This document shows, in pieces, positions 1 to 46,945 of a DNA stretch of 46,945 nucleotides. The notes beneath the pieces are model-generated. The model was not told where the DNA came from, searched no databases, and was given only the letters and a program-made list of their open reading frames with translations. Origin of the DNA: Acidimicrobiales bacterium (GTDB taxonomy: Bacteria > Actinomycetota > Acidimicrobiia > Spongiisociales > ZC4RG35); contig JAGFIR010000137.1 in NCBI GenBank assembly GCA_024103415.1, positions 1 to 46,945 on the forward strand. Direction: 5' to 3'. Within the stretch, counting starts at the first letter, position 1. The number at the start of each line of letters is the position of its first letter. The position numbers and the translations under genes were made by a program.

Positions 1-186
1 GCCGACGCGGTCAGGGCTGCGGGGCGGATCACGGCCACGCTGCCCCGTTTCGCCTCAGCCCTGCACAAGGACCCGAGGGCGCCCCAGAACCTGTACCCGA
101 TCGGCGGTCTGGAGCGCGAGCTCCGCCACCGTCTCGGCGACCGGGACCTTGCGGTCAGGGCCCTCCGCCGCGCCGCGGCGGCCTAG
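1..186 (+). CDS. C-terminal end of a protein cut by the window start; possibly NurA-like nuclease
   Basis: An open frame runs in from the window edge and stops with TAG at 184-186, giving the last 61 residues. The tail is Arg/Leu rich and contains HKDPRAPQNLYPIGGLE followed by a helical LRHRLGD segment. From memory this resembles the C-terminus of actinobacterial proteins annotated as NurA-type double-strand-break repair nucleases, but the catalytic part lies outside the window, so the name is tentative. The base composition matches the high-G+C core, so this gene belongs to the chromosome backbone. Its stop codon overlaps the stop of an EamA 3' fragment on the other strand (CTAG), which fits an ancestral convergent pair. 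Confidence 0.55.
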   Translation, partial: ADAVRAAGRITATLPRFASALHKDPRAPQNLYPIGGLERELRHRLGDRDLAVRALRRAAAA

Positions 187-280
187 CCGCGCGCTGCTGC
201 CAGTTCCGGAGTCGCCGGCACCGGGCGCTCCCGGCGGGAGGCGAGCAAGGCTCCGACGAGGACCAGTGCGATGCCGGCGA
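182..280 (-). pseudogene. Displaced 3' fragment of an EamA transporter gene (repeat copy 1)
   Basis: Read on the minus strand, this segment encodes a C-terminal tail including GIALVLVGALLASRRER and ending in LAAARG and a stop at 183-185. It matches, with one extra codon and a few substitutions, the last ~32 residues of the intact EamA protein encoded at 5058-5993. At the DNA level about 88 of 96 aligned bases agree between 182-280 and 5057-5152. Homology ends abruptly near 281, and no membrane domain or start codon lies upstream of it. It is best read as the original 3' end of the EamA gene, displaced when the island between the two copies integrated; a decayed second EamA gene is the alternative. 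Confidence 0.8.
182..280. repeat. Direct repeat copy 1, left boundary of island
   Basis: This is the left copy of an imperfect direct repeat that starts exactly at CCTAGCCGCG and has its partner at 5057-5152. The copies differ by about 8 substitutions and one 3-nt gap. It lies at the junction between the high-G+C partial gene on the left and the lower-G+C accessory block on the right, so it is a candidate attachment-site remnant. Confidence 0.75.
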
Positions 281-388
281 CCGCAATTAGCCGGTCGAGT
301 TCGGCGCACGCCGCCGTTGGCTCGCCTGTAGTAGCCAGCGGCGAGGTCGGGAAAGCGCTGGACCTCGCCGATGTTCAAGTGACGCAGC
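281..388. other. Short non-coding stretch inside left island boundary
   Basis: Between the EamA fragment and the lipoprotein gene there is no convincing gene. Minus-strand frames are open across part of it, but composition and length do not support a protein. It may be element-derived sequence next to the attachment site. Confidence 0.4.
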
Positions 389-1243
389 CTATTCATTGGA
401 GATTCGCACAGGTGGAGAGGCGATAACTCCCGATCCATCCTCTCCGGACTGCCATCCGACCTTCACCGCCACAAGCCGGAAAGTGCCATCTGAAGGTTTG
501 GGCTGTACGGCGACATGGAGCCCGGTCCCCTCTGTCGCCGGAATGGATTTGATAGCACTCAGGTCCAGTTCGCCGTTGTGTAACTGCAAGAGGACGCGTT
601 CGCTAGGGCAGACTCCGGCTGTGAGCAAGACCTCGTCGTTTGCAGCGACTTGTCCATCGATTGTCGCATAGCTCACAGCGGGGAGACCGCACCCTGAGTG
701 GGGCCCCCTCATTAGTCTGGCCTCAAGAGGTTCGAGGTGAGACGTTGAGCAATGCGAGCCCGACGTCGCCGAACCAACGAGGTCGGCCCTTCCCGTCACA
801 CCTTCGCCGGGGTCGGGGAGGAAATCGCTTGAAGGAAACCATTGGTTGATGGTCACTACGCAGTGTTCCCCTGGCTCCAAGTCGACTTCGACTGCAAACT
901 CCCACCACTCCTCCGCGCCCTCTTGATTGGGGAGCCGAGCCACGACAGGTTCGAACGTGTAGAGATCTTGAAAGTCGACCAGGATGAGGGAGCGGAGTTC
1001 ATACTCGACCTCCTCCGGGCAGAAGTCGGCAAGGCACACGGCGACATACCGGATCATGGTCGCCTTGGCCACCAGACGTGTCAGGCCTTGATCCGTCAAG
1101 GAGTACTCAAAGCCAACCCCGGCGGCATTCGTGATCTGAGTAGGTGCAGGGTCTAGTGGTGTCGAAGGTGTGACATTCGGCGTCTGGGCGACGCATGCCC
1201 CGACTATGAGCGCCAGCATCGCAGCCACAGCTGAGCGCCTCAC
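389..1243 (-). CDS. Putative secreted lipoprotein of unknown function
   Basis: This encodes 284 residues from a GTG start. The N-terminus (MRRSAVAAMLALIVGAC) is a short lipoprotein signal peptide with the lipobox VGAC and Cys17 as lipidation site. The next ~20 residues are rich in Thr, Pro and Ser, a usual tether. The rest has several Cys residues (C70 and C75 in CLADFC, others near 135-200 and the CPSE motif near 215) and predicted beta-rich sequence, with no catalytic motif I recognise. The gene sits 34 nt downstream of the secreted protein at 1278-1838 on the same strand, so the two are probably cotranscribed. Lower G+C than the core genes fits the island. Function unknown; it is probably an extracytoplasmic surface protein. 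Confidence 0.7.
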   Translation of the reverse strand: MRRSAVAAMLALIVGACVAQTPNVTPSTPLDPAPTQITNAAGVGFEYSLTDQGLTRLVAKATMIRYVAVCLADFCPEEVEYELRSLILVDFQDLYTFEPVVARLPNQEGAEEWWEFAVEVDLEPGEHCVVTINQWFPSSDFLPDPGEGVTGRADLVGSATSGSHCSTSHLEPLEARLMRGPHSGCGLPAVSYATIDGQVAANDEVLLTAGVCPSERVLLQLHNGELDLSAIKSIPATEGTGLHVAVQPKPSDGTFRLVAVKVGWQSGEDGSGVIASPPVRISNE

Positions 1244-1277
1244 GGGGATGCGCCGCCCACCGCTTCTGTCGGTTTAC

Positions 1278-1838
1278 TCAAAGGTTGTGACAGATGTCGG
1301 TGCTACCGTCCTGACCCGCGAAGTAGTTCACCCCTCCTGCTGTCCACTCGTGTGCGCCAGCGTTACCCCACGAATTGTGGAAGCCCCGCCAGTGGAGTTC
1401 GTCATACGTTTGCCAGGTGGAAGTGTTGATCCCGGTCTTGGTGAACGTGTCAATCTGTTGGCCCTCCCTCCAAGTGGCACCGCAATTGTTCGGCTTGATG
1501 ATTGCGCCGTGTACATGGACCCTGGCGACAACAGCGTCAACTCTGGATTCCCGCAAGAAGCGAACGTGGAGGAAGGCAGGCCAGATTCCCCATGCTGCAA
1601 TGCAGCCAGGGCAGGCGGCCTGTAGTAAGGCCCCTTCGCCTAGGTCGGGCGCCGCTGGCTGAGTTGTCGGTGTTGTTGACCCCTCGCTTCCATCGTCGGC
1701 GGTGGCCACCATCGGCAACGACCAGACCAACGAGAGAAGGACGCCAAGGGACACGACGCGGAGCCATTGAGCCCTCCACGCGGCGTCGCCTCGATCCACG
1801 ATTCGGGGATGGCTCTCGGCTCGTTCTTGTTGGGGCAT
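1278..1838 (-). CDS. Putative Sec-secreted protein of unknown function
   Basis: I place the start at the ATG at 1836-1838 because AAGGAGA lies 5 nt upstream; the frame stays open to 1952 but has no better ribosome site. The 186-residue product begins with a charged N-terminus, then a hydrophobic segment (VVSLGVLLSLVWSLPMVATA) that looks like a signal peptide with cleavage after ATA. A Thr/Pro-rich linker follows, then a domain with AACPGCIAAWGIWP, WREGQQIDTFTK and a Trp/His-rich C-terminus (ELHWRGFHNSWG, HEWTAGGVNYF). The even spacing of Trp and Gly suggests a small beta-sheet fold. I do not recognise a family. It is upstream of the lipoprotein gene in an apparent two-gene operon inside the island. 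Confidence 0.65.
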   Translation of the reverse strand: MPQQERAESHPRIVDRGDAAWRAQWLRVVSLGVLLSLVWSLPMVATADDGSEGSTTPTTQPAAPDLGEGALLQAACPGCIAAWGIWPAFLHVRFLRESRVDAVVARVHVHGAIIKPNNCGATWREGQQIDTFTKTGINTSTWQTYDELHWRGFHNSWGNAGAHEWTAGGVNYFAGQDGSTDICHNL

Positions 1839-1842
1839 GGTC

Positions 1843-1849
1843 GTCTCCT
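1843..1849 (-). promoter_or_regulatory. Ribosome binding site that fixes the start at 1838
   Basis: On the minus strand AAGGAGA ends 4-5 nt before the ATG at 1836-1838. It is one of the few strong Shine-Dalgarno sequences in the window and argues against the longer frame that starts at 1952. Confidence 0.6.
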
Positions 1850-2031
1850 TAATCTGGTCTCCCCGCCTCGAAGGTCTATTTGTCGTGGGGACCCGGAATA
1901 TTCCCTCGGATTGCGGAGGGTCACGGCCTAGTGGTGCGTCGCGATGAATCACCCCGGGTTTCGTACGGGCTTTGATATTCCCCCGGTTCTGAGGCGTCGA
2001 GATATCTGAATCTTGTGTGCTGACTCGTGAA

Positions 2032-2130
2032 GGAGGTCCGAAGATGCCGAAGAGATGCTCGCTTGAGTTCCGCGGGTCCTCAACCTTGGTTGGTGCTGGG
2101 AGAAGTCGTCAAAGACATCGATGGTCTTGA
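2032..2130 (+). pseudogene. Possible decayed start of an IS3-type transposase orfA
   Basis: AAGGAGGTCCGAAG is followed by an ATG at 2044 whose product begins MPKRCSLEFR, resembling the MPKRxxxEFR start of many IS3-family OrfA proteins. The expected VLNL and VGAGRS continuation appears only if the frame changes between codons, and the frame stops soon after. No OrfB, DDE motif or terminal inverted repeats were found. If real, it is a small frameshifted scrap; the resemblance is short and could be chance. Confidence 0.3.
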
Positions 2131-2543
2131 ACAGGGCCAGCCCGTCCTTGCCGGTACCGCACAACGCTGGTCGTCCACCGCAAGAGGAGCAAGTCGTGAA
2201 TGCACGTTAATGCGCTCGCCGGCGGTCGTCCCGAGCAGCCCTGCCGCGCTCAGACAGGCCATGAGGAATGTGCTCTAGCCCGTGCCTCCCTGGACGGCTA
2301 GTGACCGTGTCGCGTCAGGCGTAAGGAACGGGTTCGAATGCGTTGTGCATGAGCTTCTTCCTCCTTCGGTTCGACTACGGGTTACGCCTCTTCATGGTTT
2401 GGTCTAGCAGGCAGGAATCTTCCCGTTTTCGTTCGCGAGAACTCCCTGCCGTCGCACGGCAAGCACTCTCACTCGCTGTAGGGGTGGGTACGCGCCAAGG
2501 TGAAGTGTTCCGGGGGCAGAGTCGAGATGGACGCTTAACGGAT

Positions 2544-2569
2544 GACCCTGGGGTATCGGCCCAGGGGTC
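2544..2569 (+). terminator. Terminator-like hairpin
   Basis: GACC-CTGGG and CCCAG-GGGTC can pair around the loop GTATCGG with one bulged base, followed by a pyrimidine-rich CTTCTTC tract. It lacks a true T run, so it may terminate only weakly, and there is no clear upstream gene for it to end. Confidence 0.35.
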
Positions 2570-2595
2570 CTTCTTCGTGTGCTGGGAATAAAAGG

Positions 2596-2620
2596 GCCGT
2601 TCTCAACAAAGTAGAACGGC
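2596..2620 (+). promoter_or_regulatory. Perfect 8-bp inverted repeat upstream of secreted protein gene
   Basis: GCCGTTCT (2596-2603) and AGAACGGC (2613-2620) form a perfect stem with a 9-nt loop, ending 20 nt before the GTG at 2641. It could be a leader hairpin controlling translation or an operator. It might also be a remnant repeat end from mobile DNA. Confidence 0.4.
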
Positions 2621-2640
2621 ACAACGAAATGGAGCCACAC

Positions 2641-3168
2641 GTGTTCAGGTCCGTATTGGTCGTCCTAGTGATCGTCTCGGCCGCCAGCCCTACCCACAAC
2701 GGTGACGTAGTCGACTCCGCCGAGGAGACCCATTGCGTAGTAGTTGTCGTCGACCAGCGCGAATCGGGAGAGTTCGTCCTATCGGAGCCGGAATGCTTCC
2801 GCTCAACGGGCGAGGCCGACGAGTGGGCCGCGTCTGCGGAGCCAGCAGCTCTCGTTCAACACGGCGAGACTGAGAGCAAGCCGATCCTACAGATGTCGAC
2901 GTCCACCCTGGGACGCCACTTTGACGGCTTCAACGGGACCGGGTCCTCAATAAGTGTGATCGGAGCCAATTGCACCGGTGGGTGGTGGAACACCGGGCCC
3001 ACTTGGGCAAACCGTATCTCATCCTCGTACAACGGCTGCGCCCGGCTGCGCCACTGGGACCTCCCCAACAAAGAGGGGATGTTCGAAGACACCGTGGGGG
3101 CTGGTACAACCAAGAATCTCTCATTCATGAACAATCGGACAGAGTCGGTGTCGTACCACGGAAGCTGA
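2641..3168 (+). CDS. Secreted protein resembling peptidase-inhibitor I36 / beta-gamma-crystallin-like proteins
   Basis: The GTG at 2641 is preferred because GGAG lies 6 nt upstream; an ATG at 2629 in the same frame has none. The 175-residue product starts with a hydrophobic signal sequence (FRSVLVVLVIVSAAS). The C-terminal ~80 residues carry two loosely repeated units: ANRISSSYNGCARLRHWD and NLSFMNNRTESVSY. The N-R-x-S-S/S-V pattern with aromatic and Gly positions is typical of small secreted actinobacterial proteins with a beta/gamma-crystallin-like fold, some annotated as peptidase inhibitor family I36. Two Cys may form a disulfide. It lies 39 nt before an ECF sigma gene. Fold assignment is by pattern only. 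Confidence 0.6.
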   Translation: MFRSVLVVLVIVSAASPTHNGDVVDSAEETHCVVVVVDQRESGEFVLSEPECFRSTGEADEWAASAEPAALVQHGETESKPILQMSTSTLGRHFDGFNGTGSSISVIGANCTGGWWNTGPTWANRISSSYNGCARLRHWDLPNKEGMFEDTVGAGTTKNLSFMNNRTESVSYHGS

Positions 3169-3207
3169 CCACTGACAGAATGCAAGCCGGAACTACCGTG
3201 GGAGGCG

Positions 3208-3801
3208 GTGAGTGAGGATTGTCCAACCGACGCTCAGATCATCGCACTATCCCTGGATCATCCCTCGGAGTTCGGTGAGATCTTCAAAAGACATCGAGTC
3301 GCCATTTACAAGTTCGCAGCGAAACGAGTTGGCCCCCAGGATGCCGAGGACGTGGTCTCAAGAGTCTTCGAGAAGGCGTTCTCGGTAAGGGAAAGGTACG
3401 CGGTTGATCGATCCAACTGTCTTCCTTGGCTATATGGGATCGCCGTCAACGTGGTGGGCGACCACATCCGAAAGCAACGGGTCGCCATCTACGTGTACCC
3501 AATCGATCAGGTCGAGGGCCAGGTCGCGGGGTCCGACCCCTCCCCCGAAGCCGAAGTGCTGAACGCAGGACTCAGCGACGATCTCAATGAAGCGCTCTCG
3601 CGGCTCCCTGTCACTAGCCGTGATGCGCTACTCCTCCACGTCCTTGAAGAGATGAGCTATGTCGAGATCTCAGAGGCGCTGGAGGTTCCCATCGCGACAG
3701 TCGGGTCAAAGATCCATCGGGCTAAACGAAAGCTAGTGACTCTCCTCGGTGAGATCACGAATCCAGGATCTGACTCACAGGAAGAGGAGGTCGGGTATTA
3801 G
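3208..3801 (+). CDS. ECF-type RNA polymerase sigma factor
   Basis: The 197-residue protein has the two-domain plan of a group 4 sigma factor. Region 2 covers about residues 20-90 (EIFKRHRVAIYKFAAKRVG, then AEDVVSRVFEKAF and the LPWLYGIAVNVVGDHIRK helix). Region 4 covers about residues 130-180 (LSRLPVTSRDALLLHVLEE, then the helix-turn-helix YVEISEALEVPIATVGSKIHRAKRKL). GTG at 3208 is the most upstream sensible start; GGAGG at 3201-3205 is only 2 nt away, which is tight. It directs core polymerase to a dedicated promoter set. The partner gene overlaps its 3' end, the usual sigma/regulator pairing. It lies within the island, so its regulon could include the neighbouring secreted proteins. Confidence 0.9.
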   Translation: MSEDCPTDAQIIALSLDHPSEFGEIFKRHRVAIYKFAAKRVGPQDAEDVVSRVFEKAFSVRERYAVDRSNCLPWLYGIAVNVVGDHIRKQRVAIYVYPIDQVEGQVAGSDPSPEAEVLNAGLSDDLNEALSRLPVTSRDALLLHVLEEMSYVEISEALEVPIATVGSKIHRAKRKLVTLLGEITNPGSDSQEEEVGY

Positions 3802-4777
3802 AGAGTTCGAACCAATCGAGGACGCACTCCGCACCGTCACCGGCGATCCAGAGCCGGGGCCGAACTCATTCGACCTGGCCGCCGCGTCGCTGGAGGCGCG
3901 CATGTCCGGGCCACGCCCGAGCAAACTGTCCCCGCGATCCAAGTGGTCGTTCGGCGCGGTCGCAGTCGGAATCCCACTAGCCGTTGGCCTCGCGCTCCTC
4001 ATCCCGCCAGCTCTCCGAGTGTCAGAAGTACGGGCGGCTGTCGAAGGGGTCGCCAGGGCGACCGAACTTGTCGAACCGGCCACGATCACCGGAACCGAGT
4101 TCTTCTACGTGAAGACCACCAGGTCCGACCTCGGGGTGCTCCCAGCTGACTTGCTTGAGGACACCCCATACGACGGCGACGTTCTCGTCGGTCTCTTCCC
4201 CGTGACTAGAGAGACCTGGTACGGAAGAGCCGGAGCCGTCCAAATCCGAAGCGTCCGCCTACCGCCGACGTTCTTCAGCCCCGATGCCGAATCTGCCTAT
4301 TACGACGCGGGTCTGGACGAGATGGATCAGATTGGAGTGGTTGAGACTGAAACGGTCACATTGCCGACCCCGCCCCGCCAGTGGCCCGAAGACCCGAAGG
4401 AGCTAATCGAACTGCTCAAGTCCGAGGCCTCAACGGGACGAGATTTGCCTGAAGAAGTCGAGCAACTGGAGTCCGGTCTCAGACTCCTCCGCGATGCCTT
4501 CGCTACACCCATCCAACGAGCAACCGTACTGAGGTGGATCGGAAACCTTGCCGGAATGCAGCTGGCTGAAACCAAAGGCGGCGCACTCGCGCTAGCTGGC
4601 GAGTACATGGACGCTGGTATGCCAACCCAGTTCTTGATCGAATTCGACCAAGAAGGATGGCTGATCGCCGAGCAGCGCACCGTCCTCCACGACGGGTTCG
4701 CACCCGGCGTACCGGCAGGTACCGCCGTTTCTTCAGCGACCTACTCCAAGCCGGTCATCGTCAGGACTCTCGAATAG
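3749..4777 (+). CDS. Membrane-anchored CU044_5270-like protein, probable anti-sigma partner
   Basis: The frame runs 342 residues from a GTG at 3749 that lies inside the sigma gene and has no ribosome site. A strong GAGGAGG (3784-3790) stands 6 nt before an ATT at 3797, which overlaps the sigma stop (ATTAG); starting there gives 326 residues. After a cytosolic N-terminus, one transmembrane segment (SFGAVAVGIPLAVGLALLIPPAL) leads to a large extracytoplasmic domain with FYVKTTRSDLG, ETWYGRAGAVQ, LPTPPRQWPEDPKELIELL, and a C-terminal EFDQEGWLIAEQRTVL. Order and layout match the CU044_5270-type proteins next to actinobacterial ECF sigma genes. I see no zinc-binding anti-sigma motif (HxxxCxxC), so the anti-sigma role is inferred from position. 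Confidence 0.7.
   Translation: MRSRIQDLTHRKRRSGIREFEPIEDALRTVTGDPEPGPNSFDLAAASLEARMSGPRPSKLSPRSKWSFGAVAVGIPLAVGLALLIPPALRVSEVRAAVEGVARATELVEPATITGTEFFYVKTTRSDLGVLPADLLEDTPYDGDVLVGLFPVTRETWYGRAGAVQIRSVRLPPTFFSPDAESAYYDAGLDEMDQIGVVETETVTLPTPPRQWPEDPKELIELLKSEASTGRDLPEEVEQLESGLRLLRDAFATPIQRATVLRWIGNLAGMQLAETKGGALALAGEYMDAGMPTQFLIEFDQEGWLIAEQRTVLHDGFAPGVPAGTAVSSATYSKPVIVRTLE
3784..3799 (+). promoter_or_regulatory. Shine-Dalgarno positioned for a candidate ATT start
   Basis: GAGGAGG ends 6 nt before ATT (3797-3799), and the ATT shares its last base with the TAG of the sigma gene. The geometry is that of a translationally coupled start, except that the codon is ATT rather than ATG or GTG. Confidence 0.4.
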
Positions 4778-5057
4778 GACCAGTGTCTCCGATACGCGAT
4801 ATCGATGCCCAACAGCGGAAGGCTTGAGACAGTAGATCCACCAACGGACGGGCTCCGCGTGTTGAGCGGGCTCTTAGATTCTCGGTTCATTGTTGGAGCC
4901 GGTGCGGGCGATGGGGGTGGCGTTGAGGAACCGCTTCTCGTCTACTCCAATCGCAAGGGAACCCGGTTACGGACTATGCGGAGTGGAGCGGACGGGCCTG
5001 GTGGTGGATCGAATTGATCCTCTCTGAACCCGACCTCCCCTACGACAGCACCCAGAC
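4778..5057. other. Intergenic stretch at the right end of the island
   Basis: No complete gene is supported. A 70-codon frame at 4805-5017 lacks a ribosome site and recognisable sequence. The second half carries the orphan C-terminal frame described at 4927-5061. Confidence 0.5.
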
Positions 5058-5061
5058 CTAG
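4927..5061 (+). pseudogene. Orphan C-terminal coding tail, source unknown
   Basis: After a stop at 4924-4926, a frame of 44 codons runs to TAG at 5059-5061. It contains TDYAEWSGRAWWWIELIL and SEPDLPYDSTQT, which looks protein-like (Trp-rich amphipathic helix, then an acidic tail). There is no start codon with a ribosome site. Its stop overlaps the EamA stop (CTAG) in the same way as the partial gene ending at 186. It may be the truncated end of an element gene brought to the junction; it could also be chance. Confidence 0.3.
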
Positions 5062-5152
5062 CCGCGGGCTGCGGCCGGTTCCGGAGTCGCCACCTGGCGC
5101 TCGCGGCGGGAGGCGAGGAAGGCCCCGACGAGGACCAGCGCGATGCCGGCGA
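5057..5152. repeat. Direct repeat copy 2, right boundary of island
   Basis: This is the right copy of the imperfect repeat at 182-280. It forms the last ~95 bases of the intact EamA gene. Together the copies bracket about 4.8 kb of accessory DNA, as expected if an element carrying a replacement 3' end recombined into the gene. Confidence 0.75.
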
Positions 5153-5993
5153 GTGCCAGCGGGCTGATCACCTCGTCACGGAAGACGATCCCGAGGATCA
5201 GGGCCACCACGGGGATGACATAGGCGACGAAAGAACTGCGGGTGGCGCCAATGGAGGCACCCATCCGACCGGCGATTAGGAAGGCGATTCCGGTTCCGAA
5301 CAGGCCGACGGCCACGGTGGCGGCGAGGGAAGGCACTGAGAACCCCGATTGGGTCAGGCCGTAGATCCCGTAGGGCAGAACCATCGGGACGGCCGCCCAG
5401 ATCACGCGGCTCATCACCGGCAGCGACCCGTACTTCTGGTTGAGCGGGACCGAGAGGTTGATCGACACGCCGTACGCCGCTGCGGCGATGAGTGCGAGCA
5501 GGATGCCTATCGCCTCGTTGCTGCTCGAGTTGATCGACGGCCAGGCGATGAGGACCACCCCGCCCAGGCCCATGAGCAGGCCGACTCGCTGCATGCGGCC
5601 CGGCAATGTGCGGAGGAGGATCGACGCCACGAGCGTGGCGAAGATCGGGGTGGTGCCATTGATCAGCCCGGCGACTCCGGAGGCGATCCACTGTTGGGCG
5701 ATCGGGAACATCGTGAACGGCAGCGCCACCCAGGTGAACCCGACGAGCACCACGCGCCAGCGGTCCTCGCGATCGATCCGGCTCCGGCGGATTCGCGGGA
5801 TCGACCAGAGGAAGGCCGATGCCGCCACGATCCGGAGCAGGGCCACGAAGCCCGGGTGGAAGGAATCGAGACCGATCGCCATCAGGAGGAACGACGAGCC
5901 CCAGATGAGCCCGAGCGTGCCGAACATCGCCCAATCGGTCGGGGTGAATGCGTCGCGGTTGGTGCCGTGAGAAGTGGTGATGAGTCGCGTCAC
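5058..5993 (-). CDS. EamA/DMT-family membrane transporter
   Basis: This encodes 311 residues from a GTG start, with about ten hydrophobic segments arranged as two EamA repeats. The first repeat includes TLGLIWGSSFLLMAIGL and the LLRIVAASAFLW helix; the second begins near residue 165 (AIGILLALIAAAAYGVSINLS) and ends with ALAGIALVLVGAFLASRRER. Length and layout match drug/metabolite exporters of the inner membrane; the substrate cannot be read from sequence. It lies 45 nt upstream of nothing on its own strand but downstream of gpsA (stop 6039), so it may share the gpsA transcript. Its last ~30 codons are duplicated as a fragment at 182-280, implying that its present 3' end came with the island. 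Confidence 0.9.
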   Translation of the reverse strand: MTRLITTSHGTNRDAFTPTDWAMFGTLGLIWGSSFLLMAIGLDSFHPGFVALLRIVAASAFLWSIPRIRRSRIDREDRWRVVLVGFTWVALPFTMFPIAQQWIASGVAGLINGTTPIFATLVASILLRTLPGRMQRVGLLMGLGGVVLIAWPSINSSSNEAIGILLALIAAAAYGVSINLSVPLNQKYGSLPVMSRVIWAAVPMVLPYGIYGLTQSGFSVPSLAATVAVGLFGTGIAFLIAGRMGASIGATRSSFVAYVIPVVALILGIVFRDEVISPLALAGIALVLVGAFLASRRERQVATPEPAAARG

Positions 5994-6038
5994 AGGATTA
6001 CCTCAACCACACAGAACCCCGGGGTATGCCCGACGGTT

Positions 6039-7037
6039 TCAGATTTCGGGCTTGGCCGTGCGGGTCATCAGGGTGAGCATCGCCTCGCGGGGATGGACCT
6101 CTCCGGCGAGGACCCGTCCCACCTGCTCGGCGATGGGCATCTCGACCCCGTGCTGATGGGCGAGGCCCAAAGCGCTCCGGGTCGTCTTGACTCCCTCGGC
6201 CACCATCCGCATCTCGGAGACGATGTCGTCGAGCTTGCGCCCCCGGGCGAGGGCGAACCCCACCTGGTAGTTGCGGCTCTTGGTGGAGCTGGCGGTGGCG
6301 ATCAGGTCCCCGACCCCGGCGAGGCCGGCGAAGGTGAGGGGGCGGCCACCCATGGCGACACCGAGGCGGGTGATCTCGGCGAGCGCCCGGGTGAGCAGTG
6401 TCGCCCGTGTGTTGTCCCCGAACCCGAGCCCGTCGGACATGCCCGACGCCAGTGCCATCACGTTCTTCAGGGCTCCGCCCATCTCGCAGCCGATCACGTC
6501 GTCGTTCGTGTAGACCCGGAAAGTCGGGCCCATCAACAGCTCCTGGATGGCCCGGGCCGGCCCGGGCTTCGGCGTGGCGACGACCGCGGCGGCCGGCTGA
6601 CCCTGTGCCACTTCGATGGCGAGGTTGGGGCCGGTGAGGACACCCATCAGGGCGGGGTCGCGATCGGGTGCCGCCTCGGCCATCACCCTGGTCATGGTGG
6701 CCAGGGTCTCCTGCTCGATGCCCTTGGTGAGGGAGATCAGCGGGATGTCCTCCGGTATCAGATCCACGAACCGGGCGAACGTGGCTCGATACCCGTGGGA
6801 CGGGACGGCCCACAGGATCGCCTCCACACCGGCGACGGCCTCTTCCATGTCCCCGGTCGGCACGACCGAGTCGGAGAGGTCGATCCCGGGGAGGTAGGCC
6901 TCGTTGCGTCGGGTCGAGCGGATCTCCTCGGCAAGCTCGGGTCGGCGGGCCCACAGCATCGTGGCCGTCGTCTTCGAGGCCAGGAGGGCAACCGTCGTCC
7001 CCCACGAGCCGGCGCCGATCACCGCCACCTTCTCCAT
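6039..7037 (-). CDS. gpsA: NAD(P)-dependent glycerol-3-phosphate dehydrogenase
   Basis: The 332-residue protein starts at the ATG giving MEKVAVIGAGSWGTTVA, the N-terminal dinucleotide-binding loop (GxGxxG at residues 8-13). The frame extends further upstream but without family sequence. Family motifs follow: the LTGPNLAIEVAQG segment, GGALKNVMALASGMSDGLG with the catalytic Lys, and the substrate loop GLGFGDNTRATLLTRALAE. It reduces dihydroxyacetone phosphate to sn-glycerol 3-phosphate for phospholipid synthesis in the cytosol. The start lies 53 nt from the divergent ychF start, and a TACCGT -10 box sits 8 nt upstream of the ATG. Confidence 0.95.
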   Translation of the reverse strand: MEKVAVIGAGSWGTTVALLASKTTATMLWARRPELAEEIRSTRRNEAYLPGIDLSDSVVPTGDMEEAVAGVEAILWAVPSHGYRATFARFVDLIPEDIPLISLTKGIEQETLATMTRVMAEAAPDRDPALMGVLTGPNLAIEVAQGQPAAAVVATPKPGPARAIQELLMGPTFRVYTNDDVIGCEMGGALKNVMALASGMSDGLGFGDNTRATLLTRALAEITRLGVAMGGRPLTFAGLAGVGDLIATASSTKSRNYQVGFALARGRKLDDIVSEMRMVAEGVKTTRSALGLAHQHGVEMPIAEQVGRVLAGEVHPREAMLTLMTRTAKPEI

Positions 7038-7045
7038 GGGCGCGC

Positions 7046-7051
7046 ACGGTA
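7046..7051 (-). promoter_or_regulatory. -10 box TACCGT for gpsA
   Basis: On the minus strand TACCGT ends 8 nt before the gpsA ATG and there is no Shine-Dalgarno in the spacer. This spacing implies a leaderless or nearly leaderless transcript. Confidence 0.5.
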
Positions 7052-7074
7052 GCGGCATGACTCGCGCCGACACC

Positions 7075-7080
7075 TAATGT
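7075..7080 (+). promoter_or_regulatory. -10 box TAATGT for ychF
   Basis: TAATGT ends 10 nt before the ychF ATG with no purine-rich ribosome site between. It is a plausible -10 element giving a very short leader. Confidence 0.45.
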
Positions 7081-7090
7081 CGCTCCGCGC

Positions 7091-8173
7091 ATGAGCCTCG
7101 CCATCGGAATCGTCGGTCTCCCCAACGTCGGCAAGTCGACGCTGTTCAACGCGCTCACCGCGGCGGGCGCCGTGGCGGCCAACTATCCGTTCGCCACGAT
7201 CGACCCCAACGTGGGCGTGGTGCCCATCCCCGACCCCCGGCTCGAAGTCCTGGCCGGGATGTTCGGCTCGGAGAAGATCACCCCGGCGACGGTGACCTTC
7301 GTCGACATCGCCGGCCTGGTCAGGGGGGCGAGCAAGGGAGAGGGCCTCGGAAACCGCTTCCTGGCAAACATCCGCGACGTCGACGCCATCTGCCACGTGG
7401 TGCGGGCGTTTCAGGCACCCGACGTGACCCACGTCGAGGAGGACGTCGACCCGGCCCGCGACATTGCCGTCATCGAGACCGAACTGGCACTGGCCGACCT
7501 GGAGACCATCGAGCGACGCCTTCCCCGTCTCGAGAAGGAGGCAACGGTCGATCGCAAGCTGGCGCCCCAGGTGGAGCTGATGCGGCGGCTCCACGCCACC
7601 GTCTCGGAGGGCAAGCGGGTCTCGGCGGATCCGGTGTTGTGGGAGAGGAGGGCCGAGTTCGCCGATCTCCACCTCCTCACGGCCAAGCCGGTCATCTTCG
7701 TGTTCAACTCCGACCCGGCCCTGCTCGCCGACGACGGGAGGAAGAAGGAGCTCGCCGATCTCGTGGCGCCGTCGGAGGCGCTCTTCATCGACGCCGAGTT
7801 CGAGGCCGAGCTCGCCGGGCTCGATCCCGCGGACCGCGACGAGCTGCTCGAGGCGGCCGGTCTCGAAGAGCCCGGCCTCAACCATGTGATCCGCGCCGCG
7901 TATCGAACCCTGGGTCTGCAGAGCTTCCTCACCGCCGGCCCCAAGGAGACGCGGGCGTGGACGATCCGCAGCGGCGCCACTGCCCCCGAAGCGGCGGGGG
8001 TTATCCACACCGACTTCCAGAGGGGCTTCATCGCCGCCGAGGTGGTCAGCTACGAGCGGCTCGTCGAGGCCGGATCCTGGCAGGCGGCCCGTTCCGCGGG
8101 CCTCATCCGGTCGGAGGGCAAGTCCTACGTGATGCGTCCCGACGACGTGGTCGAGTTCAGGTTCAACGTCTAG
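7091..8173 (+). CDS. ychF: Ribosome-associated P-loop ATPase/GTPase YchF (OLA1 type)
   Basis: The 360-residue protein is full length for the family. Residues 9-17 (GLPNVGKST) are the P-loop, [21 protein letters not shown] is the G3/switch II region, and VFNSDP stands where the altered G4 motif is found. The central part is the helical coiled-coil insert ([19 protein letters not shown]). The C-terminal TGS domain begins near 275 ([18 protein letters not shown]) and ends with the conserved DVVEFRFNV. YchF binds ribosomes and hydrolyses ATP, with roles in translation stress. It is divergent from gpsA. I see no unusual features. Confidence 0.95.
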
Positions 8174-8328
8174 GCACCCTGCTGCGCGGGGTGCGTACTC
8201 GGTAATTGGTACTGAGTAGTGAGAATTGAGCATGCCCGCCACCAGCGGTACTGGTCGGGCGCAAGCTTTCAGCGGTTACGGTAAGTCCCTCCAAGTAACT
8301 GGTACCGCGAGCGAAGCGAGCGTGAGCA
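8174..8328. repeat. GTAC-rich intergenic repeat element, copy A
   Basis: This spacer between ychF and gcvP holds a GTAC-rich string (TGCGTACTCGGTAATTGGTA from 8192, then CTGAGTAGTGAG) and, at its right end, CGAGCGAAGCGAGCGTGAGC (8307-8326). A related element with the same two parts, in the opposite orientation, fills the spacer at 30963-31055. No glycine riboswitch could be recognised before gcvP. The element is probably a dispersed non-coding repeat of this genome. Confidence 0.55.
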
Positions 8329-11145
8329 ATGGAGCGATTCGTTGACCGGCACATCGGCCCCCGACCCGACGAGATCGAGAAGATGCTGTCGGTGGTCGGT
8401 GTCGATTCCCTCGACGATCTGGTCTCCCGGACGGTCCCCGATTCGATCCTAGAGACCGATCTAGAGCTCCCCGAGCCGATGGGGGAGCACGAGCTGCTGG
8501 AGCACATGCGCTCGCTGGCGTCACGCAACCGGGTGCACCGGTCGATGATCGGTCTCGGCTACCACGACACCCACACTCCGCCGGTGATCCTCCGCAACGT
8601 GCTCGAGGATCCGGGGTGGTACACCGCGTACACGCCGTATCAGCCGGAGATCTCCCAGGGCCGGCTCGAGGTGCTGCTCAGCTTCCAGACCATGGTCTCG
8701 GACCTGACCGGTCTCGACATCGCCAACTCGTCACTGCTCGACGAGCCCACAGCAGCCGCCGAGGCGATGGCCATGGCCCGTCGCATCCACCGGGGCGATC
8801 GCACTGTCTTCTATGTCGACCCCGACTGCCACGTCCCCACGATCGAGGTGGTCAGGACCCGGGCCCGGGCCGTGGGAGTGGAGGTCCGGATGCTCGACGA
8901 AGAGGCAGATCCTTCCTCGGCGTTCGGTGTCCTGCTCGCCTACCCGGGATCGTCCGGTGCGGTCCGCGACCACCGGGAGACCGCCGCCAGGTTCAAGGAG
9001 GCCGGTGCGGTGGTGGTGGCTGCGACCGACCTGCTGGCGCTCACCCTGCTCACGCCTCCGGGGGAGTGGGGGGCCGACATCGCCGTCGGGTCGGCGCAAC
9101 GATTCGGAGTGCCCCTGGGCTTCGGCGGGCCCCACGCCGGGTTCATCGCCTGTCGGGAGGAGGACGTCCGCTCGCTTCCCGGGCGCCTCGTTGGCGTCTC
9201 CCGTGACCGGGACGGGAGGATCGCCTACCGGCTCGCCCTGCAGACCCGGGAGCAGCACATCCGCCGGGAGAAGGCGACTTCCAACGTCTGCACCGCCCAG
9301 GTGCTGCTCGCCGTGGTCGCCGCCCTCTACGCCTGTTATCACGGCCCGGAGGGGCTCAAGGCGATCGCGCAGCGGGTCAACCGGCTCACCGGGGCCCTGG
9401 CCGCCGCGCTCGAAGGGGCCGGCCACACGGTGGTCAACGAGACCTGGTTCGACACGCTGACCGTGAGCGTCCCCGGTGGCGCCGCCGAGATCCTGGCCCG
9501 GGCATCCGACGCGGGCATCAACCTCGGCCGGGTCGACGCCGACCACGTCAGGATCGCATTCGACGAGACCTGCGACGAGTCCGTCGTCTCCCAACTCTGT
9601 GCCGTCTTCAACATGGGCACCGCCGAACCGGCAGTGGGGATCCCCGACTGGGCGGTTCGGGAGTCGGACTTCATGACGCACCCGGTGTTCTCCATGTACC
9701 GGTCGGAGCACGAGATGCTCCGCTACCTGCGCCGGCTGTCCGACAAGGACCTGGCCCTCGACCGGACGATGATCCCCCTCGGCTCGTGCACCATGAAGCT
9801 CAATGCCACCACGGAGATGATTCCGATGACGTGGCCGGAGTTCGGGCGGATCCATCCCTACGCGCCGGGCGGGCAGGTGGCCGGGTACCTGGAGTTGATC
9901 CGCGAACTGGAGTCCTACCTCGCCGAGATCACCGGGTACGACCGGGTGTCCCTCCAGCCCAACGCCGGGTCGCAGGGTGAGCTCGCCGGTCTCCTCGCCA
10001 TCGCCGCCTATCACCGCTCCCGGGGTGATGAGCAGCGCACCATCTGTCTCATCCCGGCGTCCGCGCACGGCACCAACGCCGCCTCCGCCGTCATGGCCGG
10101 GATGGACGTGGTCGTGGTGGCCACGGACGAGAAGGGGAACATCGACCTCGACGATCTCGAGGCGAAGGCCGAGACCAACTCCGACCGGCTCGCAGCCGTC
10201 ATGGTCACCTACCCCTCGACCCACGGGGTGTTCGAGCCGGGGATCCGGCGGCTCGCCGACATCGTCCATCAGCACGGTGGCCAGGTCTACGTCGACGGGG
10301 CCAATCTCAACGCCATGGTCGGTCTGGCCAAGCCCGGTCACTTCGGGGCCGACGTCGGGCACCTGAACCTCCACAAGACCTTCACCATCCCCCACGGCGG
10401 AGGTGGCCCTGGCATCGGTCCCGTTGGCGCCAGGGAGCATCTGGCGCCGTTCCTGCCCAACCATCCTCTGGTCCCCGAGGCGGGCCCGGAGACGGGCATC
10501 GGGCCGATCTCGGGTGCGCCGTTCGGGTCGGCGGGCATCCTTCCCATCCCGTACTCGTACATCCGGTTGATGGGCGCGGACGGGCTGAGGAAGGCGAGCC
10601 AGGTGGCGATCCTGGCCGCCAACTACATCGCGGCCCGTCTCGGCGAGTACTTCCCGGTGCTCTACACCGGGTCGAGCGGGAGAGTGGCCCACGAGTGCAT
10701 CCTCGATCTGCGGCCCATGACCAAGGCCACGGGGGTCACAGCCGAGGACGTCGCCAAACGCCTGGCGGACTACGGATTCCACGCTCCGACGCTGTCGTTC
10801 CCGGTGGCCGGGACCCTCATGGTGGAGCCCACCGAGTCGGAGTCGCTCGCCGAGCTCGATCGCTTCTGCGACGCCATGATCGCCATCAAGGCCGAGGCCG
10901 ACCGGGTCGGTTCGGGCGAGTGGCCCGAGGATGACAACCCGTTGCGGATGGCCCCCCACACGGCCGAGGAGGCGGCGTCGGACGAGTGGACGCACCCCTA
11001 CAGCAGGGAGACCGCGGTCTTCCCCGTCCCCTCCGTCCGGATGGCGAAATACTGGCCGCCGGTGTCCCGGATCGACGGCCCCGGCGGTGACCGAAACCTG
11101 ATGTGCGCGTGCCCGCCTCTGGAGGAATTTGTCGGCCCGGCGTGA
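8329..11145 (+). CDS. gcvP: Glycine dehydrogenase (decarboxylating), P-protein
   Basis: The 938-residue single-chain P-protein begins with the family hallmark [14 protein letters not shown]. It carries both halves: an N-terminal pseudo-catalytic half ([51 protein letters not shown] in part) and a C-terminal half with [23 protein letters not shown] and the PLP-binding segment [16 protein letters not shown], in which Lys683 forms the Schiff base. It decarboxylates glycine and passes the aminomethyl group to lipoylated GcvH. GcvT and GcvH are not in the window. Little ribosome-site sequence precedes the ATG; the repeat element directly precedes it, so its promoter may lie in or before that repeat. 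Confidence 0.96.
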
Positions 11146-11247
11146 CAGACTGTCGCCGGAGACCCTCGAATCCGCTTGACAATCGCAGGGTTGGTGGGAT
11201 CGTGAACGGGCGGAGGAGAAGGAAATGGGCATCCCCAGGGTGAGACG
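11146..11247 (+). promoter_or_regulatory. Short intergenic region with TTGACA
   Basis: A TTGACA hexamer at 11176-11181 resembles a -35 element, but no good -10 follows at 16-18 nt. It may contribute to expression of the next gene. Confidence 0.2.
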
Positions 11248-12516
11248 GTGAGGTTCACCGGCGAGATACGAATCCCCGAATTGGACCACCCGGGTGTCCC
11301 GGCGTCGCTCCTGGTCGAGGACAACCAGGTAGAGATCCTCCTCGAGGGGGAGTCGCTGGGACGATGGTCGCTCTACGACGTCCGCGCGCGCCGTCTGGTG
11401 TCCGCCGCCTTCCAGTTGATCCTCGACGGTGAGGAGGTCACCTTCATCGCCGACGAGCCGGTCGACTTCGCCTATCGCGGGGTCGACCACATGGACGAGA
11501 CCCGGGCTCGCATCGAGGTGATGAGGGCCATCCCAAGGGGGATGGCCATCCGGAAGTCCCGCAATGGCGTCAAGCCTTCGCGCATCGGGGAACTGCGTGA
11601 GGCGATGGAGGCCAACCTCATGGCCGAGGCCAGGGTCCAGACCCGGCCGGCGCCGGCCCCCGCAGCGGTCGAAGAGGAGCGGGCCGTCGTCGAGGAGGCC
11701 GCGGCGGCAACCGAACCGGATCCTGTCTTCGCCGGGAACGACCCCCTCGCCGAGGAGAGACGTCGTCTCGAGGCGGAGCGGGTCCGGCTCGCGGAAGAAC
11801 GTGCCCGCCTCGAAGAGCTCCGACGCGAGGCCGAGGAACGCGACGCCCGGCGTATCGAGGCATTCCGCCTCGAGATGGCCCGACTGGAGGCCGAGAGGGC
11901 CGAGCATGAGCGCATCGAGGCCGAGCGGGCCCGTCAGTTCCAGGAGGAGATGGAGAAACTCCGCTCCGAGCGCCAGAGGCTCCAGGAGCTGGAGGCGCAG
12001 CTCACCGCACGGGCCGGGGACGACGCCGCCCGCGAGGAGGCCGTGCGCGCCGAGATCGAGCGTCTCGAAGAGGCACGTCTCGCCATGGAGCGCGCCGAGG
12101 CCGAGCGTGTCGCCGCCGCCCGGCGCGAGATGGAGGAGGTCGAGGCGAAGCGACGGGAGCTGGAGCGTCTCGAGACCCTCCAGGTAGAGATGGACCATCG
12201 TCAGCAGGAGATGGCGGAAGCCGAGCCCGAGCAGGAGCCGGTCGCCGCGGGTGCGCCGATCGTGTCACCGGACGACGAGCCGGACGCTCCCGAGGTGGTC
12301 GATCTCGATGCACTTCACGAGACCGAGGAGAAGGAGCCGGCGCTCGCAGGTGCTGCTGCGGCCAAGGGGCGTCCCGGGCTCCTGGGCGCGGTCAAGTCGG
12401 CGTTCACCCGGGGCAGCCGCAACCACGTCCACGACTTCGTCCCGGCCCCTGGCGGGATGGGGATCTCCCGGTCGATCTGCCAGGAGTGCGGTTACGTGTC
12501 GATCTCGAGCGACTGA
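11248..12516 (+). CDS. Coiled-coil protein with N-terminal beta domain and C-terminal zinc-ribbon-like tail
   Basis: This 422-residue protein has three parts. Residues 1-90 look beta-rich (LLVEDNQVEILLEGESLGRW, then LDGEEVTFIADEPVDFAYRG), a PH-like pattern. From about 165 to 315 it is a long charged coiled coil full of Glu, Arg and Ala (repeats such as LEAERVRLAEERARLEELRR). After an acidic linker the C-terminus holds NHVHDFVPAPGG followed by ICQECGYVS: two His and two Cys spaced like a small zinc site. I know no characterised family with this order. GTG at 11248 is used because the frame is blocked upstream. Its last 25 nt overlap the convergent ABC permease gene. A scaffold or division-associated role is possible but unproved. 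Confidence 0.75.
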   Translation: MRFTGEIRIPELDHPGVPASLLVEDNQVEILLEGESLGRWSLYDVRARRLVSAAFQLILDGEEVTFIADEPVDFAYRGVDHMDETRARIEVMRAIPRGMAIRKSRNGVKPSRIGELREAMEANLMAEARVQTRPAPAPAAVEEERAVVEEAAAATEPDPVFAGNDPLAEERRRLEAERVRLAEERARLEELRREAEERDARRIEAFRLEMARLEAERAEHERIEAERARQFQEEMEKLRSERQRLQELEAQLTARAGDDAAREEAVRAEIERLEEARLAMERAEAERVAAARREMEEVEAKRRELERLETLQVEMDHRQQEMAEAEPEQEPVAAGAPIVSPDDEPDAPEVVDLDALHETEEKEPALAGAAAAKGRPGLLGAVKSAFTRGSRNHVHDFVPAPGGMGISRSICQECGYVSISSD

Positions 12517-13292
12517 CGGCGGATCCCCGACGGCTCCCACCTGAAGAAGCGCAAGGCGAGAACCGCGCCGAACAGACCCCAGGCCATCATCACGCCGAGC
12601 CGCCAGACGATCGACCCGTCGATCAGCCATGGAACGAACTGGTCCACCGCCGACTCGACAAACGGGGCCAGTGGAAGCGCCCGTCCCACCAGTTGCAGCC
12701 AGGCCGGGGCGTCGGTGAGGGGGAAGAAGATCCCGGACACGAAGGTGAGCGGGAGGATCACGGCATTGGCCACGGCCGGCGCGGCCCGGGCGTTGGGCGT
12801 GACCATGGCCACGGCCACGCCCAGAGCGGAGAAGGCGGCCGCGCCGATGAGCAGGACACCGAAGAACACCGGCATGCGGCTCCAGGGGATCTCCACCCCG
12901 TAGACGAGGGCTCCGATGGCCAGCATCACCACGACCGACGCCAGGCCCAGGAGTGTCGCCGACAATACCCGGCCGGCCACGTGAGCCGAGAGCGGCATCG
13001 GCGACCCGTACACCCTCTTGAGGACACCGGCATCACGTGCCATCGCCGTGGAGATCGCCAGATTGGTGAAGGTCGCCGTCACCAGGCCAAACACCGCGAT
13101 CGCGGGTGTGAAGTAGTTGGACAGGGCTGACCCGTCACTCAACTCGCCGTCGCCGATGAAGAAGTTGAGCAGTATCAGGAACAAGAGCGGCATCACGAGC
13201 GTGAAGAAGGCGGCGACCACGTTGCGCAGGAGCAATCTGACCTGCATCCGGGTCTCGGCGAGAGCCAGTGCCAGCCACCCGGGTCGTCTCAT
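12492..13292 (-). CDS. ABC-2 type transporter permease
   Basis: The 266-residue protein has six hydrophobic segments typical of the ABC-2 membrane family: VVAAFFTLVMPLLFLILLNFF, AIAVFGLVTATFTNLA, a segment near 100 (LSATLLGLASVVVMLAIGAL), VFFGVLLIGAAAFSALGVAVA, AVANAVILPLTFVSGIFFPL and a last one (MMAWGLFGAVLALRFF). The ATG at 13290-13292 overlaps the TGA of the upstream ATPase gene (ATGA), so the two are translationally coupled. The pair forms a DrrAB-like exporter; the substrate is unknown. Its 3' end overlaps the convergent coiled-coil gene by 25 nt. Confidence 0.9.
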   Translation of the reverse strand: MRRPGWLALALAETRMQVRLLLRNVVAAFFTLVMPLLFLILLNFFIGDGELSDGSALSNYFTPAIAVFGLVTATFTNLAISTAMARDAGVLKRVYGSPMPLSAHVAGRVLSATLLGLASVVVMLAIGALVYGVEIPWSRMPVFFGVLLIGAAAFSALGVAVAMVTPNARAAPAVANAVILPLTFVSGIFFPLTDAPAWLQLVGRALPLAPFVESAVDQFVPWLIDGSIVWRLGVMMAWGLFGAVLALRFFRWEPSGIRRQSLEIDT

Positions 13293-14173
13293 TCCGCCCC
13301 ACCCACCAGCCGCAGATAGGTCTCTTCGAGCGTGGGCCTGCGCACCTCGAGGTCGGCGAGCTCGATCCCGGCCTCCAAAGCCCTTCCGGTGAGACGGTGC
13401 AGTTCCTCTGTCGGGGAGGAGGTCTCGACCATCACGAGACCGTCGTTTGCCTCCAACCCGAGTCGGGCCGCGTCCCCGTCGGAGACCCGAAAGCGGATCG
13501 TGGCGGGTCGGTCGGAGCGTCCACCGATGGAGTCGGGCGTTCCCTCGGCGACCACCCGTCCCCTGGTGATCACCACCACGCGGTCGGCCAGTTCCTGCGC
13601 TTCCTCGAGGTAATGCGTGGTGAGGAGGATCGTGGTGCCGTTGGCGGCGAGTCCCTCGATCACGGACCACGACTGCCGGCGTGCGGCGGGGTCGAAGCCG
13701 GTGGTCGGCTCGTCCAGGAAGAGCAGAGATGGATCCCCCACCAGAGCGAGGGCCAGGTCGAGCCGGCGTCGCTGCCCGCCGGAGAGCGTCTTGATCCTCG
13801 CCCCTGCCTTGTCGGCCAGCCCGACCAGCTCGACGACCTCGCCGATCGGGCGTGGCCTTTCATAGGGAAGCGCCTGGTGCGCCACCGCCTCGGTGACCGT
13901 CAACTCGTCTTCGATCCCGGACTCCTGGAGCACGATCCCGATTCGATCCCGGATCTCGCGGGCAGATGCGGCGGGATCCATGCCGAGGACCTCGACCTCC
14001 CCTCCATCCCGGTTACGGAAGCCTTCGAGGATCTCGATCGTGGTCGTCTTGCCCGCGCCGTTGGGGCCGAGGACGGCGACGACCTCTCCTTCCTGGACCT
14101 CCAGGTCGATGCCATCGACGGCCCGGTTGGACCCGTAGGTCTTGACGAGGCCGCGCACCCTGATCGCTGGCAC
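13289..14173 (-). CDS. ABC transporter ATP-binding protein (DrrA-like)
   Basis: I place the start at GTG (14171-14173), giving a 294-residue protein that begins MPAIRVRGLVKTYG; the longer frame upstream is antisense to manC. Motifs in order: Walker A GPNGAGKTTT near residue 39, Q-loop IGIVLQESG, signature LSGGQRRRLDLALAL, Walker B LLFLDEPTTGFDP, and the H-loop TTHYLEEA. A C-terminal extension of ~80 residues (ATIRFRVSDGD..., LEETYLRLVGG) is usual for drug or lipid exporters of this group. A TATCGT -10 box stands 8 nt before the GTG and shares two bases with the manC -10 on the other strand. Confidence 0.93.
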   Translation of the reverse strand: MPAIRVRGLVKTYGSNRAVDGIDLEVQEGEVVAVLGPNGAGKTTTIEILEGFRNRDGGEVEVLGMDPAASAREIRDRIGIVLQESGIEDELTVTEAVAHQALPYERPRPIGEVVELVGLADKAGARIKTLSGGQRRRLDLALALVGDPSLLFLDEPTTGFDPAARRQSWSVIEGLAANGTTILLTTHYLEEAQELADRVVVITRGRVVAEGTPDSIGGRSDRPATIRFRVSDGDAARLGLEANDGLVMVETSSPTEELHRLTGRALEAGIELADLEVRRPTLEETYLRLVGGAE

Positions 14174-14181
14174 GGCGTCGC

Positions 14182-14187
14182 ACGATA
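14182..14187 (-). promoter_or_regulatory. -10 box TATCGT for the ABC exporter genes
   Basis: TATCGT on the minus strand ends 8 nt before the GTG at 14173. It overlaps the divergent TACTCT of manC by two bases, so polymerase probably cannot open both promoters at once. Confidence 0.5.
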
Positions 14188-14191
14188 CTCT
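14186..14191 (+). promoter_or_regulatory. -10 box TACTCT for manC
   Basis: TACTCT ends 6 nt before the manC GTG and no ribosome site intervenes, the layout of a leaderless actinobacterial promoter. Confidence 0.55.
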
Positions 14192-14197
14192 GCGGTC

Positions 14198-15238
14198 GTG
14201 ACTTCGATACGACCGGTGATTCTCTCCGGAGGGTCCGGCACGCGGCTCTGGCCGCTCTCCACCCCGGATCTTCCGAAGCAGTTCGCTGATCTGATCCCGG
14301 GCCATCCGAGTCTCTTCGACGCCACCCTGCGGCGTCTCGACGGTCTCCCCGACGTGGGGTCTCCGGTGGTCGTGACCGGTGGCCGGCATCTCGAGTTGGT
14401 ATCCGCCTCCTTGAAGGACCTCGGTGCCCCCGACCCGGTCGTGCTGGTCGAGCCGGAGGGGCGGAACACCGGCCCGGCCGTGACGGCCGCAGCCCTGGCG
14501 CTCGTTCCGACCGAAGTGATGGTCATCCTCCCGTCCGATCACGTGATCGACGACCTCGACGCATTCCGGGCGGCGGTGACAACGGCGGCGCGGCTGGCGA
14601 GCTCGGGAGGAATCGTCACCTTCGGGGTCGTCCCCACCCGTCCCGACACGGGCTATGGCTACATCGAGATCGGGGATCCGGTGGAGGACGGTGCCCACCG
14701 CGTCGCCCGGTTCAGAGAGAAGCCCGGAGAGGACGAGGCCAGGGCGATGCTCGCCGACGGGCGTCATCTCTGGAACTCGGGGATGTTCGTGGCCACCGCC
14801 GGGACGGTCCTGTCCGAGATGGAGCGGCACCAGCCTCAGATCATGTCTGCGGTTCGTGACGCCCTGACGCGGGTCGACGGTGGCGTCATCGAGCTCGGCG
14901 ACCGATTCCGGGAGGCCACGTCCCTCTCGTTCGACCACGCCGTGATGGAGCACACCGAGGCCGGGCTGGTCCTGTCGCTCGACGCCGGATGGGACGACGT
15001 CGGCTCGTATCTCGCTCTGCACAAACACACCGACCGGGATGCGGACGGCAACGCCGTCTCGGGACGGGTCGTGCTCGACGGCGTCAGGGACTCTCTGGTG
15101 ATCGCCGGGTCGCGGGTCGTGGCCGTCGCGGGTCTCGAGGGGGTTGCGGTGATCGAGACCCCCGACGCGGTCCTCGTCGTCCCGCTCGATCAATCCCAGC
15201 GGGTGCGCAACCTCGCCGAGGAGGCCGGTTCGGCGTGA
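14198..15238 (+). CDS. manC: Mannose-1-phosphate guanylyltransferase
   Basis: The GTG at 14198 gives a 346-residue protein with the nucleotidyltransferase signature ILSGGSGTRLWPLS at residues 8-21, almost identical to ManC family members. Further motifs are VEPEGRNTGPAVTAAALAL, ILPSDHVIDD, RFREKPGEDEA with the sugar-phosphate-contacting FxEKP-type loop, and the LWNSGMF motif. It makes GDP-mannose from mannose 1-phosphate and GTP, feeding glycan and mannolipid synthesis. The isomerase domain of bifunctional enzymes is absent; length fits the single-domain type. Its stop overlaps the next start (GTGA), so the cytochrome gene is coupled to it. Confidence 0.93.
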   Translation: MTSIRPVILSGGSGTRLWPLSTPDLPKQFADLIPGHPSLFDATLRRLDGLPDVGSPVVVTGGRHLELVSASLKDLGAPDPVVLVEPEGRNTGPAVTAAALALVPTEVMVILPSDHVIDDLDAFRAAVTTAARLASSGGIVTFGVVPTRPDTGYGYIEIGDPVEDGAHRVARFREKPGEDEARAMLADGRHLWNSGMFVATAGTVLSEMERHQPQIMSAVRDALTRVDGGVIELGDRFREATSLSFDHAVMEHTEAGLVLSLDAGWDDVGSYLALHKHTDRDADGNAVSGRVVLDGVRDSLVIAGSRVVAVAGLEGVAVIETPDAVLVVPLDQSQRVRNLAEEAGSA

Positions 15239-15543
15239 GAAGGAAGGTCGCCGCGGTCGCGGCCGTGCTGGCCGTCGCCGGCTGCGGGGTCAGCGCCCCT
15301 CCGTCCGACGCCACCGGCGAGCAGATCTACCGGAACCTGTGTGCCAACTGCCACGGCGCCAACCTGGAAGGTCGGGTAGGCCCGGCGCTGGGACCGGGGT
15401 CGAACGCAGCAGCGCAGCCCGACAGCTTCATCGAGACCACCGTGCTCCACGGTCGTGGGGGGATGCCGTCGTTCCGATCGGTGCTCGACGACGATCAGGT
15501 GCAGAGGCTGATCGGATACCTGAGGGAGGTCCAGGGCGAGTGA
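15235..15543 (+). CDS. Small c-type cytochrome lipoprotein
   Basis: This 102-residue protein starts at a GTG overlapping the manC stop. The signal peptide ends with a lipobox (VAGC, Cys17), so it should be anchored on the outer face of the membrane. CANCH at residues 36-40 is the single haem c-binding motif, and GGMPSF (Met77) offers the sixth ligand. The C-terminal helix (DQVQRLIGYLREVQ) is typical of cytochrome c class I. It is likely an electron carrier between the menaquinol-oxidising complex and a terminal oxidase. It is translationally coupled to menC by a second GTGA overlap. Confidence 0.93.
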   Translation: MRRKVAAVAAVLAVAGCGVSAPPSDATGEQIYRNLCANCHGANLEGRVGPALGPGSNAAAQPDSFIETTVLHGRGGMPSFRSVLDDDQVQRLIGYLREVQGE

Positions 15544-16496
15544 TCGACACCCTGGGCTCTTTCGACGTCCGGGTGGTCAGCCTCCCGATGCGGCACCGTT
15601 TTCGGGGCATCGATCGACGTGACGTCGTGTTGCTCCGCGGGTCCTCCGGCTGGGGCGAGTTCTCACCGTTCGCGGAGTACCCCCCTGAAGTGACCCGCCG
15701 CTGGCTCGGGGCCGCACTGGAGGCGGCGACCGGAGAGTTGCCCGCTCCGGGAAGGAACGTGGTCGAGGTCAACGTCACAGTTCCCGTGGTCGACCCGGAG
15801 ACTGCCGCCCGGATCGTCCACGAATCCGGAGCGCGTACCGCCAAGGTCAAGGTGGGCGACCCGGGTCAGGGGGAGGGAGACGACCTGGCCAGGCTGGAGG
15901 CTGTGGCGGACGCGCTGGGCGAGGGTGGCCGGATCCGCGTCGACGTGAACGGCGCCTGGGATGTGGAGACGGCGGCGAGACGACTCACCGCCATGGAGCG
16001 GTTCGATCTGGAATACGCCGAACAACCCGTGGCCACCGTCGGCGAGATGGTCGAGTTGCGCCGCCGGGTGTCGGTGCCGTTGGCCGCCGACGAGCTGATC
16101 CGGCGCAGCGATGACCCTCTGGAGGTCGTGGAGAAGGGCGGAGCCGACTACATCGTGGTCAAGGTGCAACCCCTGGGTGGCGTGGCCGCCGCACTGGATC
16201 TGGCCCGCCGGGCCGGTGTGCCCGCGGTGGTCTCCTCTGCGCTCGAGACCTCGGTCGGGATGTACACCGGGTTGCTCGCGGCATCCTTGCTGGAGCGGCC
16301 GATGGCATGCGGGCTCAACACCGTCGCGATGCTCGCGGGCGACGTGACGGCCGATCCCCTGGTCGCCCGGGACGGCTGGATCGAGGTGCATCGCCCCCAA
16401 CCGGACCCTGACCTCCTGGACCGGTGGGCCGCGCCACCGGACGTGGCCGACGAGATGATCCGCCGTCTCCACGATGCGGCGCGGGCGGCCGCGTGA
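15540..16496 (+). CDS. menC: o-Succinylbenzoate synthase
   Basis: The 318-residue protein is an enolase-superfamily member with its active-site set visible: K102-V-K104 (catalytic second Lys), metal ligands D135 (VDVNGAWD), E161 (YAEQP) and D184 (AADE), and K208 (VVKVQPLGG) as the opposite base. It dehydrates SHCHC to o-succinylbenzoate in menaquinone synthesis. The start GTG overlaps the cytochrome stop and its own stop overlaps the menD start. Related N-succinyl amino acid racemases share these motifs, but the direct coupling to menD settles the role. Confidence 0.93.
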   Translation: MIDTLGSFDVRVVSLPMRHRFRGIDRRDVVLLRGSSGWGEFSPFAEYPPEVTRRWLGAALEAATGELPAPGRNVVEVNVTVPVVDPETAARIVHESGARTAKVKVGDPGQGEGDDLARLEAVADALGEGGRIRVDVNGAWDVETAARRLTAMERFDLEYAEQPVATVGEMVELRRRVSVPLAADELIRRSDDPLEVVEKGGADYIVVKVQPLGGVAAALDLARRAGVPAVVSSALETSVGMYTGLLAASLLERPMACGLNTVAMLAGDVTADPLVARDGWIEVHRPQPDPDLLDRWAAPPDVADEMIRRLHDAARAAA

Positions 16497-18157
16497 GGCC
16501 CAACCCGAGCACCGCTCTCGCCGAGGTCGTCATCGACGAGCTCGTGCGCAACGGCGTCGACCTCTTCGTGGTGTCGCCGGGGTCCCGGTCGGCGGCGCTG
16601 ACCATCGCGGCCTCGCAGCACCCCCGGGCCCGGACGGTCGTGGTCATCGACGAGCGCTCGGCTGCCTTCTGGGCGCTGGGCCGCTCCAAAGCCGGGGGAG
16701 GAGCCGCCGTGATCGGAACCTCGGGCACAGCCGTGGCCAACTGGTTCCCGGCAGTTGTCGAGGCCGACAGCTCGCTCACACCTCTAATCCTGCTGTCGGC
16801 AGATCGTCCCGCCGAGCTGCGGGGTGTCGGGGCCAACCAGACGATCGAGCAGGCCGGCCTGTTCGGCGACAAGACCCGGCTTGCTTTGGACATCCCCGCG
16901 CCGGAGTGGGACGACCAGAACGGGTGGTGGCGGGAGTTGGTCTGCCGTGCGGTGGCTGCGAGCCGGGGCTCCGACGGGCGCCCCGGTCCGGTGCAGCTCA
17001 ACGTCGCGTTCCGGGAGCCGACGGTCCCCGTCCCCGACGACGGCCGGACACGCACCGACCCCTATCCGCATTCCACGGAGGGTCGCCCCGATGGCCGGCC
17101 CTGGGTGGACCAACCCATCCCGGACACGAACGCGCCGATGGCCGACCTTCCTCCGATCGGACGCGGTCTGGTGATCGCCGGGGATGGCCGGTATGACAGG
17201 CCGGGTCTGCTCGAGGAGGCGCGTCGTCTCGGATGGCCCCTGCTGGCCACCGCGTCGTCCGGTCTGCGTGGGAACGAGGTCATCGACGTCTACCACCACA
17301 TCCTCGCCGGTCCCCTGCCCGACGAGCTCGTCCCCGAGACAGTCGTGGCGATCGGCGCCGTCGGGCCATCCGAACGGCTCGAGGATCTCGTGGCGCGTGC
17401 GCGTCACAGGGTGAGGGTCGACTCCTGGGGTCGTCACATCGATCCCCGGCGCAACGCCACGCACCGGCTCGTGGTCGACCCGGTGGCGTTCCTGTCGACG
17501 ATGGAGGCGGCGCCCGAGCCGGGCTGGGCGGAGGGATGGCGGGGCGCACAGGAAAGAGTGCGGAAAGCCGTGTCGGGAGCGGTCGAGTGGGGCACAGGTG
17601 CCGCCGTGGTCGGCGCACTGGAGGAGACCGGCATGGCCTGTCTCGTGGCCGCGTCGTCACTGCCGATCCGGGAGGTCGACGCCCACCTCCGGGGCCCGGT
17701 GCGCGTCGTCGCCAACCGCGGTGCGTCGGGCATCGATGGGATCGTCTCCACGGCACTCGGGGTGTCGACCGTCACTCCCGGGACGGTCCTGTTGACGGGC
17801 GATCTCTCTCTGTACCACGACGCCAACGGGTTCCTTTCCGAGGATGGCGTGGGCTTGGTGACGGTGGTCATCGACAACGGGGGAGGTGGCTTGTTCGACT
17901 CCCTTCCGACGGCCGCCCACGCACCTTCGTTCGAGCGGCTCTTCGTCACCCCACCTCGTAGGAAGGCGGCCGACCTCGCCCGGTTGCACGGTCTCGAGCA
18001 TCACGTGGCGGGCTCGGGCGAGCAGCTTCGGGAGATCGTCGACCGGGGCCTGACGGGAGGTTCGCGGATGTTGGTCGAGGTCCCCGTCGACCGGGTTGCG
18101 GACCTGGCCGCACGCCGGAGGCTCGACGAAGTGGCCCGGTCAGCCCTCGAGGCCTAG
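16493..18157 (+). CDS. menD: 2-succinyl-5-enolpyruvyl-6-hydroxy-3-cyclohexene-1-carboxylate synthase
   Basis: The 554-residue thiamine-diphosphate enzyme starts at a GTG that overlaps menC (GTGA). Early motifs are VSPGSRSAALTIAA and GTSGTAVANWFPAVVEA, with LSADRPAELRGVGANQTI, all MenD hallmarks. The ThDP/Mg-binding segment runs from GDLSLYHDANGFL (about 435-447) to VVIDNGGGGLFDSLP. It condenses isochorismate with 2-oxoglutarate to make SEPHCHC. Its 3' end overlaps the convergent isochorismate synthase gene by 18 nt, so the two halves of the pathway face each other. Confidence 0.95.
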   Translation: MRPNPSTALAEVVIDELVRNGVDLFVVSPGSRSAALTIAASQHPRARTVVVIDERSAAFWALGRSKAGGGAAVIGTSGTAVANWFPAVVEADSSLTPLILLSADRPAELRGVGANQTIEQAGLFGDKTRLALDIPAPEWDDQNGWWRELVCRAVAASRGSDGRPGPVQLNVAFREPTVPVPDDGRTRTDPYPHSTEGRPDGRPWVDQPIPDTNAPMADLPPIGRGLVIAGDGRYDRPGLLEEARRLGWPLLATASSGLRGNEVIDVYHHILAGPLPDELVPETVVAIGAVGPSERLEDLVARARHRVRVDSWGRHIDPRRNATHRLVVDPVAFLSTMEAAPEPGWAEGWRGAQERVRKAVSGAVEWGTGAAVVGALEETGMACLVAASSLPIREVDAHLRGPVRVVANRGASGIDGIVSTALGVSTVTPGTVLLTGDLSLYHDANGFLSEDGVGLVTVVIDNGGGGLFDSLPTAAHAPSFERLFVTPPRRKAADLARLHGLEHHVAGSGEQLREIVDRGLTGGSRMLVEVPVDRVADLAARRRLDEVARSALEA

Positions 18158-19135
18158 CGCCGAGAGCATCGGCCGGAGCTTGAGCTCCGTCTCCTTCCAT
18201 TCCCGGTCCCGGTCCGACCCGAGCAACAGCCCACCGCCCGCGTGGAGGACGATCTCGTTTCCCTCGATGTGCCCGCAGCGCAGGGCGATGGCGAACTCGC
18301 CGTTGCCGTCTCGGTCGAACCAGCCCACCGGACCGCAATACAGGCCACGCGGCTCCTCCAGACGACGAATCAGCCGCACCGCCGCGTCGCGAGGCGTTCC
18401 CGCCACCGCCGCAGTCGGATGGATGGCGGCGAGGACGTCGAGGACGGTGAAACCCTCCTGGAGACGTCCCTCGAACCAGGTCCCCACGTGCGTGAGGCCT
18501 CCGAACCGGTGCAGGTCCCTGCTCGTTGCCAGGCCCAGGGTGATCGGGGCGAGAGCCTCGGTCACCGAGTCGGCCGTGTGCTGGTGCTCCGACGCGATCT
18601 TCTCGCCGACGAGGCCATGCTCGGTCGCCGCGGTCCCCGCCAGGGCCAGTGACTGGACCCTGTCGCCATCCACCCGGACGAGGAGCTCGGGGCTCGCCCC
18701 TACGAAGCCATCGAGCAGGAAGCAGTAGGTGTCGGGATTGGCGTCGACCAATGTGCGCCACACCGAGGCGGGCTCCAGGTTCGTCTCGAATCGGCCCACC
18801 GCCCGGCGGGCCAGGACGACCTTCTCCACCTCGCCGGATCCCAGCGCGGCCAGTGCGTCGTCGAAGCCGGACCACCAACGCTTCCGCCCGTCATCGACGA
18901 TTCGTCCCGGTGGGGGTGGGGTGCGGTCGGGGTAGGGGGCCTCGGTGCCGGGGATCATGACCACAGACCCGGGTTCATCGACGTCGAAGGTGAAGGCGGC
19001 CAGCGCCATCGGTTGGTCTCCGGAGCGGAGGATCTCCAGGGCGCGCCGATACCGGTCGGGACCGGTGCCGGGATCGTGTGATTCGCCTTCCTCGATGGTG
19101 ATGCGGGTGGTCGGGGACGACCAGGCGGCCCTCAT
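18140..19135 (-). CDS. menF: Isochorismate synthase
   Basis: This encodes 331 residues from an ATG overlapping the murI stop (ATGA). The chorismate-binding domain carries EVEKVVLARRAVGRF with the base Lys, LLDGFVGASPELLVRV, LALAGTAATEHG, EKIASEHQHTADSV with the metal Glu/His pair, HPTAAVAGTPRDAAV and the end segment LHAGGGLLLGSDRDREWKETE. It converts chorismate to isochorismate, the first step of menaquinone synthesis. A salicylate-type or siderophore isochorismate synthase (EntC) shares the domain, but the adjacent menD and menC favour the menaquinone role. Downstream of murI in the same transcript. Confidence 0.9.
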   Translation of the reverse strand: MRAAWSSPTTRITIEEGESHDPGTGPDRYRRALEILRSGDQPMALAAFTFDVDEPGSVVMIPGTEAPYPDRTPPPPGRIVDDGRKRWWSGFDDALAALGSGEVEKVVLARRAVGRFETNLEPASVWRTLVDANPDTYCFLLDGFVGASPELLVRVDGDRVQSLALAGTAATEHGLVGEKIASEHQHTADSVTEALAPITLGLATSRDLHRFGGLTHVGTWFEGRLQEGFTVLDVLAAIHPTAAVAGTPRDAAVRLIRRLEEPRGLYCGPVGWFDRDGNGEFAIALRCGHIEGNEIVLHAGGGLLLGSDRDREWKETELKLRPMLSALGLEG

Positions 19136-19896
19136 GGATACGGGACGATATCCGCATTGGTCCAGGGACCCATCCGGGTCACCAGTCCGGCGAACTCGTC
19201 GAGGTCGCCCGAGGCCGCCAGGGTGACACGGCCTTCGCCGGCACCGTCGCGGGAGACACGGGCGGTCTGGCGGGCGACCGCCGGCGCCGGGTCGATGACG
19301 TCCACTCCGTCTCCGGCGAGTCGGGCGATGGTGGGTGCCAGGAACGAGAAGTGGGTGCAGCCGAGCACCAGGGTGTCCGCTCCGGCGTCGATTGCCTCGG
19401 AGATCGCGGGGCCCACGACTGCCTCGGCCTGTGGCCCCTCGAAGACACCGCTCTCTACAAGTTCCACCCACCGCGGGCAGGCCCTGGTGATCACCTGCTT
19501 GTCCTCCGCCCAACGGTGGACGGTGGTGTCGAAGAGACGCCCCTGGAAGGTGGCGGCGGTGGCGAAGACGGCAATGACCCCGGTGCCCGTTCGCTCGGCT
19601 GCGGGCTTGACGGCCGGCTCCATTCCGACGATTGGCACGTCGGGATGGGTCTCGCGCATGTCGTCGAGGGCGGCCGCGGAGGCGGTGTTGCAGGCCACGA
19701 CCACCGTCCCGGCGCCGTGGTCGAGGAGCCAGTCGGTGATCTCGAGGGAGAAGTCGCGGACCTCCTCGAGGCTGCGGGTCCCGTATGGGGCGCGCTTGCG
19801 GTCGGCGACGTAGAGGAGGTCTGCCGATGGCGAGGCGCGTCGTATCTCGGCGAGAACCGAGAGGCCGCCCAAACCGGAGTCGAACACGCCGATCAC
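19132..19896 (-). CDS. murI: Glutamate racemase
   Basis: The 254-residue protein begins at GTG with IGVFDSGLGGLSVL, the substrate-binding loop. The two catalytic cysteines are Cys69 (VVACNTASA) and Cys180 (LVLGCTHF), in the usual asymmetric pair; ADRKRAPYGTRS and EPAVKPA are also conserved. It makes D-glutamate for peptidoglycan. The GTG start is forced because the nearby upstream ATG runs into a stop. The gene is coupled to the isochorismate synthase gene and is divergent from the SDR gene at 19949. Confidence 0.94.
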   Translation of the reverse strand: MIGVFDSGLGGLSVLAEIRRASPSADLLYVADRKRAPYGTRSLEEVRDFSLEITDWLLDHGAGTVVVACNTASAAALDDMRETHPDVPIVGMEPAVKPAAERTGTGVIAVFATAATFQGRLFDTTVHRWAEDKQVITRACPRWVELVESGVFEGPQAEAVVGPAISEAIDAGADTLVLGCTHFSFLAPTIARLAGDGVDVIDPAPAVARQTARVSRDGAGEGRVTLAASGDLDEFAGLVTRMGPWTNADIVPYP

Positions 19897-19933
19897 GGCA
19901 ACATGAGTAGCACCTGGCCGCGCCTAACGCTGG

Positions 19934-19939
19934 TAGCGT
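19934..19939 (+). promoter_or_regulatory. -10 box TAGCGT for SDR gene
   Basis: TAGCGT ends 9 nt before the ATG at 19949, preceded by TGG. No ribosome site lies between, so a short or absent leader is expected. Confidence 0.4.
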
Positions 19940-19948
19940 CGCCGTCCG

Positions 19949-20719
19949 ATGGATCTCAACGGGAAAACTGCAATCGTGACCGGCGGCGTGTCGGGTCTCG
20001 GCAATGGCGCCGCCCGGCGGCTCATGGCACACGGAGCGCGGGTCGCCATGTTCGACGTCAACCGGGACAAGGGGCTCGCGGCCGAGCAGGAGATGGGCGA
20101 CAACGCCCGCTTCTTCGAGGTGGACGTCACCGATCCCGAGGCGGTGGCCGCGGCCGTTGCCGCCGTCGCCGAGCTGTGGGGAGGGGTCCACGTCCTGGTC
20201 AACGCGGCAGGCATCGCCCCGGCGATGCGTGTGGTGTCACGGGATGGGTCCCTGTTCGACCTCGACCTCTTCAAGACGGTGATCTCGATCAACCTGATCG
20301 GGATGTTCGACGTCATTCGCAACGTCGCCGGGGTCATGGCGCGCAACGAGCCCGACGACGGTGGTGAGCGGGGCGTGATCGTGAACGTGGCTTCGATCGC
20401 AGCCTTCGACGGACAGATCGGCCAGGCCGCCTACTCGGCGTCCAAGGGCGGCGTGGTGGGGATGACCCTGCCCATCGCCAGGGACCTCGGCCCGCTCGGG
20501 ATCCGGGTGATGACCATCGCCCCGGGGATCATGGACACGCCCTTGCTGGACGCCGCGCCCCCGGAGCTCAAAGAGGCCCTGGGAAAGATCCAGGTGTTCC
20601 CGCAGCGTCTGGGCACGGCGGAAGAGTTCGCCCACCTGGTCCACACGATCGTCGAGAACCAGATGCTCAACGGCGAGGTGATCCGTCTCGACGCGGGCGC
20701 CCGCATGCCGCCGAAGTAG
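19949..20719 (+). CDS. SDR oxidoreductase, 3-hydroxyacyl-CoA dehydrogenase type 2-like
   Basis: The 256-residue classical short-chain dehydrogenase has the TGGVSGLGNGAAR cofactor loop (residues 11-23), a D36 after the second strand that favours NAD(H), NAAG at 86-89, and the catalytic Ser149, Tyr162 and Lys166 (YSASK). The sequence after the active site (APGIMDTPLL, FPQRLGTAEEFAHLV, LNGEVIRLDAGARMPPK) closely follows the HSD17B10/3-hydroxyacyl-CoA dehydrogenase type 2 pattern. It probably oxidises short or branched 3-hydroxyacyl-CoA in beta-oxidation. It is convergent with the acyl-CoA ligase gene, 50 nt away. Confidence 0.88.
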   Translation: MDLNGKTAIVTGGVSGLGNGAARRLMAHGARVAMFDVNRDKGLAAEQEMGDNARFFEVDVTDPEAVAAAVAAVAELWGGVHVLVNAAGIAPAMRVVSRDGSLFDLDLFKTVISINLIGMFDVIRNVAGVMARNEPDDGGERGVIVNVASIAAFDGQIGQAAYSASKGGVVGMTLPIARDLGPLGIRVMTIAPGIMDTPLLDAAPPELKEALGKIQVFPQRLGTAEEFAHLVHTIVENQMLNGEVIRLDAGARMPPK

Positions 20720-20769
20720 GCCATCGGCAGTCCCCGGCCGATCCGCGGGGGTAGAGATGCGAGCCCGGG

Positions 20770-22698
20770 TCATCGGAGATGCTGCAGCGAATCCGGATTC
20801 TCCAGACTGGAGACGTCGCCCGGGTCCTCGCCCAGCGCCACCGCCCGTACCACGCGGCGCATGATCTTCTGCGACCTCGTGCGCGGGAGATCCGGGACGA
20901 ACACGACTCGATTGGGCCGAAACGCCTTCCCCAGGGATGACGCCACGGCGTCGGACACCTTCGTCTCCAGGCCGGGTCCGGGCTCGACACCGGGAGCAGG
21001 AACGACGAACAGCGCGACCGTCTCGCCTTTGATGGTGTCGGGCACGCCGACGGCCGCCGCCATCGTCACCTCGTCCAGGGCCACGGCCGCCGACTCGATC
21101 TCGGCCGGCCCCACCCGCTTGCCGGCGATGTTGAGAGTGTCATCCGATCGGCCGTGGAGATACCAGAAGCCGTCCTCGTCGACCGAGGCCCAGTCGCCGT
21201 GCACCCAGATCCCCGGGTAACGCGACCAGTAGGTCTCCAGGTAACGCTCGGGCTCACCCCAGAACCCGCGGGTCATCGCGGGCCATGAGTCCTCGATCAC
21301 CAGCTCGCCGACCTCGCCACGAACCGGCTTGCCCTCGGGGTCGTAGACGTTGGCGGCGACGCCGAAAGACGGCCTGCCCAGTGACGTCGGCTTGATCCCC
21401 TGGAGCAGGTTCACCGAGAGGATGCAGGCGCCGATCTCGGTTCCCCCCGACAGATTGACGATCGGGATTCGCTCCTCCCCGACGTCGCGGAACAGCCACC
21501 ACCAGGGCTCGGGGTTCCATGGCTCGCCCGTCGATCCGAATGCCCGGAGACGGGTCAGATCGTGCTTCTTCGCCTGCTCCGCGCCGTGGGGCTGCAAGGC
21601 CCGGATGAGGGTGGGGGAGATCCCGAGATGGGTCACACCCAACTCGGAGGTCACCTGCCAGAGCCGGTCCGGGCCCGGATGGTCCGGAGCGCCGTCGTAG
21701 GTGGCGATGGACGCCCCGTTGGCCAGGCCGGCGACGACGGTCCATGGCCCCATGATCCACCCCATGTCCGTGACCCACATCAGCGTGTCACCGGGTTGCA
21801 CCTCCATCTGGAAGGCGCCCTCGGCCGCGAGTTTCACCGTGAGCCCTGCCTGGACGTGTACCGATCCCTTGGGCCGCCCGGTGGTGCCGGAGGTGTAGGC
21901 GATCATCACGGGATCCTCCGACCACGTGGCAGATGGGCCGAGGGGCTCCGACCCGGGCACCCGCTCGTGCCACCAGTGGTCTCTGCCATGCGTCATCGGT
22001 GTGTCGTGACCGGGCAGGTAGTCGACCACCAGCAGTGATGCGTCGCACGAGGCGATCCGGAGCGCCTCGTCGGCGACCGGCTTCATGGCAACGGGCCGGC
22101 CGCGGCGCTGGAAGGCGTTGGCGCACACGACGATCTTCGGGCTCGGGTCGATGAGCCGGTTGGCGACGGCGTCGGCCCCGTAGCCGGAGAAGACGGGGAT
22201 GAAGATCCCACCGATCCGGGCGATGGCGAGCATCGCGGCCACCGCTTCGAGTGACATCGGGAGGTACACGGCGACGGCATCCCCTCTTCTCACCCCGAGA
22301 TCGACGAGGGCGCCGGCCAGCCTGGAGACGAGGTCGCGCAACTCACCGAACGTGGCGACGTTGACGTCGCCCGACTCCCGGAGCGACTTCACGGCCACCC
22401 GGTCGGGAGCCTCGTCGGCCCAGCGATCGACACAGGCGCGGGAGAGGTTGAACCTCCCGTCGACGAACCATGTGGTCCACTCCACACCGCGGGAGGTGTC
22501 GCGGATCACGGTGGGCTCCCGATCGAAGGGGAGCCCGAGGAATCGGATGACCTCCCTCCAGAACCACTCGGGGTCCTCGACGGAGCGGACGCCCAGTTCC
22601 TCGAGGTCGGACAGCCCGTGCTCGGCCATGAATCTGGCCGTGTTCGTCGATGCCGCCCGCTCCGGGTCGGGCCGCCACACGACGTCGAACTTCTCCAT
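20770..22698 (-). CDS. Acetyl-CoA-synthetase-like acyl-CoA ligase
   Basis: The 642-residue adenylate-forming enzyme has an N-terminal ACAS-type cap (WRPDPERA, WFWREVIRFLGLPFD), the AMP-binding P-loop YTSGTTGRPKGS near residue 267, GSTGEPWNPEPW, NLSGGTEIG (A5) and the hinge region WYLHGRSDDTLNIAGKRVGPAE. The C-terminal Lys motif RTRSQKIMRR supplies the catalytic Lys of the thioester step. It activates a carboxylic acid, acetate-sized to short-chain by resemblance, to its CoA ester. Acetoacetyl-CoA or propionyl-CoA synthetase activity is possible. It is divergent from the AI-2E gene with back-to-back -10 boxes. Confidence 0.88.
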   Translation of the reverse strand: MEKFDVVWRPDPERAASTNTARFMAEHGLSDLEELGVRSVEDPEWFWREVIRFLGLPFDREPTVIRDTSRGVEWTTWFVDGRFNLSRACVDRWADEAPDRVAVKSLRESGDVNVATFGELRDLVSRLAGALVDLGVRRGDAVAVYLPMSLEAVAAMLAIARIGGIFIPVFSGYGADAVANRLIDPSPKIVVCANAFQRRGRPVAMKPVADEALRIASCDASLLVVDYLPGHDTPMTHGRDHWWHERVPGSEPLGPSATWSEDPVMIAYTSGTTGRPKGSVHVQAGLTVKLAAEGAFQMEVQPGDTLMWVTDMGWIMGPWTVVAGLANGASIATYDGAPDHPGPDRLWQVTSELGVTHLGISPTLIRALQPHGAEQAKKHDLTRLRAFGSTGEPWNPEPWWWLFRDVGEERIPIVNLSGGTEIGACILSVNLLQGIKPTSLGRPSFGVAANVYDPEGKPVRGEVGELVIEDSWPAMTRGFWGEPERYLETYWSRYPGIWVHGDWASVDEDGFWYLHGRSDDTLNIAGKRVGPAEIESAAVALDEVTMAAAVGVPDTIKGETVALFVVPAPGVEPGPGLETKVSDAVASSLGKAFRPNRVVFVPDLPRTRSQKIMRRVVRAVALGEDPGDVSSLENPDSLQHLR

Positions 22699-22707
22699 CT
22701 ACTGCTG

Positions 22708-22713
22708 AGAGTA
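22708..22713 (-). promoter_or_regulatory. -10 box TACTCT for acyl-CoA ligase
   Basis: Minus-strand TACTCT ends 9 nt before the ATG at 22698 without a Shine-Dalgarno in the spacer. Confidence 0.45.
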
Positions 22714-22744
22714 TCGAAAGACGCGCACGGGGTCGGCGGTCACG

Positions 22745-22750
22745 TAGCCT
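22745..22750 (+). promoter_or_regulatory. -10 box TAGCCT for AI-2E transporter operon
   Basis: TAGCCT ends 9 nt before the ATG at 22760 and would drive the tightly linked genes that follow. Confidence 0.45.
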
Positions 22751-22759
22751 GGCGCCGCG

Positions 22760-23878
22760 ATGACACCGGCCGAACGAGCGGAGATGCGCAGGTTCCGCAA
22801 CCGGACCCTCGTGGTCGCCGGTGTGCTGCTCGGCGTCGCGGCTGTCCTCTGGCTCGTGTGGCGTCTCTCCAACCTGATCTTCATGGTCTTTGTGGCGCTG
22901 TTCGTGACCATCGCATTCGAGCCCGCGGTGCATTGGCTGGAAAAGAAGGGTTGGAAGCGCGGACTGGCTGCCTTCGCCGTGCTCGTCGGCGTCGTCGTGC
23001 TCGCCGTGGGGTTCCTGGCCGCCCTCGCCCCGTTGTTCATCGCCCAGGTGCAGGAGCTCATCGAGAAGCTGCCGACCATGATCGAATCCTTCGCCACGTG
23101 GCTCAACGAGCAGTTCGGGCTCGACATCTCGGTCGACCCCGAGAAACTCGCCGAGGATCTGGGAGGCTCCCTGCAGCAGATCGGCGGTGGGCTGGCGGGT
23201 GGTGTGTTCGCCTTCCTGGGCTCGGTGGGGAACTTCTTCCTGTTCACGACCACGACCGCCCTGTTCGCCTTCTTCATGCTCGCCGAACTGCCACAGATGC
23301 AACGGACCGTCCTCTCGCTGATGCCCCAGCAGCGGCAACTGAGGGCGCTGGACATCTGGGACGTCGCGGTGGAGAAGATGGGGGGCTACATCTACTCCCG
23401 GATGGTTCTGGCGGTCATCGGTGGTGTCGTCTCCGCCGCCGCCCTCCAGCTCCTCGGTGTCCCCTTTGCCCCCGCACTCGGCGCCTGGGTGGGCATCCTC
23501 AGCCAGTTCGTTCCGGTGGTGGGGACCTATCTGGCGATGATCCTCCCGATCATCGTCGCCCTGACCTTCAACGACATGCAGACGGTGATCTGGATCGTCG
23601 TCATCTTCGTCGTGTACCAGCAGGTGGAGAACTTCGTGGTCGGGCCGTGGATCACCAAGCGGACCATGGAGATCCACCCGGCGATCACCGTGGGGGCCAT
23701 CCTCGCGGGCGGGTACCTGCTCGGGGGTGTCGGTGTCATCCTGGCCCTTCCCGTGGCGGGCATCGTGCAGGCGATCATCGGGGAGTACCGCAAGACCCAT
23801 GACGTCGTCCTCGACGACGACGAGATCATGGCCGCCGGGGAAGAGGAGATGGAGTCCCCGGACCAATCCCCGGATTGA
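22760..23878 (+). CDS. AI-2E (PerM) family membrane transporter
   Basis: The 372-residue membrane protein has about eight hydrophobic segments. The family layout is clear: two N-terminal helices (LVVAGVLLGVAAVLWLVW, LIFMVFVALFVTIAFEPAVHWL), one near 70, a central soluble amphipathic stretch (EKLPTMIESFATWL), then helices with FFLFTTTTALFAFFMLAELP, GVPFAPALGAWVGILSQFVPVVGTYLA and the conserved QQVENFVVGPWITKRTM near the end. Members export small molecules or ions; the name comes from one proposed autoinducer-2 exporter and does not define the substrate. Its TGA overlaps the TTG start of the next gene. Confidence 0.92.
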   Translation: MTPAERAEMRRFRNRTLVVAGVLLGVAAVLWLVWRLSNLIFMVFVALFVTIAFEPAVHWLEKKGWKRGLAAFAVLVGVVVLAVGFLAALAPLFIAQVQELIEKLPTMIESFATWLNEQFGLDISVDPEKLAEDLGGSLQQIGGGLAGGVFAFLGSVGNFFLFTTTTALFAFFMLAELPQMQRTVLSLMPQQRQLRALDIWDVAVEKMGGYIYSRMVLAVIGGVVSAAALQLLGVPFAPALGAWVGILSQFVPVVGTYLAMILPIIVALTFNDMQTVIWIVVIFVVYQQVENFVVGPWITKRTMEIHPAITVGAILAGGYLLGGVGVILALPVAGIVQAIIGEYRKTHDVVLDDDEIMAAGEEEMESPDQSPD

Positions 23879-25536
23879 CCAGGGCGCGCGCTCTCGCACT
23901 GCTCGTCGGGCTGCTGGTCGCCGCATGCCGGGCCCCGACTCCCGAGATGACGACGCCGAGCACGATGGTCCCGACAGCGGTGGTCACCACCGAAGCCCCG
24001 GCTCCCACGCTCAGGGTCGCCGTCACCGGGCCTCTGTCCGGTGTCAACTGGTGGGCGGCACTCGGGTCCGAGGGCAGTGCGCTCGACCGCCTGATGACTC
24101 ACGGGATGACCGCTTCCTTGTTCGTCGGGACCGCCCATGAGCCGGCAGCCGATCTCGCCATGCTTCCGCTCGCCGTGCCCCGTCCCGACGGGGACGGCTG
24201 GGTGGTGGACCAGCGAATCGCGGCCGATCGTCGCTGGAGCGATGGGAGACCCATCGTGGCGGGCGACCTGACCTTCTATCTGGACACCGTCCGGTCCTTC
24301 TCGCTCGACGGGAGCCATGCCTACCCGACGGGAGTCGTGTCGGTGGAGGCGCCCGACGACCACACGATCAGGATCCGGTACGAGAGAGCGCCCGGTCCCG
24401 ACCTCTGGCCTGGCGAGATCGGCCGTGTTCCGTTCGTTCCCTCTCATCACTGGGAGGCCCTCCTCGCCGACATCCACGATCGTCCTGCGCTCTACGGGCT
24501 GGAAGCCCCGGCGCCGCCAGGAGCGATGCCCGAGACGGTTTCCTGGGTGGTGGCCGGTTCACGGGAGGACGCCTACCGCCTGTTGATGGACGGCCAGGTC
24601 GACTTCGTGCACGACCCGGTGGGCACGGCCGGGTTGCCTGCCGGGTTGCTCGATGATCTCCGGGAGACGGCCGCCCTCACCACGAGCGTCCGGTCACCGG
24701 TCCGGGTCCTCGCCATGAACCAGCGTGTGGCGCCGTTCGACGACCCGGCGATGAGGTTGGCGCTGGCCACCATCGTCGATCGGGTCGAACTGGCCGGGAT
24801 GCTGGGGGCGACGCCGGCGTACTCCTTCTACCGACCCGACTCGATCGCCCCGGCAGGGCCGGGAACGTTCGACGGCGAGCGTCTCGACCTGGCGGCCAGG
24901 GTCGATGCCGCGGTGACCATCCTCGAGGAGGCGGGGTACACCTGGGCGACCCGCCCGGCCGTTGTCGGAAGGGAAGTCGAGGGCGGATCGGCCCTGCGCC
25001 GACCGAACGGATCCCCGGTCGGCCCCCTGCGGCTCCTCGTCTCCGATCACGACTCCATGCGTGTCGAGGCCGCGGCTTGGATCGCCGGGCGGGCTGACCT
25101 GATCGGAGTCGAGATGGAGGTGGTGCCGACGCCCGACCTGGCCGGGATCGTCCTGCCGCCGCTGGATTCCGACGCCTCTCGAGGTTGGGCAATCGCGCTG
25201 CTGGGCTGGCGATGGACCGGGCCGGCCGACCCCGTCGGTCTCATGATCCACCTGTTCCATTCCTCGGAGGACAGCTACCTCGCAGGGGGCACCAACGTCA
25301 CCGGGCTGGCGTCGGCGACCTTCGACGACCTTGCCGACAGATACCGGGTCACGACCAGCCCGTCGAAGGCTGTCGAGCTCGCCGCGGCGATGGAGGCAGT
25401 CGCCCTGCAGGAGGCGGCGCAACTGCCTCTGTACCGGGAGACGATCACCGAAGCCCACGCCGCCGGGCTTCCTTTCGTGCCCGTGGTGGACGGGATCCAC
25501 GCCGACCCCCGCTCGTGGCCGTTCCAGTCACCGTGA
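23875..25536 (+). CDS. Peptide-type ABC solute-binding lipoprotein (SBP family 5)
   Basis: This encodes 553 residues from a TTG that overlaps the AI-2E stop (TTGA). The N-terminus (LALLVGLLVAAC) is a lipoprotein signal with Cys18 in the lipobox. The mature part has family-5 motifs: RWSDGRPIVAGDLTFYLDTV, VLAMNQRVAPFDDPAMRLALATIVDR (the central conserved segment) and LLGWRWTGPADPVGLMIHLFHSS near the C-terminal lobe. Such proteins capture oligopeptides or similar solutes outside the membrane. No cognate permease or ATPase genes lie in the window. The following gene encodes a shorter relative, so the two may be diverged duplicates. Confidence 0.88.
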   Translation: MTRARALALLVGLLVAACRAPTPEMTTPSTMVPTAVVTTEAPAPTLRVAVTGPLSGVNWWAALGSEGSALDRLMTHGMTASLFVGTAHEPAADLAMLPLAVPRPDGDGWVVDQRIAADRRWSDGRPIVAGDLTFYLDTVRSFSLDGSHAYPTGVVSVEAPDDHTIRIRYERAPGPDLWPGEIGRVPFVPSHHWEALLADIHDRPALYGLEAPAPPGAMPETVSWVVAGSREDAYRLLMDGQVDFVHDPVGTAGLPAGLLDDLRETAALTTSVRSPVRVLAMNQRVAPFDDPAMRLALATIVDRVELAGMLGATPAYSFYRPDSIAPAGPGTFDGERLDLAARVDAAVTILEEAGYTWATRPAVVGREVEGGSALRRPNGSPVGPLRLLVSDHDSMRVEAAAWIAGRADLIGVEMEVVPTPDLAGIVLPPLDSDASRGWAIALLGWRWTGPADPVGLMIHLFHSSEDSYLAGGTNVTGLASATFDDLADRYRVTTSPSKAVELAAAMEAVALQEAAQLPLYRETITEAHAAGLPFVPVVDGIHADPRSWPFQSP

Positions 25537-25558
25537 GCCCGGGTTTACCGTTTCGCCA

Positions 25559-27055
25559 GTGAAGACCCGGTTGCTCCCCGTCGTCGTCCTGGCAGTCATC
25601 GTCGCCGCATGCACCGGGAGTGTCGCCACGACCACGACTCCGACGACGGTGCCGCCGTCGGTGATCACGACCGAGCCCGACATCTGCCCGGAGACAAGAT
25701 GTGTCCGTCTCCGGATCGACCCTGATGCGAGATGGAGCGACGGCGAGCCCGTGACGGCGGACGATTTCGTCCACACCCTCGACATGGCCCGCGCCGCCTC
25801 CTCGGCCGACCCCGCCTATCGGGCGGTGAGCCGTATCGACGTGATCGCCGATGACGAGGTCCTGATCGCCCTGTCGGATGTCAGTGCCCCCTTCCAACGT
25901 CTCTTCGAGGTGGTGCTCCCCGCCCACGACGACCGGGTGACCAGCGGTCCCCTCGACCACGACCTGCGTGGTGAGGGCTTCGACCTCGAGACGGTGGATG
26001 TCGACGGTGTTCGAGGGGTGATCCAGGCGTTCCGGCGCGGTGAGGCCGATCTCGGCTGGCTCCCGGATCCGCCGGGGTGGGCGATCGAGGAACTGGAGGC
26101 CCTGGAAGACGTGACCGTGACACTCGTCCCCGGCCCCGATTGGGAGATGATCACCTTCAACCAACAGAGCCCCCTGCTGGCCGAAGCCTGGCTGCGCCAG
26201 GCCGTTGCCCTGGCCATCGACCGTGAGACGCTGGCCGATCTCACGGTGCGGACGGTCGATCCGCCTGCATCCCTGCTCGACACCACCATGTGGGTGGATC
26301 GCCCGGGCATGGGTGACCCGTACCCCCACGCCCACGATCCTGATGCCGCGGTCCGTGCGCTCCTGGACAACGGTTGCGTCCGGGAGGGGGACGGGCCGTT
26401 CGTCTGCGACGACCATCCTCTCCGCTTCACCTGGATGACCACTGCCGGTGACGTCTGGCGGGAGACGATGGTGGAGCGGATGGCCAGCGATCTGGCCGAT
26501 CTGGGGATCGAGGTCGATGTCCGTCTCATGTATCCCGCCGACATCTACCGCCGTGTCAACCTCGCCGGTGATGGATGGGACATCGTCTCCTTCGCCTGGA
26601 CGGCCCAGGTCGACCCCACCGCAGCCGCGGAGCTGTACCGGTGCGACGGTGGCCTCAACTTCGCACGCCATTGCCCGGACGGTGTCGACGAGACCCTGGC
26701 GACCGCGATGGGGACGATCGACGACGACGAGCGCCGCCTGCTCCTCGAGGAGGTGGACCGGGCGTTCGTCGACCCCGCCGCGATCATCCCGCTCTTCGCA
26801 CGCCCCGTGGCGTGGGTGTTCAAGGGTGAGGGCGCCGATCCGTCCCCCTTCGACGGGCCGTTCGACGTAGCCGCCAGGCTGGGTCGGGATGTTCGCCTCG
26901 CCCTGGTCGACCAACCGGGTGACCCGGCGACGGTCGGGGCGCTCGATCCCGTCGAGTCCTCACTGCGCCGTGCCCACTACCGGGGCGCATTCAGGGCCCT
27001 CCCCGGCGGCGGATACGCTCCCGACCTGGTGGTGGACTTCGAGGTGATCGACTGA
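25559..27055 (+). CDS. Shortened SBP-family-5 solute-binding lipoprotein
   Basis: The GTG at 25559 gives 498 residues beginning with a lipoprotein signal (LLPVVVLAVIVAAC, lipobox Cys18). The usual N-terminal lobe start is missing: right after a Thr/Pro tether and a small ICPETRCVRL loop comes RWSDGEPVTADDFVHTLDMA, which in family 5 normally sits ~80 residues in. The rest is regular (ITFNQQSPLLAEAWLRQAVALAIDRE, DGWDIVSFAWTAQVDPTAA, FARPVAWVFKG). Two close Cys (CPETRC) could form a disulfide. It may bind a ligand differently or act as an accessory or sensor protein. Its stop overlaps the next start by one base (TGATG). Confidence 0.83.
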   Translation: MKTRLLPVVVLAVIVAACTGSVATTTTPTTVPPSVITTEPDICPETRCVRLRIDPDARWSDGEPVTADDFVHTLDMARAASSADPAYRAVSRIDVIADDEVLIALSDVSAPFQRLFEVVLPAHDDRVTSGPLDHDLRGEGFDLETVDVDGVRGVIQAFRRGEADLGWLPDPPGWAIEELEALEDVTVTLVPGPDWEMITFNQQSPLLAEAWLRQAVALAIDRETLADLTVRTVDPPASLLDTTMWVDRPGMGDPYPHAHDPDAAVRALLDNGCVREGDGPFVCDDHPLRFTWMTTAGDVWRETMVERMASDLADLGIEVDVRLMYPADIYRRVNLAGDGWDIVSFAWTAQVDPTAAAELYRCDGGLNFARHCPDGVDETLATAMGTIDDDERRLLLEEVDRAFVDPAAIIPLFARPVAWVFKGEGADPSPFDGPFDVAARLGRDVRLALVDQPGDPATVGALDPVESSLRRAHYRGAFRALPGGGYAPDLVVDFEVID

Positions 27056-28182
27056 TGCCCGGCCCGCTCGAAGGAGTCAGGGTCGTCGAGTTGGCCGGGA
27101 TCGGTCCGGCGCCATTCTGCGGGATGATCCTCGCCGACCTGGGAGCGGAGGTGGTGCGGGTCGACCGACCGGAGAGAGCCGGGACGCCGGACACCGACCC
27201 GCTGAATCGAGGCAAGAAGTCGATCGCGGCGGATCTCAAGAGCCCGGATGCCTCCGGGGTGGTCCTCCGCCTGGTCGAGATGTCCGACGTTCTCATCGAA
27301 GGGTTCCGGCCGGGAGTCGCCGAGAGGCTGGGTGTCGGCCCTGCGGAGTGCCATGCCCGCAACCCGCGGCTCGTCTACGGCCGGATGACCGGTTGGGGCC
27401 AGGACGGCCTGTTGGCGGAAACCGCCGGTCATGACATCGACTACATCGCCCTGTCCGGAGCGCTCGCATCGATCGGCCCGGCTTCCGACCCGGTCGTGCC
27501 GCTCAACCTCGTCGGAGACTTCGGCGGGGGAGGGATGCTTCTCGCCGTCGGTGTTCTCGCGGCTCTCACCGCGGCGCGCTCCGGGGCCCCCGGCCAGGTG
27601 GTGGACGCCGCGATGGTCGACGGCTCGGCGTTACTCATGGCATTCCACTGGGGGTTCCTCGCCAGGGGCGTCTGGTCGCCCCGTCGCGAGGACAACTTCC
27701 TCGACGGCGCCGCTCCCTGGTACACGGTCTACCGGACTGCCGACGGGAAGCACGTTGCCGTGGGTGCGATCGAGCCCCAGTTCTACGCCGAGTTGCTTCG
27801 GGTCCTCGGCCTGAAGGACGTGGATCTGCCCGATCAACACGATCGCTCCGGCTGGCCCGAGCTCCGGGACCGGTTCGGGGCCATATTCGCGACACGGACC
27901 CGCGACGAGTGGGAAGACGCCTTCCGTGGCGTCGACGCCTGTGTCGCTCCCGTTCTCGACATGACCGAGGCACCCGCCCACCCGCACAACCGGGCACGCG
28001 AGACCTTCATCGACATCGACGGTGTGATCCAACCGGCCCCGGCGCCGCGCTTTGGCGGCACGCCGACGGGCCGTCCCGATGCGCCGCCGGCCACGGGTCG
28101 CGACACCGACGAGGTGCTTTCCTGGCTGGGCTATACGGACGCCGAGATCGGTAAGCTCCGCAGTACCGGCGCTGTTGCCTGA
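27055..28182 (+). CDS. CaiB/BaiF family, probable alpha-methylacyl-CoA racemase
   Basis: The 375-residue protein has family sequence throughout: LEGVRVVELAGIGPAPFCGMILADLGAEVVRVDRP in part, NRGKKSIAADLKS, DVLIEGFRPGVAERLG. The racemase pair is present: His126 in AGHDIDY and Asp155 in GDFGGGG, positions equal to those known in the mycobacterial enzyme MCR. CoA-transferases of the family use an Asp elsewhere, so racemase is favoured. It inverts 2-methylacyl-CoA so that beta-oxidation of branched chains can proceed. It is linked to an acyl-CoA ligase and an HSD17B4-like SDR downstream, a consistent set. Confidence 0.9.
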   Translation: MPGPLEGVRVVELAGIGPAPFCGMILADLGAEVVRVDRPERAGTPDTDPLNRGKKSIAADLKSPDASGVVLRLVEMSDVLIEGFRPGVAERLGVGPAECHARNPRLVYGRMTGWGQDGLLAETAGHDIDYIALSGALASIGPASDPVVPLNLVGDFGGGGMLLAVGVLAALTAARSGAPGQVVDAAMVDGSALLMAFHWGFLARGVWSPRREDNFLDGAAPWYTVYRTADGKHVAVGAIEPQFYAELLRVLGLKDVDLPDQHDRSGWPELRDRFGAIFATRTRDEWEDAFRGVDACVAPVLDMTEAPAHPHNRARETFIDIDGVIQPAPAPRFGGTPTGRPDAPPATGRDTDEVLSWLGYTDAEIGKLRSTGAVA

Positions 28183-28196
28183 CCATTGGAGGATCA

Positions 28197-30038
28197 GTGA
28201 CTGACCAGGCAGTCCTCACCGAGAGAGCCGAGATCGATTCCCTCGTCGAAGGGAAGACGATCCTCGACTTCATCGATCGCAATGCGGAGAAGTACGGCGA
28301 CCAGCCGGCGATCCACTGGAAGAACACCGACGGCTGGGACCATCTGACCTGGTCGGAGTACCGGGAGCGGATCCATCAGGTGGCTGCCGGTCTGCAGACC
28401 CTCGGGGTCGGGGAGGGCGAGTTCGTCGCCATCCAGGCCTCCAACCGGCCCGAGCACGTCATGGCCGACTTCGGTGTCGTCCACACCGGTGGCACTCCCG
28501 TGACCATCTACTCGACTCTCGCCTCCTCGCAGGTCCAGTACATCGCGGACAACTGCAAGGTCACCGTGGCCATCCTCGAAGACCTCGAGTTCATGAAGCG
28601 GTGGGAGGAGATCAGGGCCGATTTGCCCAACCTGCGTTATGTCGTCCTGATGTCGGGTGCCGAGAACTACGACACACTGGACTGGGTCCTCAGCTGGGAC
28701 GATCTCATGGTCCGGGGCGCCAACCGCCTCTCTTCCGACCCCAAGGCCGTGGAGCGTTCGGCATCCCAGGTCACCCCCGACAGCCTGGCCACTCTCATCT
28801 ACACCTCCGGGACCACCGGGACCCCCAAGGGCGTGATGATCTCCCAGTACAACGTGGTCTGGACGCTGGAGTCGCTGCGCCGCGCCGCCAATCTGGAGAT
28901 GGGCGCCCGCATGGTGTCCTACCTGCCGCTCGCCCACATCGCCGAGCGTCTCGCCACCCACTACCTGGGGACCTACCTGGCCGGTGAGGTCTGGTACTGC
29001 CCGAACCTGGGCAGCGTCCTCGAGTACATCCAGGAGGCTCGTCCCACCCTGTTCGTGGGCGTGCCCCGGGTCTACGAGAAGTTCGCCAGCCGTCTGCACG
29101 CCCGGTTCGAGGAGACCGAAGGCGTCAAGAAGAAGCTGCTCGACGCGGCACTTGCGGCCAACACCAGGCGCGTCGAAGCCGAGGAGAAGGGCGGGAAGGG
29201 CTCTGCCGTCGCCCGTCTGCTGGACAAGATCGTCCTCTCCAAGGTCCGCGACCAGCTGGGCATGGATCAGGTGAAGATCGCCATCACCTCGGCCGCACCG
29301 ATCAGCCCCGACCTGGTCAAGTTCTTCATGTCTCTCGGCATCCCGCTCTACGAGATCTACGGGATGTCCGAGAACACCGGCCCCGCCACGAGCGGCCTGC
29401 CCGGTGCCTTCAAGATCGGGTCGGTCGGACGCCCGCTCCCGGGTGTCGAGGTGAAGACGATGGAGGACGGCGAGCTCGCCATCCGCGGCGGGATCGTCGC
29501 CAAGGGCTACTACAAGCTGCCCGAGGCGTCGAAGGACACCTTCGGCGACGACGGCTGGCTGTACTCCGGCGACCTGGCCCGGATCGACGATGACGGATAC
29601 GTCTGGATCGTCGGGCGGAAGAAGGAGATCATCATCACGGCCGCCGGCAAGAACGTGGCGCCGGCACACCTGGAGACCACGCTGGGCAACCATCCACTGA
29701 TCGCCAAGGCGGCGATGATCGGCGACGGGCGCAAGTTCCTCACGATGCTCATCGCCATCGACGCCGAGGAGGCTCCGGCATGGGCCGAGGCCAACGGCAT
29801 CGAGTACACGGACCTGGAGAGCTTCTCCAGGCACCCGAAGGTCAAGGAGGAGATCGAGGCGGCGATCGAGGCTGCCAACGCCACCGTCTCCCGGGCCGAG
29901 CAGATCAAGAAGTGGTACATCACTCCGGACGAGTGGGGGCCGGAATCCGGCGAGCTGACTCCGTCGCTCAAGCTGCGTCGCAACGTGGTGATGGAGAAGT
30001 ACGCCAACGAGATCGACGCCATGTACGCGGGCGTCTGA
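28197..30038 (+). CDS. Long-chain fatty-acid-CoA ligase (FadD15-like)
   Basis: The 613-residue ligase starts at GTG with GGAGG 5-6 nt upstream. Motifs are the P-loop YTSGTTGTPKGVM near residue 203, the long-chain family segment FVGVPRVYEKFASRLHARFEE, YEIYGMSENTGPAT (A5), YSGDLARIDDDGYVWIVGRKKEIIITAAGKNVAP (fatty-acyl-CoA synthetase signature, in part) and the C-terminal SLKLRRNVV with the catalytic Lys. It activates long-chain fatty acids at the membrane for degradation or lipid synthesis. It lies 14 nt after the racemase gene and 18 nt before the SDR gene, so the three form an operon. Confidence 0.92.
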   Translation: MTDQAVLTERAEIDSLVEGKTILDFIDRNAEKYGDQPAIHWKNTDGWDHLTWSEYRERIHQVAAGLQTLGVGEGEFVAIQASNRPEHVMADFGVVHTGGTPVTIYSTLASSQVQYIADNCKVTVAILEDLEFMKRWEEIRADLPNLRYVVLMSGAENYDTLDWVLSWDDLMVRGANRLSSDPKAVERSASQVTPDSLATLIYTSGTTGTPKGVMISQYNVVWTLESLRRAANLEMGARMVSYLPLAHIAERLATHYLGTYLAGEVWYCPNLGSVLEYIQEARPTLFVGVPRVYEKFASRLHARFEETEGVKKKLLDAALAANTRRVEAEEKGGKGSAVARLLDKIVLSKVRDQLGMDQVKIAITSAAPISPDLVKFFMSLGIPLYEIYGMSENTGPATSGLPGAFKIGSVGRPLPGVEVKTMEDGELAIRGGIVAKGYYKLPEASKDTFGDDGWLYSGDLARIDDDGYVWIVGRKKEIIITAAGKNVAPAHLETTLGNHPLIAKAAMIGDGRKFLTMLIAIDAEEAPAWAEANGIEYTDLESFSRHPKVKEEIEAAIEAANATVSRAEQIKKWYITPDEWGPESGELTPSLKLRRNVVMEKYANEIDAMYAGV

Positions 30039-30056
30039 CCTTTCTGGAGGTAGGGA

Positions 30057-30962
30057 ATGTCTGACATCACCTTCGATGGCCGCGTGGCCATCGTCACCGG
30101 CGCGGGCGGCGGTCTGGGCCGCACGTACGCGCTGGAACTGGCCCGACGCGGTGCTCGTGTCGTGGTCAACGACCTCGGCGGGTCCGTGGACGGGGTCGGC
30201 TCCTCCGAGTCGGCAGCGGCCAAGGTCGTGGCCGAGATCGAGGAGGCCGGGGGAGAGGCCATCGCCAATTACGACTCGGTGTCCACCGAGGAGGGCGGGA
30301 AGTCCATCGTCCAGGCGGCCATGGACGCGTTCGGCCAGGTCGACATCGTGGTCAACAACGCAGGCATCCTCCGGGACAAGTCGTTCTCGAAGATGACCAT
30401 GGAGGAGGTCGAGGCCGTCCTCGACGTCCACCTCAAGGGCGCCTTCCACGTCTCGCTCCCGGCGTTCCAGGTGATGCGGGAGAACAACTACGGGCGCTTC
30501 GTCTTCACCAGCTCGGCGTCGGGTCTCTTCGGCAACTTCGGCCAGTCCAACTATGGCGCCGCAAAGGCCGGGCTGGTCGGTCTGAGCAACGTCCTCGCCA
30601 TCGAAGGCGCCAAGTACGGGATCCTCTCCAACGCCATCGCACCGATCGCGCGGACGCGCATGACCGAGGACCTGTTGGGCCCTCTGGCCGAGCACGTCGA
30701 GCCGGAGCTGGTCACGCCTCTGGTCGTCTACCTCTGCTCGGAGGCCAACCAGTTCACCCACCAGATCTTCACCGCCGGTGGCGGCCGCTACGCGCGGGTG
30801 TTCATCGGCACCAACCCGGGCTGGTTCGCAGGAAAGGGCGTCGTGCCCAGCGTCGAGGACATCGCCGCCAACATGGATGCGATCCGGGACATCTCGGACT
30901 ACATCATCCCGGAGAGCAATACCGACGAGATCATCCTGCTCGGCCAGAAACTGGCCGAATAG
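30057..30962 (+). CDS. SDR dehydrogenase, HSD17B4/MFE-2-like
   Basis: The 301-residue dehydrogenase starts with FDGRVAIVTGAGGGLGRTYA; NDLGGSVDG after the second strand is the hallmark of the 3-hydroxyacyl-CoA dehydrogenase part of multifunctional enzyme type 2. NNAG is at 100-103 and the catalytic set is Ser153, Tyr166 and Lys170 (YGAAK). The C-terminal extension (NQFTHQIFTAGGGRYARVFIG) is also that of MFE-2 relatives. The hydratase and SCP2 domains are absent. GGAGG precedes the ATG. It acts after the racemase and ligase in branched acyl-CoA oxidation. Confidence 0.9.
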   Translation: MSDITFDGRVAIVTGAGGGLGRTYALELARRGARVVVNDLGGSVDGVGSSESAAAKVVAEIEEAGGEAIANYDSVSTEEGGKSIVQAAMDAFGQVDIVVNNAGILRDKSFSKMTMEEVEAVLDVHLKGAFHVSLPAFQVMRENNYGRFVFTSSASGLFGNFGQSNYGAAKAGLVGLSNVLAIEGAKYGILSNAIAPIARTRMTEDLLGPLAEHVEPELVTPLVVYLCSEANQFTHQIFTAGGGRYARVFIGTNPGWFAGKGVVPSVEDIAANMDAIRDISDYIIPESNTDEIILLGQKLAE

Positions 30963-31055
30963 GGCTCACTTCGTTCGCCGTACTGCGTACTTGGTACTGA
31001 GTACCGAGTCCTCTCCAAATACCAGGTACCCAGTACCGGGTACGGGGCGAAGCCC
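30963..31055. repeat. GTAC-rich intergenic repeat element, copy B
   Basis: The spacer between convergent genes holds GCTCACTTCGTTCGCC and then GTAC-rich sequence (TGCGTACTTGGTACTGAGTA from 30984, then CCGAG, and CAGGTACCCAGTACCGGGTA from 31023). It is the reverse-orientation partner of the element at 8174-8328. At its right end GGGGC-GAA-GCCCC (31044-31056) forms a small hairpin running into the stop of the L,D-transpeptidase gene. Confidence 0.55.
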
Positions 31056-31056
31056 C
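31044..31056. terminator. Small GC hairpin at convergent gene ends
   Basis: GGGGC and GCCCC pair around GAA, between the SDR gene and the L,D-transpeptidase gene. There is no T run, so intrinsic termination is uncertain, but the place fits a bidirectional stop. Confidence 0.3.
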
Positions 31057-31841
31057 TAGGCCCTGATCTCCACCGGGGTGCCCAGCGGCACCAGCTCGTT
31101 GAGCCGCAACGCCACGTCGTTGGGGACGCGCACACAGCCAAGGGAGGCTGCGCTCCCGATCGTGTCGGGGCGGTTGGTCCCGTGGATGCCGATGATCCCG
31201 TCGCCCCCGTTGAACTCGGTGATCGTGTTCGATCGCGCCGAGAGACCGAGGGCCGCCGGGCCCCACGGGCCCGAGCTGCGGGCGATCTTGACGTTGTCGG
31301 TGACGAAGTAGTGCCCCGGAGGGGTGGGGCTGCGTGAGCTGCCGATTGCCACGGGGGTGCGCAACACCTCCTCGCCGCGGACGTAGTACACGAGCTCCCG
31401 GTCACTCAGATCGACCACGATGCGACTGTCGACCACATAAAGGGCCACCTCCTCGACCGGGACCCACCCGGTCGATCCGTTGGGGCGGATGGGCAGCATG
31501 ACCTCGACCCACCCGTCCACCGGAGGTCCGGTCGTCGTCAGCACCGTGGTGGTGCCCAGGATCGTGCTGGTCGGCATCAGCCTCTCGGGCTCGGGGGCGC
31601 CGGGTCGGGCGTACACGGGGATCGGCTCCTCGCCGAGGATCGCCACCAGTGTCCCCTCGAGCTCATGGGTCGCTTCGAAGCCCCGATAGGGAGGGATCTG
31701 CGGGCCGGGTCGGGTCGTGGTGGTGGTCGGGCCGATCGTCGTCGTGACGTCCGGTGCCGGCTGGGTGGTGGCTGCCCCGGCGTCGGCGCAGGCGACGACG
31801 GCCAGCGCCAGGATGATCAGGGGAAGACGACGGCCCCGCAT
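31056..31841 (-). CDS. L,D-transpeptidase lipoprotein (YkuD domain)
   Basis: The ATG at 31839-31841 gives 261 residues; the frame reads further upstream only as antisense of the next gene. The signal peptide ends with lipobox VVAC (Cys18), followed by a Thr/Pro-rich tether. Residues ~60-130 form an SH3-like segment (VYARPGAPEP, GWVPVEEVALYV). The YkuD domain ends with IHGTN (His220), then SLGCVRV (Cys236), the catalytic pair in the HGxx...SxGCxR motif. It makes 3-3 crosslinks in peptidoglycan outside the membrane. TACCAT and AAAGGA both precede the start. Confidence 0.93.
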   Translation of the reverse strand: MRGRRLPLIILALAVVACADAGAATTQPAPDVTTTIGPTTTTTRPGPQIPPYRGFEATHELEGTLVAILGEEPIPVYARPGAPEPERLMPTSTILGTTTVLTTTGPPVDGWVEVMLPIRPNGSTGWVPVEEVALYVVDSRIVVDLSDRELVYYVRGEEVLRTPVAIGSSRSPTPPGHYFVTDNVKIARSSGPWGPAALGLSARSNTITEFNGGDGIIGIHGTNRPDTIGSAASLGCVRVPNDVALRLNELVPLGTPVEIRA

Positions 31842-31848
31842 TCCTTTG

Positions 31849-31854
31849 ATGGTA
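31849..31854 (-). promoter_or_regulatory. -10 box TACCAT for L,D-transpeptidase
   Basis: Minus-strand TACCAT ends 7 nt before the ATG at 31841. The divergent hydroxyacid dehydrogenase -10 lies at 31895-31900. Confidence 0.45.
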
Positions 31855-31894
31855 TCGACGGTCCGGCCCGGAGCCGGGGAGGGCGATGCGGGGT

Positions 31895-31900
31895 TACGCT
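31895..31900 (+). promoter_or_regulatory. -10 box TACGCT for 2-hydroxyacid dehydrogenase
   Basis: TACGCT ends 8 nt before the GTG at 31909, with no ribosome site between. Confidence 0.5.
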
Positions 31901-31908
31901 CGGCGATC

Positions 31909-32853
31909 GTGGCCGAGATCCTCGTCACCCGGGCGCTCCCCGAGGACCTGATCGCCCCGCTCCATGAGGTGGGGGATGTCGAGGTGTGGGCGGGTGACGA
32001 GCCGATGCCGCGGCACCGGATCCTCGAGGCCGTGACCGGTGTCAGGGGGCTCCTCTGCATGCTCACCGACCGGATCGATGCGGTCCTCCTCGATGCCGCG
32101 CCGCGTCTCGAGGTGGTGTCCCAGATGGCGGTCGGGGTTGACAACATCGACGTCGCCGGGTGCCGGAGACGATCGATCCGGGTGGGTCACACGCCGGGTG
32201 TGCTCACCGAGACGGTCGCTGACACCGCCTTCGCCCTCCTCGGAGCGGTGGTGCGCAGGCTGCCGGAGGGGGAGCGGGCCGTTCGCGAAGGGTCCTGGGG
32301 CCCCTGGTCGCCGTTCTGGATGACGGGTGGCGATCTCCACGGCATGACCCTGGGAATCGTCGGCATGGGTAGGGTCGGAGCCGCGGTGGCCAGGAGAGCC
32401 ACGGGCTTCGGGATGGAGATCCTCTACACCTCCCGAACCAGCACCGGGCCGGGCCGCCGTGTCGAGCTCGACGAGTTGCTCGGTACGGCCGACGCCGTGA
32501 TGTTGTGCGTCAGCCTCACCGACGAGACCCGTGGTCTCGTGGGGCGACGGGAGCTGTCCCTGATGCGATCCGACGCATATCTGGTCAACGTCGCACGGGG
32601 CGAGGTGGTGGACACCGACGCCCTGGTGGACGCCCTCGCCCGGGGTGAGATCGCAGGTGCCGGTTTGGACGTGACCGACCCGGAGCCACTCACGCCCGAC
32701 CACCCGCTGCTCGGCTTCCCCAATTGCCTCGTGACACCACACATCGCCAGCGCCTCGGTGCCCACCCGGAGAGCGATGGCCGGGCTCGCCGTCAGGAACC
32801 TCGTCGCCGGACTGCGGGGTGAGGAGATGCCCGCAGAGCTGTCCCGGGGATGA
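31909..32853 (+). CDS. D-2-hydroxyacid dehydrogenase (glyoxylate/hydroxypyruvate reductase-like)
   Basis: The 314-residue enzyme starts at GTG (MAEILVTRALPEDL). Residues include VSQMAVGVDNIDV, NTPGVL-type substrate sequence (HTPGVLTETVADTAF), the Rossmann loop GIVGMGRVGAAVA, NVARGEVVD with the catalytic Arg, the Glu in DPEPL and the catalytic His in TPHIAS. After the second Rossmann strand comes YTSRTSTG rather than an acidic residue, which favours NADP(H); this is inference. It reduces 2-oxo acids such as glyoxylate, consistent with glycine metabolism elsewhere in the window. The exact substrate is open. Confidence 0.9.
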   Translation: MAEILVTRALPEDLIAPLHEVGDVEVWAGDEPMPRHRILEAVTGVRGLLCMLTDRIDAVLLDAAPRLEVVSQMAVGVDNIDVAGCRRRSIRVGHTPGVLTETVADTAFALLGAVVRRLPEGERAVREGSWGPWSPFWMTGGDLHGMTLGIVGMGRVGAAVARRATGFGMEILYTSRTSTGPGRRVELDELLGTADAVMLCVSLTDETRGLVGRRELSLMRSDAYLVNVARGEVVDTDALVDALARGEIAGAGLDVTDPEPLTPDHPLLGFPNCLVTPHIASASVPTRRAMAGLAVRNLVAGLRGEEMPAELSRG

Positions 32854-32871
32854 GCAGTCTCCCGGCGGCAT

Positions 32872-32877
32872 TACCCT
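32872..32877 (+). promoter_or_regulatory. -10 box TACCCT for pckA
   Basis: TACCCT at this position would start transcription near 32884, giving a leader that contains AGGGAGGA (32897-32904) a few bases before ATC (32908-32910). Confidence 0.4.
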
Positions 32878-32896
32878 GGCGAGCCTGAATCCGTCC

Positions 32897-32910
32897 AGGG
32901 AGGAAGCATC
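32897..32910 (+). promoter_or_regulatory. Shine-Dalgarno positioned for a candidate ATC start of pckA
   Basis: AGGGAGGA is followed after AGC by ATC (32908-32910), which is in frame with pckA and would add 11 residues (ITNANLPGARS before the GTG). The GTG at 32941 has only GAGG 3 nt away. Confidence 0.35.
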
Positions 32911-32940
32911 ACCAACGCCAATCTGCCAGGTGCGAGGTCG

Positions 32941-34443
32941 GTGACGGAGAATCCGGAGCAGGAGCTGCTCCGGGAGCTCGCGTTGCAGAACCCGAGGGTC
33001 ACGCTCACCGAGTTCGGGAACCTCAACTACCGGGCCGAGGTCACGTCCCGGCTCGGCCGGTCGACGTTCTTCGTCTCAGATGAGGAGATCCACCAGAACC
33101 GGATCTCGAGGGCCGAGGCCGACGAGTGGGCCGCCCGGCAGGACGCCTACATCGCCGATCGGGACATGCTCCTGGTGGAGGGATACATCGGGCCCGACCC
33201 GGACTTCCGGACGGGTTGCCGCCTCTACATCGAGCGGGACCAGCCGAACATCGCCGGGATGCAGACCCACCTCTATTTCCCCAAGGACGAAGCGTGGGAG
33301 CCCGAGTTCACGGTGATCTACACGCCGGGTCTCGCGGCTCCGGGCAAGCCCGACGGTCGGCTGATCATCATCGACCTGGAGAATTGGACGACGCGTGTCT
33401 TCGGCTCCGACTACTTCGGGGAGTCGAAGATGGGCGGTCTCCGCATGTGGAACCGCCTCGTTTACGACCGTGGCGGTCTCGCCCTCCACGCCGGGCTCAA
33501 GACGTTCCCCGCGGAGTCGACCCGGAGCGGCGAGGAGGAGTCGATGCTGATCATCGGTCTCTCCGGCACCGGCAAGACGACCACGACGTTCCGCCAGCAG
33601 TTGGGATCGCTCCCCGTCCAGGACGACTTCGTCGCCCTGATGCCCGGCGGGACGGTCCACACCACAGAGGCGGGTTGCTTCGCCAAGACGTTCGGCCTGG
33701 ACCCGGACGACGAGCCCACGATCTACGGGGGAACGACCCGCCCGGACGCCTGGCTCGAGAACGTGTCGGTGGACGAGAACGGCAAGGTCGACTTCTTCGA
33801 CACGTCGTACACGGCCAACGGGCGCTGCACCTTCCCGCTCGCCAACATCCGGCACCGGGACCCTCGTGCGGTGCCCCCGGCCCGCTATCTCCTCATCCTC
33901 AACCGGTCCGATCATGTGATCCCGGCGGTGTCCCGCCTCGATCGGGATCAGATCGCCGCCTACTTCATGCTGGGCGAGACCAAGGGGACCTCGGCCGGCG
34001 GTGCGGCCGAGGCGGGCAAGAGCCTGCGGGTCCCCGGCACCAACCCCTTCTTCTTCAACGACGACGCCATGCAGGGCAACCGGCTCCTCGAGCTCCTCGA
34101 GACCATCCCGGACCTGGAGGCATTCGTCCTCAACACAGGCCGCATCGGCGGGGAAGGGGAGGGTTCGAAGAAGGTGACCATCCCCGATTCGTCGGCGATC
34201 GTGCAGGGGATCGTGGAGGGGACGATCGAGTGGGAGACCGACCCCGACTTCGGATACCAGGTGGCCACCTCGGTCCCGGGCATCGACGACACGGAGTTGC
34301 TCCAGCCCCGTCGCTTCTACCAGCGGACGGGCCGGTCTGCCGAGTACGAGTCGATCGTGGAGCGTCTCAAGAAGGAGCGGGCCGAGTACCTCGCCGCCTA
34401 TCAGGCGCTGCACCCGGAGATCGGTGCCGGGCTCGCTCCCTGA
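32941..34443 (+). CDS. pckA: Phosphoenolpyruvate carboxykinase (ATP)
   Basis: From the GTG the product has 500 residues. The ATP-type signature is clear: LIIGLSGTGKTTTTF with the P-loop at 206-213, then DDFVALMPGG, ETEAGCFAKT-like sequence (TTEAGCFAKTFGL) and NTGRIGG with the nucleotide-contacting Arg region. It converts oxaloacetate and ATP to PEP, the entry to gluconeogenesis. Many actinobacteria use the unrelated GTP enzyme instead. The N-terminus may start earlier at an ATC codon (32908), which has the better ribosome site and adds a family-like ITNANLPGARS. Its stop abuts the convergent thiN stop with no spacer. Confidence 0.94.
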   Translation: MTENPEQELLRELALQNPRVTLTEFGNLNYRAEVTSRLGRSTFFVSDEEIHQNRISRAEADEWAARQDAYIADRDMLLVEGYIGPDPDFRTGCRLYIERDQPNIAGMQTHLYFPKDEAWEPEFTVIYTPGLAAPGKPDGRLIIIDLENWTTRVFGSDYFGESKMGGLRMWNRLVYDRGGLALHAGLKTFPAESTRSGEEESMLIIGLSGTGKTTTTFRQQLGSLPVQDDFVALMPGGTVHTTEAGCFAKTFGLDPDDEPTIYGGTTRPDAWLENVSVDENGKVDFFDTSYTANGRCTFPLANIRHRDPRAVPPARYLLILNRSDHVIPAVSRLDRDQIAAYFMLGETKGTSAGGAAEAGKSLRVPGTNPFFFNDDAMQGNRLLELLETIPDLEAFVLNTGRIGGEGEGSKKVTIPDSSAIVQGIVEGTIEWETDPDFGYQVATSVPGIDDTELLQPRRFYQRTGRSAEYESIVERLKKERAEYLAAYQALHPEIGAGLAP

Positions 34444-35067
34444 TCAGATCCCGGGAAACACCGCCAGCAGGGTCCCGCTCTCGACGGTGAGGTCCACCAC
34501 GGGGCTCTCCATGATGTTCGACACGCCGAGCGAGCTTCCGGGCAGCAGGATGCTGCCCCGGAGGTTCCAATGAAGGCCCCTGGTGGTCACACCCGTGGCC
34601 GGACCGCCCATGGCGAGCAGGGTGAGGGTGGCACCAACGTCCCCGTGGAGACGGCGTGGCCCACGGACCACATGGGCCCGGCCCCGGCCCGACAACCAGT
34701 CGATCTCGTCGACATCGGTCCATCGGGTCGAGCAGATCACCCCGGCCACTGCGAGCTCGTGATCGAGCCGGCCGCCCGACCCTCCGATCACCACGATCCG
34801 CTGCGGGTCCCTGCCGGCTGCAGCCTCCATGGCGAGCTCGAGATCGGTGGCGTCCTTCTCGGGTGGATGGCTCTGCACCTCGATGTCGTCGTCGGGTTTG
34901 GAGTCCCAGGAGTCCAGATCCCCGACCAGCAGGTCGACCCGCCAGCCCATGTCACGGGCCAGGGCATGCCCACCGTTGGCCGCGATCACGAGGTCCGCTT
35001 CGGGGATGTCGCCCGCAACCTGGCGGGGGAGGGGGTCGCCGGCTGCGAATACGAGGATCGTGTCCAT
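34444..35067 (-). CDS. thiN: Thiamine pyrophosphokinase
   Basis: The 207-residue protein has the family motifs VIAANGGHALAR, LLVGDLDSWDSKP (substrate-binding acidic loop), the PPEKDATDLELAMEAA segment and GGSGGRLDHELA. The C-terminal beta part ends with TRGLHWNL and the NIMESPVVDLTVESGTLLAVF segment. It pyrophosphorylates thiamine with ATP to the ThDP cofactor used by MenD and AceE in this window. No TPP riboswitch sequence is recognisable upstream; instead a 7-bp inverted repeat (35080-35107) sits 13 nt before the ATG. Confidence 0.92.
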   Translation of the reverse strand: MDTILVFAAGDPLPRQVAGDIPEADLVIAANGGHALARDMGWRVDLLVGDLDSWDSKPDDDIEVQSHPPEKDATDLELAMEAAAGRDPQRIVVIGGSGGRLDHELAVAGVICSTRWTDVDEIDWLSGRGRAHVVRGPRRLHGDVGATLTLLAMGGPATGVTTRGLHWNLRGSILLPGSSLGVSNIMESPVVDLTVESGTLLAVFPGI

Positions 35068-35248
35068 AATGACAAAATCGTCTTACGCGCACCGACGCGG
35101 GTAAGACCTAACCTTCAAGTTGAGGTTGAGGGCCGGAATGGCCTGGTGGAGACTGGTCAAATCGATCGTCATGGTAAGCGCACGGACCCCGCATGCTGCG
35201 GCGTGTCGTCGTCTGGAATACACGTGACCGCCCGCTAGGCTCTGATCG
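35068..35248. promoter_or_regulatory. Divergent control region thiN / nfuA-like gene
   Basis: This 181-nt spacer holds two symmetric sites: GTCTTAC (35080-35086) with GTAAGAC (35101-35107), and AACCTTCAA-G-TTGAGGTT (35110-35127, one base unpaired). A -10 box TAGGCT for the plus-strand gene stands at 35236-35241. The two symmetric sites close together suggest binding by a dimeric regulator. Confidence 0.4.
35236..35241 (+). promoter_or_regulatory. -10 box TAGGCT for NifU-domain gene
   Basis: TAGGCT ends 7 nt before the ATG at 35249, the standard spacing of a leaderless actinobacterial promoter. Confidence 0.55.
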
Positions 35249-35875
35249 ATGGCTCAGATGCAGGTACTCACGATCACTCCGGATGCGCTGGACATGATCA
35301 TCAAGCTCCGCGACCAGGAGCCGGGCGAGGAAGAGTTCGCCCTCTCCATCGAGGTCGCCGGGGTGCGGGGTCTCCAGTACGCCTACGACCTCGCTTTCGT
35401 CCCGCTGTCGGATCAGGGTGAGGACTGGCTCCTGGAGCGTCACGGCGATCTGTCGGTGATCTTCCCGGCCCGTGACGTCGAGAAGCTCGATGGCGCCACC
35501 CTGGAGCTCACCGACTCCGGGCTCGCCATGAACAACCCGAACACACCGTCGTCCCCGTTCCAGGGCGCGGTCGACGTTCCCGGGACCCTCGACGGCCCTC
35601 TCGCCGAGCGGGTGGCGTCGTTCCTCCAGAACTCGATCAACCCTGCGATCGCCGCCCACGGCGGTGCCACGGAGTTGGTTTCGATCGATGGAACCACCGC
35701 CTATCTCCGATTGATGGGCGGTTGCCAGGGTTGCGGCCTCGCCGCGGTGACCTTGCGCCAGGGCATCGAGCAGGCCCTGCTCGATGCGTTCCAGGACGAG
35801 ATCACGGGTGTCGTCGACGTCACCGACCACGCCTCGGGCACCAACCCCTACTACGACGCGGCCCACGCCCACTGA
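35249..35875 (+). CDS. NfuA-like Fe-S carrier (degenerate A-type domain plus NifU C-terminal domain)
   Basis: The 208-residue protein has two domains. Residues 1-95 look like an A-type (IscA) fold (ITPDALDMIIKLRD, YAYDLAFVP, LDGATLELTDSGLAMNNPNT) but contain no cysteine, so this half cannot hold a cluster. Residues ~110-200 are the NifU C-terminal domain with SINPAIAAHGGATELVSIDG and GGCQGCGLAAVTLRQGIE, where the CxxC binds a 4Fe-4S cluster shared by a dimer. This matches NfuA, which delivers clusters to target enzymes such as lipoyl synthase. Promoter spacing suggests a leaderless mRNA. Confidence 0.9.
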   Translation: MAQMQVLTITPDALDMIIKLRDQEPGEEEFALSIEVAGVRGLQYAYDLAFVPLSDQGEDWLLERHGDLSVIFPARDVEKLDGATLELTDSGLAMNNPNTPSSPFQGAVDVPGTLDGPLAERVASFLQNSINPAIAAHGGATELVSIDGTTAYLRLMGGCQGCGLAAVTLRQGIEQALLDAFQDEITGVVDVTDHASGTNPYYDAAHAH

Positions 35876-35924
35876 CCCGGCCGATTCTCTGGGCGGACGG
35901 GCTCCGCATCGTCATGAGGTTCTC

Positions 35925-36497
35925 TTGAAGCTGAGCAGACAGGACCTCGAGGCGTTCCGGGGCCGCACCGTCCCCGACCTGGCCGGTCCGGGCACGCTTC
36001 TCCTCTTCGTCGGGATCAACCCCGGTCTGATGACGGCGGCCCGTCAGACCCACTTCTGTCATCCCTCCAATCGCTTCTACCCGGCCCTGCGACGCGCCGG
36101 GCTGATCGATTGGGACCTGGACGCCTCGACCGGCCTCACCGACGAGCAGCGATCGGACCTGATCTCAGCCGGCATCGGGATCACCAACCTGGTGCCTCAC
36201 GCCACCGCCCGGGCTTCGGAAGTCGCCAATCACGAACTGACGGAGGGAGCGGGCCGGCTCACGGAGACGGTGGTCCGACTGGCCCCGAAGGTGGTGGCGA
36301 TCCTGGGCGTGACCGCCTATCGAACTGCCTTCGGCCGCCCGGAGGCGGTCATCGGACGTCAGCCGACCGACCTGGCCGGCGCCGAGCTGTGGGTGGTCCC
36401 CAACCCGAGCGGTCTAAACGCCCACGTCACCCTGGACGACATGGCGGGCTGGATGAACACCCTGGCGGCCGCCGCCGGGATCGGGACGCCTAGCTGA
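35925..36497 (+). CDS. mug: Mismatch-specific uracil/thymine-DNA glycosylase (Mug type)
   Basis: The TTG at 35925 has GAGG 5 nt upstream; an ATG slightly earlier ends at once. The 190-residue product carries the family's motif 1 GINPGLMTAARQTHF, with Asn as the catalytic-water position in GINPG, the HPSNRFYPALRRAG segment, TNLVPHATARASE, and motif 2 NPSGLN near the C-terminus. It removes uracil or thymine mispaired with guanine. It follows the NfuA-like gene by 49 nt. Its 3' end overlaps the convergent PPOX gene by 8 nt. Confidence 0.92.
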   Translation: MKLSRQDLEAFRGRTVPDLAGPGTLLLFVGINPGLMTAARQTHFCHPSNRFYPALRRAGLIDWDLDASTGLTDEQRSDLISAGIGITNLVPHATARASEVANHELTEGAGRLTETVVRLAPKVVAILGVTAYRTAFGRPEAVIGRQPTDLAGAELWVVPNPSGLNAHVTLDDMAGWMNTLAAAAGIGTPS

Positions 36498-37143
36498 GCC
36501 AGCCGTCGAGATAACCGGGGACTTCGGTCCCCGGGGGGAGTCCCGGATCGGGCTCCGGCTCGCCGGCGACCAATCGCAGGGGGACGACTCCGGCCCAAAC
36601 GCCGAGAGCGAGGTCCTCCGGTTCGTCGCCGACACCCCAGTTGCGGATCTTGGCCGACGCCTCGTCGATGTCGACGGCCACGATCGCGGTCTGGAGGTCC
36701 TCGGTGCGGTTGGGCTGTCGCGCGTCTTCCCAACGCCCCGGGAGGATGTGGTCGCTGATCGCCCGGAGGGCCCGGTCACGCTCTTCGGGGTCGGTGACCT
36801 GTCGGGTACGCCCGAACACGACGGCCGAGCGGTAGTTCATCGAGCTGTTGAACAGCGATCGCGCCAGGACCAACCCGTCGACGATCGTGGCGGTGACACA
36901 CACCTCGGCTCCCGTTCGCATCGTCCGCAGGTTCCCCGACGCCACCGAGCCATGCAGGTAGATGGTGTCGTCGATGCGACCGAACAGCGTGGGGACCACG
37001 AGCGGCCCGTCCTCCCGGGAAATGCCCACGTGGCAGATCAGGGCGGCGTCGAGGATGGCGTGGATGGTCTCCCGGTCGTAGTGGGCCCGTTCGGGGAGAC
37101 GGCGCACCCGGGCGCGGGGCGAGACCCCATCCGGCCTGCTCAC
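36490..37143 (-). CDS. Pyridoxamine-5'-phosphate-oxidase-like flavin-binding protein (NimA-like group)
   Basis: The 217-residue protein starts at a GTG overlapping the thioesterase stop (GTGA). It has the split-barrel sequence VGISREDGPLVVPTLFGRIDDTIYLHGSVASGN in part, then MRTGAEVCVTATIVDGLVLARS and NYRSAVVFGRTRQV, which match PPOX-like proteins related to nitroimidazole-resistance proteins. Members bind FMN, haem or F420; the His in YLHGS is typical of this subgroup. It probably reduces small molecules in the cytosol. Substrate and cofactor cannot be read. Confidence 0.85.
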   Translation of the reverse strand: MSRPDGVSPRARVRRLPERAHYDRETIHAILDAALICHVGISREDGPLVVPTLFGRIDDTIYLHGSVASGNLRTMRTGAEVCVTATIVDGLVLARSLFNSSMNYRSAVVFGRTRQVTDPEERDRALRAISDHILPGRWEDARQPNRTEDLQTAIVAVDIDEASAKIRNWGVGDEPEDLALGVWAGVVPLRLVAGEPEPDPGLPPGTEVPGYLDGWLS

Positions 37144-37937
37144 GTCCGCTCCACGAAGAGCGTCTGGCTCGACTGGCCGATCTTGTGATCTCGGTCCCAG
37201 AGCCAGGCATGGGTCAGGCCCCGACCGCGGTGGTGATACAGCGAGTCGGCGGAGATCGCCACCCACTCGCCTTCGGGGGGCCGGGTGATCGCCACCGTCA
37301 GGTCGCTGTTCATGTACACCCAGTCGTCGTCCAACTTGTGGGAGATCCCGTTGGCGAAGTCACCCGTGAGCGCGGCCCTCTGGGCCGGTGTCACCGGGCG
37401 TCCCGCCACGACCGGCACGGCCAGTCGGGTCCAGATGGTCGCCGGGCCCTTTTCGTCGAGACCACCCTGGACCGCCCGGAACTCCAGCGCGTGACTGTGG
37501 AACATCACCCTGCCGTCACCGCGGGAGAAGCCGACCGCCGGGCATTCCTCGGGCGGGGGGAAGGCGGTGGGGTCGGGAAGGGCGTCCTCCGGGACGACGC
37601 GGTCGGCCACCCGGAGTCGCTGCACGAGACCGAGCGTGAGCACGGTGCCCCCGGTGTCGATGAGCTTGGCTTCGACGGTCTGGATCCTCTTGCCCTCGCG
37701 CACGATCCGGGTCTCGATCCGGAGGGTCGTCAGCGGCACCACCCGGAAGAGCTCGAGTGTCACCCGGGCGATTTCCATTGGTGTCAACGTCGGCACGGTC
37801 GCCTCGACGTGACCGGTGATGAGAGCGGCCACCGCCCCGCCGTGCTGACCCTGCTCGTACCAACCGGCGTTGGCGAGCTCGGTCGACTCGTACGTGTTCG
37901 GGTCGTCAGTGGGCAGGTAGACGCCGGGAGCGGTCAT
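37140..37937 (-). CDS. Acyl-CoA thioesterase family protein (double hotdog)
   Basis: The 265-residue protein shows two hotdog halves: the first with GWYEQGQHGGAVAALITGHVE and LFRVVPLTTLRIETRIVREG, the second with GDFANGISHKLDDDWVYMNSDLTVAITR and the end segment ADSLYHHRGRGLTHAWLWDRD. The second-half DFANG and NSDLT features resemble TesB-like actinobacterial thioesterases. It hydrolyses acyl-CoA esters in the cytosol, chain length unknown. A TACCGT -10 box stands 6 nt before the ATG. It is coupled to the PPOX gene downstream and divergent from the membrane protein gene. Confidence 0.85.
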   Translation of the reverse strand: MTAPGVYLPTDDPNTYESTELANAGWYEQGQHGGAVAALITGHVEATVPTLTPMEIARVTLELFRVVPLTTLRIETRIVREGKRIQTVEAKLIDTGGTVLTLGLVQRLRVADRVVPEDALPDPTAFPPPEECPAVGFSRGDGRVMFHSHALEFRAVQGGLDEKGPATIWTRLAVPVVAGRPVTPAQRAALTGDFANGISHKLDDDWVYMNSDLTVAITRPPEGEWVAISADSLYHHRGRGLTHAWLWDRDHKIGQSSQTLFVERT

Positions 37938-37943
37938 GTGCTG

Positions 37944-37949
37944 ACGGTA
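37944..37949 (-). promoter_or_regulatory. -10 box TACCGT for thioesterase
   Basis: Minus-strand TACCGT ends 6 nt before the ATG at 37937 with no ribosome site in the spacer, consistent with a leaderless transcript. Confidence 0.5.
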
Positions 37950-37980
37950 GTGCCGGTCGTGACGCGCACCCGCCGGTGTT

Positions 37981-37986
37981 TAGCAT
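37981..37986 (+). promoter_or_regulatory. -10 box TAGCAT for membrane protein operon
   Basis: TAGCAT ends 8 nt before the GTG at 37995; it would transcribe the membrane protein and the coupled mogA/moaB gene. Confidence 0.45.
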
Positions 37987-37994
37987 TGCCTGCC

Positions 37995-38837
37995 GTGACC
38001 GGTGAAGTCTCCACAACAGCAGAGGCGGCGCCCCGGACGGCGAGCCGTATCGGGCCCAGCCTGATCGTTGCTTCGGTGTTGGGGTCGACCCTCGGGATCG
38101 TCATCGCCCAGTTCGTCGACAACCTGGGTATCGGCCTGCTCGCAGAGATCCTCGGAGGTGACGCCACCATGTTCAACAACCGGGTGGTGTTCGAGGGAGC
38201 GCGGGACATCGCATGGGCGGGCGGCTTCGCCCTCTGTCTCATCCTCGGGGTGCTCTGCCTGTTCGCCTATCCGACCCAGCGCGGGTACGGCGTGTCCCGT
38301 CTCACCTTCTTGTGGACGATCGTCCATCTGCTGCGCCAGGCGCTGACCCAGGCGATGTTCCTTCCATTCGATGCCGATGCCCCTCTGGCGAAGGCATATG
38401 CCTCCCTCGACACACCCGCGGGTCTCGACATGGTCGTGGCGGCCGGTGGCGCCGTCGGTCTGCTCCTCGTGGCCCTCTCGTCGGCGGCCGCGTTCCTGGC
38501 GTTCACGCCCCATCGCCGCCTGGTCGACACGGCCCGCCGGCGTCTCAGCCTGGCGTTTTGGATCTGCCTCATCCCTGTGGCCGTCTCGGTCTTCCTCGCC
38601 ATCCCCTTCTTCCTCCCCGATGCCGACTCGAACGTGGTCCCGTCACTGCCTCTGGCCGCGCTGATGTTCTTCATCACCCTCGCCGCCGCTCCCGGGACCA
38701 GCACGGTGACCGGGCCGGAGGATGAGGTGGAGACCCCGTGGCCGTACGGCCTGGGGGTCTTCCTTGTCGTCATCCTGATCGTCCACCTGTTCGTGCTGCG
38801 TGGCGGGGTGTCCGTCGATCCCCGCATGTGGGGATGA
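37995..38837 (+). CDS. Polytopic membrane protein of unknown function
   Basis: The GTG at 37995 gives 280 residues with about seven hydrophobic segments (SLIVASVLGSTLGIVIAQFV, IAWAGGFALCLILGVLCLFA, near 155 VVAAGGAVGLLLVALSSAAAFLA, then ICLIPVAVSVFLAIPFF, LAALMFFITLAAA and VFLVVILIVHLFVL). A loop with FVDNLGIGLLAEILGG and an extracytoplasmic acidic stretch lie between the first helices. I recognise no transporter or enzyme motif. Its stop overlaps the mogA/moaB start (ATGA), so it is translated together with a molybdenum cofactor gene; whether the link is functional is unknown. Confidence 0.75.
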   Translation: MTGEVSTTAEAAPRTASRIGPSLIVASVLGSTLGIVIAQFVDNLGIGLLAEILGGDATMFNNRVVFEGARDIAWAGGFALCLILGVLCLFAYPTQRGYGVSRLTFLWTIVHLLRQALTQAMFLPFDADAPLAKAYASLDTPAGLDMVVAAGGAVGLLLVALSSAAAFLAFTPHRRLVDTARRRLSLAFWICLIPVAVSVFLAIPFFLPDADSNVVPSLPLAALMFFITLAAAPGTSTVTGPEDEVETPWPYGLGVFLVVILIVHLFVLRGGVSVDPRMWG

Positions 38838-39331
38838 CCCGGGCAACGGTCATCACCGTCTCCGACGGCGTCTCCGCCGGAGTTCGCGAGGATCTGTCGG
38901 GCGATGCCCTCGAGGGGATGCTCACCGATGCAGGCTTCATCGTGGGGCGCCTCGTCGTCCCCGACGAGCAGGACCGGATAGCCGACGCCATCCGCTCGGC
39001 GGCCGGCTCGTCGGCGCTGGTCCTCACCACCGGTGGCACCGGGTTCGGTCCCCGGGACGTCACACCCGAGGCAACCGCGTCGGTGATCGAACGGGAGGCA
39101 GGCGGTCTCGTCCATCTCATGCTGGCGCGAGGTCTGGAATCGACCCCCATGGCCGCGCTGTCCCGGGCCAGAGCGGGCTCCGTGGGGTCGGCGCTCGTCG
39201 TCAATCTCCCCGGATCACCCCGAGGCGCCACCGAGAGCCTCGCCGCCATCATGGACCTGATGCCCCATGTGCTCGACCTGCTCGCCGGTCACACCGAGCA
39301 CCATTCGGGGGAACCCCGGTCCGGGGGCTAG
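38834..39331 (+). CDS. Molybdopterin biosynthesis protein MogA/MoaB type
   Basis: The 165-residue protein starts at an ATG overlapping the previous stop. It has the molybdopterin-binding fold: VITVSDGVSAGVREDLSGDAL, then LVVPDEQDRI and the key loop LVLTTGGTGFGPRDVTPEAT, the family signature, and SRARAGSVGSALVVNLPGSPRGATESL. MogA adenylates molybdopterin before metal insertion; MoaB in some bacteria does the same. No molybdenum enzyme is in the window, but a CoxG-like gene follows. Confidence 0.92.
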   Translation: MTRATVITVSDGVSAGVREDLSGDALEGMLTDAGFIVGRLVVPDEQDRIADAIRSAAGSSALVLTTGGTGFGPRDVTPEATASVIEREAGGLVHLMLARGLESTPMAALSRARAGSVGSALVVNLPGSPRGATESLAAIMDLMPHVLDLLAGHTEHHSGEPRSGG

Positions 39332-39334
39332 GCT
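39329..39334 (+). promoter_or_regulatory. Possible -10 box TAGGCT for CoxG-like gene
   Basis: TAGGCT ends 11 nt before the ATG at 39346, overlapping the mogA/moaB stop. Spacing is slightly long. Confidence 0.35.
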
Positions 39335-39345
39335 CGCCGGGCATC

Positions 39346-39897
39346 ATGAAGATCAGCCAGGAGTTCGTCGTTGCCCGCGACCCGGACACGGTCTGGGCCT
39401 ACTTCCAGGACATCCCCTCGGTGGCCCGCTGCCTCCCCGGCGCCGAGTTGACCGGCCAGAACGACGACGGGTCGTTCGAGGGCAAGCTCTCCGCCAAGCT
39501 CGGGCCGATGACCGCCGCCTTCGAGGGCACCGCCACCGTCACCCCCGACCCGGGCACCAGGTCGGCTCGCATCGAGGGGAAGGGCGTCGACCGAAAGGGC
39601 GGGTCCCGCGGGCAGGTCGTCGTGGATTACCGGCTCGAAGCCGACGGAGCCGGCACCAAGGTGACGGTTGACGCCGATGTCACCCTCTCCGGCCCCGCAG
39701 CTCAGTTCGGTCGCACCGGGCTCATCAACGAGATGTCACGCCGCCTCATCGCCGACTTCGTGGAGTGTCTCGAGGCTTCTCTGGCTGCCGCGACACCCGA
39801 GGAAGCGGCCGCGGTCCGGGCACCCGAGGTGCGTGGATTCGGGCTGTTCTTTTCGGCCCTCTGGGCCTGGATAAAGAAGCTCTTCAGGAAGGCCTAG
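39346..39897 (+). CDS. SRPBCC-family protein, CoxG-like, with C-terminal amphipathic anchor
   Basis: The 183-residue protein has a START-like fold: MKISQEFVVARDPDTVWAYF at the start, then IPSVARCLPGAELTG, the hallmark of CO dehydrogenase subunit G-like proteins, and the GRTGLINEMSRRLIADFVECLEASL helix. The end (GLFFSALWAWIKKLFRKA) is an amphipathic, positively charged helix that may touch the membrane, as CoxG does when anchoring CO dehydrogenase. The upstream mogA/moaB gene makes a link to molybdenum hydroxylases plausible, but none is in the window. A general lipid-binding role is the alternative. Confidence 0.88.
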   Translation: MKISQEFVVARDPDTVWAYFQDIPSVARCLPGAELTGQNDDGSFEGKLSAKLGPMTAAFEGTATVTPDPGTRSARIEGKGVDRKGGSRGQVVVDYRLEADGAGTKVTVDADVTLSGPAAQFGRTGLINEMSRRLIADFVECLEASLAAATPEEAAAVRAPEVRGFGLFFSALWAWIKKLFRKA

Positions 39898-39901
39898 CCC
39901 C

Positions 39902-40276
39902 ATGCGGTCCCGATCCCTCGCGCTCGTCGCCGTGCTCATCCTGGTGGCGTGCGGCGGCGGCGAGGATGAGCCGAGAGCCATCTCCGGTGAGGCCGTCACC
40001 GTGAAGATGCTGGACACCAGCTTCGAGTTCGACCAGATCACGATCCCCGTCGGCGGCTCGGTCACCTTTGTCGGCACCTCGAACGCCATCCCGCACAACG
40101 CCGTCGCCGCAGACGGCTCGTGGTCCACCGAGACGGTCTTCGGGAGCCTGGAGCAGTACGACGGGGACGAGGCGACGCTCACCTTCGACGAGCCGGGGGA
40201 GTACGTCTTCTACTGCACCTTCCACGGCAACCCCCGGGGTGGGGGCATGGCCGGAACCCTCATCGTCGAGGGTTAG
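39902..40276 (+). CDS. Cupredoxin (plastocyanin-like) lipoprotein
   Basis: This 124-residue protein begins four bases after the CoxG-like stop. The signal peptide ends with LVAC (lipobox Cys17). The single cupredoxin domain shows type 1 copper ligands His65 (IPHNA), Cys105 and His108 (YCTFHGNP) and Met116 (GGGMAG). It likely carries electrons at the outer membrane face; with the cytochrome c lipoprotein elsewhere it suggests a periplasm-side transfer chain. Its TAG overlaps the JAMM stop on the other strand (TTAG). Confidence 0.93.
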   Translation: MRSRSLALVAVLILVACGGGEDEPRAISGEAVTVKMLDTSFEFDQITIPVGGSVTFVGTSNAIPHNAVAADGSWSTETVFGSLEQYDGDEATLTFDEPGEYVFYCTFHGNPRGGGMAGTLIVEG

Positions 40277-40671
40277 CCCAGCTCCACCTCCGTGGCGACA
40301 CCCGCCCGGATGCGCCATCCGGTGATCCTCGGAGCGGCGCCGAGACCCACCACCAGATAGAACCACCCGGGGTCCAGCGCTTTGGCGATGTCCGTGTCGG
40401 ACGGCGCCGCCCCGCCCCGGGGGTGGGAGTGGTACGAGCCCGCCAGTGACCAGCCGCGGCTCTCGGCATGTGTCAGCGCGCGGTAGTGATCGGGAGGCGG
40501 GACCACGAACGAGTCCTCCGGGCTCGGCGAGTCGTTCGGCGTGGGGTACACCGCCACCACCTCACCCTCGTGAACCGCGATGAGGCCGCATGCCTCTTCC
40601 GGCGCGCTGGCCAGACAGTGATCGAGGATCGTCTCCCTGGCGTGGGGAGGCAGTTTCAGGATCTCAGGCAA
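40273..40671 (-). CDS. JAMM/MPN+ metalloprotease, Mec-like (M67 family)
   Basis: The 132-residue protein is a minimal JAMM domain: Glu26 in PEEACGL, then GSYHSHPRGGAAPSDTD with His81, His83, Ser91 and Asp94 as the zinc and catalytic set. In mycobacteria Mec cleaves cysteine from the C-terminus of the sulfur carrier CysO. Here the gene is the last of an aceE, rhodanese-ThiF, JAMM run, overlapping the latter by 8 nt, which supports a sulfur-carrier role. No CysO or CysM homologue is present in the window. Confidence 0.92.
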   Translation of the reverse strand: MPEILKLPPHARETILDHCLASAPEEACGLIAVHEGEVVAVYPTPNDSPSPEDSFVVPPPDHYRALTHAESRGWSLAGSYHSHPRGGAAPSDTDIAKALDPGWFYLVVGLGAAPRITGWRIRAGVATEVELG

Positions 40672-41809
40672 CCGGGCGGCAGGTCTCGTCGTAGTCGACC
40701 AGTCGGGGCGGCCGGTCCGGGTCGCTGCAGGCGGGACAGTCCGGGTCGCGCCGGATCGGGAGTGCCGTGAAGTCCTGCTCGAGGGCGTCGAAGACGAGCA
40801 GACGGCCGGTCAGGGTGCGCCCCAGGCCGAGGAGATGCTTTATGGTCTCGGTTGCCTGGATGGATCCGATCACACCCGGGAGGACCCCGAAGACCCCGGC
40901 CACGGCACAGGATGGGGCGATCTCCGGAGGTGGCGGGAGACGGTGCAGACACCGATAGCAGGGCCCCTGGTAGGGGTCGAACACCGTGACCTGCCCCTCG
41001 AAACGGAAGATCGAGCCGTGCACCACCGGAATCCCGAGATGGAGGCTGGCGTCGTTGACCAGATAGCGGGTCGGGAAGTTGTCGCCCCCATCCACCACCA
41101 GGTCGTAGGCGCTCATGATGTCGAGGACGTTCGACGAGTCGAGCCGGGCGGCGTGGGTCTCCACCTTCACGTCGGGGTTGAGGGACGTGATCGCCTCACG
41201 GGCGGAGTCGACCTTGGCCATCCCGATGCGGTCGAGCGTGTGCAGGACCTGGCGCTGGAGGTTGGACGGGTCGACCGTGTCGTCGTCGACGATGCCGATG
41301 GTGCCGACACCGGCCGCGGCCAGATACAGGGCAGCCGGGGAGCCGAGGCCACCGGCCCCGATCAGGAGCACCCTGGACCCGAGGAGGCGTCGTTGCCCGG
41401 CCTCTCCGACCTCGGGCAGACGGATGTGACGCGAGTAGCGCTGCAGTTGCTCGTGGGTGAGGTCGCCGCCCCCATCCCACGGCAGGCCGAGACTCCTCCA
41501 GGCGACGACGCCTCCACGCATCGACGAGGCCCGGTAGCCCATGCGGTTGAGGATCTCGGCGGCGAAGAGGGATCGATGGCCGGTGGCGCAGTACGCGACC
41601 ACGGTCGCCCCGGCAGGCACCTTGCCCCCGATGGAGCCCTGGAGCTCACCCAGGGGGATCAGCAGGGCCCCCGGGATGACCCCGTTGGCGTGCTCCGCCG
41701 GCTCGCGCACGTCGACCAGGACGACCTCTTCGAGCCGGGGCATCACCTGCCCGGGGTCGACCTCGTCGATGTGGTGGCCCAGGCCGAAGATCTCGAACGG
41801 GCCGGACAT
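40664..41809 (-). CDS. Rhodanese-ThiF/MoeB fusion (MoeZ-like, domains in reverse order)
   Basis: The 381-residue protein has an N-terminal rhodanese domain (LVDVREPAEHANG, active-site Cys74 in YCATGHRS) and a C-terminal E1-like adenylating domain from ~115 (LTHEQLQRYSRHIRLPEVGE, GAGGLGS at 151-157, DDDTVDPSNLQRQ, zinc pairs C284/C287 and C358/C361). Typical MoeZ/MoeBR and eukaryotic MOCS3/Uba4 have the adenylating domain first. It should adenylate and thiolate the C-terminus of ubiquitin-like sulfur carriers. Its ATG overlaps the aceE stop by one base (TGATG), and its 3' end overlaps the JAMM gene. Confidence 0.93.
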   Translation of the reverse strand: MSGPFEIFGLGHHIDEVDPGQVMPRLEEVVLVDVREPAEHANGVIPGALLIPLGELQGSIGGKVPAGATVVAYCATGHRSLFAAEILNRMGYRASSMRGGVVAWRSLGLPWDGGGDLTHEQLQRYSRHIRLPEVGEAGQRRLLGSRVLLIGAGGLGSPAALYLAAAGVGTIGIVDDDTVDPSNLQRQVLHTLDRIGMAKVDSAREAITSLNPDVKVETHAARLDSSNVLDIMSAYDLVVDGGDNFPTRYLVNDASLHLGIPVVHGSIFRFEGQVTVFDPYQGPCYRCLHRLPPPPEIAPSCAVAGVFGVLPGVIGSIQATETIKHLLGLGRTLTGRLLVFDALEQDFTALPIRRDPDCPACSDPDRPPRLVDYDETCRPVA

Positions 41810-44523
41810 CAGTGGGCGAAGGCCGGGTCCGGTGCGTCGGGGTCGATGTCGTAGCGGTCGAACGCGTCCTTGACGGCGGTGGACTCGACCAGACCTTCCT
41901 TGGCCATCAGCGAGAGCGTGGCGGAGACGACATGCCCGGTGTCCACCTCGAAGAACCGGCGGAGCGCCTCGCGGGAGTCCGACCTGCCGAACCCGTCGGT
42001 CCCGAGGGCGGTGTAGGGCCCGGGGATCCACCGGGCGACCTGGTCCGGGACCATCTTCATGAAGTCCGACACGGCGATGGTGGGGATCTGGTGCTCGGAC
42101 AGGAGACGTGTCACGAGCGGCACCTTCGGCTCCTCGTTGGGATGGAGGAGGTTCCAGCGCTCCACGGCCAGGGCTTCCTCCCGCAGGGCCTTGTAGGAGG
42201 TGGCGGACCACAACTCGGCGGAGATGCCGTAGTGCTCGGCGAGCTCGACGGCGGCCTGTCGTGCGGCGGTGTGGGCCGTGCCCGAGAAGAGGATTCGGAC
42301 CTTGGGATCTCCGTCCTCGGCCGCGGCGAAGCGATAGAGGCCGTCGAGGATGCCCTGGTCCACGCCCTCCGGCTTGGGCGGCTGCACGTAGTTCTCGTTG
42401 TAGGCGGTCAGGTAATAGAACTCGTCGATGGGGTCGGGGCCGTACATGCGTCGGATCCCGTGCTCGATGATCGTGCCCAACTCGTAGGCGAACGCCGGGT
42501 CGTACGCCCGGCAGACCGGCACTGTCGAAGCGAGGACCAGGCTGTGGCCATCCTGGTGCTGGAGCCCCTCACCCTGCAGGGTGGTGCGACCGGCCGTCCC
42601 GCCGATCATGAAACCGCGGGCGCGGGCGTCGGCGGCAGCCCAGATCAGGTCGCCGACCCGCTGGAACCCGAACATCGAGTAGAAGATGAAGAACGGGACC
42701 GTGGGTACGCCACGGGTGGCGTACGAAGTCGCGGCTGCCGTCCACGAAGCCATCGAGCCCGCCTCGGTGATGCCTTCCTCGAGGATCTGACCGTCCTTGG
42801 CCTCGCTGTAGGACAACAGCATCGCCGCGTCGACCGGCTCGTAGAGCTGGCCGGAGGGGACGTAGATCTTCAACTCCCGGAACAGCGAGTCCATGCCGAA
42901 AGTGCGGGCCTCGTCGGGGACGATGGGCACCACGTGCTTGCCGAACTCGGGCTCACGGCTCAGGTTGCGGAGCAGACGGACGAACGCCGAAGTGGTGGAC
43001 GCCTCCACCTTGCCCGACCCGGCGTACACCTCGGAGTAGGTCTCGGCGGCCGGGAGCGGGAGCGGGTCGTGATCGACCACCCGCTTGGGCAGCGAGCCGC
43101 CGAGGGCGCGGCGCCGCTCCATCAGGTACTCGTACTCGGGTGATCCCGGCTCGGGCCGGTAGTAGGGCGGGGTCTTGTCGCCCTCGAGGGCCTCGGCGGG
43201 GATCTCGTCGTCCAGATGCAGCCGCTCGCGGAGGTGGAGCAACTGCTGGTTGGTCATTTCCTTGATCTGGTGGGTGGCGTTGCGCCCCTCCACGTCGGGC
43301 CCGAGTGTCCAGCCCTTGATCGTCTTGGCGAGGATGACCGTCGGCTTCCCGTTCTTGAGCTCGGTGGCCACCTTGTAGGCGGCGTAGATCTTGAGGTAGT
43401 CGAGGCCACCGCGACGGAGCGCCCAGATCTCCTCATCGGTCCAGTCCTCCACGAGCTTCAGGGCTCGCGGGTCCTTCCCGAAGAAGTGCTCCCTCACGTA
43501 GGCGCCGTCCTCGGCCTTGTATCGCTGGTACTCGCCGTCGACGGTGGTGTTCATCACGTTGACGAGGGCGCCCTCGGTGTCCTTGGCCAGGAGGTCGTCC
43601 CAGCCGGAGCCCCAGATCACCTTGATGACGTTCCACCCGTGACCGCGGAAGACGGCCTCGAGCTCGGTGATGATCTGGCTGTTGCCGCGGACCGGGCCGT
43701 CGAGTCTCTGCAGGTTGCAGTTGACGACCCAGATCAGGTTGTCGAGACCTTCCCGCGCAGCCAGCGACAGACCGCCGAAGGTCTCGGGCTCGTCTACCTC
43801 GCCGTCGCCGACGAAGCACCAGACGTTGGAGTCAGAGGTGTCGTCCAGGCCGCGGTTGTGGAGATAGCGGTTGAAGCGGGCGTGATAGACGGAGTTGATG
43901 GGCCCCAGACCCATGGAGACCGTGGGGAACTCCCAGAACTCGGGCATGAGACGGGGATGCGGGTAGGAGGAGAGGCCACCGCTCACCTCCTGTCGGAACA
44001 GGTCGAGGTCCTCCTCGTCGAGCCGGCGCTCCAGGAAGGCCCGGGCGTAGAAGCCGGGGGCGGCGTGACCCTGGAAGTAGACGTGGTCGCCGCCACCGGG
44101 TGCGCCGCGTCCCCGGAAGAAGTGGTTGAAGCCGACCTCGTAGAGGGTGGCGGACGAGGCGAAGGTCGAGAGATGGCCCCCGATCCCCTTGATGTCGTGG
44201 TTGGCCTTGGTGACCATCACCGCGGCGTTCCATCGGATGTACCGGCGGATGCGGCGCTCGATGTCGCCGTCACCCGGGAACTCGGGTTGGTCCTCCAGGG
44301 GGATGGTGTTGACGTACGGGGTCGTGACGGGGCCGGGTACTCCGAGGCCGGCGCGCTGCGCCCGCTCCAGCAGCTTGGCGAGTAGGTAGCGGGCCCGGGT
44401 GGGCCCGACGTGCTCGATGACCTCGTCGAGCGACTCCTGCCACTCCTGAGTCTCGACTGGGTCGACGTCGGGAAGCTGGTTTATGAACTCGACGCCGATC
44501 GTTTCGCGAAGATCGCTCGGCAT
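41809..44523 (-). CDS. aceE: Pyruvate dehydrogenase E1 component, homodimeric type
   Basis: The 904-residue enzyme is full length. The ThDP-binding motif is GDGEVDEPETFGGLSLAARE near residue 236, ending in NLIWVVNCNLQRLDGPVRGN. Further landmarks are GPINSVYHARFNRYL, IKGWTLGPDVEGRNATHQ, ESGS-type mid-domain VVPIVPDEARTFGMDSLF, and FFIFYSMFGFQRVGDLIWAAADARARGF. It decarboxylates pyruvate and acetylates the lipoyl E2. The upstream start has a TAGCCT -10 6 nt before ATG, so the mRNA is probably leaderless. The downstream genes are coupled to it, an odd companion set. Confidence 0.96.
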   Translation of the reverse strand: MPSDLRETIGVEFINQLPDVDPVETQEWQESLDEVIEHVGPTRARYLLAKLLERAQRAGLGVPGPVTTPYVNTIPLEDQPEFPGDGDIERRIRRYIRWNAAVMVTKANHDIKGIGGHLSTFASSATLYEVGFNHFFRGRGAPGGGDHVYFQGHAAPGFYARAFLERRLDEEDLDLFRQEVSGGLSSYPHPRLMPEFWEFPTVSMGLGPINSVYHARFNRYLHNRGLDDTSDSNVWCFVGDGEVDEPETFGGLSLAAREGLDNLIWVVNCNLQRLDGPVRGNSQIITELEAVFRGHGWNVIKVIWGSGWDDLLAKDTEGALVNVMNTTVDGEYQRYKAEDGAYVREHFFGKDPRALKLVEDWTDEEIWALRRGGLDYLKIYAAYKVATELKNGKPTVILAKTIKGWTLGPDVEGRNATHQIKEMTNQQLLHLRERLHLDDEIPAEALEGDKTPPYYRPEPGSPEYEYLMERRRALGGSLPKRVVDHDPLPLPAAETYSEVYAGSGKVEASTTSAFVRLLRNLSREPEFGKHVVPIVPDEARTFGMDSLFRELKIYVPSGQLYEPVDAAMLLSYSEAKDGQILEEGITEAGSMASWTAAATSYATRGVPTVPFFIFYSMFGFQRVGDLIWAAADARARGFMIGGTAGRTTLQGEGLQHQDGHSLVLASTVPVCRAYDPAFAYELGTIIEHGIRRMYGPDPIDEFYYLTAYNENYVQPPKPEGVDQGILDGLYRFAAAEDGDPKVRILFSGTAHTAARQAAVELAEHYGISAELWSATSYKALREEALAVERWNLLHPNEEPKVPLVTRLLSEHQIPTIAVSDFMKMVPDQVARWIPGPYTALGTDGFGRSDSREALRRFFEVDTGHVVSATLSLMAKEGLVESTAVKDAFDRYDIDPDAPDPAFAH

Positions 44524-44529
44524 GAGGCC

Positions 44530-44535
44530 AGGCTA
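44530..44535 (-). promoter_or_regulatory. -10 box TAGCCT for aceE
   Basis: Minus-strand TAGCCT ends 6 nt before the aceE ATG with no ribosome site, within the 26-nt gap after the alpha/beta hydrolase gene. Confidence 0.5.
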
Positions 44536-44549
44536 GTTCACGGCGGGTG

Positions 44550-45443
44550 TCACCGAACGGGCCGGAGGTCCTGTGATCGGAGCCACGGGATGACGATCTC
44601 CAGGAAACGGGGACCGGCGTCCAACTGGGGGACGTGCCCGGTGTCCTCCATCATCACCAGCTCCCAATCGGACCGGAGACGGCACACCCATTCCACCGCG
44701 GGTGGTGGCACGAGGTTGTCGGACTCGCCCTGAACCACCAGGGTCGGCGCCTGCACCCGACGTACAGCCTCGACAAGGCGGGCGGGCCGCGCCCAGAGCG
44801 CCGCGATCGATCGTGAAGCCGAGGTCACGGCCCGGCGGGCCCACGGCAGGCCACGTCGTCTCTCCGCCAGCTCGACGAGGGACTCGATGACGGGCATCGG
44901 GACCCTTCCGGCCTTGTGGGCGATCCAGTCGAGGGTCAGAGTCACCCGCTCACGGGGCGGGAGCCGGTAGAGCCACGCATCCAGTGCCTCCCCCGTCACG
45001 GGTGCCGCCTGGAGGGCGAGCCGGATGGCGGTGGGGCGGTGGACGGCCGGGAGATCACGGAGGCGGGGCGGGAAGGCGGGTGCGACGAGCACCATCGCCG
45101 ACACCAGGTCGGGCCTTTCCGCGGCCGCGAAGGTGGAGATGAGCCCGCCCATCGAATTTCCGAAGAGCACGGCCTTCATGCCCGTCTCCTCCGTGATCTC
45201 TTCGAGGAAGGCCACCACCGACCCGGTCATCCCGCGCAGCCCGGGAATCTTGGTGGGCGGCGAGTATCCGAAGCGCGGCAGGTCGATGGCCACGACCCGG
45301 CCGAGCTCGGTGAGGGCCGGCGCCACGGCGTCCCAATCGTGCGCCGAGCCACCGAGACCATGGATCAGGACGATGGGCGCGCCCTCCCCTCCATGGTCCA
45401 CGCGATGCAGACGCGTGGCGTCGAACTCGACGTAGCGGCCCAT
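44550..45443 (-). CDS. Alpha/beta-hydrolase fold protein
   Basis: The 297-residue protein has the canonical fold pattern: VLIHGLGGSAHDWD (oxyanion loop), AIDLPRFGYSPPT, the nucleophile elbow GNSMGGLIS with the catalytic Ser, the acid Asp in GESDNLVPP and the His in DTGHVPQLD. The lid region has a basic, Pro-rich stretch. It is a serine hydrolase, probably an esterase or lipase-like enzyme; the substrate is unknown. A TACTCT -10 stands 7 nt before the ATG. It is followed on the same strand by aceE. Confidence 0.88.
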   Translation of the reverse strand: MGRYVEFDATRLHRVDHGGEGAPIVLIHGLGGSAHDWDAVAPALTELGRVVAIDLPRFGYSPPTKIPGLRGMTGSVVAFLEEITEETGMKAVLFGNSMGGLISTFAAAERPDLVSAMVLVAPAFPPRLRDLPAVHRPTAIRLALQAAPVTGEALDAWLYRLPPRERVTLTLDWIAHKAGRVPMPVIESLVELAERRRGLPWARRAVTSASRSIAALWARPARLVEAVRRVQAPTLVVQGESDNLVPPPAVEWVCRLRSDWELVMMEDTGHVPQLDAGPRFLEIVIPWLRSQDLRPVR

Positions 45444-45450
45444 AACTCCG

Positions 45451-45456
45451 AGAGTA
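45451..45456 (-). promoter_or_regulatory. -10 box TACTCT for alpha/beta-hydrolase
   Basis: Minus-strand TACTCT ends 7 nt before the ATG at 45443, the leaderless spacing. Confidence 0.5.
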
Positions 45457-45503
45457 CCGGGGCGTCTTCCGTATCCTGACCCGCCGGGAAGCGAGGTGAT
45501 CAC

Positions 45504-46436
45504 GTGAGTCAAGTGTTGGCCGTCGACGGCCTCCGGAAGAGTTTCGGCGACCTGGTGGCAGTGGATGGTGTCGGTTTCCATGTCGAGTCGGGGGAGACCT
45601 ACGGGCTTCTCGGTCCCAACGGTGCCGGTAAGACCACCACCATCTCGATGATCGCCGGGCTCCTCGCCCCCGACGCGGGCAAGGTGGTCGTGGCCGGCGA
45701 GGAGATCTCGGTCCGCTCCACCCGCGGGCGGAACCGGATCGGGTTCGTGCCCCAGGACCTGGCGATCTACCCGGACCTGACCTGTCGCGAGAACCTGGTC
45801 TTCTTCGGCAGGCTGTACGGCCTGGGCGGCGACCTTCTCAAGAGCCGGGTCGACGAGGTGCTGGAGGTGATCGGGCTCACCGATCGCGCCGACGACCTGA
45901 CCAAGGAGTTCTCGGGAGGAATGAAGCGTCGGCTCAACATCGGGATCGGCCTGCTCCACGAGCCCACCCTGCTGATCCTCGACGAGCCGACCGTCGGCGT
46001 GGACCCGCAGTCACGGAACGCCATCCTCACTTCGGTGGAGAATCTCTCCTCTGCAGGCATGGCGGTGCTGTACACGACCCACTACATGGAGGAGGCCGAG
46101 CGTCTCTGCGATCGGGTGGGGATCATCGACGAAGGAACCATCAAGGCGGAGGGGACGAGACGGAGTCTCGTGGCCATGATCGGCGAGAAGGACCGCATCG
46201 TGCTGAGCGGAGACGTCGAGCCGGCGGCCGACGAGCTCCGGAAGATGGACGGTGTCGTCGACGTCTACCCGGGCGATCACCGCCTCGACGTGATGGTCGC
46301 CCAGGCCTCTTCGATCCTGCCCGCGCTCCTGACACGCATCACGGAGGCGGGAGGGAGTGTGAGCGGGGTCGAGATCGAGGAGCCCAACCTCGAGGCGGTC
46401 TTCCTGCACCTGACGGGGAAGGCACTTCGCGACTGA
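45504..46436 (+). CDS. ABC transporter ATP-binding protein (exporter type)
   Basis: The 310-residue ATPase starts at GTG with GAGGTG a few bases upstream. Motifs: Walker A GPNGAGKTTTI near 40, Q-loop GFVPQDLAIYPD, signature FSGGMKRRLNIGIGL, Walker B LLILDEPTVGVDP, and H-loop TTHYMEEAERL. The ~75-residue C-terminal extension ends with EEPNLEAVFLHLTGKALRD, usual for ABC-2 exporters. The permease gene starts 1 nt after its stop. Substrate unknown. Confidence 0.94.
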   Translation: MSQVLAVDGLRKSFGDLVAVDGVGFHVESGETYGLLGPNGAGKTTTISMIAGLLAPDAGKVVVAGEEISVRSTRGRNRIGFVPQDLAIYPDLTCRENLVFFGRLYGLGGDLLKSRVDEVLEVIGLTDRADDLTKEFSGGMKRRLNIGIGLLHEPTLLILDEPTVGVDPQSRNAILTSVENLSSAGMAVLYTTHYMEEAERLCDRVGIIDEGTIKAEGTRRSLVAMIGEKDRIVLSGDVEPAADELRKMDGVVDVYPGDHRLDVMVAQASSILPALLTRITEAGGSVSGVEIEEPNLEAVFLHLTGKALRD

Positions 46437-46437
46437 C

Positions 46438-46945
46438 ATGTTCCACTGGGCCACACGTCTCATCGCATTCAAGGACCTGCGTCTACGCGTGCGCGACCGG
46501 TCCTTCTTCATCATGGGGATCCTCGCCCCGCTGGGTCTGGCGTTCATCTTCAACCTCACCTTCGGCGGAGTCCTCCAGCCCGGCGGGCTCGACCTCCGGT
46601 TCGGCTATCTGGACCTGGACGGGACGGAGAGCTCATCGAGCCTCGGCGAGGTGCTCGAGCAGCTGGAGGCGGACGATTTCCTCGAGCTGACCAGGTTCGA
46701 CGATCGCGAAGCCGCCGCGGCGGCCGTGGAGGACGGCGACATCCAGGCCTTCATCCTGGTTCCGGAGGGCTTCGACCAGGAGCTGGCGATCGGCGCCCCG
46801 AAGCTCGAAGTGGTCGGTGACATCGACAGCGGCACGGCGACCGACGTGGCTTCGGCAATCGCCCGTCAGTTCGGCACGGGTGTCGACGCGGCTCGCCTTG
46901 CGGTCATCACGACCGCGTCGATCATGGGCGTGGCCCCGACGCCCG
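46438..46945 (+). CDS. ABC-2 permease, truncated by window end
   Basis: The first 169 codons of a permease are present. After a short cytosolic start (FHWATRLIAFKDLRLRVRDR) comes a first membrane segment (SFFIMGILAPLGLAFIFNLT), then a large extracytoplasmic domain with acidic sequence and VEDGDIQAFILVPEGF, followed by the IDSGTATDVASAIARQFG stretch typical of ABC-2 transporter permeases with an external domain. The remaining membrane helices lie beyond 46945. It is coupled to the ATPase gene upstream. Confidence 0.9.
   Translation, partial: MFHWATRLIAFKDLRLRVRDRSFFIMGILAPLGLAFIFNLTFGGVLQPGGLDLRFGYLDLDGTESSSSLGEVLEQLEADDFLELTRFDDREAAAAAVEDGDIQAFILVPEGFDQELAIGAPKLEVVGDIDSGTATDVASAIARQFGTGVDAARLAVITTASIMGVAPTP

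Follow-up and report, generated by a model that had tools for sequence, protein, structure and literature searches.

The window analysed here is the whole of a contig (C171; 46,945 nucleotides) from a 2.2-Mb assembly of 234 contigs that is 96% complete. Near the left end of this contig, a segment of accessory genes separates two convergent genes. The contig begins within the first of these, a NurA-like gene, 183 bases ahead of its stop codon, leaving a left flank of 186 bases; a search of the assembly did not recover the remainder of the gene. The assignment to NurA is weak, as the homologue from a genome of the same genus (G001) scored 14.7 bits against a Pfam cut-off of 21 bits. The right flank is a complete gene for an EamA (DMT) transporter of 311 amino acids (PF00892, E = 1.7e-27), whose nearest named relatives are metagenome bins of Acidimicrobiia with 50% identity at best; the genome is therefore probably a member of this class. 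Beyond it lie GpsA, YchF and GcvP. Sixty relatives were searched with EamA and the NurA-like tail and their loci were extracted; the order GcvP-YchF-GpsA-EamA-NurA-like is kept in most of them. The window holds no tRNA, and a tRNA-associated island was rejected on that ground. The features of the locus are listed in Table 1.

Table 1. Features of the EamA/NurA-like locus at the left end of the window.
Feature	Position	Strand	Basis or remark
NurA-like gene, last 61 codons (left flank)	1..186	+	95% amino acid identity to the G001 homologue (same genus), which directly abuts EamA
EamA 3' tail, displaced (left copy), 99 nt	182..280	-	Repeat search and alignment
Inserted accessory segment, about 4.78 kb	281..5056		Lower GC; absent from 12 empty-site relatives
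ORFA, putative lipoprotein, no family	389..1243	-	Signal with VGAC lipobox, by eye
ORFB, putative secreted protein, no family	1278..1838	-	Homologue in G026:C53
Gene-free stretch, 790 bases	1839..2628		Six-frame Pfam scan empty
ORFC, putative secreted protein	2629..3168	+	Strongly conserved C-terminal half
ECF-type sigma factor	3208..3801	+	Sigma70_r2 and r4_2; TIGR02937 89.9 bits
Membrane partner of sigma factor, exact start uncertain	3749..4777	+	36% homologue in G000:C8
EamA 3' tail in intact gene (right copy), 96 nt	5057..5152	-	Repeat search and alignment
EamA (DMT) transporter gene, intact (right flank)	5058..5993	-	Pfam PF00892 and conserved gene order

The cargo is compositionally foreign. 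Its genes have 57-62% G+C between backbone genes of 67-70%, and GC3 ranges from 0.65 to 0.74 across its five genes, whereas the genes on either side reach 0.89-0.91. It consists of two ordinary accessory modules, a lipoprotein/secreted protein pair and a triplet of secreted protein, ECF sigma factor and membrane partner, and relatives of both are located away from EamA in other genomes. Homologues of ORFA and ORFB are adjacent on contig C53 of genome G026 (33% and 41%, respectively), where they lie between frames resembling ISL3 and IS110 transposases (L152:4324-5576). The gene-free stretch that follows this pair in the islet has no second copy in the genome and is the only sizeable room for a lost recombinase. 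The triplet is found in the same order in three unrelated places (2629-4777, L151:6978-9137 and L153:5786-7929). On contig C8 of this genome (G000) and contig C8 of G015, away from EamA, its members resemble those of the islet at 52% for ORFC (52-53% identity in the separate comparison of that protein), 40-43% for the sigma factor and 31-34% for the membrane protein.

The sigma factor has both the region 2 and the region 4 domains above cut-off (TIGR02937). Its membrane partner matches no Pfam or NCBIfam model, and relatives of it occur in a further 22 genomes of the order. It is predicted to consist of an N-terminal region, a transmembrane helix and an outer domain that weakly resembles LolA, LprG, LppX and RseB, with a best Foldseek E of 1.1e-3 and VIA Z scores of 6-7 among many unrelated rows. 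This protein may be an anti-sigma factor or sensor, and the triplet may represent an ECF sigma/sensor pairing that is as yet undescribed. A different sigma system is regulated by RseB and MucB; for the islet this is a lead rather than a result.

A direct repeat of the EamA 3' end brackets the segment. The repeat search returned it as two matches, 182-216/5057-5091 and 216-280/5088-5152, each 91% identical; aligned as a single block, the two copies differ by eight substitutions and one 3-nt gap. The initial annotation had described direct repeats of ~92% identity, and the repeats stand with a somewhat lower value, 89% by genome search and about 90% with the gap counted. They are not a product of chance, since the interval between the NurA-like gene and EamA scored 141 against EamA, compared with no more than 35 in any of 100 shuffles. 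Both copies start at CCTAGCCGCG, a stretch that includes the stop codon of EamA, and a reading of the tails bore out the earlier statement that both encode the EamA C-terminus on the minus strand: the left copy ends in GIALVLVGALLASRRERPVPATPELAAARG and the right in GIALVLVGAFLASRRERQVATPEPAAARG, each directly before the stop. Also as described there, the right copy is part of an intact gene and the left lies as a displaced tail alongside a backbone gene, abutting the NurA-like end with overlapping stop codons (CTAG). The DNA similarity between the copies stops at 280, and the bases that follow in the left copy are not EamA at the DNA level; because the residues LIAVAG encoded there could nonetheless extend the EamA frame weakly, the left breakpoint is placed between about 280 and 296. 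At the right edge, a frame at 4871-5058 ending in DSTQT overlaps the EamA stop, in the manner of the NurA-like gene at the left copy, and has the look of a frameshifted gene end. It was considered as a truncated convergent gene (LLDSRFIVG...DSTQT) that might mark the source of the right EamA end, and was dropped for want of any match in Pfam or among 137 genomes of the order (best other E = 0.006).

The differences between the two tails bear on their origin. Of the eight substitutions, six are third-position changes (p about 0.02 if all codon positions change at the same rate), and the gap removes one whole codon, so that most of the divergence appears to have arisen while both tails were coding. 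Although only eight changes are available, this pattern suggests that the tails diverged mostly as coding alleles, and hence in two genomes. To this extent the earlier reading, that the element carried its own version of the 3' end, is supported. When the changes were polarised by eye with G001 as outgroup, the left branch took four and the right branch one; on this count the left copy has likely decayed in part in place. The two tails are nearer to each other in alignment than either is to the single tail of G001, which indicates that the duplication is young.

An empty site is present in 12 relatives from eight genera, including the same genus (G001, G007, G008, G010, G012, G013, G015, G021, G025, G027, G029 and G031). 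In these genomes EamA and the NurA-like gene stand tail to tail, with stop codons -31 to +22 bases apart. In G001, whose NurA-like tail is the 95% identical homologue of Table 1, the EamA stop is three bases from the NurA-like gene. The EamA gene of G001 is broken across two contigs whose error-rich ends overlap (L063:1-130 and L064:1-170), which makes one gene look like two copies; we reject a second copy in that genome. Because G001 and 11 other relatives show the empty site, the ~4.8-kb insertion is the derived state and later than the split from G001. The initial annotation had called the segment an inserted accessory island and proposed that related genomes be searched for a site in which the gene ending at 186 directly adjoins EamA; the 12 empty sites and the foreign composition agree with it. 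The adverse case that it named, a full second EamA gene decayed in place with no empty site anywhere, did not turn up and is rejected: neither a second complete EamA nor a tandem pair occurs at the NurA-like junction in the 12 empty-site relatives or in the seven relatives in which the junction is occupied.

Those seven relatives hold 268 to 2931 bases between EamA and the NurA-like gene, and in six of them, which represent five genera, other genes fill 1.2-2.9 kb; their identity was read by inspection of reading frames. In G014 and G018 a membrane protein, an ECF sigma factor and a TM protein lie just downstream of EamA; these cassettes are only 29% similar to that of the islet and have the opposite orientation. 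Such a cassette, different from that of the islet and oppositely oriented, consists of a bPH-like membrane protein, the sigma factor and a small TM protein at L075:7833-9352 and L065:247-1887, in two other genera. The remaining fillings are an HNH/DUF222-type protein in G005 (L082:7182-8571), an alpha/beta hydrolase with a rhodanese in G004 and G020, and peptidase-like genes in G017; multi-copy HNH genes may be a mobile class in the family. Within genus g4 the site is empty in G021 and occupied in G005. The convergent EamA/NurA-like junction is a permissive, recurrent landing place for accessory genes. Inserted DNA is thus tolerated between these convergent gene ends. A similarity comparison against EamA detected no second EamA tail in any of the seven occupied junctions, and duplication of the tail is therefore not general.

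Neither family scans of the ORFs nor a six-frame Pfam scan of the 790 gene-free bases revealed an integrase, serine recombinase, transposase or relic of one in 281-5056, in keeping with the earlier remark that no integrase is left. The three PF00589 genes of the genome are located on other contigs. Further elements with the same end beside EamA genes, which the initial annotation had proposed to look for, were absent from 34 family genomes, and the other insertions at the junction lack the tail duplicate. IMG/VR contained no match for EamA, ORFB or the sigma partner, phage records none for ORFB and plasmids none for ORFC; on these empty searches a phage or plasmid cargo was rejected. Transposition with a long target duplication was rejected as well, because the repeat search brought out no prominent terminal inverted repeats, no transposase or relic is present, and ~98 bases far exceeds the length of target duplications known from transposition.

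A ~4.8-kb segment was inserted between convergent EamA and NurA-like genes whose ancestral order was tail to tail. We favour, with a probability of roughly 0.45 and narrowly ahead of insertion by an integrative element, a homology-assisted acquisition of a donor EamA end together with its adjoining genes. DNA from a related strain, in which the cargo already lay downstream of EamA, would have paired with the resident EamA gene on one side, and its opposite side would have been joined without homology. Recombination within the last ~98 bases of EamA would then have inserted the segment, with EamA receiving or keeping an intact 3' end and the tail of the other allele being pushed away, still abutting the NurA-like gene; the two tails would derive from different alleles. 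The 12 empty sites, the variable junction, the lack of a recombinase, the six of eight third-position changes and the occurrence of the cargo modules elsewhere are counted for this route. Donors with cargo behind EamA are plausible because the junction is variable and ECF-sigma cassettes lie downstream of EamA in G014 and G018. Counted against it are the mere eight substitutions behind the coding-allele argument and their 4:1 polarity, which fits decay in place; moreover, no strain with the EamA 3' allele beside the cargo was found among the 60 relatives. Also against it, the identity of EamA to its G001 homologue shows no sharp step such as a recombination edge would leave, and such as would tell the two routes apart, with 77-81% per 150-base bin as against 71-93% in the flank; G001, the only near relative, is about 20% away.

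The strongest competitor, which we regard as possible though slightly less probable, is an integrative element resembling e14 in icd, whose attP carried its own EamA 3' end. Its integrase would have inserted the element, restored the gene and displaced the native tail, and would later have been deleted or have acted in trans. Several features of the scar speak for such an element: the repeat spans from inside EamA exactly to the stop codon, the gene is intact, the tails have diverged yet remain in frame, the duplicated gene end of e14 is comparable (PMC11148124), and the gene-free 790 bases could mark lost DNA. The islet nevertheless has no integrase or relic, no sister element with the same end was found in the 34 family genomes or, by EamA or cargo, in IMG/VR, and seven relatives have insertions at the same junction that lack a tail duplicate. 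Because of these other insertions, a displaced gene tail alone is no proof of an integrase. An integrase origin of the islet is possible but unproven: of the original proposal, an element that recombines into the 3' end of a gene and restores it, the form of the scar stands and the agency is conjectural. We consider it unlikely that the EamA 3' end serves, in these uncultured actinobacteria, as an attachment site for a family of small satellite elements that carry their own version of the tail and move the ECF-sigma cassette with an integrase supplied in trans.

Partial tandem duplication is similarly doubtful. A divergent second EamA gene beside the NurA-like gene would have been mostly deleted on arrival of the cargo, the left tail being its remnant. 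EamA tandem pairs are known in family f6 (G038, G051 and G058), and the left copy seems to evolve slightly faster; the 12 empty-site and seven occupied relatives, however, lack a tandem pair or second full EamA here, and the greater closeness of the tails to each other than to the G001 tail points to a young duplication. Least probable is an assembly artefact in which the islet was wrongly joined, at the left end of the contig, to an EamA/NurA-like end from a different strain. In its favour, the left copy lies less than 300 bases from the contig end, the remaining part of the NurA-like gene was not recovered from the assembly, and the G001 assembly has visibly corrupt contig ends. Against it, the left copy reads cleanly and in frame, with a gap of one whole codon and substitutions not shared by the right copy, the NurA-like tail shares 95% identity with that of G001, and no shared stretch that could prompt a false join was seen at 281.

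Parallels to both the cargo and its scar have been described. Like known ECF sigma factors with membrane partners, the islet has a Sigma70_r2/r4_2 gene followed by a single-TM protein; it differs in that this partner fits no Pfam or NCBIfam family and its likeness to LolA, LprG and RseB is weak (Z about 6-7). Homology-facilitated illegitimate recombination (HFIR), in which homologous recombination on one side and an illegitimate join on the other import non-homologous DNA (PMC3240628), would leave a scar of the form found at this locus, with an intact gene end from the donor and a residual tail from the resident. HFIR has been reported from a few competent species and from conjugation in E. 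coli, whereas no recombination edge was located at the islet. The restored target and displaced fragment that form its endpoints also recall islands of the Islander/TIGER type, with tRNA or protein-gene attB sites (PMC4383910, PMC12884075). Islander requires an integrase within the interval (PMC4383910), and the EamA islet interval holds none.

The closest likeness is to e14 in icd of Escherichia coli, which likewise entered near the 3' end of a protein gene, restored the gene end and left a diverged displaced tail at its far edge; the duplicated end measures 165 bp and has 12 changes, and the reading frame is intact (PMC11148124). Whereas e14 is a prophage that has a putative integrase gene, intE, the islet is a 4.8-kb cargo lacking a recombinase, with a 99-bp tail and an EamA target. 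The initial annotation had contrasted the transporter target with a tRNA. Integration at attB sites in protein genes is common, and the target is rebuilt by many islands (PMC12884075), so this contrast with tRNA targets carries little novelty. The islet is a young insertion with an empty site in the same genus, a duplicated protein-gene end and no recombinase in sight. Its scar is of a known, target-restoring kind and the protein-gene target is not new; an integrase-bearing relative, if found, would extend the list of known attB genes by one, a useful rather than a surprising addition.
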